64,000 nt of DNA from Eubacteriales bacterium (lineage in GTDB: Bacteria > Bacillota > Clostridia > Acetivibrionales > JANLFN01). Both the position numbers and the translations under genes were made by a program. Shown here in pieces: positions 1-64,000 of this stretch. The stretch's first letter is position 1. Every line of letters begins with the position of its first letter. Below the pieces are notes generated by a model, which made no database searches, was not told the DNA's origin, and saw only the letters and a list, made by a program, of their open reading frames with translations. Location of the stretch: contig JANLFN010000004.1 of assembly GCA_024655885.1 (NCBI GenBank), forward strand, positions 124,001 to 188,000, written 5' to 3'.

Positions 1-1124
1 TGGTAATATTTCCTGAAGTAAGACTCGCCGTTGCTGCTCTTCATCGAAGCATCCTTTCCGTCTACCTTGAAGCTGTCCTTGCTGGTGTCCTCTTTATCCG
101 CCTGCACCTCACATTGAACCGTCTTGCCGTCCATCTCCACTTCAATACGGCTTACATTGCTGATGTCGGTGGTAAACGGGAAGACATCCATCATTTCCTT
201 CAAAGGTTTATCCACATATTTGATGGTTTCCTCGCCAATGGTAAAGACCTCGCTGCTGTCTGCAAATTTGGCAAACACCTCCGCGCCTTTTTCCTTTTCA
301 GAACCGATCAATAGCTTGGCATTGCCCTTCGCCGTTTGAACTTCCACACTATAGGCAGGGTTCTTCAATCCGTATTTGTCAAGATCTGAAGGGTTGTCCT
401 CCACGAATTCCTTAATCTGCTGGTCTGCAGCGGTGGAAAACAGTTGTCTGAGGGAATCGGAGCTGACACTTGCCTCTATGGGCGACACCAGGTCCCAGCT
501 GTCCCCCGTAGTCTTCAGGGCGGAGAATACCGTTTTTCCGCTCTTTTCTACCAAAAACCTGCTGACATCCTCAAACTGATTGGTGGGGAGCAGCGATTTA
601 GACTTCAGGTCGCTTTTGCTTGCCCCCAGGGTCTGGCCTGCAGAGGTATCAATGGTGTACACCCTGCCGACGTCCTTTTCCTTCAGGTAGTATGCGTCAC
701 CGGTGGGCGTCTTATTGCCCAGCTCCACCGTTTTTTCCTTCCCGTCGGAGGTTTTCACCGTGACGGTCCGGGGCTGGTCAAGCCCGAACTGGGCAAGGTC
801 GGACCCATCCTCACTTACCACCTTCTGGGCCTCAAGGCTGGCCAAGGTGGAGGCTATCTCCTCAATTTTAGAGGTATCAATTTTAAACGACGGCACCGAA
901 CTCAGAACCCAATTGCCATCTTTTTTCGTAAATACAAATTTGCCGTCCGGGTTTTCCACCGTGATCTCATTGATCTTTTCCTTATCCAGCTCCAAAAGCT
1001 TTATGGCATTGCCGGCAGCCTTGCCGTTGTCCACTTTTTCCCCTTTTTTCACCACAAAGGCATAGGCGCCGCCCAGGACTGCAAGCACCACCAGCAGGAC
1101 CACCGTGCTTCTAAGATGCTTCAT
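1..1124 (-). CDS. DUF4340 domain protein (partial, C-terminus off window)
   Basis: The reading frame runs off the left edge; about 374 N-terminal residues are visible. Residues ~5-24 form a single hydrophobic anchor, and the rest looks extracytoplasmic. Two similar blocks, 'FGLDQPRTVTVKTSDG' (~113-128) and 'YGLKNPAYSVEVQTAKG' (~251-267), are each followed by a short LxxG element; this repeat is what I associate with DUF4340. The ATG overlaps the stop of the upstream GldG-like gene by 4 nt (ATGA), so the two are translationally coupled. Family members commonly sit beside GldG/ABC-2 genes, and a membrane-bound accessory role for that transporter is an inference. Molecular function is unknown. 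Confidence 0.85.
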   Translation of the reverse strand, partial: MKHLRSTVVLLVVLAVLGGAYAFVVKKGEKVDNGKAAGNAIKLLELDKEKINEITVENPDGKFVFTKKDGNWVLSSVPSFKIDTSKIEEIASTLASLEAQKVVSEDGSDLAQFGLDQPRTVTVKTSDGKEKTVELGNKTPTGDAYYLKEKDVGRVYTIDTSAGQTLGASKSDLKSKSLLPTNQFEDVSRFLVEKSGKTVFSALKTTGDSWDLVSPIEASVSSDSLRQLFSTAADQQIKEFVEDNPSDLDKYGLKNPAYSVEVQTAKGNAKLLIGSEKEKGAEVFAKFADSSEVFTIGEETIKYVDKPLKEMMDVFPFTTDISNVSRIEVEMDGKTVQCEVQADKEDTSKDSFKVDGKDASMKSSNGESYFRKYY

Positions 1125-2614
1125 AGATGCCGCCTCCTCATCCAGATAAAGGTACCGAATCCGAGAATAATCAGAGGCACAAGGACCACCACCACCAGGG
1201 ACATGGTTCCCGCCTGGGCCTCACTGATACTGATGGTGGACGTGTCATAGCTCTTTGGAGGAATCAGGGTGGCCTCCTTTCTGTCCTGCAGCCAGCTTAG
1301 GCTGTTTAAAAAGAAATACAGCCCGTTGATGGAAAGGGTCTGGTATTTGTTTATGGCACTATCGGTCATAAAGGAGCCGTTGCCCAGGACAAGTATTTTT
1401 TGGGATTTTCCGCCCTCGTTATATTCGGATGCCACGGCAAGGTCCAGAGGACCCGGTATGTCTTTCCCGTTTGTTTTATCTATCTGCTCTCCCACAGCCT
1501 TGTCGCTTGACTGCATCAGCTGGGTTACCGTAACGGCGCTTTTTTCATTATTGAGGATGTTCAAGCTCCTTGATGCCGGCATAATCATGGCAAAGTTTTG
1601 AGGGTCCAGGGCGGAGTTGATTTCGTTGGACTGCACATCGGGCAGAATGTCATAGTTGTTCTTCGGAATATGCCTGTTGTCGTCATTTTCCTTTACCCTG
1701 TCGTAGTTCAATGAAACATTGAATTTTTTCAGCACCTCTTCAAACCGGATAAGTTTTGTATTGGTATCCAGGGGGTCGAACATGAATACCGCCCTTGCAC
1801 CCCTCTCCAGGAATTCATTGAGCCTGGCCTCCTCATCCGACGTCAAATCGCTTTTAGGAGCAGCTACAATTAAAATTTCCGCATCCTGGGGCACCTTTTC
1901 CACTGTGGTCAGATTCAGCGACTTCACCTCATAATTGTTTCTTTCAAGGTAGTCCTTTACCGTATTGAAATCGGTGTCCACCTTGTGTTCTCCGTGTCCC
2001 TCCGTGAAGTACACCACCGGCGTTTTATCGGAGGTTACATACTGGATGGCACCGGTGACGGCCCCTTCGGCATTCGTCCCCGTTTTTAGCTGCTGGAAGG
2101 TTTGCTGGCTGTAACTAACATTGAAAATGTCATAGTAGGAAAGGGGCTTAATCTTGTTCCCACTCTTTACCACCAGGTCCCCTTTCTGAATTTTCTTCGT
2201 ATTGTTGGGGTCTATGGTGTTGACGAACCTGGGGTTTTTGTCCAGGTCCACATATTGAACTTTAATATGGGGGAATTTCTCATACTGGCTTAAAAGCTCT
2301 GTGACCTCCTTATAATCGCTGTTATTGGTAACTGCACTCTCATCGAAAATGCCGTAGATGGTTACATCCTTTTGAAGCCCATTTAAGATCTTCTTGGATT
2401 CATCCCCCAGGGAATATATTTTATTGGCTGTTAAATCCAGCTTCAGCGGGATTATATTCTTATTCTCAATGTAATTCACCAGCAGGTTCAACACCACCGC
2501 AATGGCAATGACCACCGCAATGGAAAAGATTGAAAGCGAACCGTATTTCAAGCTTCTATAATTAAAATTAATGGATTTAAAAAACTCCTTTATCCTGTCC
2601 ATCCTTTTCATCAC
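1121..2614 (-). CDS. GldG-family ABC transporter auxiliary protein
   Basis: 497 residues. An N-terminal membrane segment (~25-45) is followed by a large extracytoplasmic domain with motifs of the GldG/ABC_transp_aux family ('KIYSLGDESKKILNGL', 'VVYFTEGHGEHKVDT', 'ILIVAAPKSDLTSDEEARL', 'FMFDPL'). A second hydrophobic stretch near the C-terminus (~470-490) ends in a basic tail (WMRRRHL), so both termini are probably membrane-anchored. The start overlaps the permease stop by 4 nt, and the stop overlaps the DUF4340 start. In Bacteroidetes GldG works with GldA/GldF in gliding; in clostridia the substrate is unknown, and gliding should not be inferred here. Confidence 0.88.
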   Translation of the reverse strand: MMKRMDRIKEFFKSINFNYRSLKYGSLSIFSIAVVIAIAVVLNLLVNYIENKNIIPLKLDLTANKIYSLGDESKKILNGLQKDVTIYGIFDESAVTNNSDYKEVTELLSQYEKFPHIKVQYVDLDKNPRFVNTIDPNNTKKIQKGDLVVKSGNKIKPLSYYDIFNVSYSQQTFQQLKTGTNAEGAVTGAIQYVTSDKTPVVYFTEGHGEHKVDTDFNTVKDYLERNNYEVKSLNLTTVEKVPQDAEILIVAAPKSDLTSDEEARLNEFLERGARAVFMFDPLDTNTKLIRFEEVLKKFNVSLNYDRVKENDDNRHIPKNNYDILPDVQSNEINSALDPQNFAMIMPASRSLNILNNEKSAVTVTQLMQSSDKAVGEQIDKTNGKDIPGPLDLAVASEYNEGGKSQKILVLGNGSFMTDSAINKYQTLSINGLYFFLNSLSWLQDRKEATLIPPKSYDTSTISISEAQAGTMSLVVVVLVPLIILGFGTFIWMRRRHL

Positions 2615-3315
2615 CCCTGACTCCAGCGTCTTTTTTCTATTACTCTTACCGTTAGGAATAAAAATACACCGATAAAGCTTAAATAGTATACCACAGGGCT
2701 AAGGCTCAAAATCCCCCTGCTGAAATCGTTGTAGCGGGATATGATGGAAAACCATTGAAGGATTTGTGCAAACAGCCCCCCCGAAAAGTTTGCTATAAAA
2801 TCAATAAGCCACATGGTAAGCAGGCTTATAAACCCTATGACAGCCGCCACTACCTGGTTTTCTGTCAGGGATGACGCAAAGATCCCCACAGCGATGCAGG
2901 ACGCGCCCATCAATATAAAGCCGATATACCCGCCCACCAGCTGGACGGTCAGCGCACCTCCGAAAGCCACCAGTATCAGGGGATAAATAAAGGTGATCAC
3001 CACCATGACCAAAAGCATAAAAAGGGCGGCCAGGAACTTGCCCATGACAATCCCCCAAACGCTCACAGGTGAGGTCACCAGCAGCACTTCCGTTCCGTTT
3101 TTCCTCTCCTCAGCCAGCGCCCTCATGGTCAGGATGGGAATGATAAAAAGCAGCACCAATGCCATGCTTGAAAGATTGTCGTTAAAGGTTCCGATCTGTC
3201 CGAACAGATTCTGGAGAAAGAATATGGATGATATGAATATAAACAGGCCGGTCAATACATAAGCGATGGGTGAATAAAAGTATGCCTTCACTTCCCTTTT
3301 AAAAATAGCGTGCAT
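2611..3315 (-). CDS. ABC-2 type permease (GldF-like)
   Basis: 234 residues with about six hydrophobic segments and the ABC-2 layout. It opens with a cytoplasmic 'IFKREVKAYFYSPIAYVLTG', then has 'IIPILTMRALAEERKNGTEVLLVTSPVSVW', a characteristic ABC-2/GldF/NosY loop, before the second half of membrane helices. The start codon overlaps the ATPase stop by one base (TAATG), and the 3' end overlaps the GldG-like start by 4 nt, so the operon is tightly coupled. It should form the membrane channel used by the ATPase encoded just upstream. The substrate cannot be read from the sequence. Confidence 0.9.
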   Translation of the reverse strand: MHAIFKREVKAYFYSPIAYVLTGLFIFISSIFFLQNLFGQIGTFNDNLSSMALVLLFIIPILTMRALAEERKNGTEVLLVTSPVSVWGIVMGKFLAALFMLLVMVVITFIYPLILVAFGGALTVQLVGGYIGFILMGASCIAVGIFASSLTENQVVAAVIGFISLLTMWLIDFIANFSGGLFAQILQWFSIISRYNDFSRGILSLSPVVYYLSFIGVFLFLTVRVIEKRRWSQG

Positions 3316-4262
3316 TACTGTTCAACCTCCTTCTCATCGGTTGTCAACTGCAGGAAAATGTCTTCAAGGGACATATCCATGGACTTCAGCTCCAGTATAG
3401 GATACCCCAGTTCGGCCATTGCAAAGAACAGGGGGCGCCTTACATCCACATCCCGCTCCGATTCCATGACATAATTGACGGCTGCGCCTGTCTTTTCCAT
3501 ATGGGGCTCGATATACTTGACCCCAGGGATTTCCCTTATCCGGGCCAGCACCGTGTCTTTGGGCCCTTCCACAGTAAGAGAGAGCCTGGCGGCGGCGTCA
3601 AAACCCTTTGAAAGGTTTTGGGGGGTGTCTATTGCGGCTATTTCCCCCTTATTGATAATCACTACCCTTTCGCACACGGCACTGACCTCCGGAAGTATAT
3701 GGGAGCTCAATATGATGGTATGCTCTTCTCCCAGCGCTTTTATGAGCCTGCGGATTTCTATGATCTGCTTCGGATCCAGTCCCACCGTCGGCTCGTCCAG
3801 GATCAGCACATCCGGATTTCCTATAAGGGCCTGGGCCAGACCCACCCTCTGTTTGTACCCCTTGGAAAGGTTTTTTATAAGCCTGTCCTTTACGTCGGCA
3901 ATCTTTACCAGCTCCATGATGTCGGCAATCCGGCTCCTTTTGCTTTTCCCCGCCATCTTCAGGTCCCCGGCAAAATCCAGGTAGTCCTTTACGGTCATAT
4001 CCAGGTAAAGAGGGGGAAGTTCTGGCAAATACCCTATATGCTTCTTCACCTCATTGGGATTTTCCAGAATATCAAAACCGCAAACCTTTACAGTTCCTTG
4101 GCTGGGCGGTATATATCCGGTTATGATGTTCATGGTCGTGGATTTCCCCGCTCCATTAGGGCCAAGAAAACCGAGAATCTCACCCTTTTCCACGGTGAAG
4201 TTCAGATTGTTGACGGCTTTGATACGGCCGTAGCTCTTGGTCAAATTTTGTATTTCTATCAT
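3315..4262 (-). CDS. ABC transporter ATP-binding protein (GldA-like)
   Basis: The ATPase of the GldA/F/G-like exporter. With the ATG at 4262 it has 315 residues: Walker A GPNGAGKST (~34-42), signature LSKGYKQR (~132-139), Walker B VLILDEPT (~152-159) and the switch His in ILSSHIL. The extra ~90 C-terminal residues are typical of the DrrA/NatA-type subfamily. I prefer this ATG because AGGGGTG lies 6 nt upstream; an in-frame GTG at 4283 would add seven residues but has no good ribosome binding site. It is the first gene of a four-gene operon with the permease, the GldG-like protein and the DUF4340 protein. Confidence 0.92.
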   Translation of the reverse strand: MIEIQNLTKSYGRIKAVNNLNFTVEKGEILGFLGPNGAGKSTTMNIITGYIPPSQGTVKVCGFDILENPNEVKKHIGYLPELPPLYLDMTVKDYLDFAGDLKMAGKSKRSRIADIMELVKIADVKDRLIKNLSKGYKQRVGLAQALIGNPDVLILDEPTVGLDPKQIIEIRRLIKALGEEHTIILSSHILPEVSAVCERVVIINKGEIAAIDTPQNLSKGFDAAARLSLTVEGPKDTVLARIREIPGVKYIEPHMEKTGAAVNYVMESERDVDVRRPLFFAMAELGYPILELKSMDMSLEDIFLQLTTDEKEVEQ

Positions 4263-4370
4263 GCTATTCACCCCTGTATCCACTATTTGTCAATACCACA
4301 CCTTGAAACCATATTCTTGCATATGTTCCAGCACCCCTGGCAGCGGTGTTCCACGGCGGGATATTTTAAA

Positions 4371-4390
4371 GTTTAAAGTGTGCTATCTTT
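4371..4390 (-). repeat. 20-mer shared with the pyrG promoter region
   Basis: First copy of the element described at 26795-26814; 19 of 20 bases agree. It is 109 bp upstream of the ABC ATPase start codon. Confidence 0.5.
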
Positions 4391-4566
4391 GCTGCTGAAC
4401 CATGCTAGACCAAAAATTGCGCAATTTCATTATGATCAACACATTTTAATAAATTGTGAACAATTTGTAACGAATATAAAAATTTGAATGCTCACCGCCT
4501 TACAAATAGTGCCAACCCATTATATAGCTTTTTATATTTCATTTCAAGGCAGATAAATTTTCCAAA

Positions 4567-4601
4567 TGCAAAAAAAGCCTTACAATGAGGCTTTTTTTGC
4601 A
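4567..4601. terminator. Bidirectional intrinsic terminator
   Basis: Perfect 14-bp inverted repeat TGCAAAAAAAGCCT / AGGCTTTTTTTGCA around a 7-nt loop. A/T runs on both sides allow use in either direction. It lies downstream of the GH3 gene (stop at 4659) and insulates it from the ABC operon. Confidence 0.85.
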
Positions 4602-4658
4602 TAAAGCGGAGACAAGGAAATCCTGTCCCTATCTCTTGTCCTTCTCTTTAGACATAGG

Positions 4659-6980
4659 CTATTTGTATTTTTCAGTCCTCTCGTCCCGGATGACACCTTT
4701 CCAGTTGAGGCCGAAGGCAAAATCGTACCGGTTCCCCTCCGAATCCACATAGCACTCCATATCCCGGGGAACATCCTCCTTCTGCTCCTCCACCGTTTTC
4801 ATATCCGCCGGCATCTGCATCGGGAGAAGAGCGGAAGGCTCCGCAGCTCCCGTGAGGATGTCGAGGACGGCCTGATGCTGGACGCCGAACTCCGCCACAA
4901 TGGCGTCCGCCGCCGCCTCAAATTCTCCCACCACCGTGGGATTGGACATTTTTAATGAGACGATGACAGGTTTTCCCTTCATGGCTCTTCTTGCGTCCAG
5001 CACCATCTTGAGATCGTAGCTGTTGAAGGCCGTTGCCCATTTTCCCCTGTAGGAGCGGTTGACGGCCTTTCCCTCCCGGGCGTCGCCGGCCAAGCTTGGG
5101 TCTCTGGCATATTCGGCCTTGTAGGGCCCGTACTGCAGGCTGATGGGGACATACCCGTTCCCCCCGGCCTCCGCATCCTCTTTACTGTAGCCTGCATTGA
5201 GGCCGTTGGAGGGGCTTTCGATGAATACCAGCGCATAATCCGCTTCATCGGGATTTTCGGTCACATGGAAATACTTCTGTACAATGGGAAGAGAAACAGG
5301 ATAGTCAAAGAATTCGGGGGTGGGATTGCCGAACCAGTCCTTTCCCGCAGGCCTGTATCTCTTGGGTATGTAAACGGTCTTCCCTTTCGCCACCGGAAGG
5401 ATGTTGTTTTTATTCTTCAGCAGTACAATGGACTTGAGCTGGGCTTCATACCCGGCAGCCATGTATTCCCTCTTCCCCACCGTTTCTATACTGCTTTTCA
5501 CGTCAAGATAGGGATTTTCAAAGAGTCCCACCCTGAAGATATTCTTGAGGAGCCTGACGGCGGATTCCTCAAAGCGTTTTCTCATGAATTCCTCTCCGTG
5601 CTCGGCCGCTCCCATGTTGTAAGCTTCAATGATGGGCCCGGCCAGATTGTTGCCGCCAAACTGGTCCACTCCGGCCATAATGGCCTTGTAGTGCCTCTGG
5701 GCCACCGTATGGCCTTCCTCCACCCCCCAGCAGCGGCCTCCGGGGAACATGGCGTCGGGGCTGGGAGGCTCGTCGTCGGTGATGGCCCAGTCGGTGCAGA
5801 CCACGCCGTCGAAGCCGTATTTCCCGCGGAGCAGGTCCTGGATAATGTAAGCACTGTAAGAATTGCCCACATTTTCCCCATTTTTTACATCCTGGTTGTA
5901 GGAAACGGTGTAATAAGGCATGACCGCCGAAGCCATTCCGGTTCCGCCGGACAGCTTAAAGGCTCCGTCCACAAAGGGAACCAGGTGTTGGTCGAAGTTA
6001 TTTCCCGGGTATACCGCGTACTTCCCGAATCCGAAATGGGCGTCTCTTCCCCCTTCTCCCGAGCCTCCGCCCGGCCAGTGTTTGACCATGGCATTGATGC
6101 TGCCGTAGCCCCACCCCTGTTCAATTTCCTTCTCCCGGGAGGAGGTCTGGTAGCCCTCCACAACCGCCCTCGCCATGTCCGCCGAAAGCTTAGGGTCTTC
6201 CCCGAAGGTGCCTATAAAGCGTCCCCAGCGCGGTTCGGTGGCAAGATCGATCTGGGGCGAAAGAGCGGTGGTGATCCCCAGGGCGCGGTATTCTTCGGCC
6301 ACGATCTCTCCGAAGCGCTTCACCAGTTCAGGGTCAAAGGTGGCGGCAAGGCCCAGGGCCTCGGGCCACATGGATGTCCCCCCTCCGGCTCCGGCATTGT
6401 ACTCCGCATTCGAGCTGCATCCGTGCCTGGGGTCGGAGCTATTATTCGCGGGAATTCCCAGCCCTATCCCCTCCACCAGGGCCTGCACCTTGTTGTTCCA
6501 GCGGGCCGCGGCTTCAGTGCTTTCAAAGGTGGTCACCAGCACATGCCTCAGGTTATCTTTCGTCAGAAATTCAATCTGCTGGTCGGACAGGTCCCAGGGC
6601 TTCGCTCCGCTCTCCTCATAGGGTTTCCCGCCGTATGTGCCTCCAAACCACCCGCCGGAAGCCGGGACTGCCTGGTGCATGCTATACAGCATCAAACCGG
6701 CAATTTGCTCAATGGTCATTTTGGATGCCAAGTCCCTGGCGCGTTCTTCTACAGGAAGGCGCCAATCTTCGTATTTGTCCAGTACCCCGTTTTTATTCAA
6801 ATCCTTGAAAGCAAAGCCGTCCACAGTTAGAATTCCTATTCCCGAGGCCGGCGAATATCCCAGTGTCGCGCCGCCTTCATTTTTCACCTCTTTATAATCC
6901 CCTGCATCCCTTTCGATCCACTTTGCACTTTTCTCAATCCCATTGGCCGGGCAGGCCTCCGGGGCTTTATTCTTATCCAT
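4659..6980 (-). CDS. Glycoside hydrolase family 3 (beta-glucosidase/beta-xylosidase type)
   Basis: 773 residues covering the GH3 N-terminal barrel and C-terminal domain. The N-terminus contains 'FKDLNKNGVLDKYEDWRLP' (~58-76), an EF-hand-like segment common at the start of BglX-type GH3 enzymes. The conserved Lys-His pair is K300-H301 in 'VKHWPGGGSGEGGRD', and the expected nucleophile is Asp397 in 'GFDGVVCTDW'. There is no signal peptide, so the enzyme is probably cytoplasmic and acts on imported oligosaccharides. A good GGAGGTGG site precedes the ATG. The MBL-fold gene lies 58 bp upstream on the same strand, probably in one operon. Exact glycoside specificity (gluco- versus xylo-) cannot be read. 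Confidence 0.93.
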   Translation of the reverse strand: MDKNKAPEACPANGIEKSAKWIERDAGDYKEVKNEGGATLGYSPASGIGILTVDGFAFKDLNKNGVLDKYEDWRLPVEERARDLASKMTIEQIAGLMLYSMHQAVPASGGWFGGTYGGKPYEESGAKPWDLSDQQIEFLTKDNLRHVLVTTFESTEAAARWNNKVQALVEGIGLGIPANNSSDPRHGCSSNAEYNAGAGGGTSMWPEALGLAATFDPELVKRFGEIVAEEYRALGITTALSPQIDLATEPRWGRFIGTFGEDPKLSADMARAVVEGYQTSSREKEIEQGWGYGSINAMVKHWPGGGSGEGGRDAHFGFGKYAVYPGNNFDQHLVPFVDGAFKLSGGTGMASAVMPYYTVSYNQDVKNGENVGNSYSAYIIQDLLRGKYGFDGVVCTDWAITDDEPPSPDAMFPGGRCWGVEEGHTVAQRHYKAIMAGVDQFGGNNLAGPIIEAYNMGAAEHGEEFMRKRFEESAVRLLKNIFRVGLFENPYLDVKSSIETVGKREYMAAGYEAQLKSIVLLKNKNNILPVAKGKTVYIPKRYRPAGKDWFGNPTPEFFDYPVSLPIVQKYFHVTENPDEADYALVFIESPSNGLNAGYSKEDAEAGGNGYVPISLQYGPYKAEYARDPSLAGDAREGKAVNRSYRGKWATAFNSYDLKMVLDARRAMKGKPVIVSLKMSNPTVVGEFEAAADAIVAEFGVQHQAVLDILTGAAEPSALLPMQMPADMKTVEEQKEDVPRDMECYVDSEGNRYDFAFGLNWKGVIRDERTEKYK

Positions 6981-7038
6981 ATTTCCACCTCCAAAAAATT
7001 CTTAAAATCCGAGGACTCCTTTCATGTTGATGCCCCCA

Positions 7039-7863
7039 TTACCCCAGCTTCTCGGGGCTGTAGACAACGGCGCAAAAATCGGGGTCGTTAAAGTCTTTTC
7101 CCCCCTCCGCGTATACCAGAGGCTTTACGTCCGGCAAAAACGGGATGTCGAATATCCGGCTTTTGGCCACGTCAATGTTGGAGGCGCAGTGAATGAACTG
7201 GCCTATTCTGCTCTTTGGAAGGGGCGCGGGGGCGTGGGAGATGATAAAGGAGTCAAAATCCAACCCCTCCATTTTATTTAAGGTTTTCAGGTAATCGCTT
7301 ATTTTCAGCGATTCGGGCAAAAAAAGCCATACAAACGGATTCGCCGCATCGCCGGCCAGAAAGACACGGTTTTCCCTGTCCAGCAGGCCCATGGATCCCG
7401 GCGTATGCCCGGGGACGTGAACGGTTTCCAGCCGCACCCCTCCCAGGTCAAAGCAATATCCTTCCGCCACCGGCTTCAAATTGCCTGCCGATTGCTGCAA
7501 ATAGGCCTCCACCTCAAAATTTTCGGGCAGCAGCCCCTTGTCCTTTGCCTGGTCCACCGTTGACTGCCGGCTCTGCCGTGAATTGTGCTGCGCCGCCATG
7601 GGGATATCCGCTTCATGGATAAAAACTTCATCAAACTGGTAGTTGCCGCAGGAATGGTCCACGTGGCCGTGGCTGTTTACTACCACAAGGGGCAGGTCGG
7701 TTATGTCGGCCACGTGGCTTTTTAAATCCCCTATGCCAAAAGTGGTGTCGAAGAGCAGCGCCTTCTCCCGTCCCAGCAGGAGGGTGACAAAAGCCCCCAG
7801 GGGGTCCTCGATGTGAATGATCTTGTCTGAGATTTGATAGTTCTTGAAAAATGTATTGGACAT
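7039..7863 (-). CDS. MBL-fold metallo-hydrolase
   Basis: 274 residues of the metallo-beta-lactamase fold. The metal motif HxHxDH is present in 'VNSHGHVDHSCGN' (~residues 63-75), followed by the later ligands in 'VHVPGHTPGSMG', 'FLAGDAAN' and a C-terminal His in 'IISHAPAPL'. No signal peptide or extra domain is seen, so it is probably a cytoplasmic esterase- or lactonase-like hydrolase; the substrate is unknown. It lies just upstream of the GH3 gene and diverges from the AraC-GH39 gene, which suggests a role in the same carbohydrate programme. The start is preceded by GAGGAG. Confidence 0.88.
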   Translation of the reverse strand: MSNTFFKNYQISDKIIHIEDPLGAFVTLLLGREKALLFDTTFGIGDLKSHVADITDLPLVVVNSHGHVDHSCGNYQFDEVFIHEADIPMAAQHNSRQSRQSTVDQAKDKGLLPENFEVEAYLQQSAGNLKPVAEGYCFDLGGVRLETVHVPGHTPGSMGLLDRENRVFLAGDAANPFVWLFLPESLKISDYLKTLNKMEGLDFDSFIISHAPAPLPKSRIGQFIHCASNIDVAKSRIFDIPFLPDVKPLVYAEGGKDFNDPDFCAVVYSPEKLG

Positions 7864-8325
7864 GCTCGCTCCTCACTCCTTTCTATATAAATCGCGGAAA
7901 TGGTTCTGCAGCGAATCCTCCGGATTTCCGCGATATTCACCAAGGCGATTGAAACGCGAAAAAGAACATGCAGTCAAGATTGCACAAATAAAAGGCAAAC
8001 ATTTCAGGTCAAATAAATTATAATATACCCGTGAAGAAAAAAACTCCCCCAAATTTGTTATTTTAGAATATAGTATTGGCTGTTTTTTGGGGACACATAG
8101 AAAAAACAGCCTATAGGCCGGACAGAAAAACAGCAAAATGCGTATGGTAAAGTCTTAACGGGAATCCGTGCTTTTTAACATAACAAATCTCTACGGCAAT
8201 GAGCTGCAAAAATAAAAACTGATTTTGACCCATATCATTTTCCGAGCGTTGGAAAAAGGATAAATGGAAATTATATCGAATTTATTCTATGCAGGGAGTG
8301 ATTTACATAGACCCGGAGGTATCCT
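7864..8325. other. Divergent promoter region (MBL-GH3 / AraC-GH39)
   Basis: No gene supported. It holds the regulatory DNA of two divergent units. A perfect 11-bp inverted repeat ATCGCGGAAAT (7891-7901) / ATTTCCGCGAT (7924-7934) lies ~28 nt upstream of the MBL start. The right half is AT-rich and ends in GGAGG before the AraC-GH39 ATG. The adjacent AraC-type regulator is the natural candidate to act here. Confidence 0.6.
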
Positions 8326-10869
8326 ATGAAATACGATTATGAACTGATAGATTATGAGGACGGACTGCCGTTAAAAGCTTTTTTTCACAGCCTTTCAAAG
8401 TATAAGCTTCACTGGCATAAGGAAATGGAGATCATTTATGTGCTGAAGGGCTCCATCCACGTTAATCTGGAAAAGGAAAGCTTTACACTGAAAGAAAACG
8501 ATACCATCCTGATCAATTCCTATGAGGTTCACAGCACAGATTCGGTTACGGAAGACAACATGCTCCTGGTTCTGCAGATCAATACGGATTTCTGCAACTC
8601 CATTCATCCCGGAATAAAAAACCTGTACTTTAAAAAGAAATCATCCGGTGCTCCGGAAAACGGACCGGTCAACGGGGATAAAGCCATAAGCTACTATATG
8701 TCAAAGATTGTGTGGGAATTAAATAAAAAAACCGAGGGCTACCGGTTCACGGTCATGAGCTACCTGAACTCTCTGATGGGGTACATTTTGAAAAACTTCG
8801 ATATCATCCAGAAAAAACCCGAAAACATCTCCTCCCATGAGAACAGCCTTAAAAGGCTGAAGAAAATAATGGATTATGTGAATGAGAATTATGCGGAAAA
8901 GATTTCCCTCAAGGAAGTAGCCAGAGAGGAATACCTCAATTTTTATTATCTCTCCCACCTATTCAAGGGCAAGGTGGGAATGACCTTCCAGGAATATGTG
9001 AATAATGTGCGGCTGGAAAAGGCCCTGGAAGCTTTGAAGGAAAAAGATAAAAAAATTTCTGAGATATCGGATTCCTGCGGATTTTCCAGTATTAACACCT
9101 TTAAGGAAAACTTCAAAAAAAAATACCACTGTACACCCAGCGAGTACAGAAACCTCCTGTCCAAAAGCAGCAGCCCCGAATATACCACACCTAAAACCGG
9201 GGATGCCGGTAAGGCCGACGGTTCTTATATCAGCTTCAGCAGCACGAATGTAATGGATACCATCCTGGAATCCCTTAAAACGGACCAGGAGCAGGTGTTT
9301 TCTGAAAACACCTGCAATGAGTCCATCGTAGTGAATGCACAAAAAAAAGGGAAGGCATTTCACAAGTACTGGAAAAAACTGACCACCTTCGGGAGGGCCG
9401 TGGAGGGCTTGAGAAGCGACTGGCAGGAGCAGCTGAGGGAAGTGCAGCGCGAAATAGGCTTTGAATATATCCGGTTCCATGGAATATTCAACGACGAAAT
9501 GATGGTTTTCAATCAGACAAGGGACGGCAAAATTTATTACAACTGGTCTTATGTCAATAAGCTGTTGGACTTTTTTATGGAAGTGGGGATAAAGCCCTTT
9601 CTGGAACTCAGCTTCATGCCGTCCGAAATAGGCTCCGATGACCGCACCGTTTTCTGGTGGAAAGGAAACATATCCCAGCCGAGGGAAATAACGCTGTGGA
9701 CCGACATGGTGAAAGCCTTTGCCAAGAACTGCATCAACCGTTACGGCCTGAAGGAAGTGGAATCCTGGTATTTTGAAATCTGGAATGAACCTGATTTTGA
9801 GGATATTTGCTGGGCAGGGAGCCGGAGCGATTATTTCCGCTTTTATAAGGAGACGGCTCTCGCCCTGCGCTCGGTTTGGGATAAGCTGAAGGTAGGCGGC
9901 CCGTCTATCCTCTACACCTCCATCTTGAACGACGACTGGCTGGAAGCCTTTTTATCCTTCTGCAGAGACAACCAGGTCCCCCTGGATTTCATCTCGTTCC
10001 ACATCTACCATGAAAAGCTCCCTGTGGAATTCATCAAAAGAACTGCCGGCACCGCCGGTAAGCGTTCCCTGCCCTTCGAACAATTACAGCAGGAATTCCA
10101 CGACGCTTCTATTGTAAGCCAAACCATAAAAACCGCCATGGACAAATCGGAAAAATTCTACGGCAAAAAGCTGGATCTCCATGTCACCGAATGGAACATT
10201 TCCTCCAATAGCCGCAGCCTGATCCGGGATACCGCCTTTATGGCCCCCTACATATTGAAAAACGTCCTTGAATGCAGAGAGACGGTAGATTCCTTAGGCT
10301 TCTGGACCTTTACCGATATCATGGAGGAATGGAAAGCCGGACCGTCGCCTTTCCACGGAGGGCTTGGAATGATCAACGGGGACGGAATTAAAAAGCCAAG
10401 CTATCTCGCTTTTTACCTTTTATCCAAGCTGGGGGACCTTTTGCTGGAACAGGGGAAGAATTATGCGGTTACGCGGAGCGGCGAAAATTTGCAGATGATT
10501 CTGTACAACGACGCCTATTTCGATGCCATGGCCATGAAAGGCGATTTTTCGGGAATGACCTCCCTCCGGCGGTACTCCATATATGAAGAAAAAGCTGTCC
10601 GGAACATCGAAATACTCTTTACGGGACTTTCAGGAAACTATAAGCTCACCCGCTATGATTTAGACAGGGAAAACGGGTCCGCTTTCGACGAGTGGGTAAA
10701 CATGGGCGCAGTCAATGCTTTGACGGCGGAGGAAATCCGGTATTTAAAAAGCAAAGCCTTTCCCAGGATAACCGTCCGGCAACTGACCATTGAAAACAGC
10801 TGCAAAGTGCCGGTATCGGTCCCTGTGCACGGGTGCGTATTAATCACTCTGGAAAAAGAGCTTCTATAA
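8326..10869 (+). CDS. AraC-family regulator fused to GH39 glycosidase
   Basis: 847 residues in two parts. Residues ~1-95 form a cupin-like AraC ligand-binding domain ('HWHKEMEIIYVLKGS'). Residues ~175-280 form a double helix-turn-helix AraC domain ending in the signature 'ISDSCGFSSINTFKENFKKKY'. After a linker, residues ~330-830 match glycoside hydrolase family 39. The acid/base Glu488 lies in 'FEIWNEPDF' and the nucleophile Glu622 in 'HVTEWNIS', so both catalytic residues are kept. There is no signal peptide. GH39 members are usually beta-xylosidases. The GGAGG before the ATG is well spaced. It diverges from the MBL-GH3 pair, so it may regulate that operon and sense or process its own inducer. 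Confidence 0.92.
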   Translation: MKYDYELIDYEDGLPLKAFFHSLSKYKLHWHKEMEIIYVLKGSIHVNLEKESFTLKENDTILINSYEVHSTDSVTEDNMLLVLQINTDFCNSIHPGIKNLYFKKKSSGAPENGPVNGDKAISYYMSKIVWELNKKTEGYRFTVMSYLNSLMGYILKNFDIIQKKPENISSHENSLKRLKKIMDYVNENYAEKISLKEVAREEYLNFYYLSHLFKGKVGMTFQEYVNNVRLEKALEALKEKDKKISEISDSCGFSSINTFKENFKKKYHCTPSEYRNLLSKSSSPEYTTPKTGDAGKADGSYISFSSTNVMDTILESLKTDQEQVFSENTCNESIVVNAQKKGKAFHKYWKKLTTFGRAVEGLRSDWQEQLREVQREIGFEYIRFHGIFNDEMMVFNQTRDGKIYYNWSYVNKLLDFFMEVGIKPFLELSFMPSEIGSDDRTVFWWKGNISQPREITLWTDMVKAFAKNCINRYGLKEVESWYFEIWNEPDFEDICWAGSRSDYFRFYKETALALRSVWDKLKVGGPSILYTSILNDDWLEAFLSFCRDNQVPLDFISFHIYHEKLPVEFIKRTAGTAGKRSLPFEQLQQEFHDASIVSQTIKTAMDKSEKFYGKKLDLHVTEWNISSNSRSLIRDTAFMAPYILKNVLECRETVDSLGFWTFTDIMEEWKAGPSPFHGGLGMINGDGIKKPSYLAFYLLSKLGDLLLEQGKNYAVTRSGENLQMILYNDAYFDAMAMKGDFSGMTSLRRYSIYEEKAVRNIEILFTGLSGNYKLTRYDLDRENGSAFDEWVNMGAVNALTAEEIRYLKSKAFPRITVRQLTIENSCKVPVSVPVHGCVLITLEKELL

Positions 10870-10952
10870 GTGATCCGAGCGGCGAACCATTCTCATTTGC
10901 AATCCTTGTGTCTGCCGCCGTATGCGGCAAGTTAGAACCGTCCCCTGTTGCA

Positions 10953-13655
10953 TTACCTCCTGGCAGGCCGGAAGAAGCTTGCCAGCACCGGCCCGAAGGC
11001 GCAAAAACCACCTGTGATCAACCAGTCGTCCAAAGTCAAGGGGACCGTCTTAAACACCGTCTGGAACAGAGGTATGTATATCACACCCAGGACCATGGCC
11101 AGGGAACACATGACGGCCAGAACGAGGGCTATATTGTTGAATGCAGGTATTTCAAAGACATTTTTCCTTTCGGACTTGCACTCGAAAACATGGATCAGCT
11201 GTGTTATGACCAGGGTTGCGAAAGCCGCCGTCCTGGCGCTCTCCACCGAGGAAGAGAAGTAAAATATGCTTATAAATACCGCCAGGGTGCTCAAGCCGAT
11301 GAGCGCTCCCCGGAACAGGATCAAACCCAGCAGTCCGTGGGAAAAAATATTCTCCTTCACCCCCCTCGGCGGCCTCATCATGATATCCTTTTCAGGAGGG
11401 TCAAGACTTAAGGCGATAGCCGGAAGGCCGTCGGTCACCAGGTTCACCCACAGGATCTGGATGGGCAATAGAGGGAGGGGAAGGCCTATAAGCATTCCCA
11501 GGAACATGGTGACCACTTCCCCAAGGTTGCACGCAAGCATATAGCGTATAAATTTTCTTATGTTGCTGTAAATGACTCTCCCTTCCTCCACAGCCGCCAC
11601 AATTGAGGCAAAATTGTCATCCAGCAGCACCATGGAGGAGGCCTCCTTCGTGACATCGGTGCCGGTGATCCCCATGGAAACCCCTATGTCCGCCTCTTTT
11701 ACGGCAGGAGCGTCGTTTACCCCGTCCCCTGTCATGGCTACAACGTGTCCCTGCTTTTTTAGCTGTTTTACAATGGTCAACTTGTGTTTGGGTGAAACAC
11801 GGGCATAGACGGATACGTTTCCCACGACCTTCCCCAGCTGGCTTTCGCTCATGCGCTCCAGCTCCTCACCGGTCAGCACCTCTTCCCCTTCGTTTAATAT
11901 GGTAAGCTCCCTGGCAATGGCCGCAGCGGTTATCTTATGGTCCCCGGTGATCATTACCGGCTTGATGCCGGCCATTCTGCACCTTTGCACCGCCTCCAGC
12001 GCTTCCCTTCTCGGAGGGTCTATCATTCCCATGAGCCCCACAAATATCAGGTCCTTTTCAACCTCACCGGGCTTATAGGCCTTTGAATCCAGCTTTTTAT
12101 ATGCAAATCCCAGCACCCGCAACGCCTCGCCGGCCATGCGGTCGTTGATCCGCAAAACTCCTATTTTAAGGGCCGGGTTCAAAGCAGTCACGCCTTTGGA
12201 AGTATAAATTTTACTGCATTTTTTTATGATTTCATCCGGAGCTCCTTTGGTGAAAACAAAGGATTCTCCCCCGGAATTGCCGCAAATGACGGACATGCAT
12301 TTCCTGTCCGAGTCGAAGGGCAATTCGTCCATGCGGAAATAGGAACGGTTCAATGCCTCCTCCGTGAGTCCTGCTTTCGCTGCGGCTACAAGAAGTGCGC
12401 CTTCGGTGGGATCCCCTTCTATCTCCCATGCTTCCTGTCTGGCAAATATGGATTTTATTTTGTCCACGGCACCGGCTTCTTCTTTCCGCACCCTGGTTAT
12501 TTTCGCGTTGTTGCAAAGCCATCCGATTTCCAGCAGCAGTTTTACCGCATGCTGCTTCAAAGGGTCAATGGCCCTGCCGTTGGCAGTAAAGCTGTTTTCC
12601 CTGCGCTGATCGATCTCAATCATATTTTCGCCGGCATAGACCTTTCTAACCGTCATCCTGTTTTCGGTGAGGGTGCCGGTTTTGTCCGAGCAAATGACAC
12701 TGGCGCATCCCAGGGTTTCCACCGCATGGAGCTTTCGTATAAGTGCGTTTCTTTTAAGCATCCTCTGTACTCCCAGGGCGAGGGCGATGGTCACAATGGC
12801 CGGCAGGCCCTCAGGGACCGCAGCAACTGCCAGGCTTATCCCCGCAAGGAGCATGGTAAAAAGATCCTCTCCTCTTAAAACGCCGGTAACCGTGACAATT
12901 CCGCAGATGACAAGGCATGCAGACGCAATAAACTTCCCGAGATAATCCAGGCGTTTTTGCAGCGGCGTCTGCTCTTCCTCTATGTTTTGAATCATGTCGG
13001 CGATCTTTCCCATTTCGGTTTTCATCCCCGTAGAGCAAACAATAGCCCTGCCCCTTCCATAGGTCACAATGGTGCCCATAAATACCACATTGTGTTTTTC
13101 ATTTCCGCCGGACTCCTCCTTTCCGGCTCTGTCCACCCATTTATCCACGGGCATCGACTCTCCCGTCAGCAGGGATTCATCCACCTGAAGGCTGCTGGCT
13201 TCGACAAGCACGGCATCTGCAGGTGCCCTGTCTCCGGCTTCCAGCACCACCAGGTCACCGGGAACCACTTCTTCGGCGGGGATGGTTTTAAGCTTCCCTT
13301 CCCGGATAACTTTTGCGGTAGGCGCAGCCAAATCCTTTAAGGCATCCAGGGTCCTTTCGGTCCGGTATTCCTGGGCGAAACCCATGATGGCGTTGATAAT
13401 AACAATGGCGATGATAGTGGCCGCCTCTGTTATTTCTCCCATAAAGACGGAAACAGCGGTGGATGCCAGCAGTATTATGACCATTAAGTCAGTGAACTGT
13501 TGCAGCAGTATCCTTAGAGGGGATACCTTTTTTTTGGCGGCAATTGTATTCGCACCGTATTCTTTAAGCCTGTACCTTGCTTCCCGTTCGGTAAGCCCCC
13601 CATAATGCTTGCCGGCACGGTTTTCGTGTTTTTTTGATAAACCCGTTAAGTTCAA
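10953..13655 (-). CDS. Calcium-translocating P-type ATPase (SERCA/PMCA type)
   Basis: 900 residues, full length for a P2-type cation ATPase. It shows the actuator motif TGES (~164-167), the M4 motif PEGLP (281-285) used for Ca2+ binding, phosphorylated Asp324 in DKTGTLT, KGAPD in the nucleotide-binding domain, TGDGVNDAPA in the hinge, and C-terminal helices with 'NLVTDGLPAIAL'. The N-terminal cation-ATPase domain is present. The PEGLP and M6 motifs favour Ca2+ over heavy metals. The start is TTG with GGGGTG 7 nt upstream. It is convergent with the AraC-GH39 gene and divergent from ytaF. Confidence 0.93.
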   Translation of the reverse strand: MNLTGLSKKHENRAGKHYGGLTEREARYRLKEYGANTIAAKKKVSPLRILLQQFTDLMVIILLASTAVSVFMGEITEAATIIAIVIINAIMGFAQEYRTERTLDALKDLAAPTAKVIREGKLKTIPAEEVVPGDLVVLEAGDRAPADAVLVEASSLQVDESLLTGESMPVDKWVDRAGKEESGGNEKHNVVFMGTIVTYGRGRAIVCSTGMKTEMGKIADMIQNIEEEQTPLQKRLDYLGKFIASACLVICGIVTVTGVLRGEDLFTMLLAGISLAVAAVPEGLPAIVTIALALGVQRMLKRNALIRKLHAVETLGCASVICSDKTGTLTENRMTVRKVYAGENMIEIDQRRENSFTANGRAIDPLKQHAVKLLLEIGWLCNNAKITRVRKEEAGAVDKIKSIFARQEAWEIEGDPTEGALLVAAAKAGLTEEALNRSYFRMDELPFDSDRKCMSVICGNSGGESFVFTKGAPDEIIKKCSKIYTSKGVTALNPALKIGVLRINDRMAGEALRVLGFAYKKLDSKAYKPGEVEKDLIFVGLMGMIDPPRREALEAVQRCRMAGIKPVMITGDHKITAAAIARELTILNEGEEVLTGEELERMSESQLGKVVGNVSVYARVSPKHKLTIVKQLKKQGHVVAMTGDGVNDAPAVKEADIGVSMGITGTDVTKEASSMVLLDDNFASIVAAVEEGRVIYSNIRKFIRYMLACNLGEVVTMFLGMLIGLPLPLLPIQILWVNLVTDGLPAIALSLDPPEKDIMMRPPRGVKENIFSHGLLGLILFRGALIGLSTLAVFISIFYFSSSVESARTAAFATLVITQLIHVFECKSERKNVFEIPAFNNIALVLAVMCSLAMVLGVIYIPLFQTVFKTVPLTLDDWLITGGFCAFGPVLASFFRPARR

Positions 13656-13874
13656 ATCATATCACCCCGTCCTAATTTATTCACCAAAAAAAACAATTAG
13701 ACCAACAACCTTCACTCATTTATCCGGTGGCACATATAATATAGGAGGCTGTGAAAAAAGAGGTTCTATAGGTTTTGCTATGCTGCGTGCAGTGTGATTA
13801 CAAGCAGCCCGTAAAAAAGAAGCTCTATATTTTCACATCCGCCTTTAGGCAAGGAAATAAAAGGAGATGGTGCA

Positions 13875-14528
13875 ATGGTTTTATCGGTCATCCTGCTGGC
13901 CGCATCCTTGAGTGTGGATGCACTGGTCGTGGGCATGGCATACGGGCTAAAGAAAGTAAAAATTCCCCTTGTTTCCAAACTGGCAATCTGTTTTTTCTCC
14001 ATAGCCTACTCGGGAATCGCAATAGTTACGGGCAGTTCGCTGTCGTCCCTACTCCCCGTCCGCGTCTCAAAGCTTATAGGCATTGCCATACTCGCGGCCG
14101 TGGGCTTTATGATCATAATCAATGCGTTCAGGGGAAAAGAGAATAAAAGCGAAAGAGAATATAAATTTGAAAACAGGGAAAAAACTCTTGTCCAAATAGC
14201 CATCCGGTCCATGGGGATTACCATCCAGGTGATTAAAAACCCGGTAGAGGGCGATATAGACAGGTCGGGAACCATCGATTTCCGCGAATCCCTGCTTTTA
14301 GGCCTCGCATTGTCGGTGGACGCCATCGGGGCGGGAATCGGCAGTGCTCTGGCCGGCTTCAGTTCTCCCGTTATTCCGTTATCGGTGGGGCTGTTCCAGT
14401 TAATCCTGCTGTACATAGGAACCTTTGTAGGAGAGAAGTTTTCCGGGAGGAAGAAATTGAATAAAAGATTCCTGTCAGTGATGCCGGGAGTTTTGCTGAT
14501 CCTGCTGGCCATTTTGAGGATCCGCTGA
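13875..14528 (+). CDS. ytaF: Sporulation membrane protein YtaF
   Basis: 217 residues, polytopic, with two repeated halves that each contain a 'LSVDA' helix ('AASLSVDALVVGMAYG' near the start and 'LLGLALSVDAIGAGIGSALAG' at ~150). A charged loop with 'DIDRSGTIDFRESLLLG' separates them. This organisation marks YtaF, a relative of the MntP manganese exporter found in endospore formers. The transported species, if any, is unknown to me. AAGGAG precedes the ATG. It stands alone between the P-type ATPase (divergent) and the corrinoid-activator gene (convergent). Confidence 0.85.
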   Translation: MVLSVILLAASLSVDALVVGMAYGLKKVKIPLVSKLAICFFSIAYSGIAIVTGSSLSSLLPVRVSKLIGIAILAAVGFMIIINAFRGKENKSEREYKFENREKTLVQIAIRSMGITIQVIKNPVEGDIDRSGTIDFRESLLLGLALSVDAIGAGIGSALAGFSSPVIPLSVGLFQLILLYIGTFVGEKFSGRKKLNKRFLSVMPGVLLILLAILRIR

Positions 14529-14536
14529 GAGGCTGT

Positions 14537-14565
14537 GAGGGACAAGGTATTGCCCCCTGTCCCTC
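14537..14565. terminator. Hairpin between convergent genes
   Basis: Perfect 8-bp stem GAGGGACA / TGTCCCTC with a 13-nt loop, 9 nt downstream of the ytaF stop. It has no clear U-run, so its role as an intrinsic terminator is uncertain. The sequence resembles short GGGAC-type palindromes seen elsewhere in the window. Confidence 0.45.
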
Positions 14566-14663
14566 AAGCGCTTTCCAGGACGAAGTGCGGCAGGCGGCCC
14601 GCTCAACAGTCCGCCGCCTGCTGCTGTGGCCCTCCCGGTGAAAAATCACTCTGCTGCGGTGGG

Positions 14664-16505
14664 TTAAAACTTTAAGGAGTCTACAAACATGTCGTAGAAA
14701 CCGGCATAGGCCCCCAATTCCACATACTCCACACTGCCGGCAATTTGCGACGCCCTCTCCAACTCGCTTCTGGAAAGCAGCGCCAGCTTTGATCCGGAGC
14801 CGGCCGCATTGCCTACCATTTTGATCCTGTTTTCCAGTTCGGGGGGGAGGAGCCCTATGGCGCACGCGCTCCGGGGGTCCAAATAATTCCCGAAAGCACC
14901 TGCCAAAAGCACTTCTTTTATATCCTCCGTCCTAATGCCGTATATTTCCATAAGGATCTTGATTCCGGTAGAAATTGCACCTTTGGCGAGCTGGAGCTCC
15001 CTCACATCCTTCTGCGTAATCATAATGGGCCTTCCATGCCCTGTGGACCCTTGGTCCGCCAGGAGAAAGGCGTTGGCCTTGTTGTTTTTTACGATATGCT
15101 TCAAAAACGGCCGGGCCGACGGATTGGTGATGCTGTCGGGAGGCAGGATCCTCCCATTTGCATCAACAATTCCCAGCCGGACAAGCCCGGCCACTACATC
15201 AAGGAGGCCCGAACCGCAGATCCCTTCCGGCTTTACTCCCCCGATGACCGAATATTTCAGCTGGTCCCCAAAGTACACATGGTCAATGGCTCCTATGGCT
15301 CCCCTCATGCCGCTGCTGATCTGGGCGCCTTCAAAGGCCGGGCCCGCCGCTGTGGAGCAGGATACCAGCCTTTCCCCGAAGCCCAGTACAATTTCGCCAT
15401 TGGTGCCGATATCCACGGCCAGCTTGATGTCCCCGCTTCTGTCCAGCTCTGTCGCCAGGATCACCGCCACCGTATCCCCTCCCACAAATCCCGCAATATT
15501 GGGGAAGAGGAAAACCTTGCCCGCCGGATTTATATGGATGCGGAAATCCGCGGCGTCAAAGGACAGAGCGTCGCCGGTGACCGGGACATAGGGCGACAGG
15601 GCGATATATTTCGGATTCAGGCCCGCAAAAAGGTGGTGCATGCAGGTGTTTCCCACCATGGTCAGGGCATAGATGTCGGTCCTGCGGATGCCTGCCTTTT
15701 CCGCCGCTTCTCCCACAAGGTCGTCAATCGCCTCCACCACCGCAGTCTGCAGTATTTCCAGGCCATTTTTCTCCTGATCGGCAAAATTGGTGCGGGTGAT
15801 GACGTCAGCCCCGAATTTCGCCTGGGGATTGAGGGCGGACACCACGCTCATCTCCTTTCCCGTAAGGAGATCCATAAGGTAACCCACCACGGTGGTGGTG
15901 CCGATGTCAAAGGCCACACCGAACATTGTGCGGGTGGTGTCCGGGCCTTCAATGCCCAGCACCTCTTCTCCCTCGGTCACCACCGTAACGCGGTGCTGTG
16001 ATTCCCGGAGGGTTTCAGGCAGGCTGCGGAGAACGGGAAGCCGGATTTTGAATTTCCCGCCGGGATTCACTTTTAAGGCCAGGCTCTCTTTCAACCGCTT
16101 CCAGTCTGAACTCTGGTCATGCAGGGTGGGCTGGGCCACCTCCACATAGGTTTTTTTCAGGAGAGGCTCCAAAAACACGGCCCTTTCCTCTCCTGCCAGC
16201 AATATCTTATGTTCCCTCTTTTTTTCTTCATACAGCCGGACCTCCATATCCCCATGGATTGCAGTGAAACAGGCCAGCCGTATGCCGGCCTCTATCTCCT
16301 CTTCATCTAGGAATTCTTTTTCTCCATCCGAAGGGGAATCCGCCCCGCCCACAATGCGCACACGGCATTTCCCGCACCTTCCTTTGCCGCCGCAGGGAAA
16401 ATCAAAGTCCGCACCCGACCCGCGGATGGCGTCCATCACGGTGTCTCCCTCACTGGCGAATATCTCCCGGTTTCCCGGCTGAATCACGACCTTACAGCGC
16501 TTCAT
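14664..16505 (-). CDS. ASKHA-domain [2Fe-2S] protein (corrinoid activation protein-like, DUF4445)
   Basis: 613 residues from the ATG at 16505. The N-terminus is a plant-type ferredoxin domain with C38, C44, C47 and C79 (core CGGKGRCGKC). After a linker comes an ASKHA ATPase region with 'VAFDIGTTTVVGYL' and 'LAVDIGTNGEIVLG', then 'GICGSGLLDVVAGL' and 'VLLAGAFGNYLDP'. This layout is that of reductive activators of corrinoid proteins, which use ATP to return Co(II) to Co(I). AAAGGTGG precedes this ATG. An in-frame TTG at 16595 with GGGAGGTG upstream could add 30 residues, but they look unlike the family. A methyltransferase-like gene lies nearby, but no corrinoid protein is in the window. Confidence 0.88.
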   Translation of the reverse strand: MKRCKVVIQPGNREIFASEGDTVMDAIRGSGADFDFPCGGKGRCGKCRVRIVGGADSPSDGEKEFLDEEEIEAGIRLACFTAIHGDMEVRLYEEKKREHKILLAGEERAVFLEPLLKKTYVEVAQPTLHDQSSDWKRLKESLALKVNPGGKFKIRLPVLRSLPETLRESQHRVTVVTEGEEVLGIEGPDTTRTMFGVAFDIGTTTVVGYLMDLLTGKEMSVVSALNPQAKFGADVITRTNFADQEKNGLEILQTAVVEAIDDLVGEAAEKAGIRRTDIYALTMVGNTCMHHLFAGLNPKYIALSPYVPVTGDALSFDAADFRIHINPAGKVFLFPNIAGFVGGDTVAVILATELDRSGDIKLAVDIGTNGEIVLGFGERLVSCSTAAGPAFEGAQISSGMRGAIGAIDHVYFGDQLKYSVIGGVKPEGICGSGLLDVVAGLVRLGIVDANGRILPPDSITNPSARPFLKHIVKNNKANAFLLADQGSTGHGRPIMITQKDVRELQLAKGAISTGIKILMEIYGIRTEDIKEVLLAGAFGNYLDPRSACAIGLLPPELENRIKMVGNAAGSGSKLALLSRSELERASQIAGSVEYVELGAYAGFYDMFVDSLKF

Positions 16506-16892
16506 TGCCCTGCACCACCTTTTGTATATTCTTGCGTGGGTGTTCAGCAAAGCTGAACCCCTTAGTTTCACTTGCTTTATGTTAACTGGGAGCAAGTGAC
16601 TTCACCTCCCGGCTTCCAATCCTGCTAAAACAGAGGTTTAGAAAGGGGATGAGGTCATTTGCCGCCATTGACAAATGGGCCAAGGAGCTTAAAGATACAT
16701 ACATTTATATAATCACACTTTCAAAGATTATTCAAGAAGGGAATTTTATCATAAGCAAAAAACTGGGTGACGTAATGACATACCTTCTAGAGGTTACATT
16801 CCATCCCGGTTCTTTGCAGGATTATTTATACAAATTCCTTAATTTTATGCTATAATGTTGTTGATAATACCGTTAGGAGGGTTCCCTTACCT
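16506..16892. other. Divergent intergenic region with hairpins
   Basis: No convincing gene. On the minus strand, upstream of the corrinoid-activator gene, two perfect hairpins occur: GTTCAGC/GCTGAAC (16542-16558) and TCACTTGCT/AGCAAGTGA (16568-16599). On the plus strand, TATAAT at 16851-16856 is a plausible -10 box for the uroporphyrinogen-decarboxylase-like gene, with only a weak -35. Confidence 0.55.
16851..16856 (+). promoter_or_regulatory. Putative -10 box
   Basis: TATAAT, 37 nt upstream of the ATG of the uroporphyrinogen-decarboxylase-like gene. No strong -35 hexamer lies at the usual distance, so this is tentative. Confidence 0.4.
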
Positions 16893-17801
16893 ATGAATGA
16901 CAGAACGACTTACAGCTCCCGGGAAAGAGTACGCCGCGCCATTCGGCATGAGACAGCGGACAGGCTGCCCAGAGGAGAGCTGTGCATCAATGATTCGGTG
17001 ATCCTGCGCCAACTAAATTGCCAGCGGGCGGGATTCGACGAAAAGCTTTCCTTTGTGAACCAGATGGGCCTTGACATCTATACCCTTTCTCCCGTCCGCC
17101 CGGACCGGCAAAACAAGCTTCCGGCCCCCGGGGAACTGCTGTGGCCCGATATTGAAAAATGGACGGGACAGACCCCGCTGTTCACCTTTGCCCTTGTGGA
17201 CGGCGCCTTTGAATTGGGCATGCGCTTCCATGACCGTCTGGATTTTTTAACCCTCTACAGAAGGTCTCCCTTAAGCCTTGCCGAGTTTGTCAGTGAGGTG
17301 GAAAGCCTGAATATAGCGCTATACAGGGAGGCGGCGGAAAAGGGCATCGACGGCATCATCATAGCAGACGACGTTGCCTATGGGAAAGGGTTTCTCATGA
17401 ATCCCCAGGCTCTCAGGGAACACTTTTTTCCTTCCCTCGAAAGGCAGGTCAAGGAAATCGAGAGGCTGGGCCTTCCCGCATTTTTCCACTCGGACGGGTA
17501 TTACCGTGAAATAATTCCCGACCTCATCCGGATGGGCTTCAAGGGAATCCAGTGTCTTGAGCGCTCCTGCGGCATGGACCTGTGGGAGCTGCACGGGGAG
17601 TTCGGAAGGGAGCTGTGCCTGTGGGGCCATATCGCCACCGAGGATACGCTGAAAGCCCATGATCCCGGCCTCTTGGGAGAAATGGCTTCCGCCCTGGGAA
17701 GGCTGTCCTGCCGGGAAGGCGTGATCCTCGGCACCGACTGCGGTCTTTTTGAAGGCACCGACCTATCCGGCTTGAAACGAATTTATGAGACAGCCTGCTG
17801 A
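16893..17801 (+). CDS. Uroporphyrinogen decarboxylase-family protein (methyltransferase-like)
   Basis: 302 residues with URO-D fold signatures: 'SSRERVRRAIRHETADRLPRGE' at the N-terminus, 'DGIIIADDVAYGKGFLMNP' mid-protein, 'LPAFFHSDGYYREIIPDLI' and 'GVILGTDCGLFEG' near the C-terminus. It is shorter than heme-pathway HemE and lacks heme-cluster neighbours. It resembles the MtaA/MtbA/CmuA class, which moves methyl groups between corrinoid proteins and a thiol or tetrahydrofolate. The usual HxCG zinc motif appears as HSDG, so zinc binding is uncertain. It diverges from the corrinoid activator gene, which supports a corrinoid link. TAGGAGGG precedes the ATG. Confidence 0.75.
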   Translation: MNDRTTYSSRERVRRAIRHETADRLPRGELCINDSVILRQLNCQRAGFDEKLSFVNQMGLDIYTLSPVRPDRQNKLPAPGELLWPDIEKWTGQTPLFTFALVDGAFELGMRFHDRLDFLTLYRRSPLSLAEFVSEVESLNIALYREAAEKGIDGIIIADDVAYGKGFLMNPQALREHFFPSLERQVKEIERLGLPAFFHSDGYYREIIPDLIRMGFKGIQCLERSCGMDLWELHGEFGRELCLWGHIATEDTLKAHDPGLLGEMASALGRLSCREGVILGTDCGLFEGTDLSGLKRIYETAC

Positions 17802-17817
17802 TCTGGGAGGGTAAAAG

Positions 17818-19437
17818 GTGGAAAACAAAGGGGACAAACTCTTGCATAAGCTGCTGTGGCCGGCGGTTTTTGCCTTGATAATAACAAAATACGCCTACTA
17901 TGGCTACAAGTACTATCCCATGGTCGACGACAACAACATGTACGGAATATACCGGATGTACAGCAATGCATTCCACGATGTTCTTATTCAATACCACACC
18001 TATATGACGCGCCCCTTTGCCGCCCTGCTGGATCCCTATCTGTGGGCGAAATTCTGGGACAATTTGGGGATTGCTCTTTTTATCATGACCGTTCTGCACT
18101 TTTTTATCTGCGTGCTGGTGTATAAAGTATTTGAAAAGTGCGGCCTTTCCATAGGCTTTCCTGCCATTGCCCTGCTGGCCCTTCTCCCTTTCGGCAGCGA
18201 AGCGACCTACTGGCTGTCGGCCTCCACCAGAATCGTTGTGGGCCTGTTCTTTGCCGCCCTTTCATTCTACATGCTCTGCCTTTATATTGAAAGCCGCGGA
18301 AGGGCCAAAAGACAGGCGGCCTATCTGGTGCTGTTTTTTCTCACCCACCTGGTGTCCCTGGGATTTTACGAGCAGGTGGTGGCATTGAGTTTTTTTGCTG
18401 CAATACCGGTATTTGCCGCAAAGTGGAAGCAGCTGGAGTCAAAGTGGGTGGTTGTCCTGCCCTTGATCAACATTGGGGCCGTCGCATTATGGTACAAGCT
18501 CTTCAGCCACCAAGGGAACCTGGCCGACAGGGGCCAGCTTGTGGAGGGAAACTATCTGGCCCATACCCGGCAGGTGGTAAAAGCCGTCGGTGAAGTGTGG
18601 CAAAAAAGCCTTTCCGACCTTGCCGGCACGAGCTTTCCAAAAGGTCTTGAAACCGCCGTCTCAAACGGCTCTTACCTGTTCCTCCTTCTTATGGGAATAC
18701 TATCCCTGGCCGCCTTTTTTATCTCTATCCGTGAAAAGAGAAATACGGATTCACGGGCCGCCGTGATGAAGCTTCTTTTGGGGGGGTATCTTTTTGCCGT
18801 TCCCTTTGCGCCTTTCTTTATCACAAGTATTGTGTGGATTTGCAACAGGAATCTTTTTCCGTCGTTTATCGGCCTGGGATTGATGCTGGAAGCAGTACTG
18901 GACTTGATACCCCGGAATAAAGCCCTCACGTTTATAAAGGGTTCTGCTGTCGGTTTTTTGGTGTTCATCTTCCTGGCAGCCAATATCTATGAGCTCACCT
19001 ACTACCGCAGCATAGGGCTTATGGACCGGGAAATCACTTCAGGCATAGCCCGGACTCCGGCTGCCTCGGACTATTTGAACGGAAAGAAGCCCTTGATTTT
19101 ATTCAACGCAAAAGCTTCCTATATTGACTCCACCGCCAAGCGGATAGGGAACTGTACAGGGGCGGACTGGTCCCTAACCGGGGCTATCCGGGCCCATAAC
19201 AGTCTGAGGAAGCTGCAGTATGCCTATCCTGTCCCGGCCGGGACCGAGATGCCGCTGGCGGAAGATCTGCCTAAATCGTCCATCCTCCTGGGCATGGATG
19301 ATTCACGGAACATCTTTCCCGTGAAAATAGCCGGCGAAGGGGACCGCAAGCTCTATATCTCCAGGATGGACGGAAGCAAATACGGCGAAATCGAACAGCT
19401 TGGGAACAACTACATCAAGTTCCACTTAAGTCCATAG
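17818..19437 (+). CDS. Polytopic membrane protein, possibly GT-C type glycosyltransferase
   Basis: 539 residues with roughly ten to twelve hydrophobic segments through residue ~400, then a soluble C-terminal part of ~130 residues. After the first membrane helix a loop carries 'YPMVDDNNMYGIYRM'; an acidic pair in the first extracytoplasmic loop is a hallmark of GT-C glycosyltransferases, which take sugars from polyprenyl phosphates. I do not recognise the family beyond this. The start is GTG with GGGAGG upstream, 16 nt after the preceding stop, so it is probably cotranscribed with the URO-D-like gene. The functional link between them is not obvious. Confidence 0.6.
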   Translation: MENKGDKLLHKLLWPAVFALIITKYAYYGYKYYPMVDDNNMYGIYRMYSNAFHDVLIQYHTYMTRPFAALLDPYLWAKFWDNLGIALFIMTVLHFFICVLVYKVFEKCGLSIGFPAIALLALLPFGSEATYWLSASTRIVVGLFFAALSFYMLCLYIESRGRAKRQAAYLVLFFLTHLVSLGFYEQVVALSFFAAIPVFAAKWKQLESKWVVVLPLINIGAVALWYKLFSHQGNLADRGQLVEGNYLAHTRQVVKAVGEVWQKSLSDLAGTSFPKGLETAVSNGSYLFLLLMGILSLAAFFISIREKRNTDSRAAVMKLLLGGYLFAVPFAPFFITSIVWICNRNLFPSFIGLGLMLEAVLDLIPRNKALTFIKGSAVGFLVFIFLAANIYELTYYRSIGLMDREITSGIARTPAASDYLNGKKPLILFNAKASYIDSTAKRIGNCTGADWSLTGAIRAHNSLRKLQYAYPVPAGTEMPLAEDLPKSSILLGMDDSRNIFPVKIAGEGDRKLYISRMDGSKYGEIEQLGNNYIKFHLSP

Positions 19438-19445
19438 AGATTTTA

Positions 19446-20903
19446 TCACTCGCTTCCCAGCACCCGGATATAATCCACATGAGGGTCGGAGGTGCCTTGA
19501 AGCTGGCATTTTTCCTCCTTCAGCACTTTTATATAGTCTACAATGTCTTTGGAAATGCGCTCTCCCATGCAGATTACAGGAATCCCGGGAGGATAGGCCA
19601 TAACCATTTCCCCCGCGATTTCTCCTATGGATTCTTCCAGGGGCACCACTTTTTTGGGGCTGTAGAAAGCGTCTCGCGGCGATACGATCATCTTTGGGTT
19701 CTGGGGAAGAATGGTGGCCCTTTTATACTCCTTTACCCCGGTTTTGGAGGAGATGTCCTTCACCGCATTGACAAGGGCTTCCACGTCCTCCTTCCGGTCT
19801 CCCAGGCTAATTACGGCAAGGATATTGTACAGGTCGGACAGTTCAATTTGTATGTTGTACTCCCTTCTGAGCTTCTGCTCCACCTGATAGCCGGTATAGC
19901 CCAATCCGCTGACGCATATTCCCAGTTTCGTCTCGTCAAAATCATAGCACCCCGGCGTGCCTATAAGCTCCCTGCCGAAAGCATACACCCCGTCAATCCG
20001 GTTAATCTCCTCCCTCGCCCACCGGGCCAGTTGAAGGGTCTCTTCCAGCATATCGCTGCCCATGGTGGCCAGCTGCTTTCTGGCCACATCCAGGGAGCAC
20101 ATGAGCAGATAGGACGCACTGGAGGTATAAGTCAGGTTCAACACCTGTTTTACCTTTTCGGGAGCAATCATGCCGCTTCTCAAAAGGAGTACCGAGCTCT
20201 GGGTCAAGGATCCGGCCGTTTTATGCATACTGGCTGCGCTCATATCCGCCCCCACCTCCATGGCTGTCAGCGGGAAATCATCATGAAAGGACATGTGGGC
20301 GCCATGGGCTTCATCAACCAATACGGCCATTTCATGCCTGTGGGCAATTCTCACAATGGATTTCAGGTCTGAAGCCACTCCGTAATAAGTGGGATTTACT
20401 ACAAATACCGCTTTTGCATGAGGGTTTTCCTTAATAGCGCGCTTGAGGCTCTCATCGGTGATTCCCATGGCGATGCCCAGTTTTTCATTGATTTCCGGCT
20501 GTATATACACGGGCATGGCCCCGCTCAGTATAATCCCGCCGATGGTGGATTTATGGGCATTCCTTGGAATAATGATCCGGTCTCCCGGTTCACATGCGCT
20601 CAAGATCATGGCCTGCACTCCGGCGGTAGTGCCGTTAACCAGGAAGTAGGCGTTTTGAGCCCCAAAAGCATGTGCCATGAGTTTTTCCGCTTCATAAATA
20701 ACCCCTGTTGGGTTATTGGCATAATCAAGGTCATCCATTCCGTTGGCATCCATCTGCAGCGCACGCTCGCCTATATATTCCCGGAATTCCGGAATACCCT
20801 TACCCTGCTTATGCCCCGGCACATGAAAGGGAATCACCTTGTCGTCCACATATTTTCTAACCGCATCAAACAGCGGAGTCGCTTTTTGATTTATCTTTGT
20901 CAA
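19446..20903 (-). CDS. Orn/Lys/Arg decarboxylase family PLP enzyme
   Basis: 485 residues of fold-type I PLP enzyme with the Orn/Lys/Arg decarboxylase layout. The N-terminus has 'VIPFHVPGHKQGKGIPEF', the cofactor region 'VNGTTAGVQAMILSACEPGD' and 'VLVDEAHGAHMSFH', and the Schiff-base Lys lies in 'SMHKTAGSLTQSS'. The C-terminal domain ends near 'YPPGIPVICMGERIS'. This short form (no N-terminal wing) is the clostridial/Bacillus SpeA/YaaO type. It should remove CO2 from arginine or lysine; which one cannot be read. The start is TTG with AGGGGGG 7 nt upstream. The leader holds a candidate three-way-junction RNA (20972-21019). Confidence 0.88.
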   Translation of the reverse strand: MTKINQKATPLFDAVRKYVDDKVIPFHVPGHKQGKGIPEFREYIGERALQMDANGMDDLDYANNPTGVIYEAEKLMAHAFGAQNAYFLVNGTTAGVQAMILSACEPGDRIIIPRNAHKSTIGGIILSGAMPVYIQPEINEKLGIAMGITDESLKRAIKENPHAKAVFVVNPTYYGVASDLKSIVRIAHRHEMAVLVDEAHGAHMSFHDDFPLTAMEVGADMSAASMHKTAGSLTQSSVLLLRSGMIAPEKVKQVLNLTYTSSASYLLMCSLDVARKQLATMGSDMLEETLQLARWAREEINRIDGVYAFGRELIGTPGCYDFDETKLGICVSGLGYTGYQVEQKLRREYNIQIELSDLYNILAVISLGDRKEDVEALVNAVKDISSKTGVKEYKRATILPQNPKMIVSPRDAFYSPKKVVPLEESIGEIAGEMVMAYPPGIPVICMGERISKDIVDYIKVLKEEKCQLQGTSDPHVDYIRVLGSE

Positions 20904-20971
20904 TTCTATCCCCCCTCAATAAAGCCTGAGTGTGATGCCTATACCACGCTTTAAAATCAAAACAAAATTCC

Positions 20972-21019
20972 TTGAGGTGTGGGTACGGCTGTACCCGCTC
21001 CTTGCCTGTACGGCCTCAC
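20972..21019 (-). promoter_or_regulatory. Candidate structured leader of the PLP decarboxylase gene
   Basis: Closing stem TGAGG/CCTCA (20973-20977 with 21014-21018) encloses the hairpin GGGTAC-GGCT-GTACCC (20981-20996) and a short GCC-TGTAC-GGC stem (21004-21014). It lies ~70 nt upstream of the TTG start on the minus strand. I do not match it to a known riboswitch class. It may be a regulatory RNA or an operator. Confidence 0.4.
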
Positions 21020-21212
21020 TTCCACATGACTCAATAAAAAATAGCAAACAAGTGAATTATAGAGAAAAGAGCGTGAAAAGTCAATCAGTTTTTTTAATAC
21101 GGGGTTATTCTTTATAAAATATAGGATTTCCCAAAGAATACACCCGATGAGTAATAAAAAATGATGTATTGCTTATTGGATATAATTGGTATATAATATA
21201 TTTGTTGATGTG

Positions 21213-21241
21213 TTGACATATATATCCGAATATATTATATT
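21213..21241 (+). promoter_or_regulatory. Putative sigma-A promoter upstream of the c-di-AMP riboswitch
   Basis: TTGACA (21213-21218), 17-nt spacer, TATATT (21236-21241). The -35 is perfect and the -10 near consensus. It leaves ~190 nt of transcribed sequence before the riboswitch core, so another, closer start is possible. Confidence 0.5.
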
Positions 21242-21431
21242 ATATATACAAAGGGATATATGGATGCCCCTATCACTTTGAAAAAAGATAATATGGTTGC
21301 AAACGGTTGAGTGGTCACAGACCATTTTCAAGAGGATGAAGTTTGTGGGGTGGGAAGCTTATAAGCAGTTATAAGTTTTTTGCCCCTTTATTTCAAGACA
21401 AAGTGGAGTTAACTACAATAAAATAGAACTG

Positions 21432-21625
21432 TGTTGGCGCTGAATCCATTGTGGAGCGGGAGAACCGTTTTTTGGGGTGAATCCGTACCGGAGGCTTTAT
21501 GAGAGAGCGGAAATTCTCATTTGATGCAATATCCAACCTCTCACTTCAAAACCCCGGCAGGGTAGGGTTAAGCTCTTTCGATCCGAATCCGTCAGCTAAT
21601 CTCGTAAGCGTTGAAGAGAAGGTGA
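21432..21625 (+). ncRNA. c-di-AMP riboswitch (ydaO/yuaA class)
   Basis: The conserved blocks of the ydaO/yuaA RNA appear in order: GGCGCTGAATCC, TGGAGCGGGAGAACC, GGGGTGAATCC, a variable hairpin, AGGGTAGGGTTAAGCTC, then GATCCGAATCCGTCAGCTAA and CTCGTAAGCG. These are the near-invariant nucleotides of this class, which binds cyclic di-AMP. It is followed by an intrinsic terminator (21667-21698) and then by a glutamate 2,3-aminomutase-like gene. The known logic is that c-di-AMP promotes termination. This class usually controls K+ or osmolyte transport and cell-wall enzymes. Confidence 0.95.
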
Positions 21626-21666
21626 TTGTCATGCTGTAATGTACCAGACCCTGGTATTGACCGCCG

Positions 21667-21698
21667 AAAGCTGCAGACACTTCTCTGCGGCTTTTATT
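21667..21698 (+). terminator. Riboswitch expression-platform terminator
   Basis: Ten-base-pair stem AAAGCTGCAG / CTGCGGCTTT (one G-U pair) with an 8-nt loop, followed by TATT. It lies ~40 nt after the c-di-AMP aptamer and ~65 nt before the downstream GTG, as expected for transcriptional attenuation. Confidence 0.8.
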
Positions 21699-21703
21699 GT
21701 CCG

Positions 21704-21735
21704 CAATTATCGGCTGAGGTATCAGCCAATAATTG
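21704..21735 (+). promoter_or_regulatory. Second hairpin between terminator and start codon
   Basis: CAATTAT-C-GGCTGA / TCAGCC-A-ATAATTG with a GGTA loop, a 13-bp stem with one mismatch, 15 nt upstream of the GGAGGTG ribosome binding site. It may shield the leader or stabilise the mRNA after readthrough. Role unknown. Confidence 0.5.
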
Positions 21736-21762
21736 TAATGAAAATATTCTGGAGGTGTTTTT

Positions 21763-22989
21763 GTGGAAGAAAGCATGAAAATCAACAAAAACAACAATAA
21801 CAAGTTTGACAGGTTGAAGGATTCAATTCTTGATTACCTTGATGTAAAGGATTCGATAAAGACCGGGATTGAGGATTATGACCGGATTAAATTCCAAAAA
21901 AGAAGAATACTGGAAATGCTGAATGCGACAGATAAGGATTGGGATGACTATATATGGCAGCTTAAAAGCCGGTTTACCAATGCAGCCCATATTGCACCGG
22001 TCATTCCGTTGGACGGCAAGGAGACAGGCGATATTGCCAGAGTTGCCGCAAAGTACCGGTTTGCCATATCCCCCTACTACCTGTCCCTTATAGAGCCCGG
22101 AAACCCGGCGTGTCCCATAAAGAAACAGTCCATTCCTTCTGTGGAGGAGATGAGCGAGGAAGGAGAATTAGACCCCATGGATGAAAAGGGGTCCTCCATC
22201 GAGGACATTATCACCCGGAGATACCCCGATAGGCTCATTATCAAGGTGACCAACATCTGCGGCATGTTCTGCAGGTTTTGCCAGCGCAGAAGAATGATCG
22301 GCGAGTTTGATACCAATTGCTCGGTGGAGAAATTGAAAAAAGCCGTCGATTATGTCAGCAGCAACAATGAGATAAGGGATGTGCTCATCACAGGAGGAGA
22401 TGCCTTTCTTCTGCCTGATTCACAAATCCAATGGCTGCTGTCCGAACTGAGGAAAATCAAGCATGTGGAAATCATACGCTTTGGGACGAGGACACCGGTG
22501 ACTATTCCTCAAAGGATCACGCCCAACCTGGTGAAAATATTGAAGAAATATCATCCCGTATTTGTGAACACGCATTTCAACAGTCCGAGGGAGATCACCC
22601 CTGAATCCAAAAAGGCGTGTGAAATGCTGGCGGATGCAGGCATACCCCTTGGCAACCAGATGGTCCTGTTGAATGGGGTCAACAATGACAAACACATCGT
22701 CCGCAAGCTCAACCAGTCGCTTCTTACCCTGCGGGTGAAGCCCTACTATATTTTTCATCCTAAAACCGTCAAAGGCACCAAACACTTTTGGGTGAACATC
22801 CAGGAAGGGCTTGAAATCATGGAAAGCCTGAGAGGAAATACATCCGGCCTTGCCATCCCGTCTTACATCGTCAACGGGCCGAAGGGACTGGGCAAGACAC
22901 CCATCCTGCCCAATTATTTGCTCTATATCGGCAAAGGGAAAGCGGTATTCAGGAACTGGCAGGGGGAAACCTTTGAAATACCTAATTAG
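21763..22989 (+). CDS. eam: Glutamate 2,3-aminomutase-like radical SAM/PLP enzyme (KamA family)
   Basis: 408 residues of the lysine 2,3-aminomutase family. The radical SAM cysteines are C166, C170 and C173 (CGMFCRFC), and the PLP Lys is K378 in 'GLGKTP'. In lysine aminomutase, Asp293 and Asp330 hold the substrate side-chain amine; here the aligned residues are Lys334 ('HPKTVKG') and Asn371 ('IVNGPKG'). That is the Lys/Asn pair reported for Clostridium difficile glutamate 2,3-aminomutase, so the likely reaction is L-glutamate to beta-glutamate. GTG start with GGAGGTG 5 nt upstream. It lies behind a c-di-AMP riboswitch; no ablB-type acetyltransferase is nearby. Beta-glutamate is a known compatible solute. 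Confidence 0.87.
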   Translation: MEESMKINKNNNNKFDRLKDSILDYLDVKDSIKTGIEDYDRIKFQKRRILEMLNATDKDWDDYIWQLKSRFTNAAHIAPVIPLDGKETGDIARVAAKYRFAISPYYLSLIEPGNPACPIKKQSIPSVEEMSEEGELDPMDEKGSSIEDIITRRYPDRLIIKVTNICGMFCRFCQRRRMIGEFDTNCSVEKLKKAVDYVSSNNEIRDVLITGGDAFLLPDSQIQWLLSELRKIKHVEIIRFGTRTPVTIPQRITPNLVKILKKYHPVFVNTHFNSPREITPESKKACEMLADAGIPLGNQMVLLNGVNNDKHIVRKLNQSLLTLRVKPYYIFHPKTVKGTKHFWVNIQEGLEIMESLRGNTSGLAIPSYIVNGPKGLGKTPILPNYLLYIGKGKAVFRNWQGETFEIPN

Positions 22990-23300
22990 CGGATCATAAT
23001 AGAGTCTGAAACAATAAGCTTACTGCTTTTGACATATTGCAGGACTGCAAAAATTAAACCCGCAGGAAAAACTGAAGAAGCCTAGCCCCGAAATGCTCGG
23101 GATTTATCGCAATAGGAAAGAGGGCTGCAGGCGGGGATACTGCAGCCGCTTTCAAACAGGCAAATGCAGCAGATGCTTTCTTTAGATATATGGAATTTAT
23201 ACAACTGCTCATTTTATTTATACCTCACTTTCATGATTTTATGATTAAAATTCTAATACTGAAAGTAGAGGTTGTCTGTTAAAAACTTTACATCCTGCAA
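22990..23300. other. Convergent intergenic region with GC hairpins
   Basis: No gene seen. A strong hairpin GGCTGCAG-(9)-CTGCAGCC (23123-23147) and a smaller CCCCGA/TCGGG stem near 23082-23102 lie between the convergent aminomutase and Crp/Fnr genes. Neither has a good U-run. They may be terminators or a small structured RNA. Confidence 0.5.
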
Positions 23301-23972
23301 TTAAAAGCACCTATTTTTTAATATATAATACTTTTTTTCCCTGCAAAGTAAATCGTCCTTAATTAAATCATTGATCACCTGCGATGCCATAACCCTGGAT
23401 ACTCCCACAAGGGAAGCGATCTCCTGCTGTGTTAAATGAATTTTTATACACGTGCCCTGGGGACAGGACTCCCCATACTTCTGAGCTAACCGCATCAATA
23501 AGCTCAATACCCTTTCCCGGGTAGTCTGTGTATTTGATTCCGCCACCTGCTCCCACGTATTATATAGACGATTTCCAAGGTTTTCAATAATCTGCCAGGC
23601 CAAATCCGGTTCACTCTTGATCACCTTTTCAAAGGTCCCCTTATCAATGCTGCAAACTTTTGAGTCTTCCATGGCCACAGCCGTCAAAGGTTGGACGGTA
23701 TCTCTGCGGAACAGGGCGCTTTCACCCAGGATTTCACCGGTACTCACAATTTGTAAAATCACCTCATCCCCGTCTTTCGTGGTATGGATCAGTTTAAAAC
23801 TGCCTTCCTTGACCACATAGACGGAATCCGCCGCATCCCCCTGGCTGAATAATACTTCTCCTTTTGCCTTCCGCTGTTTGTTGCTTGCAGTGCAGATATT
23901 CTTGAAGGATTCCTTATTCAGACCTGAAAAAATGGGTATATCGTATAGGCACAAATATCTTTTTTCATTCAT
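23301..23972 (-). CDS. Crp/Fnr family transcriptional regulator
   Basis: 223 residues. Residues ~10-125 are a cyclic-nucleotide-binding-type beta-barrel ('GEVLFSQGDAADSVYVVKEGSFKLI', 'GEILGESALFRR'). Residues ~150-220 are a winged helix with recognition helix region 'TQQEIASLVGVSRVMASQVINDLIKDD'. The barrel keeps the GE..A element but lacks the Arg-Ser/Thr pair expected for strict cAMP binding, so the signal is unknown. Cysteines C8 and C27 near the N-terminus do not form an Fnr [4Fe-4S] pattern. It is a single gene, convergent with the aminomutase gene. Redox or metabolic sensing is a family-level guess. Confidence 0.88.
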   Translation of the reverse strand: MNEKRYLCLYDIPIFSGLNKESFKNICTASNKQRKAKGEVLFSQGDAADSVYVVKEGSFKLIHTTKDGDEVILQIVSTGEILGESALFRRDTVQPLTAVAMEDSKVCSIDKGTFEKVIKSEPDLAWQIIENLGNRLYNTWEQVAESNTQTTRERVLSLLMRLAQKYGESCPQGTCIKIHLTQQEIASLVGVSRVMASQVINDLIKDDLLCREKKYYILKNRCF

Positions 23973-24113
23973 GGCTCAACTTGACCCTCAAAAGATTTAT
24001 AGTATGGTTTGGCACCATAATTTAATTATAGCATTTAACAGAAAAAGTATAAATACGGAATGTCTTAATCTACAGCAGCCGCCAATGGCGGGCACCGGCC
24101 ACGGCGATTGAAA

Positions 24114-24173
24114 AGAAGCCAAAGGAGGGTACGGGCTTCCGTCTTATGGAGCCCATACCCTCCCTTGGCTTCT
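24114..24173 (-). terminator. Strong intrinsic terminator of spoIIR
   Basis: Long inverted repeat AGAAGCCAAAGGAGGGTACG / ATACCCTCCCTTGGCTTCT with few mismatches, immediately downstream of the spoIIR stop (24182) and followed by TTTTC on the minus strand. Confidence 0.8.
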
Positions 24174-24181
24174 GAACAAAT

Positions 24182-24907
24182 TTATTTGAACAGCTTGCTG
24201 ATCATACCGGTAAACCGTATCTTCGAGTCCTCGAAAAGCTCCACCACCTTGAATTTTATCCTGATGGGAATGTCCTCATCACTGTCGGCGGAAGTGATGA
24301 TTCTGTACTCCTCCTCGGTCAGATTTTTCTTCAGGCCCTGTTTTACCGAGTCCGGAATGGTCCCATGGGTTGCGTCCACAAAACACAGGGGCGGAAACAA
24401 TACACACCACCAATTGGCGCCCTCTCCTTTTCCAATGACCACCCGCAGGGCCTGGTAGTTACCGGCCGGAAGAGTCACATCTCCATAAGATTTGGTGGGA
24501 AAAGGGAAATTTCCCAGCACGGCTTTTACCGTATAATCTTTTCCATACCTGTCTATTTCCTGTCTCGCCAATTTCTCAATTTCATTCAAATGATTATTCA
24601 GTACGGCCTTTGCTTCTTCCGCATTTTTGGAATTTTGAAGCTGTCCCTTCATATATTGAAGTATTCGATCCCTGACATCCCTTTTTAATGCCTGGTCCTC
24701 CGAAGAATCGCTGTTTGCCACCACATGCAGCCGGACCAAGCTGCCGGCCAGGTCTTTATTCACATTCTCCGAATAAGAAACAAAATATGCGGCGGTTATA
24801 AAAAAAACAACCAAGACAAGAACAGCTGCCGTTTTCACAAATGCACCTTTTCTCAAGCCCCTGCCAAATTCTTTAAATGCCGTTAAGCCTTTACTCACCT
24901 GCTTCAA
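24182..24907 (-). CDS. spoIIR: Stage II sporulation protein R
   Basis: 241 residues. A cytoplasmic start of ~25 residues is followed by a membrane segment ('AAVLVLVVFFITAAYFVSY') and the SpoIIR domain, with 'LVRLHVVANSDSSEDQALKRDVRDRIL', 'FPFPTKSYGDVTLPAGNYQALRVVIG' and 'NWWCVLFPPLCFVD'. In sporulating Firmicutes SpoIIR is made in the forespore and signals to the SpoIIGA protease so that pro-sigma-E is processed in the mother cell. It lies between the pyrG terminator and its own terminator, so it is a single-gene unit. The N-terminal segment before the helix is somewhat longer than in Bacillus. Confidence 0.93.
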   Translation of the reverse strand: MKQVSKGLTAFKEFGRGLRKGAFVKTAAVLVLVVFFITAAYFVSYSENVNKDLAGSLVRLHVVANSDSSEDQALKRDVRDRILQYMKGQLQNSKNAEEAKAVLNNHLNEIEKLARQEIDRYGKDYTVKAVLGNFPFPTKSYGDVTLPAGNYQALRVVIGKGEGANWWCVLFPPLCFVDATHGTIPDSVKQGLKKNLTEEEYRIITSADSDEDIPIRIKFKVVELFEDSKIRFTGMISKLFK

Positions 24908-24979
24908 TCCCCTTTTATAGCAAATTCAATAATTTTTCTCATTTATAAGTATTGTCAAATGAAAAAGGAATTATACCAT

Positions 24980-25022
24980 AATAAATACAAAAGAAGCTTT
25001 TAAAGCTTCTTTTGTATTTATT
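24980..25022. terminator. Bidirectional terminator after pyrG
   Basis: Near-perfect palindrome: AATAAATACAAAAGAAGCTT on one arm and its complement on the other, centred at 25001. A/T-rich flanks give U-runs on both strands. It separates pyrG from spoIIR. Confidence 0.8.
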
Positions 25023-25042
25023 AACTATTTTGTGAAAAGGCT

Positions 25043-26683
<1,641 letters not shown>

Positions 26684-26794
26684 CTACAGTGACTCCATCC
26701 ATTTCCTGAATACAGATATCACACTTTAGAATTGAATTTTTCCGGTTGTTTCAACGCTTCTAAAACCGGTGGTTTTCCAACTGGTTCTTTTTAG

Positions 26795-26814
26795 GTTTAA
26801 AGTGCGCTATCTTT
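26795..26814 (-). repeat. 20-mer shared with the ABC operon promoter region
   Basis: Plus-strand GTTTAAAGTGYGCTATCTTT occurs here (Y = C) and at 4371-4390 (Y = T), each ~110-140 bp upstream of a minus-strand start codon. It may be a transcription-factor site or a promoter relic. Confidence 0.5.
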
Positions 26815-26930
26815 AATAGCAGAATAAATAGAGATAAAATTTATTGAAATGCATTACTATTTTATTTTATATTCGACATACTTCAGTGTCAACAAAAAAC
26901 TGCCTTTTATACATAAAATCTTTCATTCTG

Positions 26931-28427
26931 CTATTGATTTAAAATTTCCACCGCTTTTGCATACGGAGCGTCATTTTCCATCACCAGTTTTTCCAGCCTG
27001 TCGTTGAGCGCGTGCTGGGTGGCAAAATCAAGCACTCCGCAGGGGAATAAGCCGTTGTCCCGCTGGAATTTCGCAAGGGCGTTGAAGGTTTTGGCGTCCA
27101 GCTTTGCGTCCGGCGCGTCAACCTCATAGCCGTCTGCCTTCAATATTTCTTCCGCGTAGTACACATCCATGCCTTCGCCGTTCAAGGACAGCTTCTCCTT
27201 TCCGGACAGCCTCTGTACGGCAGTGACGTCGACGCCGTTGACCTCTGCGGAATCATCCACCTCTATGTCCGGCGTCAATCCCGTCCCGTCAATCATCCGG
27301 CCGCTGGGCGTAGTATAGGTTCCCGTGGTGATTTTGGTCCATCCCATGATGTCGCTATCCTGGGGAGTGATCCCCAGCTTCTCCAGGTCCTCTCCGTCGG
27401 CGATTTTCCTTCCCAGCTGGGCTTCATATTTTTTATAGGCCTCCGGTGTCAGGATGGGGAAAACAGACTGAACCTTGGCCTTTCCAAAGGTTTTCGTGCC
27501 TATCAGGACCCCTGCCTTTGTGTCCTGTATGGCTCCCGCCAAAATTTCGGAGGCGCTTGCGCTCATCTTGTTTACCAGCACCGCCAGCTTATACTTGGGC
27601 GACTCAAGGGAAGAATAATACTCCACATCCTGCTGGTCCTCATCCTTAAAGTCCAGCTTGGTTATGAGTCCCTTAGGCACAAATTTCCTGGCTGCCATAA
27701 CCGCCATTTCCGCTTCTCCTCCCGGATTGTCCCTCAGGTCCAGGATAAGCTTTTTAACCCCGTTCCCGTCCATCTCGGACAGGGCTTTGAGCAAAAAGCC
27801 GTAGGTGTTGGAATTGAAAATCTCTATCTTGATATAGCCTATTCCGTCTTTAATCTTGTAAGTGATGGGGTTGATGGTGACCTGAGCCCTTTCCACATCG
27901 ATTTTTATGGTACCTTCGGTGCCGCTGCGCACAATGCCCAAGGTGACACTGGTCCCCGGTTCTCCTTTGATGAGGCGTGTGGCGTCATCGGGGGAAGCTC
28001 CCACCAGGCTCTTCCCGCCGGCCTCTACAATCTTATCCCCCACATAGATTTTTGATTTTTCCGCCGGAGAGCCCTCAAATACCTTTCCCACCACAATATA
28101 GTCGTCCTCCTTGTAGATGGAGACCCCGATTCCCTCATAGTTTCCGCTCATTTCCCCCAGGAATTGGTCCGCCTCTTCAGGGGTCCAGTAGGTGGTGTAG
28201 GGATCCAAGGTGCCAAACATGCCCTTTAATGCGCCTTCTATCAGCTGGCTGTCGGTGACATCCCCCTTGTATTTTTCCTTGATCATGTCCATTACGCTTT
28301 TAAGGTAATCCAGGTCCTTTGCCGCGTCCCCCGTGCCTGCCGCATCCTGCGCAAAAACCATCTGCGGGAGCACAAGGCAAAAGGCCACAACCACTGCTAT
28401 CACTTTTTTTCTCAAATTTTCACTCAC
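26931..28427 (-). CDS. Secreted S41 carboxyl-terminal processing protease with PG-binding domain
   Basis: 498 residues. A signal peptide (~1-26, ending VFAQ) is followed by a PDZ domain (~95-180), the S41 protease domain (~190-325) and a C-terminal peptidoglycan-binding fold ('AKLDAKTFNALAKFQRDNGLF', ~440-480). The expected nucleophile is Ser291 in 'SASASEILAGAI' and the general base Lys316 in 'TFGKAKVQ'; the more usual motif is GKGSVQ. CtpA-type enzymes trim C-termini of exported proteins. The start is GTG with GGAG upstream. Two SLH proteins lie directly upstream on the same strand, which suggests a cell-envelope function. Confidence 0.92.
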   Translation of the reverse strand: MSENLRKKVIAVVVAFCLVLPQMVFAQDAAGTGDAAKDLDYLKSVMDMIKEKYKGDVTDSQLIEGALKGMFGTLDPYTTYWTPEEADQFLGEMSGNYEGIGVSIYKEDDYIVVGKVFEGSPAEKSKIYVGDKIVEAGGKSLVGASPDDATRLIKGEPGTSVTLGIVRSGTEGTIKIDVERAQVTINPITYKIKDGIGYIKIEIFNSNTYGFLLKALSEMDGNGVKKLILDLRDNPGGEAEMAVMAARKFVPKGLITKLDFKDEDQQDVEYYSSLESPKYKLAVLVNKMSASASEILAGAIQDTKAGVLIGTKTFGKAKVQSVFPILTPEAYKKYEAQLGRKIADGEDLEKLGITPQDSDIMGWTKITTGTYTTPSGRMIDGTGLTPDIEVDDSAEVNGVDVTAVQRLSGKEKLSLNGEGMDVYYAEEILKADGYEVDAPDAKLDAKTFNALAKFQRDNGLFPCGVLDFATQHALNDRLEKLVMENDAPYAKAVEILNQ

Positions 28428-28454
28428 AATAATTCTCCTTTTTTAACTAAACGA

Positions 28455-28477
28455 AGGGCCCGTCCTTGGTGGGCCCT
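28455..28477 (-). terminator. Intrinsic terminator after the 511-aa SLH gene
   Basis: Stem AGGGCCC / GGGCCCT with a 9-nt loop, 4 nt past the stop codon. The minus-strand flank TTCGTTTAGTT is only partly U-rich, so termination may be partial with readthrough into the protease gene. Confidence 0.6.
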
Positions 28478-28480
28478 CCC

Positions 28481-30016
28481 CTATGGCGCATAGTCCACAA
28501 TTTCCTTGTAGTTCTTCTTTATACTGCTGCGCATGTAGTCAATAAACCGGTTGATCATGGCGGAGGCCCTCGCTTTGGTCAGGTTGGCGTCGGGGTTCAA
28601 GTATCCCCTCTCATCCCCCCGGACCAGCCCTATTTTTTCCGCCACATAGGCCGCCTTCCTGGCATATTCCGGTATCTGGTCATTGTCCCTGAAGGTTGTC
28701 ACCGCCCCCGCCGCAGGCGCCATGCCCTCCAGCCCCAGCGCCCGCACAAACACCGTGAGCGCGTCCGCCACCGTCAGGTTCCCCTCCGGTTCAAAGGAAT
28801 CCTCTCCCTTTCCGCTGATGAGGCCCCTCTTGAAGGCATCATTAATTCCCTGGAAATAAGGACTCTGGGTGGATACATCGCTGAAGGGCGACACAACCGT
28901 CTGGTTCCTTCCCCTAGCGGCGGATGAGGCCGTCGTGGTCCTGACCGTCAGGGAAGGGTCGGCAGGCACCGCCCTTGCCGCCTGGGACATGGCTGCGGCA
29001 AACTCAGCCCTTGTCATAAACTGCTCAGGGTCAAAGGAGGCTTCGTTTCCTTTATAGACCTCCAGGCTGTAGAGGGCCTCAATGTCATTTTCCGCCCAGT
29101 GCCCTTTTAACTGGCTTATATCGGGGACCGGCAGCCTTGTTTCGGAGGGAAAGCTCTCCAGGCTGAGGCTGTTCTTATATGAAAGCATGGTATCCGTCGG
29201 AATGCCCTTCGAATCAAATTCAGGCAGCGAGCTGTTGTATTCCAGCACGCTGCTGCTGCTCTGGGTCTGGACATAACCTCCCTCGAAGCTGATCTGGTCC
29301 GGCTCGTTTTTTACATACCGCAGTTCCTTTGTATTGGTGGAGGAAAGGGCTACACTTGCCGTTCCTCCCCATTTGTCAATGGTGTTCCCTTTTTTCATCT
29401 CACTTTCTATAACATAATCGAACAATCCCACTTCGGTGGAGCCCCAGTACTGGTCATAGCCGTAAAACCTGCCTGTGGCCTTCACGGTAACGGTGCCCGA
29501 ACCTGTCTGGTACACCTTTGTCCCCCGCATGTCTCCGGTAAAATAATTGATGGCGGGCTTTGCGTCCACGAGAGCGGAACGGGTATAGGTATAGCTCTGC
29601 AGTGTATAGGTGGTGCCTCCGATAGTAATTCTCTCTGTCGGGTTCTTGCTGAAGAAGGTCTCCTCTATGGTCTGTCCGTTATCCTTCTGGGTGAGCCTGG
29701 TCTCAAAGGTCAAAGTCCTGGCCAGGGTGGCGGACTTGTCCGCATTTTTCAGGCTGTATGTGTAGGTGGAGCTGATGGTTCCCTGCTTCATGGATTTGGT
29801 TACCGTTAAAGTCCCCTTGAAAACCACCGGCTCCCCGCTGATGAAGCACACCTCCTGGTAATCGAAGGTCACTTTTCCCGATGTCTTGGGCGCCGACTGC
29901 TCCGCCGAAATGCCTCCTTCGTACCCGCAGTCCCCCTCTCTTGCATAGGCGGGGGACGGTATAAGCACGGCTATCAGCGCGGCTATGTAAATCATGTACT
30001 TGACCCTTTTCATCAT
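28481..30016 (-). CDS. Exported protein with C-terminal S-layer homology domains
   Basis: 511 residues. The signal peptide runs to about residue 25 (AYAREG). Residues ~40-300 are beta-rich and not recognised; they contain repeated Thr/Ser-rich strands. The C-terminus has three SLH modules: 'LKGHWAENDIEALYSLEVYKG' (~305-350), 'FSDVSTQSPYFQGINDAFKRG' (~375-430) and 'IPEYARKAAYVAEKIGLVRGD' (~445-500). SLH domains attach proteins to pyruvylated secondary cell-wall polymer. It lies between the protease gene and a second SLH gene with a 28-nt gap, so all three are probably cotranscribed. Function of the N-terminal part is unknown. Confidence 0.9.
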   Translation of the reverse strand: MMKRVKYMIYIAALIAVLIPSPAYAREGDCGYEGGISAEQSAPKTSGKVTFDYQEVCFISGEPVVFKGTLTVTKSMKQGTISSTYTYSLKNADKSATLARTLTFETRLTQKDNGQTIEETFFSKNPTERITIGGTTYTLQSYTYTRSALVDAKPAINYFTGDMRGTKVYQTGSGTVTVKATGRFYGYDQYWGSTEVGLFDYVIESEMKKGNTIDKWGGTASVALSSTNTKELRYVKNEPDQISFEGGYVQTQSSSSVLEYNSSLPEFDSKGIPTDTMLSYKNSLSLESFPSETRLPVPDISQLKGHWAENDIEALYSLEVYKGNEASFDPEQFMTRAEFAAAMSQAARAVPADPSLTVRTTTASSAARGRNQTVVSPFSDVSTQSPYFQGINDAFKRGLISGKGEDSFEPEGNLTVADALTVFVRALGLEGMAPAAGAVTTFRDNDQIPEYARKAAYVAEKIGLVRGDERGYLNPDANLTKARASAMINRFIDYMRSSIKKNYKEIVDYAP

Positions 30017-30044
30017 TTGCTATCCCCCCGTTGGTTTTTCATTT

Positions 30045-33000
30045 TTACGGAGCCTCAACCAGAATGATATAGGCGTCTCCCGTCTGGGTGCTGTCCTTTT
30101 TGAGTATCCTTACGGTGTCTCCCTTTTGCAGCTTGGAAGCCTTTATGGCGCTGTCCCCCTTTAAAATGAGGGTGTTCTTGAGAAGGTTCAGGGTCATCTC
30201 CTTGCCGTCCTTCCACAGATAGCTGCTCAAGTCGTAGGTTTTGACGTTTTTGAGTTTTATCCCTGTGGGCTCCTGTATCACACTTCCTTCCTCTCCAAGG
30301 GTTGCGCCCGTGATATCGTAAATTTCCCCGCGGACATTGATGCTGCCGAAGGGCGCCGTGCTCACAAGCAGGGCATTGGAGTCCTTTGCCAGGACATACA
30401 CCGTCTTGTCCAGGTAGCTGTTGTCTCCGTAAGCCACAAAATTCCGCTGTCCCACCACTCCCACATCGTCCAGGATCCTGGTGCCGCTTCCCAGGTTAAA
30501 GGTCATGGGGGTGTTGGTGTATTCCCATTTCAGGTCCTTGAGCTGGGAGAAAGACCCAACGGTAAAGCTTTTGCCGTCATCGATCCCGCTGATCCGGCCG
30601 CGGTAAACCTGGACCGCGTTGGTTCCCGCAGTCCCTTCCACCTGGATGACGCCGGCGAAATAATCTCCGCTGTCATAACTCCTGTTGGCGGCTATACGGA
30701 CAGTGTCCCGGGCCGTCAGGCTGTTCCCCCGGACCAGCCTTCCATCCTTGACGATGATGGAGCCCGGGCCGTACTTGACGCTGCTGTACGCGTTGGTCAG
30801 GTCAAATTCCCCTTTGCCCGATACCACATTTTTAATGCTGTCGCTGTAGAGCACTTCGGTATCGCCGCTGTTTATAAAACTGACCACAACCGCCCTCTCC
30901 CTGTCCCCGTAGTCCCTTTGGACGGCAATATAGGCGTCGTTGTTTTTTGCGTACCGGTTCACATAGGAAAGATCCGTAGCTTTATTGTTCCAGTAGACGG
31001 CATAATCATCCCCAAGCTTTATGCGGCTGACCCCCTTCCGGTCGGTCCTCACCCACCGCCCGTTTTTAAAGACCTGCAGGTTTTGTGCCACAATGTCTCC
31101 TGAAACATCATCTATGTAAGATATGCTGCCCTTATAAATATTCGCCACCAGATTCCCGCTTGCCTCAAGGACGATTTCTTTCACATCCGTGGACTTGTTG
31201 GTGATATTCAGGAGCAGCCTCACCCGGTCTCCCGGCTTCAGCCCGCCGTAGCTCGAAAGCTTGCCGCCGTCCACCACCGGGACGCCGCTTTTCACATCCA
31301 GCACCTGCTGGGTCCCGTCGTCGTACTCCACGGTAAAGGATGCCGGGTTCTTTGAAATCACCTGTCCGTATTTTACCGTATAGTTATCCACCGCACTGAT
31401 TGAAACCACGTTCCCGCCGTTATCGGTCTTCAGGAATGCGGTATCGCCTATCTCGATATCTTCCAGGCTTCCGCTTTTATGGTTTTTGTAAACCTCCACA
31501 TCCTCAGGGTTTGAAAAACTGTAGGTCCTGTTGAGAATCAGCTTCTGTTCGGCATCCGCACCGGTGCCTGTCCCATCTTCATTGTACAGCGTTATATATC
31601 CCAGCTTTGGATTGCAGTCCTCCACAATTCCCTTAACGATGCCTTTTTCTCTGTTGTTCATATTCAGGTCCACGGTTTTTACGGCATAGACCAGGCCGTC
31701 ACGCAGGGTCAATATAGCGTAAGTACCCGGAATCAGGCTTCCCATGTCCGAGCTTTTGCCGTCTATCTCCACCGTTGCCCCGTTGATGTACCGGTAAGAG
31801 GTATTTATGCCCTCCCCGCTGATGTCGAAGGTGGAACCCCCCATTGCTCCCTCCATATCCGGGAAGTCCAGCCCAAAAACCTGTGAAGCGCTGATAAGCC
31901 CGTTGGCCGTATCCACACCGGTGACCTGCACCGCCATATACTGTGTATCCCTTGAATTGGAAATTACCTTCACATATTTCACGGTGTTGTCGGGCGCCGT
32001 AATGTACTCTATCCGGTCTCCCTCTTCCAGCAAACCGCTCTTTCCTATGGCCCCGTCCTTGTAGACCACCACATCCCTCTCCCCGGCCGGCAGGCTTTCA
32101 CCGCTGCGCTCGTTCAGGCCGGAATCCGTCCCGTTCCCCGGGGCTGTCACCCGGATTTGGTGAAGTTTTCCGTTGGTGTTGCGTATATTGAAGGTGGTGG
32201 TGGTTACGTCGGCACCGGAGGATAAATCTTTGGACTTAAGGATCCCTTCAATGGTTCCAAGATTTTTTTCATAGTTCATCTGGGGCAGGATCAGGGCCTC
32301 GGCGTTTTTTATAATCTGGGCGGCCTGTTCCCTGGTAACCGTCTGGGTGGGACCGAAATGTCCGTTTCCGTCACCGTTCATAACGCCGTTTTGAAGGATG
32401 GGCTCAATATACGGGATCTTCACCGGGTCGGTGTTTTGCCAGTCGGAATAGCTGTTGAATATTTTTTGCTGGCTGTACACAGGCTGGAGCTTCATGGCTT
32501 TTGCCAGCCAATAGGCCAGTTCCTGCCTCTGGGCGGGCGCTCCCCTGTGAAAGCTGGCGGCGGTCAGCGTGGTCTGGTCCACGGCAAAGGCATCCGCCAG
32601 GTCCTGTGAGGTGATAAGTCCTTCATTCGCAGCCAGCTGCAAATACCCGTCCGACCACATGCTCAAAGGGTTGGTTTTTTTGTCCGCCTTTTGCCTGGCA
32701 TTGTCCAGGGCTTCCGCCGCCTTCTGGGCATCCGCTTCACGCCCCACGGCCCTGTAAGCCATGGCAATGGCCTGCTCTTTTGAAATCGGGCTTTTCAAGC
32801 CGAACTGCCTGTCTCCGTAACCTTTCATCAGGTCCAGGGCCCCGGTTTCGTAAATGGCCTCCTTGGCCCAGGTGCCGGAGGCTTTCACATCCTGGTAGTC
32901 TATGTTGGCGATAATGGTTGAGGCATTGCCGATGCCCGAAAATACCTTTTCAGGCACCTCCTCTGAGGCTGCGGCCGCCGCAAGGAAACAGGGCGACATC

Positions 33001-33071
33001 ATAAAAGCCGCCATCATCACGGATAAGCCCTTCATAAAACGGCCCGCCGCTTTTAGTCTTTTGTACAGCAT
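30045..33071 (-). CDS. Large S-layer homology domain protein
   Basis: 1008 residues. A signal peptide (~1-36) precedes SLH-type modules near the N-terminus: 'GTWAKEAIYETGALDLMKGYGDRQFG' (~65-90), a weaker module around 'WSDGYLQLAANEGLITSQDLA', and 'IPYIEPILQNGVMNGDGNGHFGP' (~220-245). The remaining ~750 residues are repetitive and beta-rich, with many short 'GDRVRLLLN' / 'GDTVRI' type units that look like tandem OB- or barrel-like repeats. It is probably a structural surface protein held on the wall by its SLH domains. A 12-bp imperfect palindrome lies ~27 nt upstream of the start codon. Confidence 0.88.
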   Translation of the reverse strand: MLYKRLKAAGRFMKGLSVMMAAFMMSPCFLAAAAASEEVPEKVFSGIGNASTIIANIDYQDVKASGTWAKEAIYETGALDLMKGYGDRQFGLKSPISKEQAIAMAYRAVGREADAQKAAEALDNARQKADKKTNPLSMWSDGYLQLAANEGLITSQDLADAFAVDQTTLTAASFHRGAPAQRQELAYWLAKAMKLQPVYSQQKIFNSYSDWQNTDPVKIPYIEPILQNGVMNGDGNGHFGPTQTVTREQAAQIIKNAEALILPQMNYEKNLGTIEGILKSKDLSSGADVTTTTFNIRNTNGKLHQIRVTAPGNGTDSGLNERSGESLPAGERDVVVYKDGAIGKSGLLEEGDRIEYITAPDNTVKYVKVISNSRDTQYMAVQVTGVDTANGLISASQVFGLDFPDMEGAMGGSTFDISGEGINTSYRYINGATVEIDGKSSDMGSLIPGTYAILTLRDGLVYAVKTVDLNMNNREKGIVKGIVEDCNPKLGYITLYNEDGTGTGADAEQKLILNRTYSFSNPEDVEVYKNHKSGSLEDIEIGDTAFLKTDNGGNVVSISAVDNYTVKYGQVISKNPASFTVEYDDGTQQVLDVKSGVPVVDGGKLSSYGGLKPGDRVRLLLNITNKSTDVKEIVLEASGNLVANIYKGSISYIDDVSGDIVAQNLQVFKNGRWVRTDRKGVSRIKLGDDYAVYWNNKATDLSYVNRYAKNNDAYIAVQRDYGDRERAVVVSFINSGDTEVLYSDSIKNVVSGKGEFDLTNAYSSVKYGPGSIIVKDGRLVRGNSLTARDTVRIAANRSYDSGDYFAGVIQVEGTAGTNAVQVYRGRISGIDDGKSFTVGSFSQLKDLKWEYTNTPMTFNLGSGTRILDDVGVVGQRNFVAYGDNSYLDKTVYVLAKDSNALLVSTAPFGSINVRGEIYDITGATLGEEGSVIQEPTGIKLKNVKTYDLSSYLWKDGKEMTLNLLKNTLILKGDSAIKASKLQKGDTVRILKKDSTQTGDAYIILVEAP

Positions 33072-33097
33072 AGATCGATCTCCATATTCCGTTGAAT

Positions 33098-33123
33098 TGG
33101 CGATATAATCTTATATCGGCAAT
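33098..33123. promoter_or_regulatory. Palindrome upstream of the SLH gene
   Basis: TTGGCGATATAATC-type arm with its complement: CGATATAA (33101-33108) / TTATATCG (33111-33118), extended by TTG/CAA with one mismatch. It is 27-52 nt upstream of the SLH ATG and may be an operator overlapping the promoter, or a terminator of the upstream ddl-argS unit. Confidence 0.45.
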
Positions 33124-33137
33124 TTTTCCCCAAGGGA

Positions 33138-33776
33138 TTATTTATAATTTAGCAAAACCACGCCGGAAGTTTTTCCCAGATCCTCTTTTTTAAGCTCAAG
33201 CTCGGTACTTCCGGTTCTAACGGGCTGTCCCGCAAGGTCCAGGAAACGGTCCACCGTATCCAGTTCAAAGGTGACCTGCTGGGTTTTAAAATGCATGGGC
33301 ACCGTGATGACGGGTTTTAAGAGTTTCACCGTTTCATAGGCATCCTTATAGTCAATGGTAAATACTCCCCCTACCGGGATTAAAAGCACATCCACCCCTT
33401 TGAGCTCTTCCACCTGCTCCCGGGTGGGAATATGCCCCAAATCTCCGCAGTGGCACACCCTGATGCCGTCGATGGCGAACTTGAACACTATGTTTTTTCC
33501 TCTTTTAGTCCCGCCCTCGTTGTCGTGCAGGGTAGGAATACCCTGGATTTCCAGTCCTTTTTCAAAATATTTCCCGGGTGAATCGAAGCATGTAAATTTT
33601 CCTTTCGCCATGCTCTTGTTGTTGTGGTCGAAATGTCCGTGGCTGATGGTGACAATATCCGTCTCCACCCGGGGCACCGCATATCCCACCTTGTTGTCAA
33701 AGGGGTCTGTAAGTACTTTTACGCCTGCCTCTGAAGTCAACAGGAAGCATGAATGTCCAAACCACTTAATCTTCAT
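33138..33776 (-). CDS. UPF0173-type metal-dependent hydrolase
   Basis: 212 residues of the small MBL-fold UPF0173 (YtkL) family. The N-terminus 'MKIKWFGHSCFLLTSEAG' is diagnostic. The metal motif is 'TISHGHFDHNNKS' (~44-56), followed by 'RVCHCGDLGHIPT', 'VLLIPVGGVFTID' and 'ITVPMHFKTQ', all conserved positions. The biological substrate is unknown in this family. It is the last gene of the ddl-murI-DUF1934-argS unit, 21 nt after argS. GAGGAAT before the ATG is a reasonable binding site. Confidence 0.9.
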   Translation of the reverse strand: MKIKWFGHSCFLLTSEAGVKVLTDPFDNKVGYAVPRVETDIVTISHGHFDHNNKSMAKGKFTCFDSPGKYFEKGLEIQGIPTLHDNEGGTKRGKNIVFKFAIDGIRVCHCGDLGHIPTREQVEELKGVDVLLIPVGGVFTIDYKDAYETVKLLKPVITVPMHFKTQQVTFELDTVDRFLDLAGQPVRTGSTELELKKEDLGKTSGVVLLNYK

Positions 33777-33797
33777 ACCGATTCCTCCTTAATATAA

Positions 33798-35492
33798 TCA
33801 CATTCTCTCGGGAGCGGATATTTTTATCAGGCCCAGCACATTCCTGATCACGGTTCTGGTAGCGTCTACAAGCACAAGCCTTGCCTTCATCAAACCCTCC
33901 TCTTCCCCCTTCACCCTGCAGGCGTTATAAAAGCTGTGGAAAAGAGAAGCCACATCCTGTACATAGCGGGTAAGCCTGCTGGGCTCAAGAGTCTGGGCCG
34001 CTATCCTTATCTCTTCGGGAAGCTCCGCCAGCTTCTTTAAGAGTTCTATTTCCTCCTTTTTTTGAAGCAGTGTCAGGTCGGCCCCGGATGCCTCGGGCAC
34101 CTGGATGCCGTCCTCTTCCAAAAGCCTCAACAGGCTGCAAATCCTGGCATGGGCATACTGCACGTAGAACACCGGGTTATCATTGGACTGCTGGACGGCC
34201 AGGTCAAGGTCGAAGTCCAGGTGGCTGCCTGAAGCCTTGGTGTTGAATATGAACCTGGCCGCATCCCTTCCCACCTCTTCCAAAAGATCGGCCAGTGAAA
34301 TGGCCTTGCCGGTTCTCTTGGACATTCTGGCGATTTCTCCGTTCCTGTAAAGCCGTACCAGCTGGAAAATTACGATATCCAGCTTATCCGCATCAATCCC
34401 AAGGGCCGCCACCGCGCCCTTCATCCTGGCCACATGCCCGTGGTGGTCCGCTCCCAGCAGGTCTATGACCCTGTCAAATCCGCGCTTTATAAACTTGTTC
34501 CTGTGATAGGCAATGTCCGACGCAAAATAGGTGGGTATGCCGTTGTTCCTTATAATCACCTCATCCTTTTCTGCGCCGAATTGGGACGCTTTAAACCATA
34601 GGGCCCCGTCTTTCTCGAAGGTGTACCCCTTGTCCTGCAAATAATCCAGGGTCTCCTGAAGCTCTCCGCTGTCGTACAGGGACTGCTCCGAAAACCAGAC
34701 GTCATAGGTTATTCCGTAGCTTTCCAGGTCATTTTTCATTTTTTCCAGATTTTTTTCCAGGGCATATTTTACCAGTTCTCTGCGCCTTTCCAGGGGCTGT
34801 AGGTTCAAAAGCCTGTCCCCGTTTTGGGCGATGAAATTCCTCATATGCTCCACAATATCTTCGCCATGATAGCCGTCTTCCGGAAAGGGAACCGCGTCCT
34901 CCCCCTTTAAAAGCTGGATATACCTTGCCTCCAGGGATATTCCGAACTTTTCTATCTGGTTGCCGGCGTCATTGATGTAAAATTCCCGGGTCACGTCGAA
35001 GCCGGCCGCCTCAAGTACGCTTGCAATGCAGTCGCCCAGCGCTCCGCCCCTGGCATTTCCCATATGCAGCGGTCCTGTGGGGTTTGCACTGACAAACTCC
35101 ACCATCACCTTTTTGCCTTCACCCATAGAAATCCTGCCGTAGTTTTCCCCTTCCGCCTGGATGGCCTTTAAAGTGTCAAAGAGCCAGTTATTGTTTAAAT
35201 GGAAGTTAATAAAGCCTGGCCCCGCACATTCCACTCTTTCTATGTACGTATTTTCCAGGCTGAGGTTTTTAATAATAATTTCCGCGGTTTGCCTGGGAGG
35301 CTTCCTCACCAGCTTTGTAACCTGCATGGCCACATTGGTTGAAAAGTCGCCGTGGTCCTTTTCCCTGGGTATTTCAACCTCCACCTCCTGAATTTGGACC
35401 GGCGGTATTTCCCCTGCCCCGGACGCACGGACCAAAGCTTTTTCCACAACCTCCCTAATTTCCTGTTTCACATTTTCTATCATGTTCACCAT
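33798..35492 (-). CDS. argS: Arginyl-tRNA synthetase
   Basis: 564 residues, normal length. The N-terminal Add-1 domain includes 'DHGDFSTNVAMQVTKLVRKPP'. The HIGH motif is 'SANPTGPLHMGNARGGALGD' (~115-134) and the KMSKS-like motif is 'RMSKRTGKAISL'. The C-terminal DALR anticodon-binding domain has 'LTRYVQDVASLFHSFYNACRV' and ends 'IKISAPERM'. It charges tRNA-Arg. The ATG at 35492 has AGGA 7 nt upstream and overlaps the DUF1934 gene by 38 nt; an ATG three codons later is an alternative. No T-box leader was found. Confidence 0.98.
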   Translation of the reverse strand: MVNMIENVKQEIREVVEKALVRASGAGEIPPVQIQEVEVEIPREKDHGDFSTNVAMQVTKLVRKPPRQTAEIIIKNLSLENTYIERVECAGPGFINFHLNNNWLFDTLKAIQAEGENYGRISMGEGKKVMVEFVSANPTGPLHMGNARGGALGDCIASVLEAAGFDVTREFYINDAGNQIEKFGISLEARYIQLLKGEDAVPFPEDGYHGEDIVEHMRNFIAQNGDRLLNLQPLERRRELVKYALEKNLEKMKNDLESYGITYDVWFSEQSLYDSGELQETLDYLQDKGYTFEKDGALWFKASQFGAEKDEVIIRNNGIPTYFASDIAYHRNKFIKRGFDRVIDLLGADHHGHVARMKGAVAALGIDADKLDIVIFQLVRLYRNGEIARMSKRTGKAISLADLLEEVGRDAARFIFNTKASGSHLDFDLDLAVQQSNDNPVFYVQYAHARICSLLRLLEEDGIQVPEASGADLTLLQKKEEIELLKKLAELPEEIRIAAQTLEPSRLTRYVQDVASLFHSFYNACRVKGEEEGLMKARLVLVDATRTVIRNVLGLIKISAPERM

Positions 35493-35922
35493 GAAAATGT
35501 CCTGCCTCTCTTATAAACATGTAAAAATCATTCACACCGGATTTGTTGTTATCTATTTCAAGCTCGTAATCCACCCAGATTTCTCCACCGTCGTCATTCA
35601 CATTAATCCGTACCTCATTGGCGAATACGCCTATGGTAAAGGTCCCGAAGGAGGTATCGTAATAGGAAAAATGCTTCTGTCCCCGTTCAAAAATAAAATG
35701 GGAGTTGACAGCACCGAATCTCATCAGGGTGACGGTTCCGCCGATAATTTTCAATGTGGTGGTGGTCCCCTCCATTCCCGTGACTTCACTTTCCTTATAG
35801 GTCACATAGTACGCCCCGCCTTTTTTGTAGTACTTGCCTTCGGTTACCAGTTCCAGCCTGTGTAAGTCGTTATTGTCCAAAGCCTGGGTACCCCTGACGG
35901 AAATAATCACATTTTTGGTCAT
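35455..35922 (-). CDS. DUF1934 domain protein (YwiB-like)
   Basis: 155 residues, predicted cytosolic beta-barrel. Family-typical stretches are 'VIISVRGTQ', 'YYVTYKESEVTGMEGTTTTLKI', 'VTLMRFGAVNSHFIFERGQKHFSYYDTSFG' and 'VDYELEIDN'. DUF1934 genes commonly sit just upstream of argS in Firmicutes, as here, where the 3' end overlaps argS by 38 nt. The function is unknown. A lipocalin-like fold is a family-level expectation, not something visible in the sequence. Confidence 0.9.
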   Translation of the reverse strand: MTKNVIISVRGTQALDNNDLHRLELVTEGKYYKKGGAYYVTYKESEVTGMEGTTTTLKIIGGTVTLMRFGAVNSHFIFERGQKHFSYYDTSFGTFTIGVFANEVRINVNDDGGEIWVDYELEIDNNKSGVNDFYMFIREAGHFHGEHDRKCETGN

Positions 35923-35958
35923 TTTTCTCTCCTCCCCGACCGCATAACTTCCGGCATC

Positions 35959-36765
35959 TCAGTACTTCTCAATATCCACTTTTTCCACCGAACGTATCTC
36001 CTTTTTTAAAATCAGGCTTCCAAGGGATTCAAATTTTTCAACGCTGTCGCTGGTATAATACCTGTATACCGGTTTGATTTTCTCATCCCTGGCCATGTCA
36101 TATTCCTCAATGGCCTCTTTTACCACCTTGGCCACTTCCAGGGCCGAACTCACAAGTGCAACATCGTCTCCCATGACCTTTGATATGACGCCCTTCAAAA
36201 GGGGGTAGTGGGTGCATCCCAGCACCAGGACATCAATCCCTTCGTTTTTTAAGGGGATCAAATACTCTTCCGCCGTCCTGCCTGCTATATCATTATCCCA
36301 CCAGCCCGTTTCCACCAGCGGCACAAACAGAGGACATGCCTTTGAGATTATCTGGACGGTGTTGTCGATTTTATTGATAGTTTTTCCATAAACCCCGCTG
36401 TTTATTGTCCCCTCTGTCCCAATAACCCCGATTTTTTTGTTTTTCGTCATCCTGACGGCGGTTTTTGCCCCCGGCTGCACCACTTCAATCACCGGTATAT
36501 TAAAATTGTTTTTTACCAGTTCCAGACTGCAGGCGCTTGCCGTGTTGCATGCGATTACAATCATTTTAATATCCTGGTTCAAAAGAAACCTTATATCCTG
36601 GAAGGTGTACTTTACTACCATTTCCCTGGACTTGGTCCCATAAGGCGTCCTTCCACAGTCGCCAAAGTAAACGATGCTTTCGGTAGGCATCAGTTTCATT
36701 ATTTCATCCAGTACGGTAAGCCCGCCAAGTCCCGAGTCAAAAACCCCTATCGGCCTGTTGTCCAT
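35959..36765 (-). CDS. murI: Glutamate racemase
   Basis: 268 residues from the ATG at 36765, which has AGGGGGAT 5 nt upstream; a longer frame to 36831 lacks family similarity in its first 22 residues. Motifs: 'PIGVFDSGLGGLTVLDEI', catalytic Cys in 'IACNTASACSLE' and the second Cys in 'LGCTHYPLLKG'. It makes D-glutamate for peptidoglycan. It lies 177 nt after ddl and before DUF1934-argS, so two cell-wall precursor enzymes are grouped. Confidence 0.96.
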   Translation of the reverse strand: MDNRPIGVFDSGLGGLTVLDEIMKLMPTESIVYFGDCGRTPYGTKSREMVVKYTFQDIRFLLNQDIKMIVIACNTASACSLELVKNNFNIPVIEVVQPGAKTAVRMTKNKKIGVIGTEGTINSGVYGKTINKIDNTVQIISKACPLFVPLVETGWWDNDIAGRTAEEYLIPLKNEGIDVLVLGCTHYPLLKGVISKVMGDDVALVSSALEVAKVVKEAIEEYDMARDEKIKPVYRYYTSDSVEKFESLGSLILKKEIRSVEKVDIEKY

Positions 36766-36784
36766 TGATATCCCCCTGTCGTGT

Positions 36785-36955
36785 TTTTTGCTGAGCTTTT
36801 TGCTTCGCAAGGCTGAGATATTGCTGCGCAAAGGCTGTAGCGATTCTCACCGGCCCTTCTCCAGCCTCAACTTCTCAGCCCCTCAGCCCTCAGCTCTTTC
36901 CACCTCAGCCTGGGCTGAAAGCGCCTCAGCCCTTTCCGTTCCTCACCTCTCGTAG
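36785..36955 (-). repeat. GCTGAG-rich dispersed repeat, copy 1
   Basis: Between ddl and murI the minus strand has many GCTGAG units, e.g. GGGCTGAGGCGCTTTCAGCC followed by CAGGCTGAGG, then GGGCTGAGGGGCTGAG. Shorter related units continue to 36790. Similar elements occur at 38148-38189 and 58925-58975. No coding potential is clear. Confidence 0.6.
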
Positions 36956-38091
36956 TCTCTCCTGTTTTCTTCAAATCTCTCTACAGCCAGGTCCAACAGC
37001 CTGCCGATCAATTCCCCGTAGGGTATTCCCGACGCCTCCCAGAGCTTCGGGTACATGCTGATGCTGGTAAATCCGGGCATGGTATTGATTTCGTTCAGGT
37101 AAACCTTGCCGGTATCCCTGTGCACAAAGAAATCAACCCTGGAAAGGCCGGAGCAGTCGAGAGCCCTAAAGGCCCGCACCGCATATCCCCTTATTTCCTC
37201 AATGGTCTCCTCCGGTAAATCGGCGGGAATCACTATTTTTGAATCTTCATGAATATATTTTGCCTCGTAGTCGTAGAATTCGTTGCAGGGAATGATTTCG
37301 CCCACCGTAGAGGCTATGGGGTCGTCATTGCCCAGCACCGCACACTCCACCTCCCTGCCGTCGATAAATTCTTCCGCCAGGACCTTCCGGTCGTATCTGG
37401 CAGCCAGACGGACGGCCTTGACAAGCTCCTCCCTGTCATGGGCCTTGCTGACCCCCACCGAAGAGCCAGCGTTGGAGGGTTTGACGAAGCACGGGTATGT
37501 AAGGCTCCTCTCCACTTCTCTTATGACCGAATCCATATGGCTGCTGATTTGCCTGCGGGTGAAAACAAGATACCTGCCCTGGGGCAAACCCTCTTTTTCA
37601 AAAATGATTTTTGAAAAAGCCTTATCCATTCCCAGGGCGGAGCCCAATACCCCGGGGCCTACATAAGGTATGCCCGCCAGTTCAAAAAAGCCCTGTATGG
37701 TACCGTCTTCCGCATTGCAGCCGTGCATTACGGGAAAAACCACATCAATGGTATGGTCTTCACCGCCTGCACCGGCGGAAGTAAAAATATCCTTCGCATA
37801 GGTCCCGGCCGCCGCAGGTAGGCTTTTACTTAAGGAGGCTCCGGAATTGTCCGGAGAAGCTTTCAGTAAACGTATTCTGGCTTCCGCAATTTCCTGCCAT
37901 TCACCCGTTGAAATCTTTTCAACCGGACCGTCGTAGTAAAGCCACCGGCCGTCCTTTGTTATTCCAAACATTAAAACATCGTACTGCTGCCTGTTGATAT
38001 TTTTTATCACGGATTCCGCCGAACGCCTGGAAACTTCATGTTCAGAGGATTGTCCGCCAAATATCACGGCTACCCTTTTTTTTCGGGACAT
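36943..38091 (-). CDS. ddl: D-alanine--D-alanine ligase
   Basis: 382 residues, slightly long for the family. The N-terminal domain opens 'RVAVIFGGQSSEHEVSRRSAESVI'. The ATP-grasp domain has 'KPSNAGSSVGVSKAHDREEL', 'LAEEFIDGREVECAVLG', 'EAKYIHEDSKIVIPADLP' and ends 'VYLNEINTMPGFTSISMYPKLW'. The 'GFTSISMYPKLW' C-terminus is typical of Ddl/VanA-type ligases. It makes D-Ala-D-Ala for peptidoglycan; no vanH/vanX-type genes are nearby, so a resistance ligase is unlikely. GAGGAG precedes the ATG. Confidence 0.95.
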   Translation of the reverse strand: MSRKKRVAVIFGGQSSEHEVSRRSAESVIKNINRQQYDVLMFGITKDGRWLYYDGPVEKISTGEWQEIAEARIRLLKASPDNSGASLSKSLPAAAGTYAKDIFTSAGAGGEDHTIDVVFPVMHGCNAEDGTIQGFFELAGIPYVGPGVLGSALGMDKAFSKIIFEKEGLPQGRYLVFTRRQISSHMDSVIREVERSLTYPCFVKPSNAGSSVGVSKAHDREELVKAVRLAARYDRKVLAEEFIDGREVECAVLGNDDPIASTVGEIIPCNEFYDYEAKYIHEDSKIVIPADLPEETIEEIRGYAVRAFRALDCSGLSRVDFFVHRDTGKVYLNEINTMPGFTSISMYPKLWEASGIPYGELIGRLLDLAVERFEENRRDYER

Positions 38092-38147
38092 AGAATTATC
38101 TCCTCTTTTTCACAGACTCCTACATCAAAGATCAAGTGTCATCTTTT

Positions 38148-38189
38148 CCTCAGCATGCGCTCAAAGCGCCTCAGCTTCTCAGCCTTTTT
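38148..38189 (-). repeat. GCTGAG-rich dispersed repeat, copy 2
   Basis: Minus strand AGGCTGAGAAGCTGAGGCGC then TTTGAGCGCATGCTGAGG, upstream of ddl. The GGCGCT/AGCGC part can form a small hairpin. Related to copies at 36785-36955 and 58925-58975. Confidence 0.6.
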
Positions 38190-38320
38190 CCATTACGCCG
38201 CTTTACGGCTTGCCGGCTGTTATACCGCCGGCTGTTTAATATATATTTCATATTTTACTATTTCAGTACGCCGACTTCAAGTTTTTTGGCTAAATTGACG
38301 CTATGGACGTGTGGAAACAA

Positions 38321-38349
38321 TTGACACGGGATCCGCCGGATGGTATCAT
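38321..38349 (+). promoter_or_regulatory. Sigma-A promoter of the aldehyde oxidoreductase gene
   Basis: TTGACA (38321-38326), 17-nt spacer, TATCAT (38344-38349). Transcription would start near 38357, leaving a ~180-nt leader that contains the candidate Moco/Tuco RNA and its terminator. Confidence 0.75.
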
Positions 38350-38374
38350 AAAATTATGAAAATATAGATGTTTA

Positions 38375-38462
38375 TACTTCTTCCGACCCCGGCCATCCTT
38401 ATGGGAAAGCCGGGGCAATGGGCTGCAAGAGCAATTTTACAGCCTGCCGGTACGCAAAGGGA
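38375..38462 (+). ncRNA. Candidate Moco/Tuco-type riboswitch
   Basis: A GC-rich leader with stem CCCCGGC/GCCGGGG around a TATGGGAAA element, a second hairpin GGGCTG/CAGCC and a 3' GCCGGTACGC segment. Its position is right for the molybdenum/tungsten-cofactor riboswitch: directly before a tungsten/molybdenum-enzyme gene, with a terminator after it and cofactor synthesis genes around it. I match it by general features, not by an alignment, so the class call is tentative. Confidence 0.5.
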
Positions 38463-38512
38463 GAGATATTTTCCATTCCAGGAGCATGGGGAATATCTCT
38501 TTTGTGTTTTTT
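38462..38512 (+). terminator. Attenuator terminator in the aldehyde oxidoreductase leader
   Basis: 13-bp stem AGAGATATTTTCC / GGGGAATATCTCT (two G-U pairs) followed by TTTTGTGTTTTTT. It ends 27 nt before the start codon, so it must be bypassed for expression; this supports riboswitch attenuation. Confidence 0.85.
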
Positions 38513-38538
38513 GCAATACAATGAAAAGGAGGGTCCTT

Positions 38539-40251
38539 ATGTTTAAAGTGTATAGGGTAAATACAAAGACGGGAAGCGTTTCCTGTGAAAGCCTCAAGGA
38601 AGATTACAGGTATTTTGGGAACCGCGGCCTTATAGCAAAGGTTATGACGGATGAGGTAAACCCCAAATGCGACCCTTTGGGGCCTGAAAACAAGCTCATC
38701 CTGAGCACGGGGCTGCTGGCCGGGACCCCGGTTACCACGGCCCACAGGCTTTCGGTCGGCGGCAAAAGCCCCCTTACGGGCGGCATCAAGGAGGCGAACG
38801 TGGGAGGCAATGTGGCATACCTGCTGGCTCAGCACGGAATTAAAATGATCATTTTCGAGGATATGCCTGCCGGCGACGAATGGCGCATATTGAAAATCAG
38901 CGCCAACGGCAGTGCGGACCTGGTTGATGCCTCAGGATACGTGGGGCTTAACAATTACGCCCTTGTGGAAAAGCTCTATGAGAACTACGGAAAGGACATC
39001 GCGGTGTTGTCCATTGGGACCGCAGGAGAACGGGGCAGTAAAATCGCTTCCTTGCAGGCTACCGACGCCACCACAAAACATCCCAGCAGAGCCGCCGCCA
39101 GAGGGGGCCTGGGGGCTGTTGCAGGCTCCAAGAAGATCAAAGCCGTGGTTGTTGAAAAGGCTGCCAAAAGGTTTGAGTTTCCCTATGCCGATAAACAGGC
39201 CTTCGACGAGGCAAACAAAAAGCTGGTGGAATTCTGTACCACTCCGGGCAGTCCCATTGCAGGCATGTCTATGGGCGGCACCATAAGCCTTCTGGATATC
39301 ACGGCGGCAACCGCCGTACTGCCGGTCAACAATTTTTCCGCAGACTTTTTCCCTGCCGAAAAGCTGGAGAAGATCAACGCAAAGGCATGGGTGGAAAGAG
39401 CCAACAAATACGGGGGAAAACAGGGTATCCCCTGCCAGCCCGGCTGCATTGTAAAGTGCTCCAACGTATACAACAACAGCAGGGGTGAATATGTGACCTC
39501 CGGGCTGGAGTATGAGACCTACGCCCTTTGCGGCCCCAACTGGGACATTTCGGACATCGATTTTATCGCGGAAGTGGACAGGATTTGTGATGACTTCGGC
39601 ATCGACACCATGGATTTGGGCAACGTGGTCGCCGTTTTAATGGACGTTGGAAAGATTCCCTGGGGGGATGCGAATGCCGTCAGGGATGCCCTTGCGCAGA
39701 TGGTTGAAGGAAAAACGGAGCTGGGCAAACTGATGGCGCAGGGTACGGATGCCGTAGGGAAGGCCTTCGGCGCAAAAAGAATTCCTACCGTAAAGGGACA
39801 GGGCTTGCCTGCTTATGACCCCAGAAACGCAAAAGGGATGGGGGTGACCTACGCCACCACGCCCATGGGCGCCGACCACACCGCAGGCTACGCCATGGAC
39901 TTCATGGGCGACAACACCAAAAAGGAAGGCAAAATAGAGCTTTCAAAGAACATGCAGACGGTCTATACCGCATGCGATAATATCGCCTGCGCGTTCTGTT
40001 TTCCTTTTGCAGCGGAAAATCCCGACTTATTCCCCGCACTCCTGAAGGGGGCCTACGGTGGGGAATGGGATATAGGCAGGATCATGGGAATTGGCGCCCA
40101 GACCATTAAAATGGAAAAGGATTTCAACACGGCAGCCGGCCTGACAGCAGCGGATGACCGCATAGCAGAGTTCATGTACGAAGAGGCCTCTCCCGCTACC
40201 GGCGCAAAATTTGACTTCACGGAGGAGGAACTGCAGGAGATCTTCAAGTGA
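38539..40251 (+). CDS. Aldehyde:ferredoxin oxidoreductase family protein (YdhV-like)
   Basis: 570 residues from the ATG at 38539, preceded by AGGAGGG with 5-nt spacing; an upstream in-frame ATG would run through the leader terminator. N-terminal domain motifs are 'YFGNRGLIAKVMTDEVNP' and 'THRLSVGGKSPLTGG'-like pterin-binding loops; 'SRAAARGGLGAVAGSKKIKAVVV' is the family signature. The Fe-S cysteines are C299, C303 and C307, spaced C-x3-C-x3-C rather than C-x2-C-x3-C, as I recall for the YdhV-like branch. A fourth ligand is likely in 'ACDNIACAFCFPF'. These enzymes hold a tungsten or molybdenum bis-pterin. The substrate is unknown. Confidence 0.88.
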   Translation: MFKVYRVNTKTGSVSCESLKEDYRYFGNRGLIAKVMTDEVNPKCDPLGPENKLILSTGLLAGTPVTTAHRLSVGGKSPLTGGIKEANVGGNVAYLLAQHGIKMIIFEDMPAGDEWRILKISANGSADLVDASGYVGLNNYALVEKLYENYGKDIAVLSIGTAGERGSKIASLQATDATTKHPSRAAARGGLGAVAGSKKIKAVVVEKAAKRFEFPYADKQAFDEANKKLVEFCTTPGSPIAGMSMGGTISLLDITAATAVLPVNNFSADFFPAEKLEKINAKAWVERANKYGGKQGIPCQPGCIVKCSNVYNNSRGEYVTSGLEYETYALCGPNWDISDIDFIAEVDRICDDFGIDTMDLGNVVAVLMDVGKIPWGDANAVRDALAQMVEGKTELGKLMAQGTDAVGKAFGAKRIPTVKGQGLPAYDPRNAKGMGVTYATTPMGADHTAGYAMDFMGDNTKKEGKIELSKNMQTVYTACDNIACAFCFPFAAENPDLFPALLKGAYGGEWDIGRIMGIGAQTIKMEKDFNTAAGLTAADDRIAEFMYEEASPATGAKFDFTEEELQEIFK

Positions 40252-40321
40252 TCCCATAGGCATAGGCGCCGCACAAGCGGCACTTTCTTAAAACGGGCGG
40301 AAATAACGTGCCCTTAGCCTC

Positions 40322-40353
40322 TTGCGGTAAGCCATCAAAAAATGTAATATAAT
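40322..40353 (+). promoter_or_regulatory. Putative promoter of the MoaD/ThiS-like gene
   Basis: TTGCGG (40322-40327), 17-nt spacer, TAATAT (40345-40350), with TATAAT overlapping at 40348-40353. It may give the small carrier gene transcription independent of the leader attenuator upstream. Confidence 0.45.
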
Positions 40354-40379
40354 AGTAGCAACACTTCAGGGGGGATCCT

Positions 40380-40598
40380 ATGATTAAAGTGAACAGAAGA
40401 GAATTCCCATGGGAAGCGGGCTTGACGGTGCAGGCCCTGCTGGATAACCTCAAAGACGCAGGGGAATTTTTATCCATCATTAACTCCTCCACCACCGTCA
40501 CCGTAAATAGACGTGCCATACCCCGCCAAGAGTTTGCAAGCACTCTCATAAAAGACGGAGATGAACTGCTTTTGATGTCCCATCTGGTGGGAGGATAG
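40380..40598 (+). CDS. MoaD/ThiS-family sulfur carrier protein
   Basis: 72 residues with a ubiquitin-like pattern: 'IKVNRREFPWEAGLTVQALLDNL', 'VTVNRRAIPRQEF', and the ending 'DGDELLLMSHLVGG'. The C-terminal Gly-Gly is the site of adenylation and thiocarboxylation by a MoeB/ThiF-type enzyme, which is encoded convergently just 13 nt away. Context (aldehyde oxidoreductase, moaA, moaC, moeA) favours a molybdopterin or tungstopterin role over thiamine. GGGGGGATCCT precedes the ATG. No moaE partner was found in the window. Confidence 0.88.
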   Translation: MIKVNRREFPWEAGLTVQALLDNLKDAGEFLSIINSSTTVTVNRRAIPRQEFASTLIKDGDELLLMSHLVGG

Positions 40599-40611
40599 GT
40601 TTCGAGTAGTA

Positions 40612-41430
40612 TTAGATCTCTACGTCCTTGACCTTGGCTGCGCAGTAGTTCATTTCGTATTCTTCCAGCTCCGTTATGGTGGGATTTTCTCCGCATAACG
40701 GGCAATTTTTATTGCGTTCGACCACAACTTCATTCACACTCATGGATAGGCCGTCATAAAAAAGCATCCTCCCCGACAGGGTTTCTCCTATTCCCAGCAG
40801 CAGCTTCACGGCCTCCAAGGCCTGCATGGTGCCTATGGTCCCTGCAACCATCCCCATGATTCCCGTCTCGGAACAGGTGGGAACAGCTCCCTCTTCCGGG
40901 GGAACCGGGTAAAGGCATCTGTAGCATGGGGTTTTCCCCGGCACAATGGTCATTAAAGTCCCTGCAAAACCAAGTACGGCCCCTTCTACCAGGGGCTTTC
41001 CCTTGAAATGGCAGCAGTCGCTCACAAGATACCTGGCCGTAAAATTGTCGGTGGCATCAACGATTACATCATAGGAGCTTATAATTTCCTCTATGTTATC
41101 GCTGTTCATCCTTAAGGGGTATTTGACCACTTTCACATCCGGATTCAGGCTTTCGAGCTTTTCAGCGGCTACATCCGCCTTTCTCCTGTTCAGCTCGCCG
41201 GTGGTATAAAGGATTTGCCTTTGAAGGTTTGAAATCCCCACCACATCGAAATCCGCAACTCCAAGGATGCCCACCCCGGCGGCCGCCAAATAGTACAGGG
41301 CCGGGGAACCCAGGCCCCCTGCGCCCACCACCAGCACCTTTGAGCGCAAAAGCTTTTCCTGCCCCGAAGCCCCCACCTCTTTCAGTATCAGCTGTCTGGA
41401 ATACCTTATCAGGCCCTTTTCGTCCAGCAT
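40612..41430 (-). CDS. MoeB/ThiF/HesA-family E1-like adenylyltransferase
   Basis: 272 residues from the ATG at 41430 (GGGGTGGTGGA upstream); a longer frame adds 13 unlike residues. Motifs: 'LIRYSRQLILKEVGASGQEKLL', nucleotide loop 'VLVVGAGGLGSPALYYLAAAGVG', 'DFDVVGISNLQRQILY', and 'DVIVDATDNFTARYLVSD'. Zinc ligands are in 'CYRCLYP' and 'CPLCGEN', and a Cys lies in 'VPTCSETGIMG'. It should adenylate the Gly-Gly end of the MoaD/ThiS-like protein encoded convergently. Neighbouring genes make pterin cofactor, so MoeB is the best functional label. Confidence 0.9.
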   Translation of the reverse strand: MLDEKGLIRYSRQLILKEVGASGQEKLLRSKVLVVGAGGLGSPALYYLAAAGVGILGVADFDVVGISNLQRQILYTTGELNRRKADVAAEKLESLNPDVKVVKYPLRMNSDNIEEIISSYDVIVDATDNFTARYLVSDCCHFKGKPLVEGAVLGFAGTLMTIVPGKTPCYRCLYPVPPEEGAVPTCSETGIMGMVAGTIGTMQALEAVKLLLGIGETLSGRMLFYDGLSMSVNEVVVERNKNCPLCGENPTITELEEYEMNYCAAKVKDVEI

Positions 41431-41452
41431 TCCACCACCCCTTAAACAAAAC

Positions 41453-41887
41453 CTAAGACAGGATTTCAATAGGGTCTCCTTTTTTTATGATACCACCTTT
41501 CAGGACCTTTGCAAAGATCCCCTCTCTGGGCATGACACAGTCTCCCACCTGATGGTATATGGCGCATTTCTGATGGCATTCCTTCCCGATCTGCGTCACC
41601 TCAAATTCCGCATCCCCGATTTTAAGCCTGGTACCGACGGCCAGCTTATACAGCTCGATTCCCTCGGTTGTAATATTTTCAGCAAATTTTCCGGTACACA
41701 AGCCCTTAATTCCCAGGGCTTTCATCTTATCAATGCTCTCTTGCCCCAGGAAGCTTACCTGGCGGTGCCAGGCGCCGGCATGGGCGTCGCCCTTCAAGCC
41801 GAAGTTTTCAATAAACTCGCCTTCCTCAATGGTTTTTTTAGGCACGCCTTTCTTTTCGCTAATGTTGACCGCAACTACCTCAGCCAT
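41453..41887 (-). CDS. MOSC domain protein
   Basis: 144 residues covering a single MOSC domain: 'VAVNISEKKGVPKKTI', 'NFGLKGDAHAGAWHRQVSFLGQES', 'FAENITTEGIELYKLAVGTRLKIG' and the conserved Cys region 'GKECHQKCAIYHQVGDCVMPREGIFAKV'. MOSC domains bind or hand on sulfurated molybdenum/tungsten cofactor. This short stand-alone type is common in Moco clusters of anaerobes, often beside moaC/moaA as here (20 nt after moaC). Its exact role in this organism is unknown. Confidence 0.92.
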   Translation of the reverse strand: MAEVVAVNISEKKGVPKKTIEEGEFIENFGLKGDAHAGAWHRQVSFLGQESIDKMKALGIKGLCTGKFAENITTEGIELYKLAVGTRLKIGDAEFEVTQIGKECHQKCAIYHQVGDCVMPREGIFAKVLKGGIIKKGDPIEILS

Positions 41888-41906
41888 GAATACTCAACCC
41901 TTTCGC

Positions 41907-42395
41907 TTATGGTTTTTCGAACCCTGTTCTTGTATAATTTCCCGATTTTCCACCGGTTTTGCTCACCAGCTTTATGTCTCCTATAACCATGTCCTTGTCC
42001 ACAGCCTTGCACATGTCGTATACCGTAAGGGCTGCGGCGGAAACCGCCACAAGGGCCTCCATCTCCACACCCGTTTTCCAGGTGCATTTCACCCGTGAAG
42101 TGATTTTAATGCACCCGCCTCCGGTATCGGCGCAGAGGTCCACCTTTACCCAATCCAGCGGTATGTTGTGGCACATGGGAATCAAGTCATGGGTCCGCTT
42201 CGCCGCCATAATACCGGCAATCCTCGCAGTGGGGAGGACATCGCCTTTGGGCATGTTCCCCTCCACTATCCTCCTTAAGGTTTCATGCTTCATGGATACA
42301 CACCCTACCGCTACGGCTTCCCTCTCGGTGTGGGCTTTCCCGGAAACGTCCACCATCCTGGCGTTGCCTCTTTCATCGATATGCGTCAGCTCCAT
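41907..42395 (-). CDS. moaC: Cyclic pyranopterin monophosphate synthase
   Basis: 162 residues, full length. Motifs: '[26 protein letters not shown]', '[34 protein letters not shown]', '[34 protein letters not shown]' and '[14 protein letters not shown]'. The last two hold the conserved Asp/Lys active-site residues. MoaC turns the MoaA product into cyclic pyranopterin monophosphate. It starts one base after moaA ends, so the two are cotranscribed and probably coupled. Confidence 0.97.
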
Positions 42396-42396
42396 A

Positions 42397-43350
42397 TTAT
42401 CCTCCTATCGCCCCCATGTTCCTTTTAGACACAAATCCCGCTCCAAAGGAATAGCCTGCGGGCTTTTCAAAAATGCTTTTTCTTATGGCGGCCTCCAGCC
42501 GCCGGGCATCGCCCAGAAATCCCGCAATATCCGTTTCTCCGTTGTTCCCCAGACACGGCTTGATTTTGCCGTCGCAGGTCAGCCGGATCCTGTTGCAGAA
42601 ATTGCAAAACTTGTGGCTCATGGGACTGATGAAGCCGATCCTTCCCCTATAGCCTTCAATTTTGAAATAGCGCGCAGGCTGGTTGACATCCTCGTCCTCG
42701 CAGGGAATGAGCTGGGGATGGGAGGCAATGATATCCGAATTGTTGACAGCCCTGTCCTGGTTCTGTTCTCCGAACTTTCCCACAGGCATCAGCTCAATAA
42801 ACCTCACATCCACAGGGGCATCCTTTGCGAGCCTTATAAAGTCGTCGATTTCGGAGTCGTTGAGGCCTTTAATAAGCACCGTATTGATCTTGACCGGCAG
42901 GAGCCCTATGCTGACCGCCCTGTCTATTCCCTTCAGCACGCTTTTCAGCTTATTGGCCCCTGTAATTTGCTCAAACCGGTCCTCCTTCAGAGAATCCAGG
43001 CTGATGTTCAGCCTCATGAGTCCGGCCTCCTTCAGCTTTTGCGCCATGGCGTCAAGGTAAACACCGTTGGTGGTCAAAGATATGTCGCATATGCCCGGTA
43101 TACCCGATATGGCGGCTATGATGCCGCATACGTCCTTCCTCATCAGCGGCTCGCCGCCGGTGATCCTCACCTTCCGGATGCCAAGGCCCGCCATGATGCC
43201 TACAATGGTTTTGTAGTCTTTCGCCGTCAGCACCGTACAATTTGCATCCTCCACGCCTCCGCTTCCCGGAGAGCAGTACACGCACTTTAAATTGCAGTTC
43301 TGTGTCACCGATATCCTCAGATACTCGATATTCCTTCCATGTGAATCCAT
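42397..43350 (-). CDS. moaA: GTP 3',8-cyclase
   Basis: 317 residues from the ATG at 43350. The first [4Fe-4S] cluster is C19, C23 and C26 ('[15 protein letters not shown]'), the second is in '[19 protein letters not shown]', and the protein ends in Gly-Gly as is usual for MoaA. SAM-binding loops include '[10 protein letters not shown]'. I chose this ATG because family members start just before '[10 protein letters not shown]'; an ATG at 43365 and a GTG at 43377 are also in frame. MoaA opens the Moco pathway from GTP and works with MoaC, the next gene. Confidence 0.96.
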
Positions 43351-43431
43351 CACGGCGCATCCCATCCCTTCCGTCACCGGTGTGCCACAATTCCTCGCGT
43401 TTCGGGCCGCAAGCCTTCCCGTACCTCTTCC

Positions 43432-45315
43432 TTAAAACCTGTATCCGCCCATTTCGTCAAGTCTTTCTTTAAATTCCCGGGACTCCAGTATTTCCCTGAG
43501 GTGTCTCACCATTTTAAGTTCCATAAATTTCTCCGGTACAATAAAATCATATTGTTCCTCACACACGGGGATAAAGTCCAGGCCATAGGCCCTGGCGGCA
43601 GAATAAATTCCCAGCCCCACATCCGCACTCCCCGCAGCAACAAGGGCCGCCACAGACAGGTGGGTGAATTCCTCCCGCTCATAGCCGTATATCCCTTCCG
43701 GGTCAATGCCCTCTCCTTTCAGCATGTAATCCAGCAGTATCCGTGTCCCCGAACCCTTTTGCCGGTTAACATACCTTACGCCTTCACGGCTTAGATCGCT
43801 TACGCTCTTAATCTGCTTGGGGTTTCCGGGCGCAGTCATAAAGCCCTGAACCCTTTTTACGCACTTTATAAGGCATATGTTCTCATTTCCCAGGTATCTT
43901 CGGGCATAGCTGGTATTGTACTCACCGGTTTCTTCATCAAGCAGGTGGATCCCCGCCGCATGCGCCTCACCCCTCTTGACCGCCATGATGCCTCCCATGC
44001 TGCCCACATGAGCCGAAGAAACGTACTCCCCCGGATAGTTCCTCCTCATAATGTCCCCTACCACATCCACCAGAGGATCGTGGCTTCCCACAATCACAAG
44101 AGAATTCCTGATTTCATCCATGCTTTTCAGCAGCTTTACCCGAACCTCCCGGCCCTTCTCATACCCCTCGGAGTTCAAGGGAATTTCCATGAGGCCGTCT
44201 GCCTTTACAAAGGACGTAACCACCCCGGCCCCCCGGTCCAGGGGAGTAGCTACCAGCCTCCCTCCCACTTCGCCCAGCTTTACTCTCACGTATTCCTTAT
44301 ATTTAAGGGAGGATACCACCTTCCTCACAAGTACCGCAGAGGCGGTCTTCTCTTCTTCGCAGCTCAGCCCCATCAGGTATTCCATAATTCTTTTGACCAT
44401 CATTTCAATAACGATAATTCCTGACACGGGATAGCCCGGAACCCCTATCACAGGCCGGTTGTTGACTATCCCTAAAATTGTAGGCTTCCCCGGTTTGATT
44501 GAAATTCCGTGGACCAGCATATCTCCCGCTTCGGATATGGCCCTGGCGGAGTAATCCTCCCTGCCTGCCGAAGAACCGGCATTCAGCAGGACCACGTCAC
44601 ACTCCTTCGAAGCCTCAACAACCGCGTTCTTTATAAGCTCAAACTCATCGGGGACAATGCCGTATACCCTAGGGACGGCTCCCCACCTTCGGACAATGCC
44701 TGAAAATATGGACCCGTTAAACTCGATGATTTCACCGGCCCCGGGGCTGTCGGTAGGGCTTACGATCTCGTCCCCCGTGGGGATGATTCCCACCACCGGC
44801 CTCTTTTTTACCTCCACTTTCAGCACCCCTCCCGCGAGAAGCGCGCCCACGGCCGCAGGCTCAATCCTTGTATTGGACGGCAGGAGCATTTCCTCCGCAC
44901 AGATGTCCTCCCCGATCTGCCTCACATGCTGCCAAGGGGAAGCTGCCGCAATAAGCTTTATACGCCCGTCTCCCACCTCAATCACGTCTTCTATCATCAC
45001 AACGGCATCAAACCTGTCCGGCAACGGGTCTCCCGTGTCCACCCGGACAAAATCCTCATTTTCCTTGAGGAACACCGGGGTTGTATCGGTGGCCCCTGAG
45101 GTGGATTTTGAAAAGAGCGCAATGCCGTCCATGGCGCAGGCATTGTAATGAGGGGAGGATATCCGCGCAAACACCGCCCTGGAAGTAACCCTGTCCACCG
45201 CCTCCTGTACGGGGACCTCCTCGGTATCCAGGTGAATGCCCCTGGCTTTTATCTCATTCAGATATAATTCCAACGCCTCTTCCATTTCCATATTGTTCAG
45301 GTATGAATAACCCAT
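43432..45315 (-). CDS. moeA: MoeA fused to a periplasmic-binding-protein-like domain
   Basis: 627 residues. Residues ~1-400 form a MoeA metal-insertion domain: 'HYNACAMDGIALF', 'IPTGDEIVSPTDSPGAGEIIEFN', 'NAGSSAGREDYSARAI', 'PGKPTILGIVNNRPVIGVPGYPVSG'. Residues ~415-625 are a substrate-binding-protein-like domain ('VIVGSHDPLVDVVGDIMRRNYPG', 'YVNRQKGSGTRILLDYMLKGEGI', 'LGIYSAARAYGLDFIPV') of the PBP type that often binds oxyanions. MoeA inserts metal into adenylated pterin. The fusion is frequent in clostridia and archaea, where it may help hand over or sense molybdate or tungstate. Confidence 0.94.
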   Translation of the reverse strand: MGYSYLNNMEMEEALELYLNEIKARGIHLDTEEVPVQEAVDRVTSRAVFARISSPHYNACAMDGIALFSKSTSGATDTTPVFLKENEDFVRVDTGDPLPDRFDAVVMIEDVIEVGDGRIKLIAAASPWQHVRQIGEDICAEEMLLPSNTRIEPAAVGALLAGGVLKVEVKKRPVVGIIPTGDEIVSPTDSPGAGEIIEFNGSIFSGIVRRWGAVPRVYGIVPDEFELIKNAVVEASKECDVVLLNAGSSAGREDYSARAISEAGDMLVHGISIKPGKPTILGIVNNRPVIGVPGYPVSGIIVIEMMVKRIMEYLMGLSCEEEKTASAVLVRKVVSSLKYKEYVRVKLGEVGGRLVATPLDRGAGVVTSFVKADGLMEIPLNSEGYEKGREVRVKLLKSMDEIRNSLVIVGSHDPLVDVVGDIMRRNYPGEYVSSAHVGSMGGIMAVKRGEAHAAGIHLLDEETGEYNTSYARRYLGNENICLIKCVKRVQGFMTAPGNPKQIKSVSDLSREGVRYVNRQKGSGTRILLDYMLKGEGIDPEGIYGYEREEFTHLSVAALVAAGSADVGLGIYSAARAYGLDFIPVCEEQYDFIVPEKFMELKMVRHLREILESREFKERLDEMGGYRF

Positions 45316-45360
45316 AGCCTCAACTCCTTAGATAAATCCGGCCTGGTTTTCCACGACCGC

Positions 45361-46584
45361 TTAAAAGGGAATTACCTCCACCCTTTGTCCTGCCGCCAGT
45401 CCTTCTACGCCGCGTCCTATCCTGACATACCCGTCTGCCGCCGCAAGAAGGGTTATGAGCCCTGACTTGCCGAATACGGGATTTGCCAGGGTTTTCCCGG
45501 GCACGGTCTCCAGCTTTACGGGCAGGTATTCCTCCCGGCCTTCGTTTGACGGGTAGTTGCAGGCCATTTCGGCCACCAGGTACGGCTCTCTGGCTTGAGT
45601 CACCCCATACATCGCATCCAGCAGGCGGCGTACCACCACCCTGTATATGAAATAGGCGGAAACCGGATGTCCCGGCAGGCCCACCACGGCCTTGCCTTTT
45701 ACCTTTGCCATAATGGTGGGCTTCCCCGGCTTCACGGCGATCCCGTGGAGCAGAATTTCGCAGCCCTCCAGGGAATGGATCACACGGTAGGTTTCATCCT
45801 TCTGCCCCACCGAGCTCCCGCCGGATACCAGCACAAGGTCGCACTCCTCCACCGCTTTTGAAACGGCGTCTCTGACCCTCTCATAGCCGTCCTTTATTAT
45901 TCCGTAAGGAACCGGTTCCGCTCCATAGCGGATCAATTCCGAGTAAAGGAAATGAGAGTTTACATCCCTGACCTTTGCGCCGGCAACTTCTTCTTCTATG
46001 CCTACAAGCTCATCCCCTGTAGATAGGATTCCCACCTTCACAAGTCTTTTGACAGCTACCTCAGGATAGCCCATGGCCGCCAGGGCCCCTATATCCTGGG
46101 GTCTTAACCTGTGGCCGGCCTGTATCACCGTGCTGCCCCTCTTCGCGTCATCCCCTGCGAACACCATGTTGTTGCCGGGTGCAGCGGGCTTTTCTATATA
46201 TATGAACCCGTCTTCCAGGTTCTCGGCGTATTCTATCATCACCACGGCATCGGCACCGGCCGGCACCTCCCCCCCGGTAGGCACGTATGCCGCCTGTCCT
46301 CTGGCTATATCAAATTCAGGCTTCTCCCCCATTTTCACTTCTCCCACAAGCTCAAGCTGCGCCGGCAGCGACTCGCTTGCACCGTTGGTATCCCGGGCTA
46401 TTACAGCGTACCCGTCCACCGAAGAGCGGTTGAAGCCCGGCACATCTTCCCGGGACAGCACTGCCTCAGCGGTAACCCTGCCGGATGCGGAAGCCAGCTT
46501 CACTTTTTCTTTTCCCAGGGGAAAGCCTGCAAAATTCTCATCAATGATTTCAAGCACCTCGTCCACATCTCTTACGTTGAACAT
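45361..46584 (-). CDS. moeA: Molybdopterin molybdenumtransferase MoeA (second copy)
   Basis: 407 residues, stand-alone MoeA. Motifs: 'FNRSSVDGYAVIARDT', 'QAAYVPTGGEVPAGADAVVMIEY', 'VGILSTGDELVGIEEEV', 'VSGGSSVGQKDETYRVI', 'HGIAVKPGKPTIMAKVKGKAVVGLPGHPVSAYFI'. It lies between the fused MoeA and the ATPase gene of the tungstate-type transporter. Organisms with both Mo and W enzymes often keep two MoeA paralogues, thought to separate the metals; which copy inserts which metal cannot be read from the sequence. Confidence 0.95.
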   Translation of the reverse strand: MFNVRDVDEVLEIIDENFAGFPLGKEKVKLASASGRVTAEAVLSREDVPGFNRSSVDGYAVIARDTNGASESLPAQLELVGEVKMGEKPEFDIARGQAAYVPTGGEVPAGADAVVMIEYAENLEDGFIYIEKPAAPGNNMVFAGDDAKRGSTVIQAGHRLRPQDIGALAAMGYPEVAVKRLVKVGILSTGDELVGIEEEVAGAKVRDVNSHFLYSELIRYGAEPVPYGIIKDGYERVRDAVSKAVEECDLVLVSGGSSVGQKDETYRVIHSLEGCEILLHGIAVKPGKPTIMAKVKGKAVVGLPGHPVSAYFIYRVVVRRLLDAMYGVTQAREPYLVAEMACNYPSNEGREEYLPVKLETVPGKTLANPVFGKSGLITLLAAADGYVRIGRGVEGLAAGQRVEVIPF

Positions 46585-46590
46585 TAAGCC

Positions 46591-47280
46591 TCATATCCTC
46601 CAATTTTGCAAAAAGTTTTTGACCTCCACATTCCGGGGAGAATTCAGAACCTTCTCCGGCGTCCCCCTTTCAACCACCCTGCCGTCCCAGAGGAACACCA
46701 CCTCATCCGCTATCCTGAGGGCCTGGGATGGGCTGTGGGAAGAAAAAAGGATGGTGGAACCGTCCCTGGCGCAGGACATGCGGATATAGGCCTCTATCTG
46801 CGCCGTGCTGTAAATATCCGCCGCAGAAGCGGGTTCATCCAGCAGCACCAGTTTCCTGCGCAGCACAAGGGTTCTCGCCAGTGCGACCCTCTGGGACTCA
46901 CCTCCGGACAGCAGCCTTGCCCTGGTCTTCATAAACCCTCTCATCCCGACCTGTTCAAGGGCTTCCTCCGCCTCCCTCTGCCGGTCCCGGGCCTTGTCCA
47001 TGCCCAGCAGCACGTTGCTCAATACTGTCACATCAAACATATAGGGTTTTTGCGGCATGTAGGCTATTTCACCCGGTAAAACCGCTTTTCTACCATTATA
47101 CAGTATTTCCCCAAAATCGGGTTTTTCTATGCCGGCGATCAACCGGAGGAGGGTGGTTTTTCCGGAGCCGTTGGGCCCCAGCACCGCATAGATTTTCTTT
47201 TCCTCAAAGGCCATATGGTCTATCTTGAGCACAGTTCTGTCCCCGTAATTTTTTGCAACCCCGTTCAACAAGAGTTTCAT
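46591..47280 (-). CDS. tupC: Tungstate-type ABC transporter ATP-binding protein
   Basis: 229 residues from the ATG at 47280, which overlaps the permease stop as ATGA and has AGGAGGG upstream; the open frame continues further 5' but that part lies over the permease gene. Walker A is 'LGPNGSGKTTLLRLIAG', signature 'LLSGGESQRVALARTL' and Walker B 'LVLLDEPAS'. It couples ATP to oxyanion uptake through the permease. The C-terminal TOBE domain typical of ModC is missing, which fits the short TupC type and argues against ModC. Confidence 0.9.
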   Translation of the reverse strand: MKLLLNGVAKNYGDRTVLKIDHMAFEEKKIYAVLGPNGSGKTTLLRLIAGIEKPDFGEILYNGRKAVLPGEIAYMPQKPYMFDVTVLSNVLLGMDKARDRQREAEEALEQVGMRGFMKTRARLLSGGESQRVALARTLVLRRKLVLLDEPASAADIYSTAQIEAYIRMSCARDGSTILFSSHSPSQALRIADEVVFLWDGRVVERGTPEKVLNSPRNVEVKNFLQNWRI

Positions 47281-47969
47281 ATGCCCTCCTGAAACCTCTG
47301 GACAATCCAGTTGATCCCGAAGGACAGCACAAGGAGAATCAAGCCCAGGGCCATGGCATTGCCGTACTCGCCCTTCCCGGTCTCCAGCACGATGGCTGTG
47401 GTCATCACCCTTGTGCTGTGCTCTATATTTCCGCCTACAAGCATCACGGCCCCCACCTCGGACACAGCCCTCCCGTATCCTGCCAGCAGGGCGGAAACAA
47501 GAGGATACCTGCATTCAAACGCCAGCATGAGAAAGGTCTTGAGCCTCCCTATCCCCAGTCCCCTGCAGGTTTCTTCCACAGCCTCATGCCTGAGCTTTAC
47601 CGCCGCCATGGAAAGCCCCGTGATGATGGGGGATATGATGATCACCTGGGCGATCACCATGGCCATAGGGGTGAACAGGAGTCGCAGGGAGCCCAGGGGG
47701 CCTTTCCTTGAAAGGAAAAGATACACCACCAGTCCTGCCACCACAGGAGGCAAGCCCATCAAAGTATTAATAACACTGGTCAGCAGCTTTTTGCCCCGGA
47801 AGCTCCTGCTCCCTATAAAAACGCCTGAAGCCAATCCTATGAATGCGGATATGCCGATGCTTGCGGCAGTCACGCACAACGTGAGGCCTATGATCTCGTA
47901 TATGTCTTTATTAAAAGATATTATCAAAATAAACGCATCCCGGAGGCTTTGAAGTATTTCAGCAAACAA
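47277..47969 (-). CDS. tupB: Tungstate-type ABC transporter permease
   Basis: 230 residues from a TTG at 47969; the frame extends to an ATG at 48074 but that start has a poor binding site and family members begin at a point equivalent to 'LFAEILQSLRDAFILIISFNKDIYEII'. About five to six membrane helices are seen, with the inner-membrane coupling loop 'EAVEETCRGLGIGRLKTFLMLAFEC' (EAA-like, Gly at the usual place). The sequence resembles TupB/WtpB more than ModB. It lies ~160 nt after tupA behind a 6-bp hairpin (48095-48111) that may lower its expression relative to the binding protein. Confidence 0.88.
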   Translation of the reverse strand: MFAEILQSLRDAFILIISFNKDIYEIIGLTLCVTAASIGISAFIGLASGVFIGSRSFRGKKLLTSVINTLMGLPPVVAGLVVYLFLSRKGPLGSLRLLFTPMAMVIAQVIIISPIITGLSMAAVKLRHEAVEETCRGLGIGRLKTFLMLAFECRYPLVSALLAGYGRAVSEVGAVMLVGGNIEHSTRVMTTAIVLETGKGEYGNAMALGLILLVLSFGINWIVQRFQEGI

Positions 47970-48094
47970 ACCGGCACCCGCCTTTTCGCGTTTTATAAAG
48001 CGAAGCGTTCTCAGTCCCTCAGGACAGCTTTCCACCGGTAAAGAGGCCGGTGAAAATAAATAAGAGGGGGGCATCCCTTTGCCGGACGAGATTC

Positions 48095-48111
48095 GCAGGC
48101 AAGGAGCCTGC
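48095..48111 (-). terminator. Small hairpin between tupA and tupB
   Basis: Perfect 6-bp stem GCAGGC/GCCTGC with a 5-nt loop, 17 nt after the tupA stop codon. There is no U-run. Such hairpins often protect the mRNA of the binding-protein gene in ABC operons. Confidence 0.4.
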
Positions 48112-48127
48112 CCCTAAAAGACACCGC

Positions 48128-49072
48128 TTACTTCCCTGAAAAGTTTACTGTAAACAGGTTCTCCCCATACTTGTCCCTGCCGTACTCGCCAATCATCTTC
48201 AGCCCCTTTTCGGAGGTCATCCAGTCGATGAACTTCTGTGCGCCTTCGCTGTTGATGCCCTTATGGTTGGCCGGGTTTACCGCAATGATGGTGTACTGGT
48301 TCTTAAGGTCCTGGGCGTTCTCCAGCACAATCTGGAGGTCCAGCTTGTCCTTCATGGAAAGATAGGTGGCCTTGTCGGTGAGGGTGTAGGCCTGCTTTTC
48401 ACTAGCCATGGTCAGCACGTCACCCATGCCCTTTCCGGCGGAAACATACCAGTCCCCCGAGGGCGTGATGTTGGCGCTGGTCCATATGTTCAGCTCCTTT
48501 GTGTTGGTTCCCGATTTGTCGCCTCTTGAAATAAAGGGAGCCTTCTTATCGGAGATCATCTTGAAGGCTTTTGCGGCATCCAAAGTGCCCGAGGCCTTGA
48601 TCCCTGCCGGGTCATTCCTGGGACCCACAATGACGAAATAGTTGTACATCACCTCAATGCGTTTTAAGCCATTGCCGCTGGATACAAACTTTTCTTCCGC
48701 CGCCTTGTCATGCACCAGCAAAACATCGGCGTTGCCGTCCTCTCCGGTCCTTATTGCCTGGCCGCTGCCCTGGGCCACAATATTCAGCTTGATGCCCGTA
48801 TCCTTCTCGAATTCAGGCTGCAAATAAGCCATCAAGCCTGAGTCCCGAACGCTTGTGGTCGTGGCAACAGTGAGCTTGCTGCCGCTGGAATTTTCCGCTG
48901 CCGAAGGAGCCGGATTGGTGGTAGGCTTAGTGGTGGGATTGGTGCCCGTATTATTGGCCGAATTTCCGCATCCCGCCGCTGCGAAAACCAGCAGCAGTGC
49001 CGTGAACAGCCATAAGCACCTCCTGAGAAACCCAACCGTTCCACCTCTGGAACACAAAAAACTTTTGACCAT
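48128..49072 (-). CDS. tupA: Tungstate-binding lipoprotein
   Basis: 314 residues. The signal peptide ends in a lipobox 'FAAAGCGNS' (Cys ~34), so it is a lipoprotein, then a Thr/Asn/Pro-rich linker of ~30 residues. The binding domain starts 'KLTVATTTSVRDSGLMAYL'; the TTTS motif and 'SRGDKSGTNTKELNIW' are hallmarks of TupA, which prefers tungstate over molybdate. GGAGGAAG precedes the ATG. It is the first gene of tupABC and is followed by two moeA genes. Its leader (49075-49172) is structured. Tungstate selectivity rests on family motifs only. Confidence 0.93.
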   Translation of the reverse strand: MVKSFLCSRGGTVGFLRRCLWLFTALLLVFAAAGCGNSANNTGTNPTTKPTTNPAPSAAENSSGSKLTVATTTSVRDSGLMAYLQPEFEKDTGIKLNIVAQGSGQAIRTGEDGNADVLLVHDKAAEEKFVSSGNGLKRIEVMYNYFVIVGPRNDPAGIKASGTLDAAKAFKMISDKKAPFISRGDKSGTNTKELNIWTSANITPSGDWYVSAGKGMGDVLTMASEKQAYTLTDKATYLSMKDKLDLQIVLENAQDLKNQYTIIAVNPANHKGINSEGAQKFIDWMTSEKGLKMIGEYGRDKYGENLFTVNFSGK

Positions 49073-49074
49073 AA

Positions 49075-49172
49075 TACTTCCTCCTTTCCATAATGGGAGG
49101 CAAACCCGTTTCCAGGCTTACCCTGTCGGTCCGGAGCTCATAACCGCAATTTTAGAGCGCCGGACTCGGAGA
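49075..49172 (-). ncRNA. Structured leader of tupA (candidate Moco/Tuco-type element)
   Basis: On the minus strand: CTCCGA, then a stem GTCCGG/CCGGAC with internal GAGC/GCTC pairs, then AAGCCTG-GAAA-CGGGTTT (7-bp stem with a GAAA tetraloop) inside GGG/CCC, then TATGGAAAGGAGG holding the ribosome binding site. The GNRA tetraloop plus TATGG element suggests a tetraloop-receptor contact. It could be a Mo/W-cofactor or tungstate-responsive RNA acting on translation. I could not align it to a known class. Confidence 0.4.
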
Positions 49173-49302
49173 TAAAAATAATTTTACAATATTTTATATA
49201 TAATATGTTATAATGATTATGTAAAAAAATCAATTTTTTTCGCTTTATACCGCTTTATTAACGGCAAACAAAAATATGCAGGGAACGGAGGCAGGATATA
49301 CC

Positions 49303-49794
49303 TTGATAAAAGTCGGCATACTTACCGCAAGCGACAAGGGCTCAAGGGGCGAGAGGACCGATGAAAGCGGAAAGGCCATTATGGAAATGGTGGGCCGGAT
49401 AGAAGGAAACGTGGCCGCATACCGGATGGTGCCCGATGAGCGGGACATCATCGCTTCAGCCTTGAAGGAAATGGCGGACGAAACCGGCGTGGACCTCATC
49501 CTCACCACAGGAGGAACCGGTTTTTCTCCCAGGGACGTAACTCCCGAAGCTACACTGGACATCATCGAAAGGCAGGTCCCGGGAATTCCCGAAGCCATGC
49601 GGTTAAAAAGCCTCCAGGCAACTCCCCGCGCCATGCTTTCAAGAGGAGTGGCAGGCATAAGGAACAGGACCCTTGTCATAAACCTGCCGGGGAGCCCCAA
49701 GGCGGTCCGGGAATCGCTGGAAGTGGTTCTGCCCGTGCTGCGGCACGCCATTGAGATATTAAAAGAGCAAACGGGGGAATGCGCCGGGAAATAA
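49303..49794 (+). CDS. MogA/MoaB-family molybdopterin adenylyltransferase
   Basis: 163 residues from a TTG at 49303, which has GGAGG and AGGAT upstream; an ATG at 49276 has no binding site. Motifs: 'KVGILTASDKGSRGERTDESGKAI', 'LILTTGGTGFSPRDVTPEATLDIIERQVPGIPEAM' and 'LVINLPGSPKAVRESLEVVLPVLRHAI'. These cover the conserved GGTG and PGxPxA loops. It adenylates molybdopterin before MoeA inserts the metal. MogA and MoaB are hard to tell apart by eye. It diverges from tupA and is convergent with fdhD. Confidence 0.93.
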   Translation: MIKVGILTASDKGSRGERTDESGKAIMEMVGRIEGNVAAYRMVPDERDIIASALKEMADETGVDLILTTGGTGFSPRDVTPEATLDIIERQVPGIPEAMRLKSLQATPRAMLSRGVAGIRNRTLVINLPGSPKAVRESLEVVLPVLRHAIEILKEQTGECAGK

Positions 49795-49811
49795 GCCGGG
49801 GGTACTGCCCG

Positions 49812-50636
49812 TCAACCGCCATCTTGGGTGACGGGCGGCTTCAACGATTGTTCCGGGGCCCCGGAGTAGACATTCATTCTATTTCCCCTTGCAAAGCCCA
49901 TCAGCCTCAGGTTGTATTTCCTCGCCATATCCACAGCCACATTGGTGGGGGCGGACCTGGATACAAGGACCGGGATTTTGCTCTTTACCACTTTTATGAT
50001 CATTTCGGAAGAAATCCTTCCGCTGGTGATGATCATTTTATCCTCCAGGCGGATATCCCTTAGTAAAGCGCCGCCCAATATCTTATCCAGCGCATTGTGC
50101 CTCCCGATATCCTCCTCAAAGATTATAAAGTCCTTCTTATCACATAATGCGCAGCTGTGTACCCCACCGGTGGTTATAAAGAGTTCGGATTTTTTATTAA
50201 ACCGGTTTGCCAGATCAAGTATCTCGTCTGCCGTATAATCGACACAACTATGGATTTTATCACTTTCAGTTCCTAAAAGGTCCACCACATTATATATGAT
50301 GCTCTTCTGTCTGCCGCAGGCGGTAGTAACGGTTCTTTTCGCATTTAACCTGTCGCCCTGGTAATAATACAGGTCCTTGTTTCCTGTATAAACGTCAGCC
50401 CTGCCTGAAGCTTCATTGATGCGGATATCCTCCAAATCGTCTTTTGAGCTTATGATGCCTTCGGAGTACAAAAAGCCCACCACCAATTCTTTCAAGGACC
50501 TTGGAGTACAGAGCAAGGTTATGAATTCAACCCCGTTTATAAACAGGGTGAGCGGATACTCCACAATGATTTTATCCTCTTCCTCGGAGGCCGCTTCCCT
50601 GTTTATTTTTATGATGCGATAGTTTTGAGTCTCCAT
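49812..50636 (-). CDS. fdhD: Formate dehydrogenase accessory sulfurtransferase
   Basis: 274 residues. Motifs: 'VEYPLTLFINGVEFITLLCTPRSLKELVVGFLYSEGI', the loop 'TTACGRQKSII' holding the conserved Cys, 'FITTGGVHSCALCDKKDFIIFEEDIGRHNALDKILG', 'ITSGRISSEMIIKV' and 'VSRSAPTNVAVDMARKYNLRLMGFARG'. FdhD binds bis-MGD and passes sulfur from IscS to the formate dehydrogenase cofactor. The client enzyme fdhA is encoded two genes upstream. The Cys loop has one Cys where E. coli has two. It is cotranscribed with mobA (12-nt gap). Confidence 0.95.
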   Translation of the reverse strand: METQNYRIIKINREAASEEEDKIIVEYPLTLFINGVEFITLLCTPRSLKELVVGFLYSEGIISSKDDLEDIRINEASGRADVYTGNKDLYYYQGDRLNAKRTVTTACGRQKSIIYNVVDLLGTESDKIHSCVDYTADEILDLANRFNKKSELFITTGGVHSCALCDKKDFIIFEEDIGRHNALDKILGGALLRDIRLEDKMIITSGRISSEMIIKVVKSKIPVLVSRSAPTNVAVDMARKYNLRLMGFARGNRMNVYSGAPEQSLKPPVTQDGG

Positions 50637-50648
50637 TCTTTCCTCTCT

Positions 50649-51248
50649 CTATAAATTTAAAGAATCTATATAGTCTTCCAGCTCCTGCCTGGTATTCAAG
50701 TTTAAAAACATGCTCCAATCCGGGCTGAATTTTCTTGCCTCCTTTTCTTCAATGAAACAGCACTCTGACTTTTTAAGGAGATGAAAGATTGAACCTTTCA
50801 GGTTTAACAGATCCGACTCAACGGCATCTAAAATGCCTTTAGAGTAGAACGCGTTAAAAGGCTCAATCCAATCGCCGATTTTAGTTACACATGCCTCCGC
50901 ATCGGTCTCTTTTATCCTGCTTTTCATAAACCGGATATAGTCCAGATTCAAATTGGGCATATCGCACGCAGTAAAATAAACATATCGGCTTGATGCTTTT
51001 TTAAGCCCTGCGTGGATTCCGCCCAGGGGACCCATACCCTTGATCTCATCGGATATTAATAAGCAGCCGGAGTCTGTATAAAGAACAGGCTTGTTTGAAA
51101 TAAGAATAATCTCATCAAACTCTTTTTTGAGGGTCAGGATGATCTTATCCATCAGCCTTCTGCCATGAACACGGATGGTTTGCTTATCAAACCCCATTCT
51201 TTCACTTTTCCCCCCTGCCAATATCACTGCCGAATTAAACAGCTTCAT
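50649..51248 (-). CDS. mobA: Molybdenum cofactor guanylyltransferase
   Basis: 199 residues from the ATG at 51248, with AGGTGAGG just upstream; a GTG at 51257 is in frame but has no binding site. Motifs: 'AVILAGGKSERMGFDKQ' (nucleotide loop), 'DEIKGMGPLGGIHAGL', 'YFTACDMPNL' (metal-binding Asp) and 'GDWIEPFNAFYSKGI'. MobA attaches GMP to make the bis-MGD cofactor used by DMSO-reductase-family enzymes such as the adjacent formate dehydrogenase. It starts 13 nt after fdhA. Confidence 0.94.
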   Translation of the reverse strand: MKLFNSAVILAGGKSERMGFDKQTIRVHGRRLMDKIILTLKKEFDEIILISNKPVLYTDSGCLLISDEIKGMGPLGGIHAGLKKASSRYVYFTACDMPNLNLDYIRFMKSRIKETDAEACVTKIGDWIEPFNAFYSKGILDAVESDLLNLKGSIFHLLKKSECCFIEEKEARKFSPDWSMFLNLNTRQELEDYIDSLNL

Positions 51249-51261
51249 TGTCCTCACCTGA

Positions 51262-53937
51262 TTATACCACTTTTTCCAGCTTTACCGCACATACCTTGTA
51301 TTCGGGTATTTTGGCGGTTGGATCCACCACATTGTTTGTAAGGTAATTCGCCGCCCCATCCGCATAATGGAAAGGCATGAATACAACATCTTCTTCCACA
51401 ATATCCGTCACTTTTACTTTCGTCGTCACTTTTCCGCGCCGCGAAGACACCCTTATCCTTTCACCGTCCGCTATGCCAAGCCTGCTGGCTGTTTCAGGGT
51501 TGACCTGGGCATAGGATTCTCCGGCGATCATATTCAATCCGTCCACCTTGCCCGTCATGGTCCTGGTATGATACTGGTACAAAATCCTGCCTGTGGTCAG
51601 GATATACGGATACTCCGCATCAGGCAGCTCCGCGCTCTCAATGTATTCGGCAGGCTTAAACAGCCCTTTGCCCCTTGTAAAGGTCTCTCTGTGCAGTATC
51701 TTGGAGCCAGGATGGTCCTTGGTGGGACACGGCCACTGCAGCCCCTTTTCTTCAATCCTTTCAAAGCTGATTCCCCCATAGGAGGGAGTTAGTTCCGCGA
51801 TTTCATCCATTATTTCGGAGGGATGGGCGTATTTTCGGCCATATCCCAGCCTGTTCATTACCTCCATAAGGATCTGCCAGTCCGCCTTGGCCTCTCCCGG
51901 CGCTTCCACGGCTTTTCTGACCCTCTGCACCCTTCTCTCGGTATTTGTAAAGGTGCCGTCCTTTTCAGCAAAGGAAGCCGCAGGTAAAACCAGGTCCGCC
52001 AGCCGGGCGGTCTCGGTGAGGAAGATGTCCTGCACTACAAGAAAATCAAGAGCTTCAAGCGCTTTTTTCACATGGTTGATATCCGGGTCGGAAAGCATGG
52101 GGTTCTCGCCCATGATATACATAAACCTGACTTGGCCTTCTTCAGCCGCGGAAAGCATTTCAGTAACGGTCAAGCCGGCCCTGTCGGACAGCTTCACACC
52201 CCAATGCTTCTCGAACTTCTCCAGGACCTGGGGGTTAAACACCTTCTGGTAGCCCGTCAGGTCTCCGGGCAGGCATCCCATGTCGCAAGCGCCCTGAACA
52301 TTGTTCTGTCCGCGGAGAGGATTCACCCCCGCCCCTTCCTTTCCTATGTTTCCACAGAGCAGGGCCAGGTTGGAAACCGACATGACGCCCTGAGTGCCTG
52401 TACTGTGCTGGGTTACGCCCATGGAATAATATATGGCCGCCCTTTCACCCCCGGCATACAATCTTGCCGCTTTTCTCAGGTCCTCTGCGTCGATGCCGCA
52501 GATTTCAGCCACCTTTTCGGGTGTGTAGCTCTTGACGGTTTGGACCAGCTCCTCGTACCCCTCGGTCCTGCTTTGAATATATTCCATGTCCTGGAGGCCC
52601 TCTTCAATGATAACGTTCATCATCCCATTCAGAAGAGCTACATTGGTACCGGGTTTGATCTGCAGGAATATTTCCGCCAGATCCGCCAGTTCTATCCTTC
52701 TGGGCTCCGCCACAATAATTTTGGCTCCCCTTTTCCTCGCCTGCTTTATCTTAGCTCCTATGACCGGATGATTTTCGGTGGTGTTCGTTCCGGTAATAAA
52801 TATGACGTCGGAAGATAACACTTCTTCGATGCTGTTTGTCATGGCACCGCTTCCCAGGGTTGTGGCCAGGCCCGCCACGGTAGACGCATGGCAAAGGCGG
52901 GCGCAGTGGTCCACGTTATTTGTTCCTATTCCTGCCCTGAACAGCTTCTGGAACAGATAGTTTTCTTCATTCGTGACCCTGGCTGAAGCCAGCCCGGCCA
53001 AAGCATCTGCGCCGTATCTTCCCTTAATATCGTTGACTTTCTTTGCAATGGTATCGTAGGCTTCCTCCCAGGTGATCTCCACAAATTCCCCGTCTTTTTT
53101 CAGCAGAGGCTTCTTAAGCCTGTCCGGATGGTTTACAAAGCCGTAGGCAAACTTGCCTTTGACGCAGAGAAGGCCACTGTTGGCAGGCCCGTTGGCAGGT
53201 TCCACCCCCACAATCCGGTTGCCTTTTGTGACCAGGTACATCTCACAGCCCACTCCGCAGTAAGAGCAGACGGTCTTGGTTTTCACGGTATTCCAGGCGC
53301 TCAGCTTCTCCCTGGATTTAGGCATCAGCGCACCTACCGGACATACGGATACACAGTTTCCACAGGAAACGCATTTGCTCTTATCCCCTTTTTGTCCTGC
53401 AAAAGCATCTCCTTCAAGCTCAATCCCTTTATCGCTGAAGCTGATTGCATCGGAGCACTGGAGCTGGTTGCAGACCTGCACGCACTTCCCGCACTTGATG
53501 CATTTATTATGGTCTTCATAGTAAAATGGATTGCTCTCATCGATTTCGTACCTTTTCTCGCCTGTTTTTACGTTTATATCCTTGCTTCCGTAAGCGGCAT
53601 AGTATTCCTGGAGCTTGCACACCCCCGACTTTCCGCAGGTCAGGCAGTCCGGGGTATGGGTTTCGGCAATCTTGTCCAGCACCATTTTTCTTGCCTTAAT
53701 AATCCTGTAAGAATTCGTTTTAATATCCATTCCTTCGGTCACAACGGTAGAACACGCAGGTACCGGCTCATCCGCACCGGCAACTTCAACAATGCACATC
53801 CCGCACAAATTCAAGCTTTTACAGCCTTCAAGGTAACACAGGTTCGGGATGTCCACATGGTTTTGTTCTGCGGCCTTCAGGATGGTCATTCCCTCTTCCG
53901 CCACCGCGTTTTTTCCGTTTAATATGAATTTAATCAT
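51262..53937 (-). CDS. fdhA: Formate dehydrogenase alpha subunit (Cys form)
   Basis: 891 residues. N-terminal [2Fe-2S] (C34, C45, C48, C62), His-Cys [4Fe-4S] (H94, C98, C101, C107), two ferredoxin [4Fe-4S] clusters (C146/149/152/156 and C189/192/195/199), then the catalytic domain with its own cluster (C224, C227, C231, C258). The metal ligand is Cys349 in 'DHCARLCHASTVAGL', where many clostridial enzymes have selenocysteine, followed by His350. The C-terminal pterin-binding domain is complete. It converts formate and CO2. The start overlaps the hydrogenase stop by 8 nt; mobA and fdhD follow. The rich cluster set fits electron transfer to a partner such as HydA. Confidence 0.95.
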   Translation of the reverse strand: MIKFILNGKNAVAEEGMTILKAAEQNHVDIPNLCYLEGCKSLNLCGMCIVEVAGADEPVPACSTVVTEGMDIKTNSYRIIKARKMVLDKIAETHTPDCLTCGKSGVCKLQEYYAAYGSKDINVKTGEKRYEIDESNPFYYEDHNKCIKCGKCVQVCNQLQCSDAISFSDKGIELEGDAFAGQKGDKSKCVSCGNCVSVCPVGALMPKSREKLSAWNTVKTKTVCSYCGVGCEMYLVTKGNRIVGVEPANGPANSGLLCVKGKFAYGFVNHPDRLKKPLLKKDGEFVEITWEEAYDTIAKKVNDIKGRYGADALAGLASARVTNEENYLFQKLFRAGIGTNNVDHCARLCHASTVAGLATTLGSGAMTNSIEEVLSSDVIFITGTNTTENHPVIGAKIKQARKRGAKIIVAEPRRIELADLAEIFLQIKPGTNVALLNGMMNVIIEEGLQDMEYIQSRTEGYEELVQTVKSYTPEKVAEICGIDAEDLRKAARLYAGGERAAIYYSMGVTQHSTGTQGVMSVSNLALLCGNIGKEGAGVNPLRGQNNVQGACDMGCLPGDLTGYQKVFNPQVLEKFEKHWGVKLSDRAGLTVTEMLSAAEEGQVRFMYIMGENPMLSDPDINHVKKALEALDFLVVQDIFLTETARLADLVLPAASFAEKDGTFTNTERRVQRVRKAVEAPGEAKADWQILMEVMNRLGYGRKYAHPSEIMDEIAELTPSYGGISFERIEEKGLQWPCPTKDHPGSKILHRETFTRGKGLFKPAEYIESAELPDAEYPYILTTGRILYQYHTRTMTGKVDGLNMIAGESYAQVNPETASRLGIADGERIRVSSRRGKVTTKVKVTDIVEEDVVFMPFHYADGAANYLTNNVVDPTAKIPEYKVCAVKLEKVV

Positions 53938-55690
53938 GATTTATTCCTCCTACCGGATAATTTTCCCTCTGGATGTAATGGGTATGAAGGAGCTTGTGGG
54001 CCCTGTGGCTTCCGGGCTTTTCAAAGTACTCACGGTAAAGCATTTGAACCCTCGGATTCTCATGGGATTTTCTTATGGGCAGTCCCCTGTCCTCTTCATA
54101 GATGGCTTTTGCCCTTTCCACCCTTAAGTCCAGGGCATTCCTGACCTGCGACGGCTGTATGGGCTGTCCGCCTCCGTTTACACATCCTCCGGGGCACGCC
54201 ATTACCTCTATAAAGTGATATTCAGCTTCTCCAGCCTTAATCTTTTCCAGCAGCTTTCTTGCATTTCCCAGTCCATGGGCTACAGCCGCCTTTATTTTCA
54301 TTCCCCCGGCTTCAACCACCGCTTCTTTAATCCCTTCAATACCTCTTACAACGCCGTATTCAATATGATCAAGGGATTTGCCTTCCAGTATTTCCACCAC
54401 GGTGCGCAGCGCAGCTTCCATAACTCCGCCGGTTGCCCCGAATATAACGGCGGCTCCCGTCGCATCCCCCATAGGGTCGTCGAAGTGCAAATCCGAAACA
54501 TTCTCGAAATCTATGCCGGCTTCCCTGATCATCCGCGCCAGTTCCCTGGTCGTCAGCACAACATCTACGTCCGCATACCCGGTGGATGACAGTTCAGGCC
54601 TTTGGGCCTCGAATTTTTTCGCCGTGCACGGCATAATGGACACAACAAATACCTTTGACGGGTGGATCCCCTCTTTTTCCGCATAATAGGACTTCAGCAC
54701 GGCCCCGAACATTTCATGGGGAGACTTGCAGCTCGAAAGATTATCCAGGAATTCAGGATAGTTGTGCTCACAGAACTTGATCCATCCCGGGCTGCATGAC
54801 GTGATCAGCGGGAGTTTTCCTCCGTTTTTGATCCTCTCCAGCAGTTCGGTCCCTTCTTCCATAATGGTTAAATCCGCTGCGGTATCGGTGTCGAAAACCC
54901 GTTTGAACCCCAATTTTTTCAAAGCGGCGATCATGTTGTACGTAGCCCTTGTGCCTATGGGCATGCCGAATTCTTCTCCTATGGCAACCCTTACCGCCGG
55001 TGCCGTCTGCACTACCACATGCATGCTTTTGTCGGCCAGGGCGTCCCACACCCTTTCGGTGTCGTCCTTTTCCCTCAAGGCTCCCACAGGACATACGGCT
55101 ATGCACTGTCCGCACATGGAGCAGGGAAGGTCGTTCAAGCTCCTGCCGGCGATAGTGGAAGCTACGGTATAAGAGTCTTTTTCAACGGTTTCGATCACAG
55201 ACACGCTCTGCAAATTGCACATGCTTACACACCGCCCGCACCCTATGCACTTGTTCGGATCTCTTACAATGGAAGGGGAAAAGTTGTCTATAGGCAGGTT
55301 ATGGGGTTCACCGTCAACCCTTATTTCTTTGACATCCAGCTCTTCCGCCAGATTCTGAAGCTCGCACCGCATACTTCTCACACAGGTCAGGCACTGCCTT
55401 TTATGGTTGGCCAGGATGAGCTCCAGGGTCCTCTTTCTTGCCTCTACAACAGCCGGACTGTGGGTATAAACTTCCATCCCTTCCGTAACCCTGCACGTAC
55501 AGGATGTCTGCAGCTCCCCTTCCCCCTGGATTTCCACCACGCACATCTTGCAGTTGCCGGCTTCGTTAATATCTTTCAGGAAACAAAGGGTAGGTATTCT
55601 TATGCCGGCGAATTTTGCCGCTTCCAGTATGGTGTACTCCTTTGGGACCTGAATCCTTTTCCCGTCGATACCGATATTCACCATTTCCAT
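53930..55690 (-). CDS. hydA: [FeFe] hydrogenase catalytic subunit
   Basis: 586 residues. [2Fe-2S] (C36, C47, C50, C64 or C66), His-Cys cluster (H96, C100, C103, C109), two [4Fe-4S] clusters (C148/151/154/158 and C190/193/196/200), then the H-domain: TSCSPGW (C299), MPCTAKK (C355) and 'MACPGGCVNGGGQP' (C499, C503). The first motif has Ser where CpI has its cluster-ligand Cys300; I recall TSCSPGW in multimeric NAD(P)-linked enzymes, but am not certain. A C-terminal extension of ~75 residues is also of that type. Genes for HydB/HydC partners are not in the window. It is overlapped by fdhA, implying a joint complex. Confidence 0.95.
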   Translation of the reverse strand: MEMVNIGIDGKRIQVPKEYTILEAAKFAGIRIPTLCFLKDINEAGNCKMCVVEIQGEGELQTSCTCRVTEGMEVYTHSPAVVEARKRTLELILANHKRQCLTCVRSMRCELQNLAEELDVKEIRVDGEPHNLPIDNFSPSIVRDPNKCIGCGRCVSMCNLQSVSVIETVEKDSYTVASTIAGRSLNDLPCSMCGQCIAVCPVGALREKDDTERVWDALADKSMHVVVQTAPAVRVAIGEEFGMPIGTRATYNMIAALKKLGFKRVFDTDTAADLTIMEEGTELLERIKNGGKLPLITSCSPGWIKFCEHNYPEFLDNLSSCKSPHEMFGAVLKSYYAEKEGIHPSKVFVVSIMPCTAKKFEAQRPELSSTGYADVDVVLTTRELARMIREAGIDFENVSDLHFDDPMGDATGAAVIFGATGGVMEAALRTVVEILEGKSLDHIEYGVVRGIEGIKEAVVEAGGMKIKAAVAHGLGNARKLLEKIKAGEAEYHFIEVMACPGGCVNGGGQPIQPSQVRNALDLRVERAKAIYEEDRGLPIRKSHENPRVQMLYREYFEKPGSHRAHKLLHTHYIQRENYPVGGINHD

Positions 55691-56082
55691 TTTTCACTAT
55701 CTCCTCTCCTATGCTTTTCAATCGCACTTGGCTGTGTATTCGCCTTCAGCGCATTTTAACTGTCAAACACAATAGGACTACTCATATTTGTAGTCCTTCT
55801 TCCAGAATAAAAGATATAGAGGAATTTTTTTAATGATAGATGTAGTTTTGAAAAATCACTATAGCAATATAAATATAAATGTATATAATAAAGTACAATT
55901 TATTTAACCCTATAGCTTAATGCTGTAAAGTTAAGATTATTTTATTACTTTAAGTTGTTTAAATCATGGAAATATATTTTTATTTTTTGTATTTTTTTAC
56001 GTACTTCGGTATACATGGATGAGGTGGTGGAAGATTGGCCATAAAACGGGGAAATGCCCCTTATAGAGGCATTTCTCTTGCT
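55691..56082. other. AT-rich intergenic region upstream of hydA
   Basis: No gene seen. It includes an 8-bp hairpin AGGACTAC/GTAGTCCT (55774-55797) in the hydA leader and long A/T tracts at 55800-56000 likely to hold the hydA promoter. I searched by eye for a Rex-type TTGTTAA/TTAACAA palindrome and did not find a convincing one. Confidence 0.55.
56049..56077 (-). terminator. Terminator of the DUF1540 gene
   Basis: Stem GAAATGCC / GGCATTTC, 6 nt beyond the stop codon, followed on the minus strand by CCCGTTTTA. Confidence 0.65.
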
Positions 56083-56244
56083 TTACCTGCCGTTCTTAAA
56101 AGTTGTGCAGCAGGTTCCGTCACTGGTCTCAGCTTTACCGTCGCCCATGGCATCAACTTCAAGAGCATCCGCATGGCACATGCGGCCATTGTTGTAGCGG
56201 CAATTTTCAACACCGCATTTAACCTGCATTCTAGGAGCTTCCAT
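56083..56244 (-). CDS. Small DUF1540 cysteine-rich protein
   Basis: 53 residues beginning MEAPRMQVKCGVENC and ending TCCTTFKNGR. Cysteines are C10, C15, C23, C45 and C46; the pattern 'CGVENCRYNNGRMCHADALEV' is that of DUF1540, short metal-binding-like proteins common in clostridia and often linked with spores. GAGGAGGTG sits 5-6 nt before the ATG, so the start is firm. A terminator follows. Function unknown; a role in metal or redox handling is only suggested by the neighbouring rubredoxin-like and rubrerythrin genes. Confidence 0.85.
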   Translation of the reverse strand: MEAPRMQVKCGVENCRYNNGRMCHADALEVDAMGDGKAETSDGTCCTTFKNGR

Positions 56245-56453
56245 CCCTTTCACCTCCTCTTATGAATAATCTCCCCCAAAGGGACCGAGTTTATGAACCA
56301 TAGCCCCTCCCCTGGGCTAATATTTCAAATGCAGCACATCCTCCACAAGGTATGTCACCAGAATCATGGGACTGGGGATATTGACATCAAGAACATATAG
56401 CGCGGATATGTATATCCTTTGCAAAACACCCCCGGCATATTCATAAAAAAAGA

Positions 56454-56479
56454 GACTGCCTAGTTTCCTTTAGGCAGCC
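56454..56479 (-). terminator. Terminator of the RCKP rubredoxin-like gene
   Basis: Stem GACTGCCTA / TAGGCAGCC with an 8-nt loop, 19 nt after the stop, followed on the minus strand by TCTTTTTTT (56444-56453). Confidence 0.8.
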
Positions 56480-56498
56480 GCTTCCTTCCTTTTTTCTT

Positions 56499-56609
56499 TT
56501 ACGCCTTCTTCTCAAAAGCCTCCTTAGGTGCTCCGCACTTCGGACATTTCTGCGGTTTGCACCTGCCTTCCTTTTCTTCACCGCACTGTGAGCATTTCCA
56601 TGTCGCCAT
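56499..56609 (-). CDS. RCKP-type rubredoxin-like small protein
   Basis: 36 residues, with the sequence opening MATWKCSQCGEEKEG, then RCKPQKCPKCGAPKEAF. C6/C9 and C22/C25 form two CxxC knuckles like rubredoxin or the rubredoxin end of rubrerythrin; C17 lies in the RCKP motif that names this class. AAAGGAGGTG precedes the ATG. It is probably an iron-binding electron carrier or oxidative-stress protein working with rubrerythrin, encoded just upstream. Function is inferred from the knuckles and the neighbour only. Confidence 0.85.
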   Translation of the reverse strand: MATWKCSQCGEEKEGRCKPQKCPKCGAPKEAFEKKA

Positions 56610-56633
56610 GATTTCACCTCCTTTGAGACAAAA

Positions 56634-56683
56634 GGGGACGGTTCTTGTTTGACTCATAAATGAGTCAAACAAGAACCGTCCCC
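56634..56683. repeat. Perfect 23-bp palindrome (REP-like) after rubrerythrin
   Basis: GGGGACGGTTCTTGTTTGAC-TCA with its exact complement after a TAAA loop. It starts 8 nt after the rubrerythrin stop; the minus-strand flank CTTTTGT makes it also a plausible terminator. The 12-mer AGAACCGTCCCC also occurs at 10934-10945. It resembles short interspersed palindromes of clostridia and Desulfotomaculum-like genomes. Confidence 0.75.
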
Positions 56684-56690
56684 AAGTCTA

Positions 56691-57239
56691 TTACGCATTG
56701 AAATATCTTTTCAGTAAGCCTCTGAAGGCCGCACCGTGGCGCGCCTCATCCTTGCACATCTCGTGCACCGTGTCATGGATTGCATCGTAATTCAACTGCT
56801 TGGCCTTTGTGGCCAGGTCCTTTTTGCCGCTGGTTGCCCCAAACTCAGCTTCAACCCTCAATTGAAGATTTTTCTTGGTATCGGCATAAACAACCTCTCC
56901 CAGCAGTTCCGCAAACTTGGCCGCATGGTCCGCTTCCTCAAAGGCTATGCGCCTGTATGCTTCCGCAACTTCCGGATAGCCCTCCCTGTCCGCCTGGCGG
57001 CTCATGGCAAGATACATGCCTACTTCGGTGCATTCCCCCATGAAGTTGGCGCGGAGTCCCTCCACCACCTCAGGGTCCACTCCCTGTGCAACACCAATCT
57101 TATGCTCATCCGCCCAGGTCAATGCCTCTTCGGTCTTTTCAACGAACTTTTCCCGGGGAGCCTTGCACTGGGGACATGTTTCAGGCGCTTCGGTCCCTAT
57201 ATGCACATATCCGCAAACTGAACAAACAAACTTTTTCAT
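56691..57239 (-). CDS. Rubrerythrin with N-terminal rubredoxin domain
   Basis: 182 residues from the ATG at 57239 (GAGAGGTG upstream; an in-frame TTG further up is unlikely). The rubredoxin domain comes first: '[24 protein letters not shown]' with both CxxC knuckles. The di-iron domain follows with '[51 protein letters not shown]' and '[18 protein letters not shown]' (ExxH pairs). This order is that of reverse rubrerythrin, which detoxifies peroxide and oxygen in anaerobes. The rubredoxin-like small gene follows downstream. Confidence 0.95.
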
Positions 57240-57349
57240 ATATACACCTCTCAAATTTATTTATTTTTTAATCACTAAACAATTTTATACCCTATAATTT
57301 ATAAAATAAACGAAATTTTTTTAGAAATATTTTCTTCCCGCAAACAAAA

Positions 57350-57366
57350 AAAGCCCCCGCGGGCTT
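57350..57366 (-). terminator. Intrinsic terminator of the GerMN gene
   Basis: Stem AAAGCCC/GGGCTTT with a 4-nt loop, 15 nt after the stop codon, then TTTTTTG on the minus strand. Confidence 0.85.
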
Positions 57367-57380
57367 TATTGCAGTAGGGT

Positions 57381-58268
57381 CTATTCCAGGGTTTCAAGAT
57401 ATGTGGCCTCATCCTCTTCCTGCGACGAGGTTTCCTGGCTTGCATCGATGCCTGACTGGATCCCCTGGTCGCCGGGTTTAGTGCTTCCGGGCTTTGTTTC
57501 ACTCTGTTTGGTGGTTCCCTGCTTGGTGGTGTCCTGTTGATTTTTGTCCGAATCCTTGCCGGTGGATTCATTTGCCTTGCTGGGGACACTATTCTTTTGC
57601 GTACTGCTCTGTGTCTCTTTTGCAGCGTCCGGTGCGTTTTCATTGGTAGTTGAGCTCACGGCAGGTGCCTCTTTTGATATGATGGAAGTGCTTCTAGGGA
57701 AAGGAGCATCGAACTGGAAGCTCCCTTTAAAATCTTTCTGGGTCTTGCCGTTGATGGTAAATTTTACTTTCTCAATCTCCTTCAGCTCGGTCAGGGAGTT
57801 GACCACCGAATAGATGGTCAGCTTTTCAGCCGTACTGCCTCCAGGGTGGTTATCGATAAACTCTTTGGAGAAATCCACCGTCGCAATGCCCGCATTGATG
57901 CTCACCGGTGAGCGCAGCTGGACTCCTGAAGGTATGGTGGGCTTCAAATCGGAACCCTGTCCGGGTCCCTTGATCAATTCCTTTACGATAATGGAGGCCA
58001 GGTTGTTGACGCTCTTTTTTGCCTCGCTTAAAGGGATATACCTGACTTCAAGCTTTAATTTGGTATTGTCCGCATTGGCAAAATAGAGATGTATGGGCAC
58101 TTTGTCCGTCAGCTTCTTAGCCTCTTCCTCATTCATTACGATACTGCTTGCCGGCTGAAGTTCATCATTTTTGCTCCCGCCCAGGCCAAGCTTTTGTAAG
58201 ATCCCACACCCTGAAAACAGGGATATTATCATAAAACATACTGTCGTAATGCAAACAACTCTACGCAT
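57381..58268 (-). CDS. GerMN domain lipoprotein
   Basis: 295 residues from the ATG at 58268 (GAGGTGG upstream). A signal peptide with lipobox 'SLFSGCGIL' is followed by one GerMN domain (~55-190): 'VPIHLYFANADNTKLKLEVRYIPLS', 'IVKELIKGPGQGSDLKPTIPSGVQLRSPVSI', 'IATVDFSKEFIDNHPGGSTAEKLTIYSVVNSL'. The last ~90 residues are low-complexity Thr/Lys/Gln/Ser-rich, with TKQGTTKQ-type repeats. GerMN domains occur in GerM and other sporulation or germination proteins and can bind peptidoglycan. The tail probably spans the wall. It is a single gene with its own terminator. Confidence 0.88.
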   Translation of the reverse strand: MRRVVCITTVCFMIISLFSGCGILQKLGLGGSKNDELQPASSIVMNEEEAKKLTDKVPIHLYFANADNTKLKLEVRYIPLSEAKKSVNNLASIIVKELIKGPGQGSDLKPTIPSGVQLRSPVSINAGIATVDFSKEFIDNHPGGSTAEKLTIYSVVNSLTELKEIEKVKFTINGKTQKDFKGSFQFDAPFPRSTSIISKEAPAVSSTTNENAPDAAKETQSSTQKNSVPSKANESTGKDSDKNQQDTTKQGTTKQSETKPGSTKPGDQGIQSGIDASQETSSQEEDEATYLETLE

Positions 58269-58363
58269 CCTCCGGCCACCTCGCAATATAATCTTTATAT
58301 GTTATTTTTATGCCGGATGTATTCCCAGTATGACCTAAAAATAAAATTTTGTCCGATTTCCAA

Positions 58364-58738
58364 TCAGCCCAGGGCCGTAAGCACACAAGCCTGCACCGCA
58401 TTCAGGCCCTTTTCGCGGATCAGGTCCAGGAGCTCCCTGTCGTAAGTGCCGGGCTGCAGCCATATATTTCCGATGCCCAGCCGCGCCGCTTCCTCAATGA
58501 CAGGCCTGCCGTTTTCAGGTGAAACCACCATGCCCACCACCTCCGGCTTTTCAGGAAGGGAGGCCAGGTTCCTGTAGCACCTGTCCCCCTCCACCGTCTC
58601 ATGGTTCGGATTTACGGCATAAACCCTGAAGCCCTCGGATTTCAGCCTTCTATAAATTTTGTTCCCGTACTTTTCCGGGTTGTTGCTTGCTCCCACCACG
58701 GCCCAAACCCTTTTCTCCAGCATCACTTCCTGCTGCAT
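58364..58738 (-). CDS. CoA-binding domain protein (YccU-like)
   Basis: 124 residues, a single Rossmann-type CoA-binding domain: 'VWAVVGASNNPEKYGNKIYRRLKSEGFRVYAVNPNHETVEG', then 'PEVVGMVVSPENGRPVIEEAARLGIGNIWLQPGTYD'. This is the stand-alone form similar to the N-terminal part of ADP-forming acyl-CoA synthetases. No catalytic His-containing domain is present, so enzyme activity is not expected from this chain alone. The biological role is unknown. No operon partners are obvious. Confidence 0.9.
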   Translation of the reverse strand: MQQEVMLEKRVWAVVGASNNPEKYGNKIYRRLKSEGFRVYAVNPNHETVEGDRCYRNLASLPEKPEVVGMVVSPENGRPVIEEAARLGIGNIWLQPGTYDRELLDLIREKGLNAVQACVLTALG

Positions 58739-58924
58739 CCATCCTCCCTCCTCTTTGCTGTTTAGTACTACTTTGTCTGATTTAGAAAAAACATGGTTTA
58801 ACGCAGAAAGCCATATCTTTCAGAAGGATTTTCAATAGCATCGAAAAGTCCATTCCAAGGTAATGGGGCATACTTTTCTGAATCACGGGGATTCCTTTTA
58901 CGATGAGGAATGTCCCGTTTTCCC

Positions 58925-58975
58925 CCGTCTTCACCCTCAGCTTCTCAGCCTGCGCGGAGCGTCTCAGCCCCTCAT
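58925..58975 (-). repeat. GCTGAG-rich dispersed repeat, copy 3
   Basis: Minus strand GGGCTGAGACGCTCCGCGCA then GGCTGAGAAGCTGAGGGTG, overlapping the stop of the YigZ-like gene. Matches the core of the copies at 36785-36955 and 38148-38189. Confidence 0.6.
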
Positions 58976-59643
58976 CTGTTTCTATCCGGCTTCACCGGTT
59001 TTCCTTCACCGTCCAGCGCTACATAAGTCTTTTCGCCCATTTCCACGATGGCTTTCCCATTGGAAGCCTCATTGATTAAAAGGGTAAATTTCAAAACGTC
59101 CTCCACCGGTACAAACACTATTATCTCCACATCCTGTCCGTATATTACGTTTTTTATGGCATAGCCCTTTCCCGCAATCACGCTCTGCAGTTTCCCCAGC
59201 ATCCCGTATTCCATCACCACGCTCGCTTCCATGCAGAGTTTTTTACAGACCACCGCCGCCGCTTCAATCCCTAAAGCTGCGCTTTTGCCGTACGCCCTGA
59301 TGAGGCCTGCCGCTCCCAGCAGGGTGCCTCCGAAATACCTGGTCACCACAACAACCAGGTCCTGTACCTCCATACGCTTTATCACCTCCAGTACAGGCAT
59401 TCCCGCCGTACCTGAAGGTTCGCCGTCGTCGCTGAACCGCTGGACGGTGTTTTCTCCTCCGATAAAATAGGCGTACACATTGTGGGTTGCATCCCGGTAC
59501 CTTGACTTCAGCGAATGAATGAAATCCAGCGCCTCCTCCTCGCTGGATGCGGGTTTAACCGAAGAAATAAACCTTGACTTCTTCTCCTCCATTTCAACAC
59601 TGGCGCAGTTGAATACCGTTTTATATTCCTTCCGCAATTCCAT
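58972..59643 (-). CDS. YigZ/IMPACT family protein
   Basis: 223 residues from the ATG at 59643; the frame continues to 59724, but family members start near 'MELRKEYKTVF'. Neither start has an ideal binding site. The N-terminal UPF0029 domain has 'EEKKSRFISSVKPASSEEEALDFI', 'RDATHNVYAYFIGG', 'RFSDDGEPSGTAGMPVLEVI' and 'VVVTRYFGGTLLGAAGLIRAYGKSA'. A DUF1949 domain follows (~140-210). Eukaryotic IMPACT regulates Gcn2; the bacterial role is unclear. A GCTGAG repeat overlaps the stop codon. Confidence 0.9.
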   Translation of the reverse strand: MELRKEYKTVFNCASVEMEEKKSRFISSVKPASSEEEALDFIHSLKSRYRDATHNVYAYFIGGENTVQRFSDDGEPSGTAGMPVLEVIKRMEVQDLVVVVTRYFGGTLLGAAGLIRAYGKSAALGIEAAAVVCKKLCMEASVVMEYGMLGKLQSVIAGKGYAIKNVIYGQDVEIIVFVPVEDVLKFTLLINEASNGKAIVEMGEKTYVALDGEGKPVKPDRNR

Positions 59644-59831
59644 CACCTCAGAAAAGTTCGTTAAGCCCTCAGTTATCCGCTGCCGGTAAAAAGCAAAATA
59701 AAAGACAGCTTCCCTTTCAGCCATCTTTTATTTTAGCATGAATCTTACTCTTTATTATAAAATAATTATCCAACTTTCCGTCGGCAGTTCTTACATGCTG
59801 CTTCAAACTCAGTCCCCGATTCCCCTATTCT

Positions 59832-60245
59832 TTACGCAAGTTCCTTCAATTTTTTATACGTCAGGTTCAGCAAGGATTTATCCTGGCTGTATGTGACAAG
59901 GTTCATCGCATCTTCAATGCTGAAAAAACCTCCTTCTAAAAACTTGTCTTGCTCATTAATATTAAATTCCTCATTGTGGGTTTTCATTATATACCATGTG
60001 ATTTTATTGCAGATTGGTTTTTGTCGTGTTACAGAAAAGAACTCATAACTTGTTTGACCGGCTGGAGAAATGATGTCCGCAGAAATACCCGCTTCTTCCT
60101 TTACTCTTCTTAAAGCAACTTCATTGGCTAAATCCCCGTTGCGGACCACGCCTTTGGGAAATATCCACTCACCCTTTTCGTTCTTCAGGAGGAATACCTT
60201 TTCACCCGAAAAAACCAGTCCTCCAGCACACTTTCTTACAATCAT
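59832..60245 (-). CDS. Nudix hydrolase-like protein with altered Nudix box
   Basis: 137 residues with a Nudix fold: 'CAGGLVFSGEKVFLLKNEKGEWIFPKGVV' leading into the box 'GDLANEVALRRVKEEAGI'. The canonical box GX5EX7REUXEEXGU is altered: the first Glu is Asp and the Arg-Glu pair is Arg-Arg, while the metal-binding EExG is kept. It may still bind nucleotide or have shifted activity. It is located between YigZ and hflX without clear operon partners. Substrate unknown. Confidence 0.82.
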   Translation of the reverse strand: MIVRKCAGGLVFSGEKVFLLKNEKGEWIFPKGVVRNGDLANEVALRRVKEEAGISADIISPAGQTSYEFFSVTRQKPICNKITWYIMKTHNEEFNINEQDKFLEGGFFSIEDAMNLVTYSQDKSLLNLTYKKLKELA

Positions 60246-60365
60246 AACAAAAACCCCTTTCGATTTTTTGAAGGTTAATGTAAGCGCAAAGAAGCATTCG
60301 CAGCCATATGAACTTTTTTACATGAATTTAGCACTCTTATTATTATAATACCCTATTTCAATATA

Positions 60366-62147
60366 TTATTCAATCATTTTATCCCTTACAAGAAATTCCT
60401 TAACCCTGCCTGTTTCCCTGCTCCTCATCCGGACCTTTACCCTTATCCCCTCTCCTGTAAACTCCCTGTCCAGGAGTTTTCCGTTTTCATAGATGTAGGA
60501 AAGCACCCGGCCTTCACTGTAAGGCACCAGCAGCTCCACCTCCTCTTCCTCTGCCGGCATCAATTCCGAAATGCCCTTTAAAAGTTCATCCAGCCCCTGG
60601 CCTGTCTTCGCAGAGATCTCAAATACCTTCTCGGCACGGCTTTCCACAGCAACCCTGAAGGCGTCCCGCCGCAGGTCCGTTTTGTTCAGCGCCAGAATGA
60701 CAGGCTTGCCGGAAGCTCCAAGGCTGTCCAGTATCTCATCCACCACAGCAATATGCTCGCCGAGCTCCTCACTTGTCACATCCGCCACATGGATTAAAAC
60801 ATCGGCGTATACGGCCTCCTCCAGAGTAGACTTGAAAGCCTCCACCAGGTCGTGGGGAAGCTTGCGGATGAACCCCACGGTATCGGTCAGGAGGGCTTCC
60901 CTCCCATCCGGCAGGTGAAACTTTCTGGTGGCAGGGTCAAGGGTGGCAAAAAGCCTGTCTTCCGCAAGTACGTCGCACTTGCACAGCGCATTCATCAACG
61001 AGGATTTTCCCGCATTGGTGTATCCCACCACCGCCACCGTGGGAATTGCGTCTTTGGACCTGCCCTCACGCAGGATTCCCCTTCTCCTGCCCACCTTTTC
61101 CAATTCCCTTTGAAGGAAATCGATTCTCCTGCGGATGTGCCTCCGGTCCACCTCCAGCTTCTTTTCACCGGGGCCCCGGGTGCCTATTCCTCCCCCAAGC
61201 CTTGACAGCTGTCCACCCAATCCCGTCAGGCGGGGAAGCCTGTATTTAAGCTGTGCCAGTTCCACCTGCAGCTTTCCTTCCATGGAGCGGGCCCTCTGGG
61301 CGAAAATATCCAGTATTAACGCCGTCCTGTCAATGACTTTTACGCCCACAGCCTTTTCCAGGTTTCTTATCTGGGCGCCGGACAGTTCATCGTCAAAAAT
61401 GATCACGTTTGCATCCAGGGCCTGCCTTAAAAGATTCAGCTCATCCACCTTTCCCTTCCCGATATAATAGGCGGAATTCCTGCCCTCTTTTCTTTGAAGC
61501 ACCTTATGCAGGACAGTGACCCCCGCGGTGACGGCAAGCTCCTGAAGCTCCTCCAGTGACCTTTCCCCTTCGGTCCTCTGACCGGCCACCTTTCCCCCGG
61601 GGGCTTCCAGTCCCACAAGAACAGCCCGTTCTTCTTCTTCCCTGATTTCATGGGCCGTATTTCCCCGCGTCCTGTCCCTGTCCAGTATGAGCTCTAAAAG
61701 GAGGTTGATTTTTCCATCTCCCGGGGCAAAAGGTCCGAACAGGTCCATCCTGCTGAACTCGCCGTTTTCACCCCTTGCGGGCAGTGCCGCATAAATTTCA
61801 ACAGCCGTGCCGTCCTTCACTCCCACAGCCGCTATGGCATCCAGCTTTAGTTTCAAGGCCGCATTAAGGTCCACAGCCGAAAGCTGTCCTTCTCCGGTGG
61901 GATGGGTGTGGACGCACCGGATTCCGGAAAGCCTGGCCTCGTCCCTTTTTCCATGGACTTCATCCAGAGAGACCGTTGTGCTGTCGCCTACGCTCACGTC
62001 CACAACGCTGCCTTTCCTGTCCAAATACACCGCGATTTCCCGGTTGATCCTCCCGGTTAAGTCCGCAAGCCTCCTCGCCAGTTCTTCAGGCAAAAACTCC
62101 CCGCTGCCTGCCTGTATCCCGTACAGCTCCTCCATCTGTTTTAACAC
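60366..62147 (-). CDS. hflX: GTPase HflX with N-terminal JAMM-like domain
   Basis: 593 residues from a GTG at 62147. The C-terminal half is HflX: linker 'SGAQIRNLEKAVGVKVIDRTALILDIFAQRARS', then 'LGGQLSRLGGGIGTRGPGEKKLEVDRR', G1 'VGYTNAGKSSLMNAL', G3 'DTVGFI' and G4 'NKTD'. HflX splits stalled ribosomes. The first ~170 residues are extra and contain H80, H82, S90 and D93 in 'VHTHPTGEGQLSAVD', an exact H-x-H-x7-S-x2-D JAMM metal motif, plus E37. In-frame upstream codons (62148-62195) read FINGISGNTESLKES, family-like but with no usable start. Confidence 0.93.
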   Translation of the reverse strand: MLKQMEELYGIQAGSGEFLPEELARRLADLTGRINREIAVYLDRKGSVVDVSVGDSTTVSLDEVHGKRDEARLSGIRCVHTHPTGEGQLSAVDLNAALKLKLDAIAAVGVKDGTAVEIYAALPARGENGEFSRMDLFGPFAPGDGKINLLLELILDRDRTRGNTAHEIREEEERAVLVGLEAPGGKVAGQRTEGERSLEELQELAVTAGVTVLHKVLQRKEGRNSAYYIGKGKVDELNLLRQALDANVIIFDDELSGAQIRNLEKAVGVKVIDRTALILDIFAQRARSMEGKLQVELAQLKYRLPRLTGLGGQLSRLGGGIGTRGPGEKKLEVDRRHIRRRIDFLQRELEKVGRRRGILREGRSKDAIPTVAVVGYTNAGKSSLMNALCKCDVLAEDRLFATLDPATRKFHLPDGREALLTDTVGFIRKLPHDLVEAFKSTLEEAVYADVLIHVADVTSEELGEHIAVVDEILDSLGASGKPVILALNKTDLRRDAFRVAVESRAEKVFEISAKTGQGLDELLKGISELMPAEEEEVELLVPYSEGRVLSYIYENGKLLDREFTGEGIRVKVRMRSRETGRVKEFLVRDKMIE

Positions 62148-62221
62148 CGACTCTTTGAGGGATTCGGTATTGCCGCTGATACCGTTGATAAATTTTCACC
62201 ATCCATTTTCATAAAAAATAG

Positions 62222-63496
62222 TCATTTTCTTGCCTTCACGGCCTTCCCCAGTGCACTCCACATATCCTGATGCAAAAGTCCCAGCCTCCACAAAGCGATG
62301 CCGTCCAGGCCGTATTTCTTGGCAATGCCTACCTTTGTGGAAATGGTCCCTGGAGTTTCGCTGCTGGCCGAGATCCCCAGCAGCAGTTTTTCAGCAGGCA
62401 CCTGGGACTTAGCCTCCTCAACGGCTTCTATGACCTTGTCCACCGGCTCCGGCGCCGGCTGCGGATTATAGTCGTAGGCCATAATAATAATCCTGTCCGC
62501 CGTCTGCCCCAGGGCCTTATAATCATATCCTCCGTAAGCGCTGTTGGGTGGATGGAGGGTCAGTGTCAGCTTCACGCCGTCCTGCTTCAGCCTGGCGGAC
62601 AGCAGTTCCACAAAGCTTGAAAAGCTCCTCTGCACCGCTGTCCGCTCTTCTTCTTCGTCTCTCCAGCCAAGGCCCTCAAAATCAAGGTTCACCCCCTGGT
62701 ACAGCTTTGCCTCGGCAGCAATCCCGTCCACCGCCTTTTTCACCGCCTTCTTGTCCGAAAGCAGGCTCCGTATTGCCCCACCGGTATCGGTCATGTTGAC
62801 CACCATTTCCGTCTTCAGCTTATACTCCCTGGAAGCCTCCAGTACGTTCTCCCACCCGTCCGGCTTCCTCCAGCCCGTTGAACTGTCGGACAGCAAGGTC
62901 CCCTGTTTGTCCATGGAATACCAGCCGAAGGCCAGACCGCTCAGCAGGGCGGTGTTCCCTTCTGCCTTCCCGGGATAGGGCTTTCCGAACAGGTCTTCCC
63001 AGCTGCTGCTCTCACCGGGGACCCCCAGGGCGTAGAAACCCACAACCGTCATTTCTCTGGCCGGCGATGCCATCCTCACTTCTTTGGCCGCGGCATCCCA
63101 TGTGATGCTGCACCCAAAGGCTTCTCCAAAAAAGCGCAGGGGGATCATTGTCCTGTTTCCGATAATTGTGGGCGGGGCGTCCAGCGGCACCTCCTCCCCG
63201 TTTTTCAACGTCTCTGGGCCATCAATGCGCAGGACCACCGACGTACCCCGGTCATGGGCACTTACGGTCTTGGTGGAGGCGTCCCACTCCACGCCGATGT
63301 TTAACGCTTCCGCAACGGCCCGGAAGGGGACTAGGGCCCTGTCGTTCCGGATCACCGGGGGGGCGTCGAAAGCCACCGGCAAGCCGTCCACATAGACGGA
63401 TATGGTTTCCGGCTGCTCCGGCTGTGCAAGCACCGGCTGGGATAAGGCCGCTGAAATCAGGGTACAGATAAGTGCCCATATAATCCATCGCTTCAT
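62222..63496 (-). CDS. Copper amine oxidase N-domain protein with GH18-type domain
   Basis: 424 residues from the ATG at 63496 (AAGGAGA 8 nt upstream). A signal peptide (~1-25) precedes two copper-amine-oxidase-N-type repeats, each with a 'NRxxVPFRxxxEALxxxVxWD' pattern (~30-85 and ~90-145). The rest (~150-420) resembles glycoside hydrolase 18, with 'LYQGVNLDFEGLGW' matching the DxxDxE catalytic motif (acid Glu kept) and 'IIIMAYDYNPQ'. This is the arrangement of spore or wall-associated lysin-like proteins such as YdhD. It probably binds or cuts cell-wall glycans. No downstream partner is clear. Confidence 0.88.
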   Translation of the reverse strand: MKRWIIWALICTLISAALSQPVLAQPEQPETISVYVDGLPVAFDAPPVIRNDRALVPFRAVAEALNIGVEWDASTKTVSAHDRGTSVVLRIDGPETLKNGEEVPLDAPPTIIGNRTMIPLRFFGEAFGCSITWDAAAKEVRMASPAREMTVVGFYALGVPGESSSWEDLFGKPYPGKAEGNTALLSGLAFGWYSMDKQGTLLSDSSTGWRKPDGWENVLEASREYKLKTEMVVNMTDTGGAIRSLLSDKKAVKKAVDGIAAEAKLYQGVNLDFEGLGWRDEEEERTAVQRSFSSFVELLSARLKQDGVKLTLTLHPPNSAYGGYDYKALGQTADRIIIMAYDYNPQPAPEPVDKVIEAVEEAKSQVPAEKLLLGISASSETPGTISTKVGIAKKYGLDGIALWRLGLLHQDMWSALGKAVKARK

Positions 63497-63568
63497 TTGT
63501 AAATTCTCCTTATATAGTATGACTTTAAAGTTACACAACCTTAAAAGGTGAGGGTTAAACCGGCCGGA

Positions 63569-64000
63569 TCAGCCTTCCGCCGGGTCCGGGTCGGTTTTCT
63601 CCCTCCCCTCTATGAACTGCAGGCCTAAAACAGATAAAAATATGATGGCCCCGCTGGCAATAAAACAGTTCAGCACACCGAACCGGTCGGATACGCCGCC
63701 CGCAAACAGATTGCCGAAAGGGGTGCTCCCTCCGAACACCAGGGTATACAGGCTCACCACTCTTCCCCGGAACTCATCCCCGGAATTGAGCTGCAGGGTT
63801 GAATTCGCGGTGGTAAAGAAGGCCGTATTGGAAATACCTACCAGGCCCAGCAGCAGCGCAGAGACGAAATAAATCCTCACAAGTCCCAGAAGAACCAGGA
63901 TCACGGAGGTAGCTGCGGAGCATAAAAACAGGAGGGTACCACGGGGACCGGATTTACTGCCGGCTGCAATAATAACGGCTCCCACCAGTGAGCCGGCCCC
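63569..64000 (-). CDS. MFS transporter (partial, N-terminus off window)
   Basis: The C-terminal ~143 residues of a polytopic transporter; the frame is open to the right edge. About four hydrophobic segments are seen, with 'NTAFFTTANSTLQLNSGDEFRGRVVSLYTLVFGGSTPFGNLFAGGVSDRFG'. This loop, with Asp-Arg-Gly-Arg-Val, is typical of the MFS_3/EntS-like branch of drug or siderophore exporters. The substrate cannot be told. The tail EGREKTDPDPAEG is soluble. Confidence 0.85.
   Translation of the reverse strand, partial: GAGSLVGAVIIAAGSKSGPRGTLLFLCSAATSVILVLLGLVRIYFVSALLLGLVGISNTAFFTTANSTLQLNSGDEFRGRVVSLYTLVFGGSTPFGNLFAGGVSDRFGVLNCFIASGAIIFLSVLGLQFIEGREKTDPDPAEG

Follow-up and report, generated by a model that had tools for sequence, protein, structure and literature searches.

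Under stress, HflX rescues stalled ribosomes, and in some bacteria it also contributes to resistance against macrolides and lincosamides. The hflX gene analyzed here belongs to a clostridium (Eubacteriales bacterium) and lies in a stretch of 64,000 nucleotides (contig JANLFN010000004.1, positions 124,001 to 188,000), hereafter the window. The initial annotation of this gene pointed to residues in the N-terminal region of the protein that are reminiscent of a JAMM metal-binding site. This raises the question of whether a metalloprotease-type domain precedes the ribosome-splitting GTPase and, if so, what role such a domain would play.

Domain organization of the HflX protein

The hflX open reading frame (60366-62147) is located on the minus strand, which the initial annotation did not specify; a plus-strand reading of the same interval was ruled out by the presence of 10 stops. 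The product scored 464.7 bits against the equivalog model TIGR03156 (cut-off: 216.75), which identifies it as HflX. With the start codon re-assigned as described below, the gene extends over 60366..62189 on the minus strand and comprises 607 codons from the inferred ATC to the stop. Four Pfam domains were found in the order GTP-bdg_N, GTP-bdg_M, MMR_HSR1, and HflX_C, all encoded on the minus strand: the ribosome-binding N-terminal domain of HflX (PF13167; 61299..61565; E = 3.7e-33), the middle or helical region (PF16360; 61059..61295; E = 3.1e-31), the G domain (PF01926; 60681..61040; E = 5.7e-21), and the C-terminal domain (PF19275; 60411..60638; E = 3e-7). This set of N-domain, helical region, G domain, and C-terminal domain is as complete as in the TIGR03156 proteins of E. 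coli, Listeria, and mycobacteria, and the conservation of these domains suggests that the JAMM-bearing HflX would split ribosomes as well.

In contrast to HflX of the E. coli type, which lacks such a domain, a JAMM domain of ~170 amino acids is predicted in front of the GTPase here. This JAMM/MPN domain maps to 61671..62105 (minus strand), approximately residues 29-173 counted from the ATC. The N-terminal extensions of E. coli HflX (22 amino acids; PMC4770234) and of mycobacterial HflX (39-58 amino acids; PMC12493154) are too short to hold a JAMM domain. Taken as a whole, inferred steps included, our best explanation is that HflX of this clostridium is probably a two-part protein, with a JAMM metalloprotease-type domain ahead of a complete ribosome-splitting GTPase.

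The genes that come after hflX on the minus strand (58364-60245) encode a Nudix protein, a YigZ/UPF0029 protein, and a CoA-binding protein. The Nudix and YigZ neighbors both recur in six relatives (L021, L023-L026, and L028) and the CoA-binding gene in five of these. Only these three genes recur in the hflX neighborhood of close relatives, with no obvious substrate among them, and no substrate or ubiquitin-like partner was found for the JAMM domain.

Conservation of the JAMM motif

The residues singled out by the initial annotation (E37, H80, H82, S90, and D93 when numbering starts at GTG 62147) were all confirmed at these positions, together with T81. The protein appears to be 14 residues longer, so that these positions become E51, H94, H96, S104, and D107 in the full-length numbering. 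Glu51 (62037..62039, minus strand, as for the other residues) is the predicted acid-base catalyst, a role assigned by analogy to E22 of AfJAMM (PMC300881). His94-Thr95-His96 (61902..61910) and Asp107 (61869..61871) would provide the zinc ligands, the aspartate being the third, and Ser104 (61878..61880) is predicted to stabilize the tetrahedral intermediate. The domain thus reads E-Xn-H-T-H-X7-S-X2-D, in agreement with the JAMM/MPN+ motif E-Xn-H-S/T-H-X7-S-X2-D. The spacing of the His, Ser, and Asp residues (+2, +10, and +13) is identical to that of H67/H69/S77/D80 in AfJAMM (PMC300881), whereas the Glu is found 43 residues ahead of the first His, against 45 in AfJAMM (PMC300881). Taken alone, the bare pattern H-x-H-x7-S-x2-D constitutes weak evidence, because it occurs twice in the 58,925 residues of the six-frame open reading frames of the window (≥60 amino acids).

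We searched relatives and GTDB genomes for sequences homologous to the N-terminal region. E37, H80, T81, H82, S90, and D93 (numbered from the GTG) were invariant in 46/46 non-identical close homologues, which share 30-58% identity with the query. N35, R36, and R77 were likewise invariant across these 46 sequences, and many surrounding positions were variable. At the class level, all of the 108 rows presented E-H-H-S-D with the exception of two, one fragment and one sequence with EYYLT (L151). The addition of phylum-level rows brought the number of rows with an intact E-H-H-S-D to 138. Phylum-wide, the non-intact rows consisted of four EFRSD (three of them from genus g329), one EYYLT, one NYFS-, and one QVH--, plus fragments. 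The motif residues therefore do not vary freely among homologues. With 138 intact rows against few exceptions, the alignments indicate strong selection on the site across most lineages and its loss in a few of them. The sequences that have lost metal ligands (L219, L220, L221, L223; L151; L222; L227, presenting EFRSD, EYYLT, QVH--, and NYFS-) are candidate natural inactive versions of JAMM-HflX.

These patterns bear on whether the domain would be an enzyme. It might instead bind metal without catalysis, as a structural or zinc/redox-sensing module tuning the binding of HflX to the ribosome, on the model of the mycobacterial N-terminal extension, which promotes rRNA disordering. This extension aids splitting without enzymatic features (PMC12493154), and the persistence of degenerate JAMM versions devoid of ligands in some lineages (EFRSD and EYYLT) is consistent with such a role. 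However, the catalytic Glu and Ser show the same invariance as the ligands, although a zinc site with a purely structural role could dispense with both. We regard a non-enzymatic role as rather unlikely, though worth serious consideration. The initial annotation had also raised the possibility of a degenerate structural module, a description that fits the few lineages with EFRSD, EYYLT, NYFS-, or QVH-- but not the remaining ones, where the motif is intact.

Predicted fold of the N-terminal domain

The structure of the N-terminal domain was predicted by AlphaFold from a 45-row alignment with a mean pLDDT of 85 and a pTM of 0.79, and the part of the model that matches JAMM structures spans residues 29-166. 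When the model was compared to the PDB with Foldseek, the top five rows were all RadC (2qlc; E = 3e-3, a modest value), and the MPN domains of Csn5, Rpn11, and Mov34 were found further down among other rows. All of the best 50 rows of VIA-align were JAMM/MPN proteins: the top match was P. furiosus JAMM1 (112 residues; rmsd 3.8), with a Z of 7.7, and Z < 8 is the range where the tool advises caution. The other matches in these 50 rows included BRCC36, RadC, AfJAMM, Rpn11, AMSH, Sst2, Cap3, and BubCD. We consider this caution answered, since all 50 rows agree and independent evidence from the sequence points the same way. Structure prediction combined with structural comparison thus returns JAMM/MPN folds, and neither of the two outcomes that the initial annotation named as refuting its reading was observed. 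Together, the models and alignments assign the N-terminal ~170 residues to a JAMM/MPN domain and support the observation and interpretation of the initial annotation. The full-length AlphaFold model (pLDDT 79.9; pTM 0.63) does not fix the placement of this domain relative to the GTPase.

Profile searches led to the same protein families. Against PDB sequences, AMSH-LP and Sst2 were the leading matches, and the first 15 of 18 chains were AMSH-like proteases, STAMBP, or an MPN protein. With hhalign, the domain matched the order's own RadC with a probability of 88% and Prok-JAB with 85%, relative to 0.3% for the control frr (ribosome recycling factor). The Pfam cut-offs were not reached for RadC (PF04002; 13.1-15.4 bits vs 22.1) or for Prok-JAB (PF14464; 15.0-18.0 bits vs 25), and the search of the N-terminal domain with Pfam and NCBIfam yielded only sub-threshold JAB/RadC rows and unrelated weak rows. 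These low scores explain why the domain is left unannotated by Pfam and why, although related to RadC, it is not filed as RadC. Overall, the domain resembles the JAMM/MPN+ metallopeptidases (AfJAMM, PfJAMM1, AMSH, Rpn11, and Csn5) in its motif and predicted fold, but it differs from them by its fusion to a ribosomal GTPase and by a sequence too distant for Pfam cut-offs. It also shares its motif with the RadC-like JAB proteins, but it presents HTHP where RadC presents HNHPSG and has a different fusion partner.

The proximity to RadC in the Foldseek and hhalign results, as well as the contacts of HflX with rRNA, could mean that the domain, as a RadC-like module, acts on nucleic acid such as rRNA or tRNA, or in its vicinity, and not on protein. 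On the other hand, Prok-JAB scored nearly as high as RadC and the PDB profile matches were deubiquitinases of the AMSH type; moreover, the biochemical function of RadC is itself unsettled. Action on nucleic acid appears improbable. Finally, a coincidental motif on a domain unrelated to JAMM is hardly credible: the bare pattern recurs in the window and the individual scores are sub-threshold, but the five residues are invariant and the fold prediction, the PDB rows, and the profile-profile scores relative to the control all converge.

A predicted non-canonical start codon for hflX

The initial annotation took GTG 62147 as the start of hflX. This assignment was wrong: the conserved protein starts 14 codons upstream, at an ATC (62187..62189, minus strand), and a conserved AUU/AUA/AUC start had been missed. 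The ATC aligns with the ATG of homologues from other orders (MDISG, MEIGG, and MQVNG). It is preceded by the Shine-Dalgarno sequence GGATGGTGA (62196..62204, minus strand), whose duplex with the anti-Shine-Dalgarno was estimated at -11.4 kcal/mol for this start. An in-frame TGA inside the Shine-Dalgarno (62196-62198) closes the hflX frame just upstream and is followed by AAA TTT ATC.

The same arrangement was found across the order. In 17 of 36 order genomes (the window genome and 16 others), no in-frame ATG, GTG, or TTG is present in the 16 codons that precede the conserved Gly. The sole canonical codon is poorly placed in 15 further genomes, two are ambiguous (G003 and G026), and two present a canonical start (TTG in G016 and ATG in G034). 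Based on a case-by-case manual reading of the start-site table, 32/36 order genomes thus present a clear AUU/AUA/AUC hflX start behind a strong Shine-Dalgarno with no suitable canonical alternative (loci listed with such a start: L002-L020, L060, L075, L079-L084, and L155-L159). Most of these codons lie at -4 relative to the Gly, and their anti-Shine-Dalgarno pairing energies range from about -10 to -17 kcal/mol. One genus, represented by 11 species, has ATT or ATA at the start position; in codons 2-14 counted from it, 86, 62, and 330 differences were found at codon positions 1, 2, and 3, respectively. This concentration of differences at the third position indicates that these codons are translated.

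A conventional start of hflX, either at GTG 62147 or at a GTG inside the Shine-Dalgarno, would make the AUU-type start illusory. Indeed, about ten order genomes have an in-frame GTG within GAGGTGA, and the two genomes with TTG and ATG point in the same direction. Against this, no canonical codon is available in the 17 genomes described above, the residues upstream of GTG 62147 are conserved (G6 in 45/45), and the codon bias begins at the AUU-type codon. We consider a conventional start very improbable. Comparison across genomes thus supports a translation of hflX that begins at AUU/AUA/AUC, ATC in the window, behind a strong Shine-Dalgarno.

Three control genes were assessed by similar criteria: 30/30 era, 29/30 frr, and 0/28 infC genes had a canonical start preceded by a Shine-Dalgarno. 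The result for infC, which encodes IF3, matches expectation because its AUU-type start is already known. The hflX start resembles infC in placing an AUU-type codon behind a strong Shine-Dalgarno, and infC of the same order is arranged alike. Many order genomes hold two or three infC genes, and those examined start with AUU, AUC, or AUA behind GGAGGTG. The hflX start is also similar to the conserved AUA/AUU starts with an extended Shine-Dalgarno of ccpN and cvfC1 in Staphylococcus (PMC13009471), but the latter involve other genes and another order, and they were measured, whereas the start of hflX is predicted by comparison. One order member (G048; L206) encodes an HflX without JAMM domain that starts at ATT behind a Shine-Dalgarno (pairing of -13.0 kcal/mol) with no nearby canonical alternative; the type of start is therefore a trait separate from the presence of the JAMM domain. 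Outside the order, G423 (ATT), G458 (ATA), and G416 (ATC) also lack a canonical codon at the hflX start. The JAMM-HflX of G092 (L128) presents an apparent CTG start with no canonical alternative. Gene callers restricted to ATG, GTG, and TTG will mis-start hflX across the order.

Distribution and novelty of JAMM-bearing HflX

The JAMM domain was found on HflX in 37/58 genomes of the order, 90/291 genomes of the class, and 55/299 genomes of the phylum. To judge by these sequence matches, JAMM-bearing HflX is a widespread clostridial family. In many order members, HflX is devoid of the JAMM domain or no protein scores above the HflX cut-off. Some order members possess a second, short HflX without JAMM, with an ATG start after a Shine-Dalgarno (G049:C34, G051:C38, and G053:C102; L209-L211).

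Our literature search, which covered few subscription journals, returned no relevant paper on HflX with JAMM, JAB, or RadC and nothing relevant on HflX with an AUU or other non-AUG start. A 2025 review mentions only unexplained HflX extensions in Clostridium, and in 2025 reviewers counted the significance of N-terminal extensions among the unsolved questions. To our knowledge and in the literature searched, a ribosome-splitting GTPase that also carries an intact JAMM active site has apparently not been described. The AUU-type start of hflX adds another undescribed case to a phenomenon that is already known.

Possible activity and regulation

By homology to AfJAMM and Csn5, it is fairly likely that the JAMM domain of HflX binds zinc and hydrolyzes a peptide or isopeptide bond. 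In this reaction, H94, H96, and D107 would hold the metal, E51 would act as acid-base catalyst, and S104 would stabilize the intermediate. The target could be a protein located where the subunits meet, on a 50S particle that is stalled or has just been split: a ribosomal protein, the nascent chain, or a bound factor. Such an action on a ribosome-associated protein is conceivable but doubtful; it is suggested by the tethering of the JAMM domain to the N-terminal end of HflX, which enters the ribosome. At this same end, the mycobacterial extension touches uL16 and rRNA helix 38 (PMC12493154).

The start codon may also contribute to the regulation of HflX. Non-canonical starts in Staphylococcus reduce expression to ~10-30% of that obtained with AUG, with a medium-dependent effect for one gene (PMC13009471). 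In E. coli, the AUU of infC mediates the autocontrol of IF3 synthesis, according to work cited in PMC1780047, and IF3 is the anti-association factor, which prevents split subunits from rejoining (PMC9067457). By analogy to infC, the weak start codon would keep HflX scarce and make its synthesis sensitive to IF3 and to initiation stringency. The same type of start in hflX and infC suggests a shared control by initiation stringency, and we propose as a hypothesis that hflX looks to be under an infC-like weak-start control. At our most speculative, clostridial HflX could be a bifunctional GTPase/metalloprotease that cuts a ribosome-associated protein during the splitting of stalled ribosomes, with a level set by initiation fidelity through the conserved AUU-type start, linking splitting to IF3.

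If the protease site is real, ribosome rescue would gain a proteolytic step in about one-third of the sampled Clostridia genomes. The AUU-type start that hflX has in common with IF3 leads to the testable hypothesis that splitting and anti-association factors may be co-regulated by start-codon stringency.
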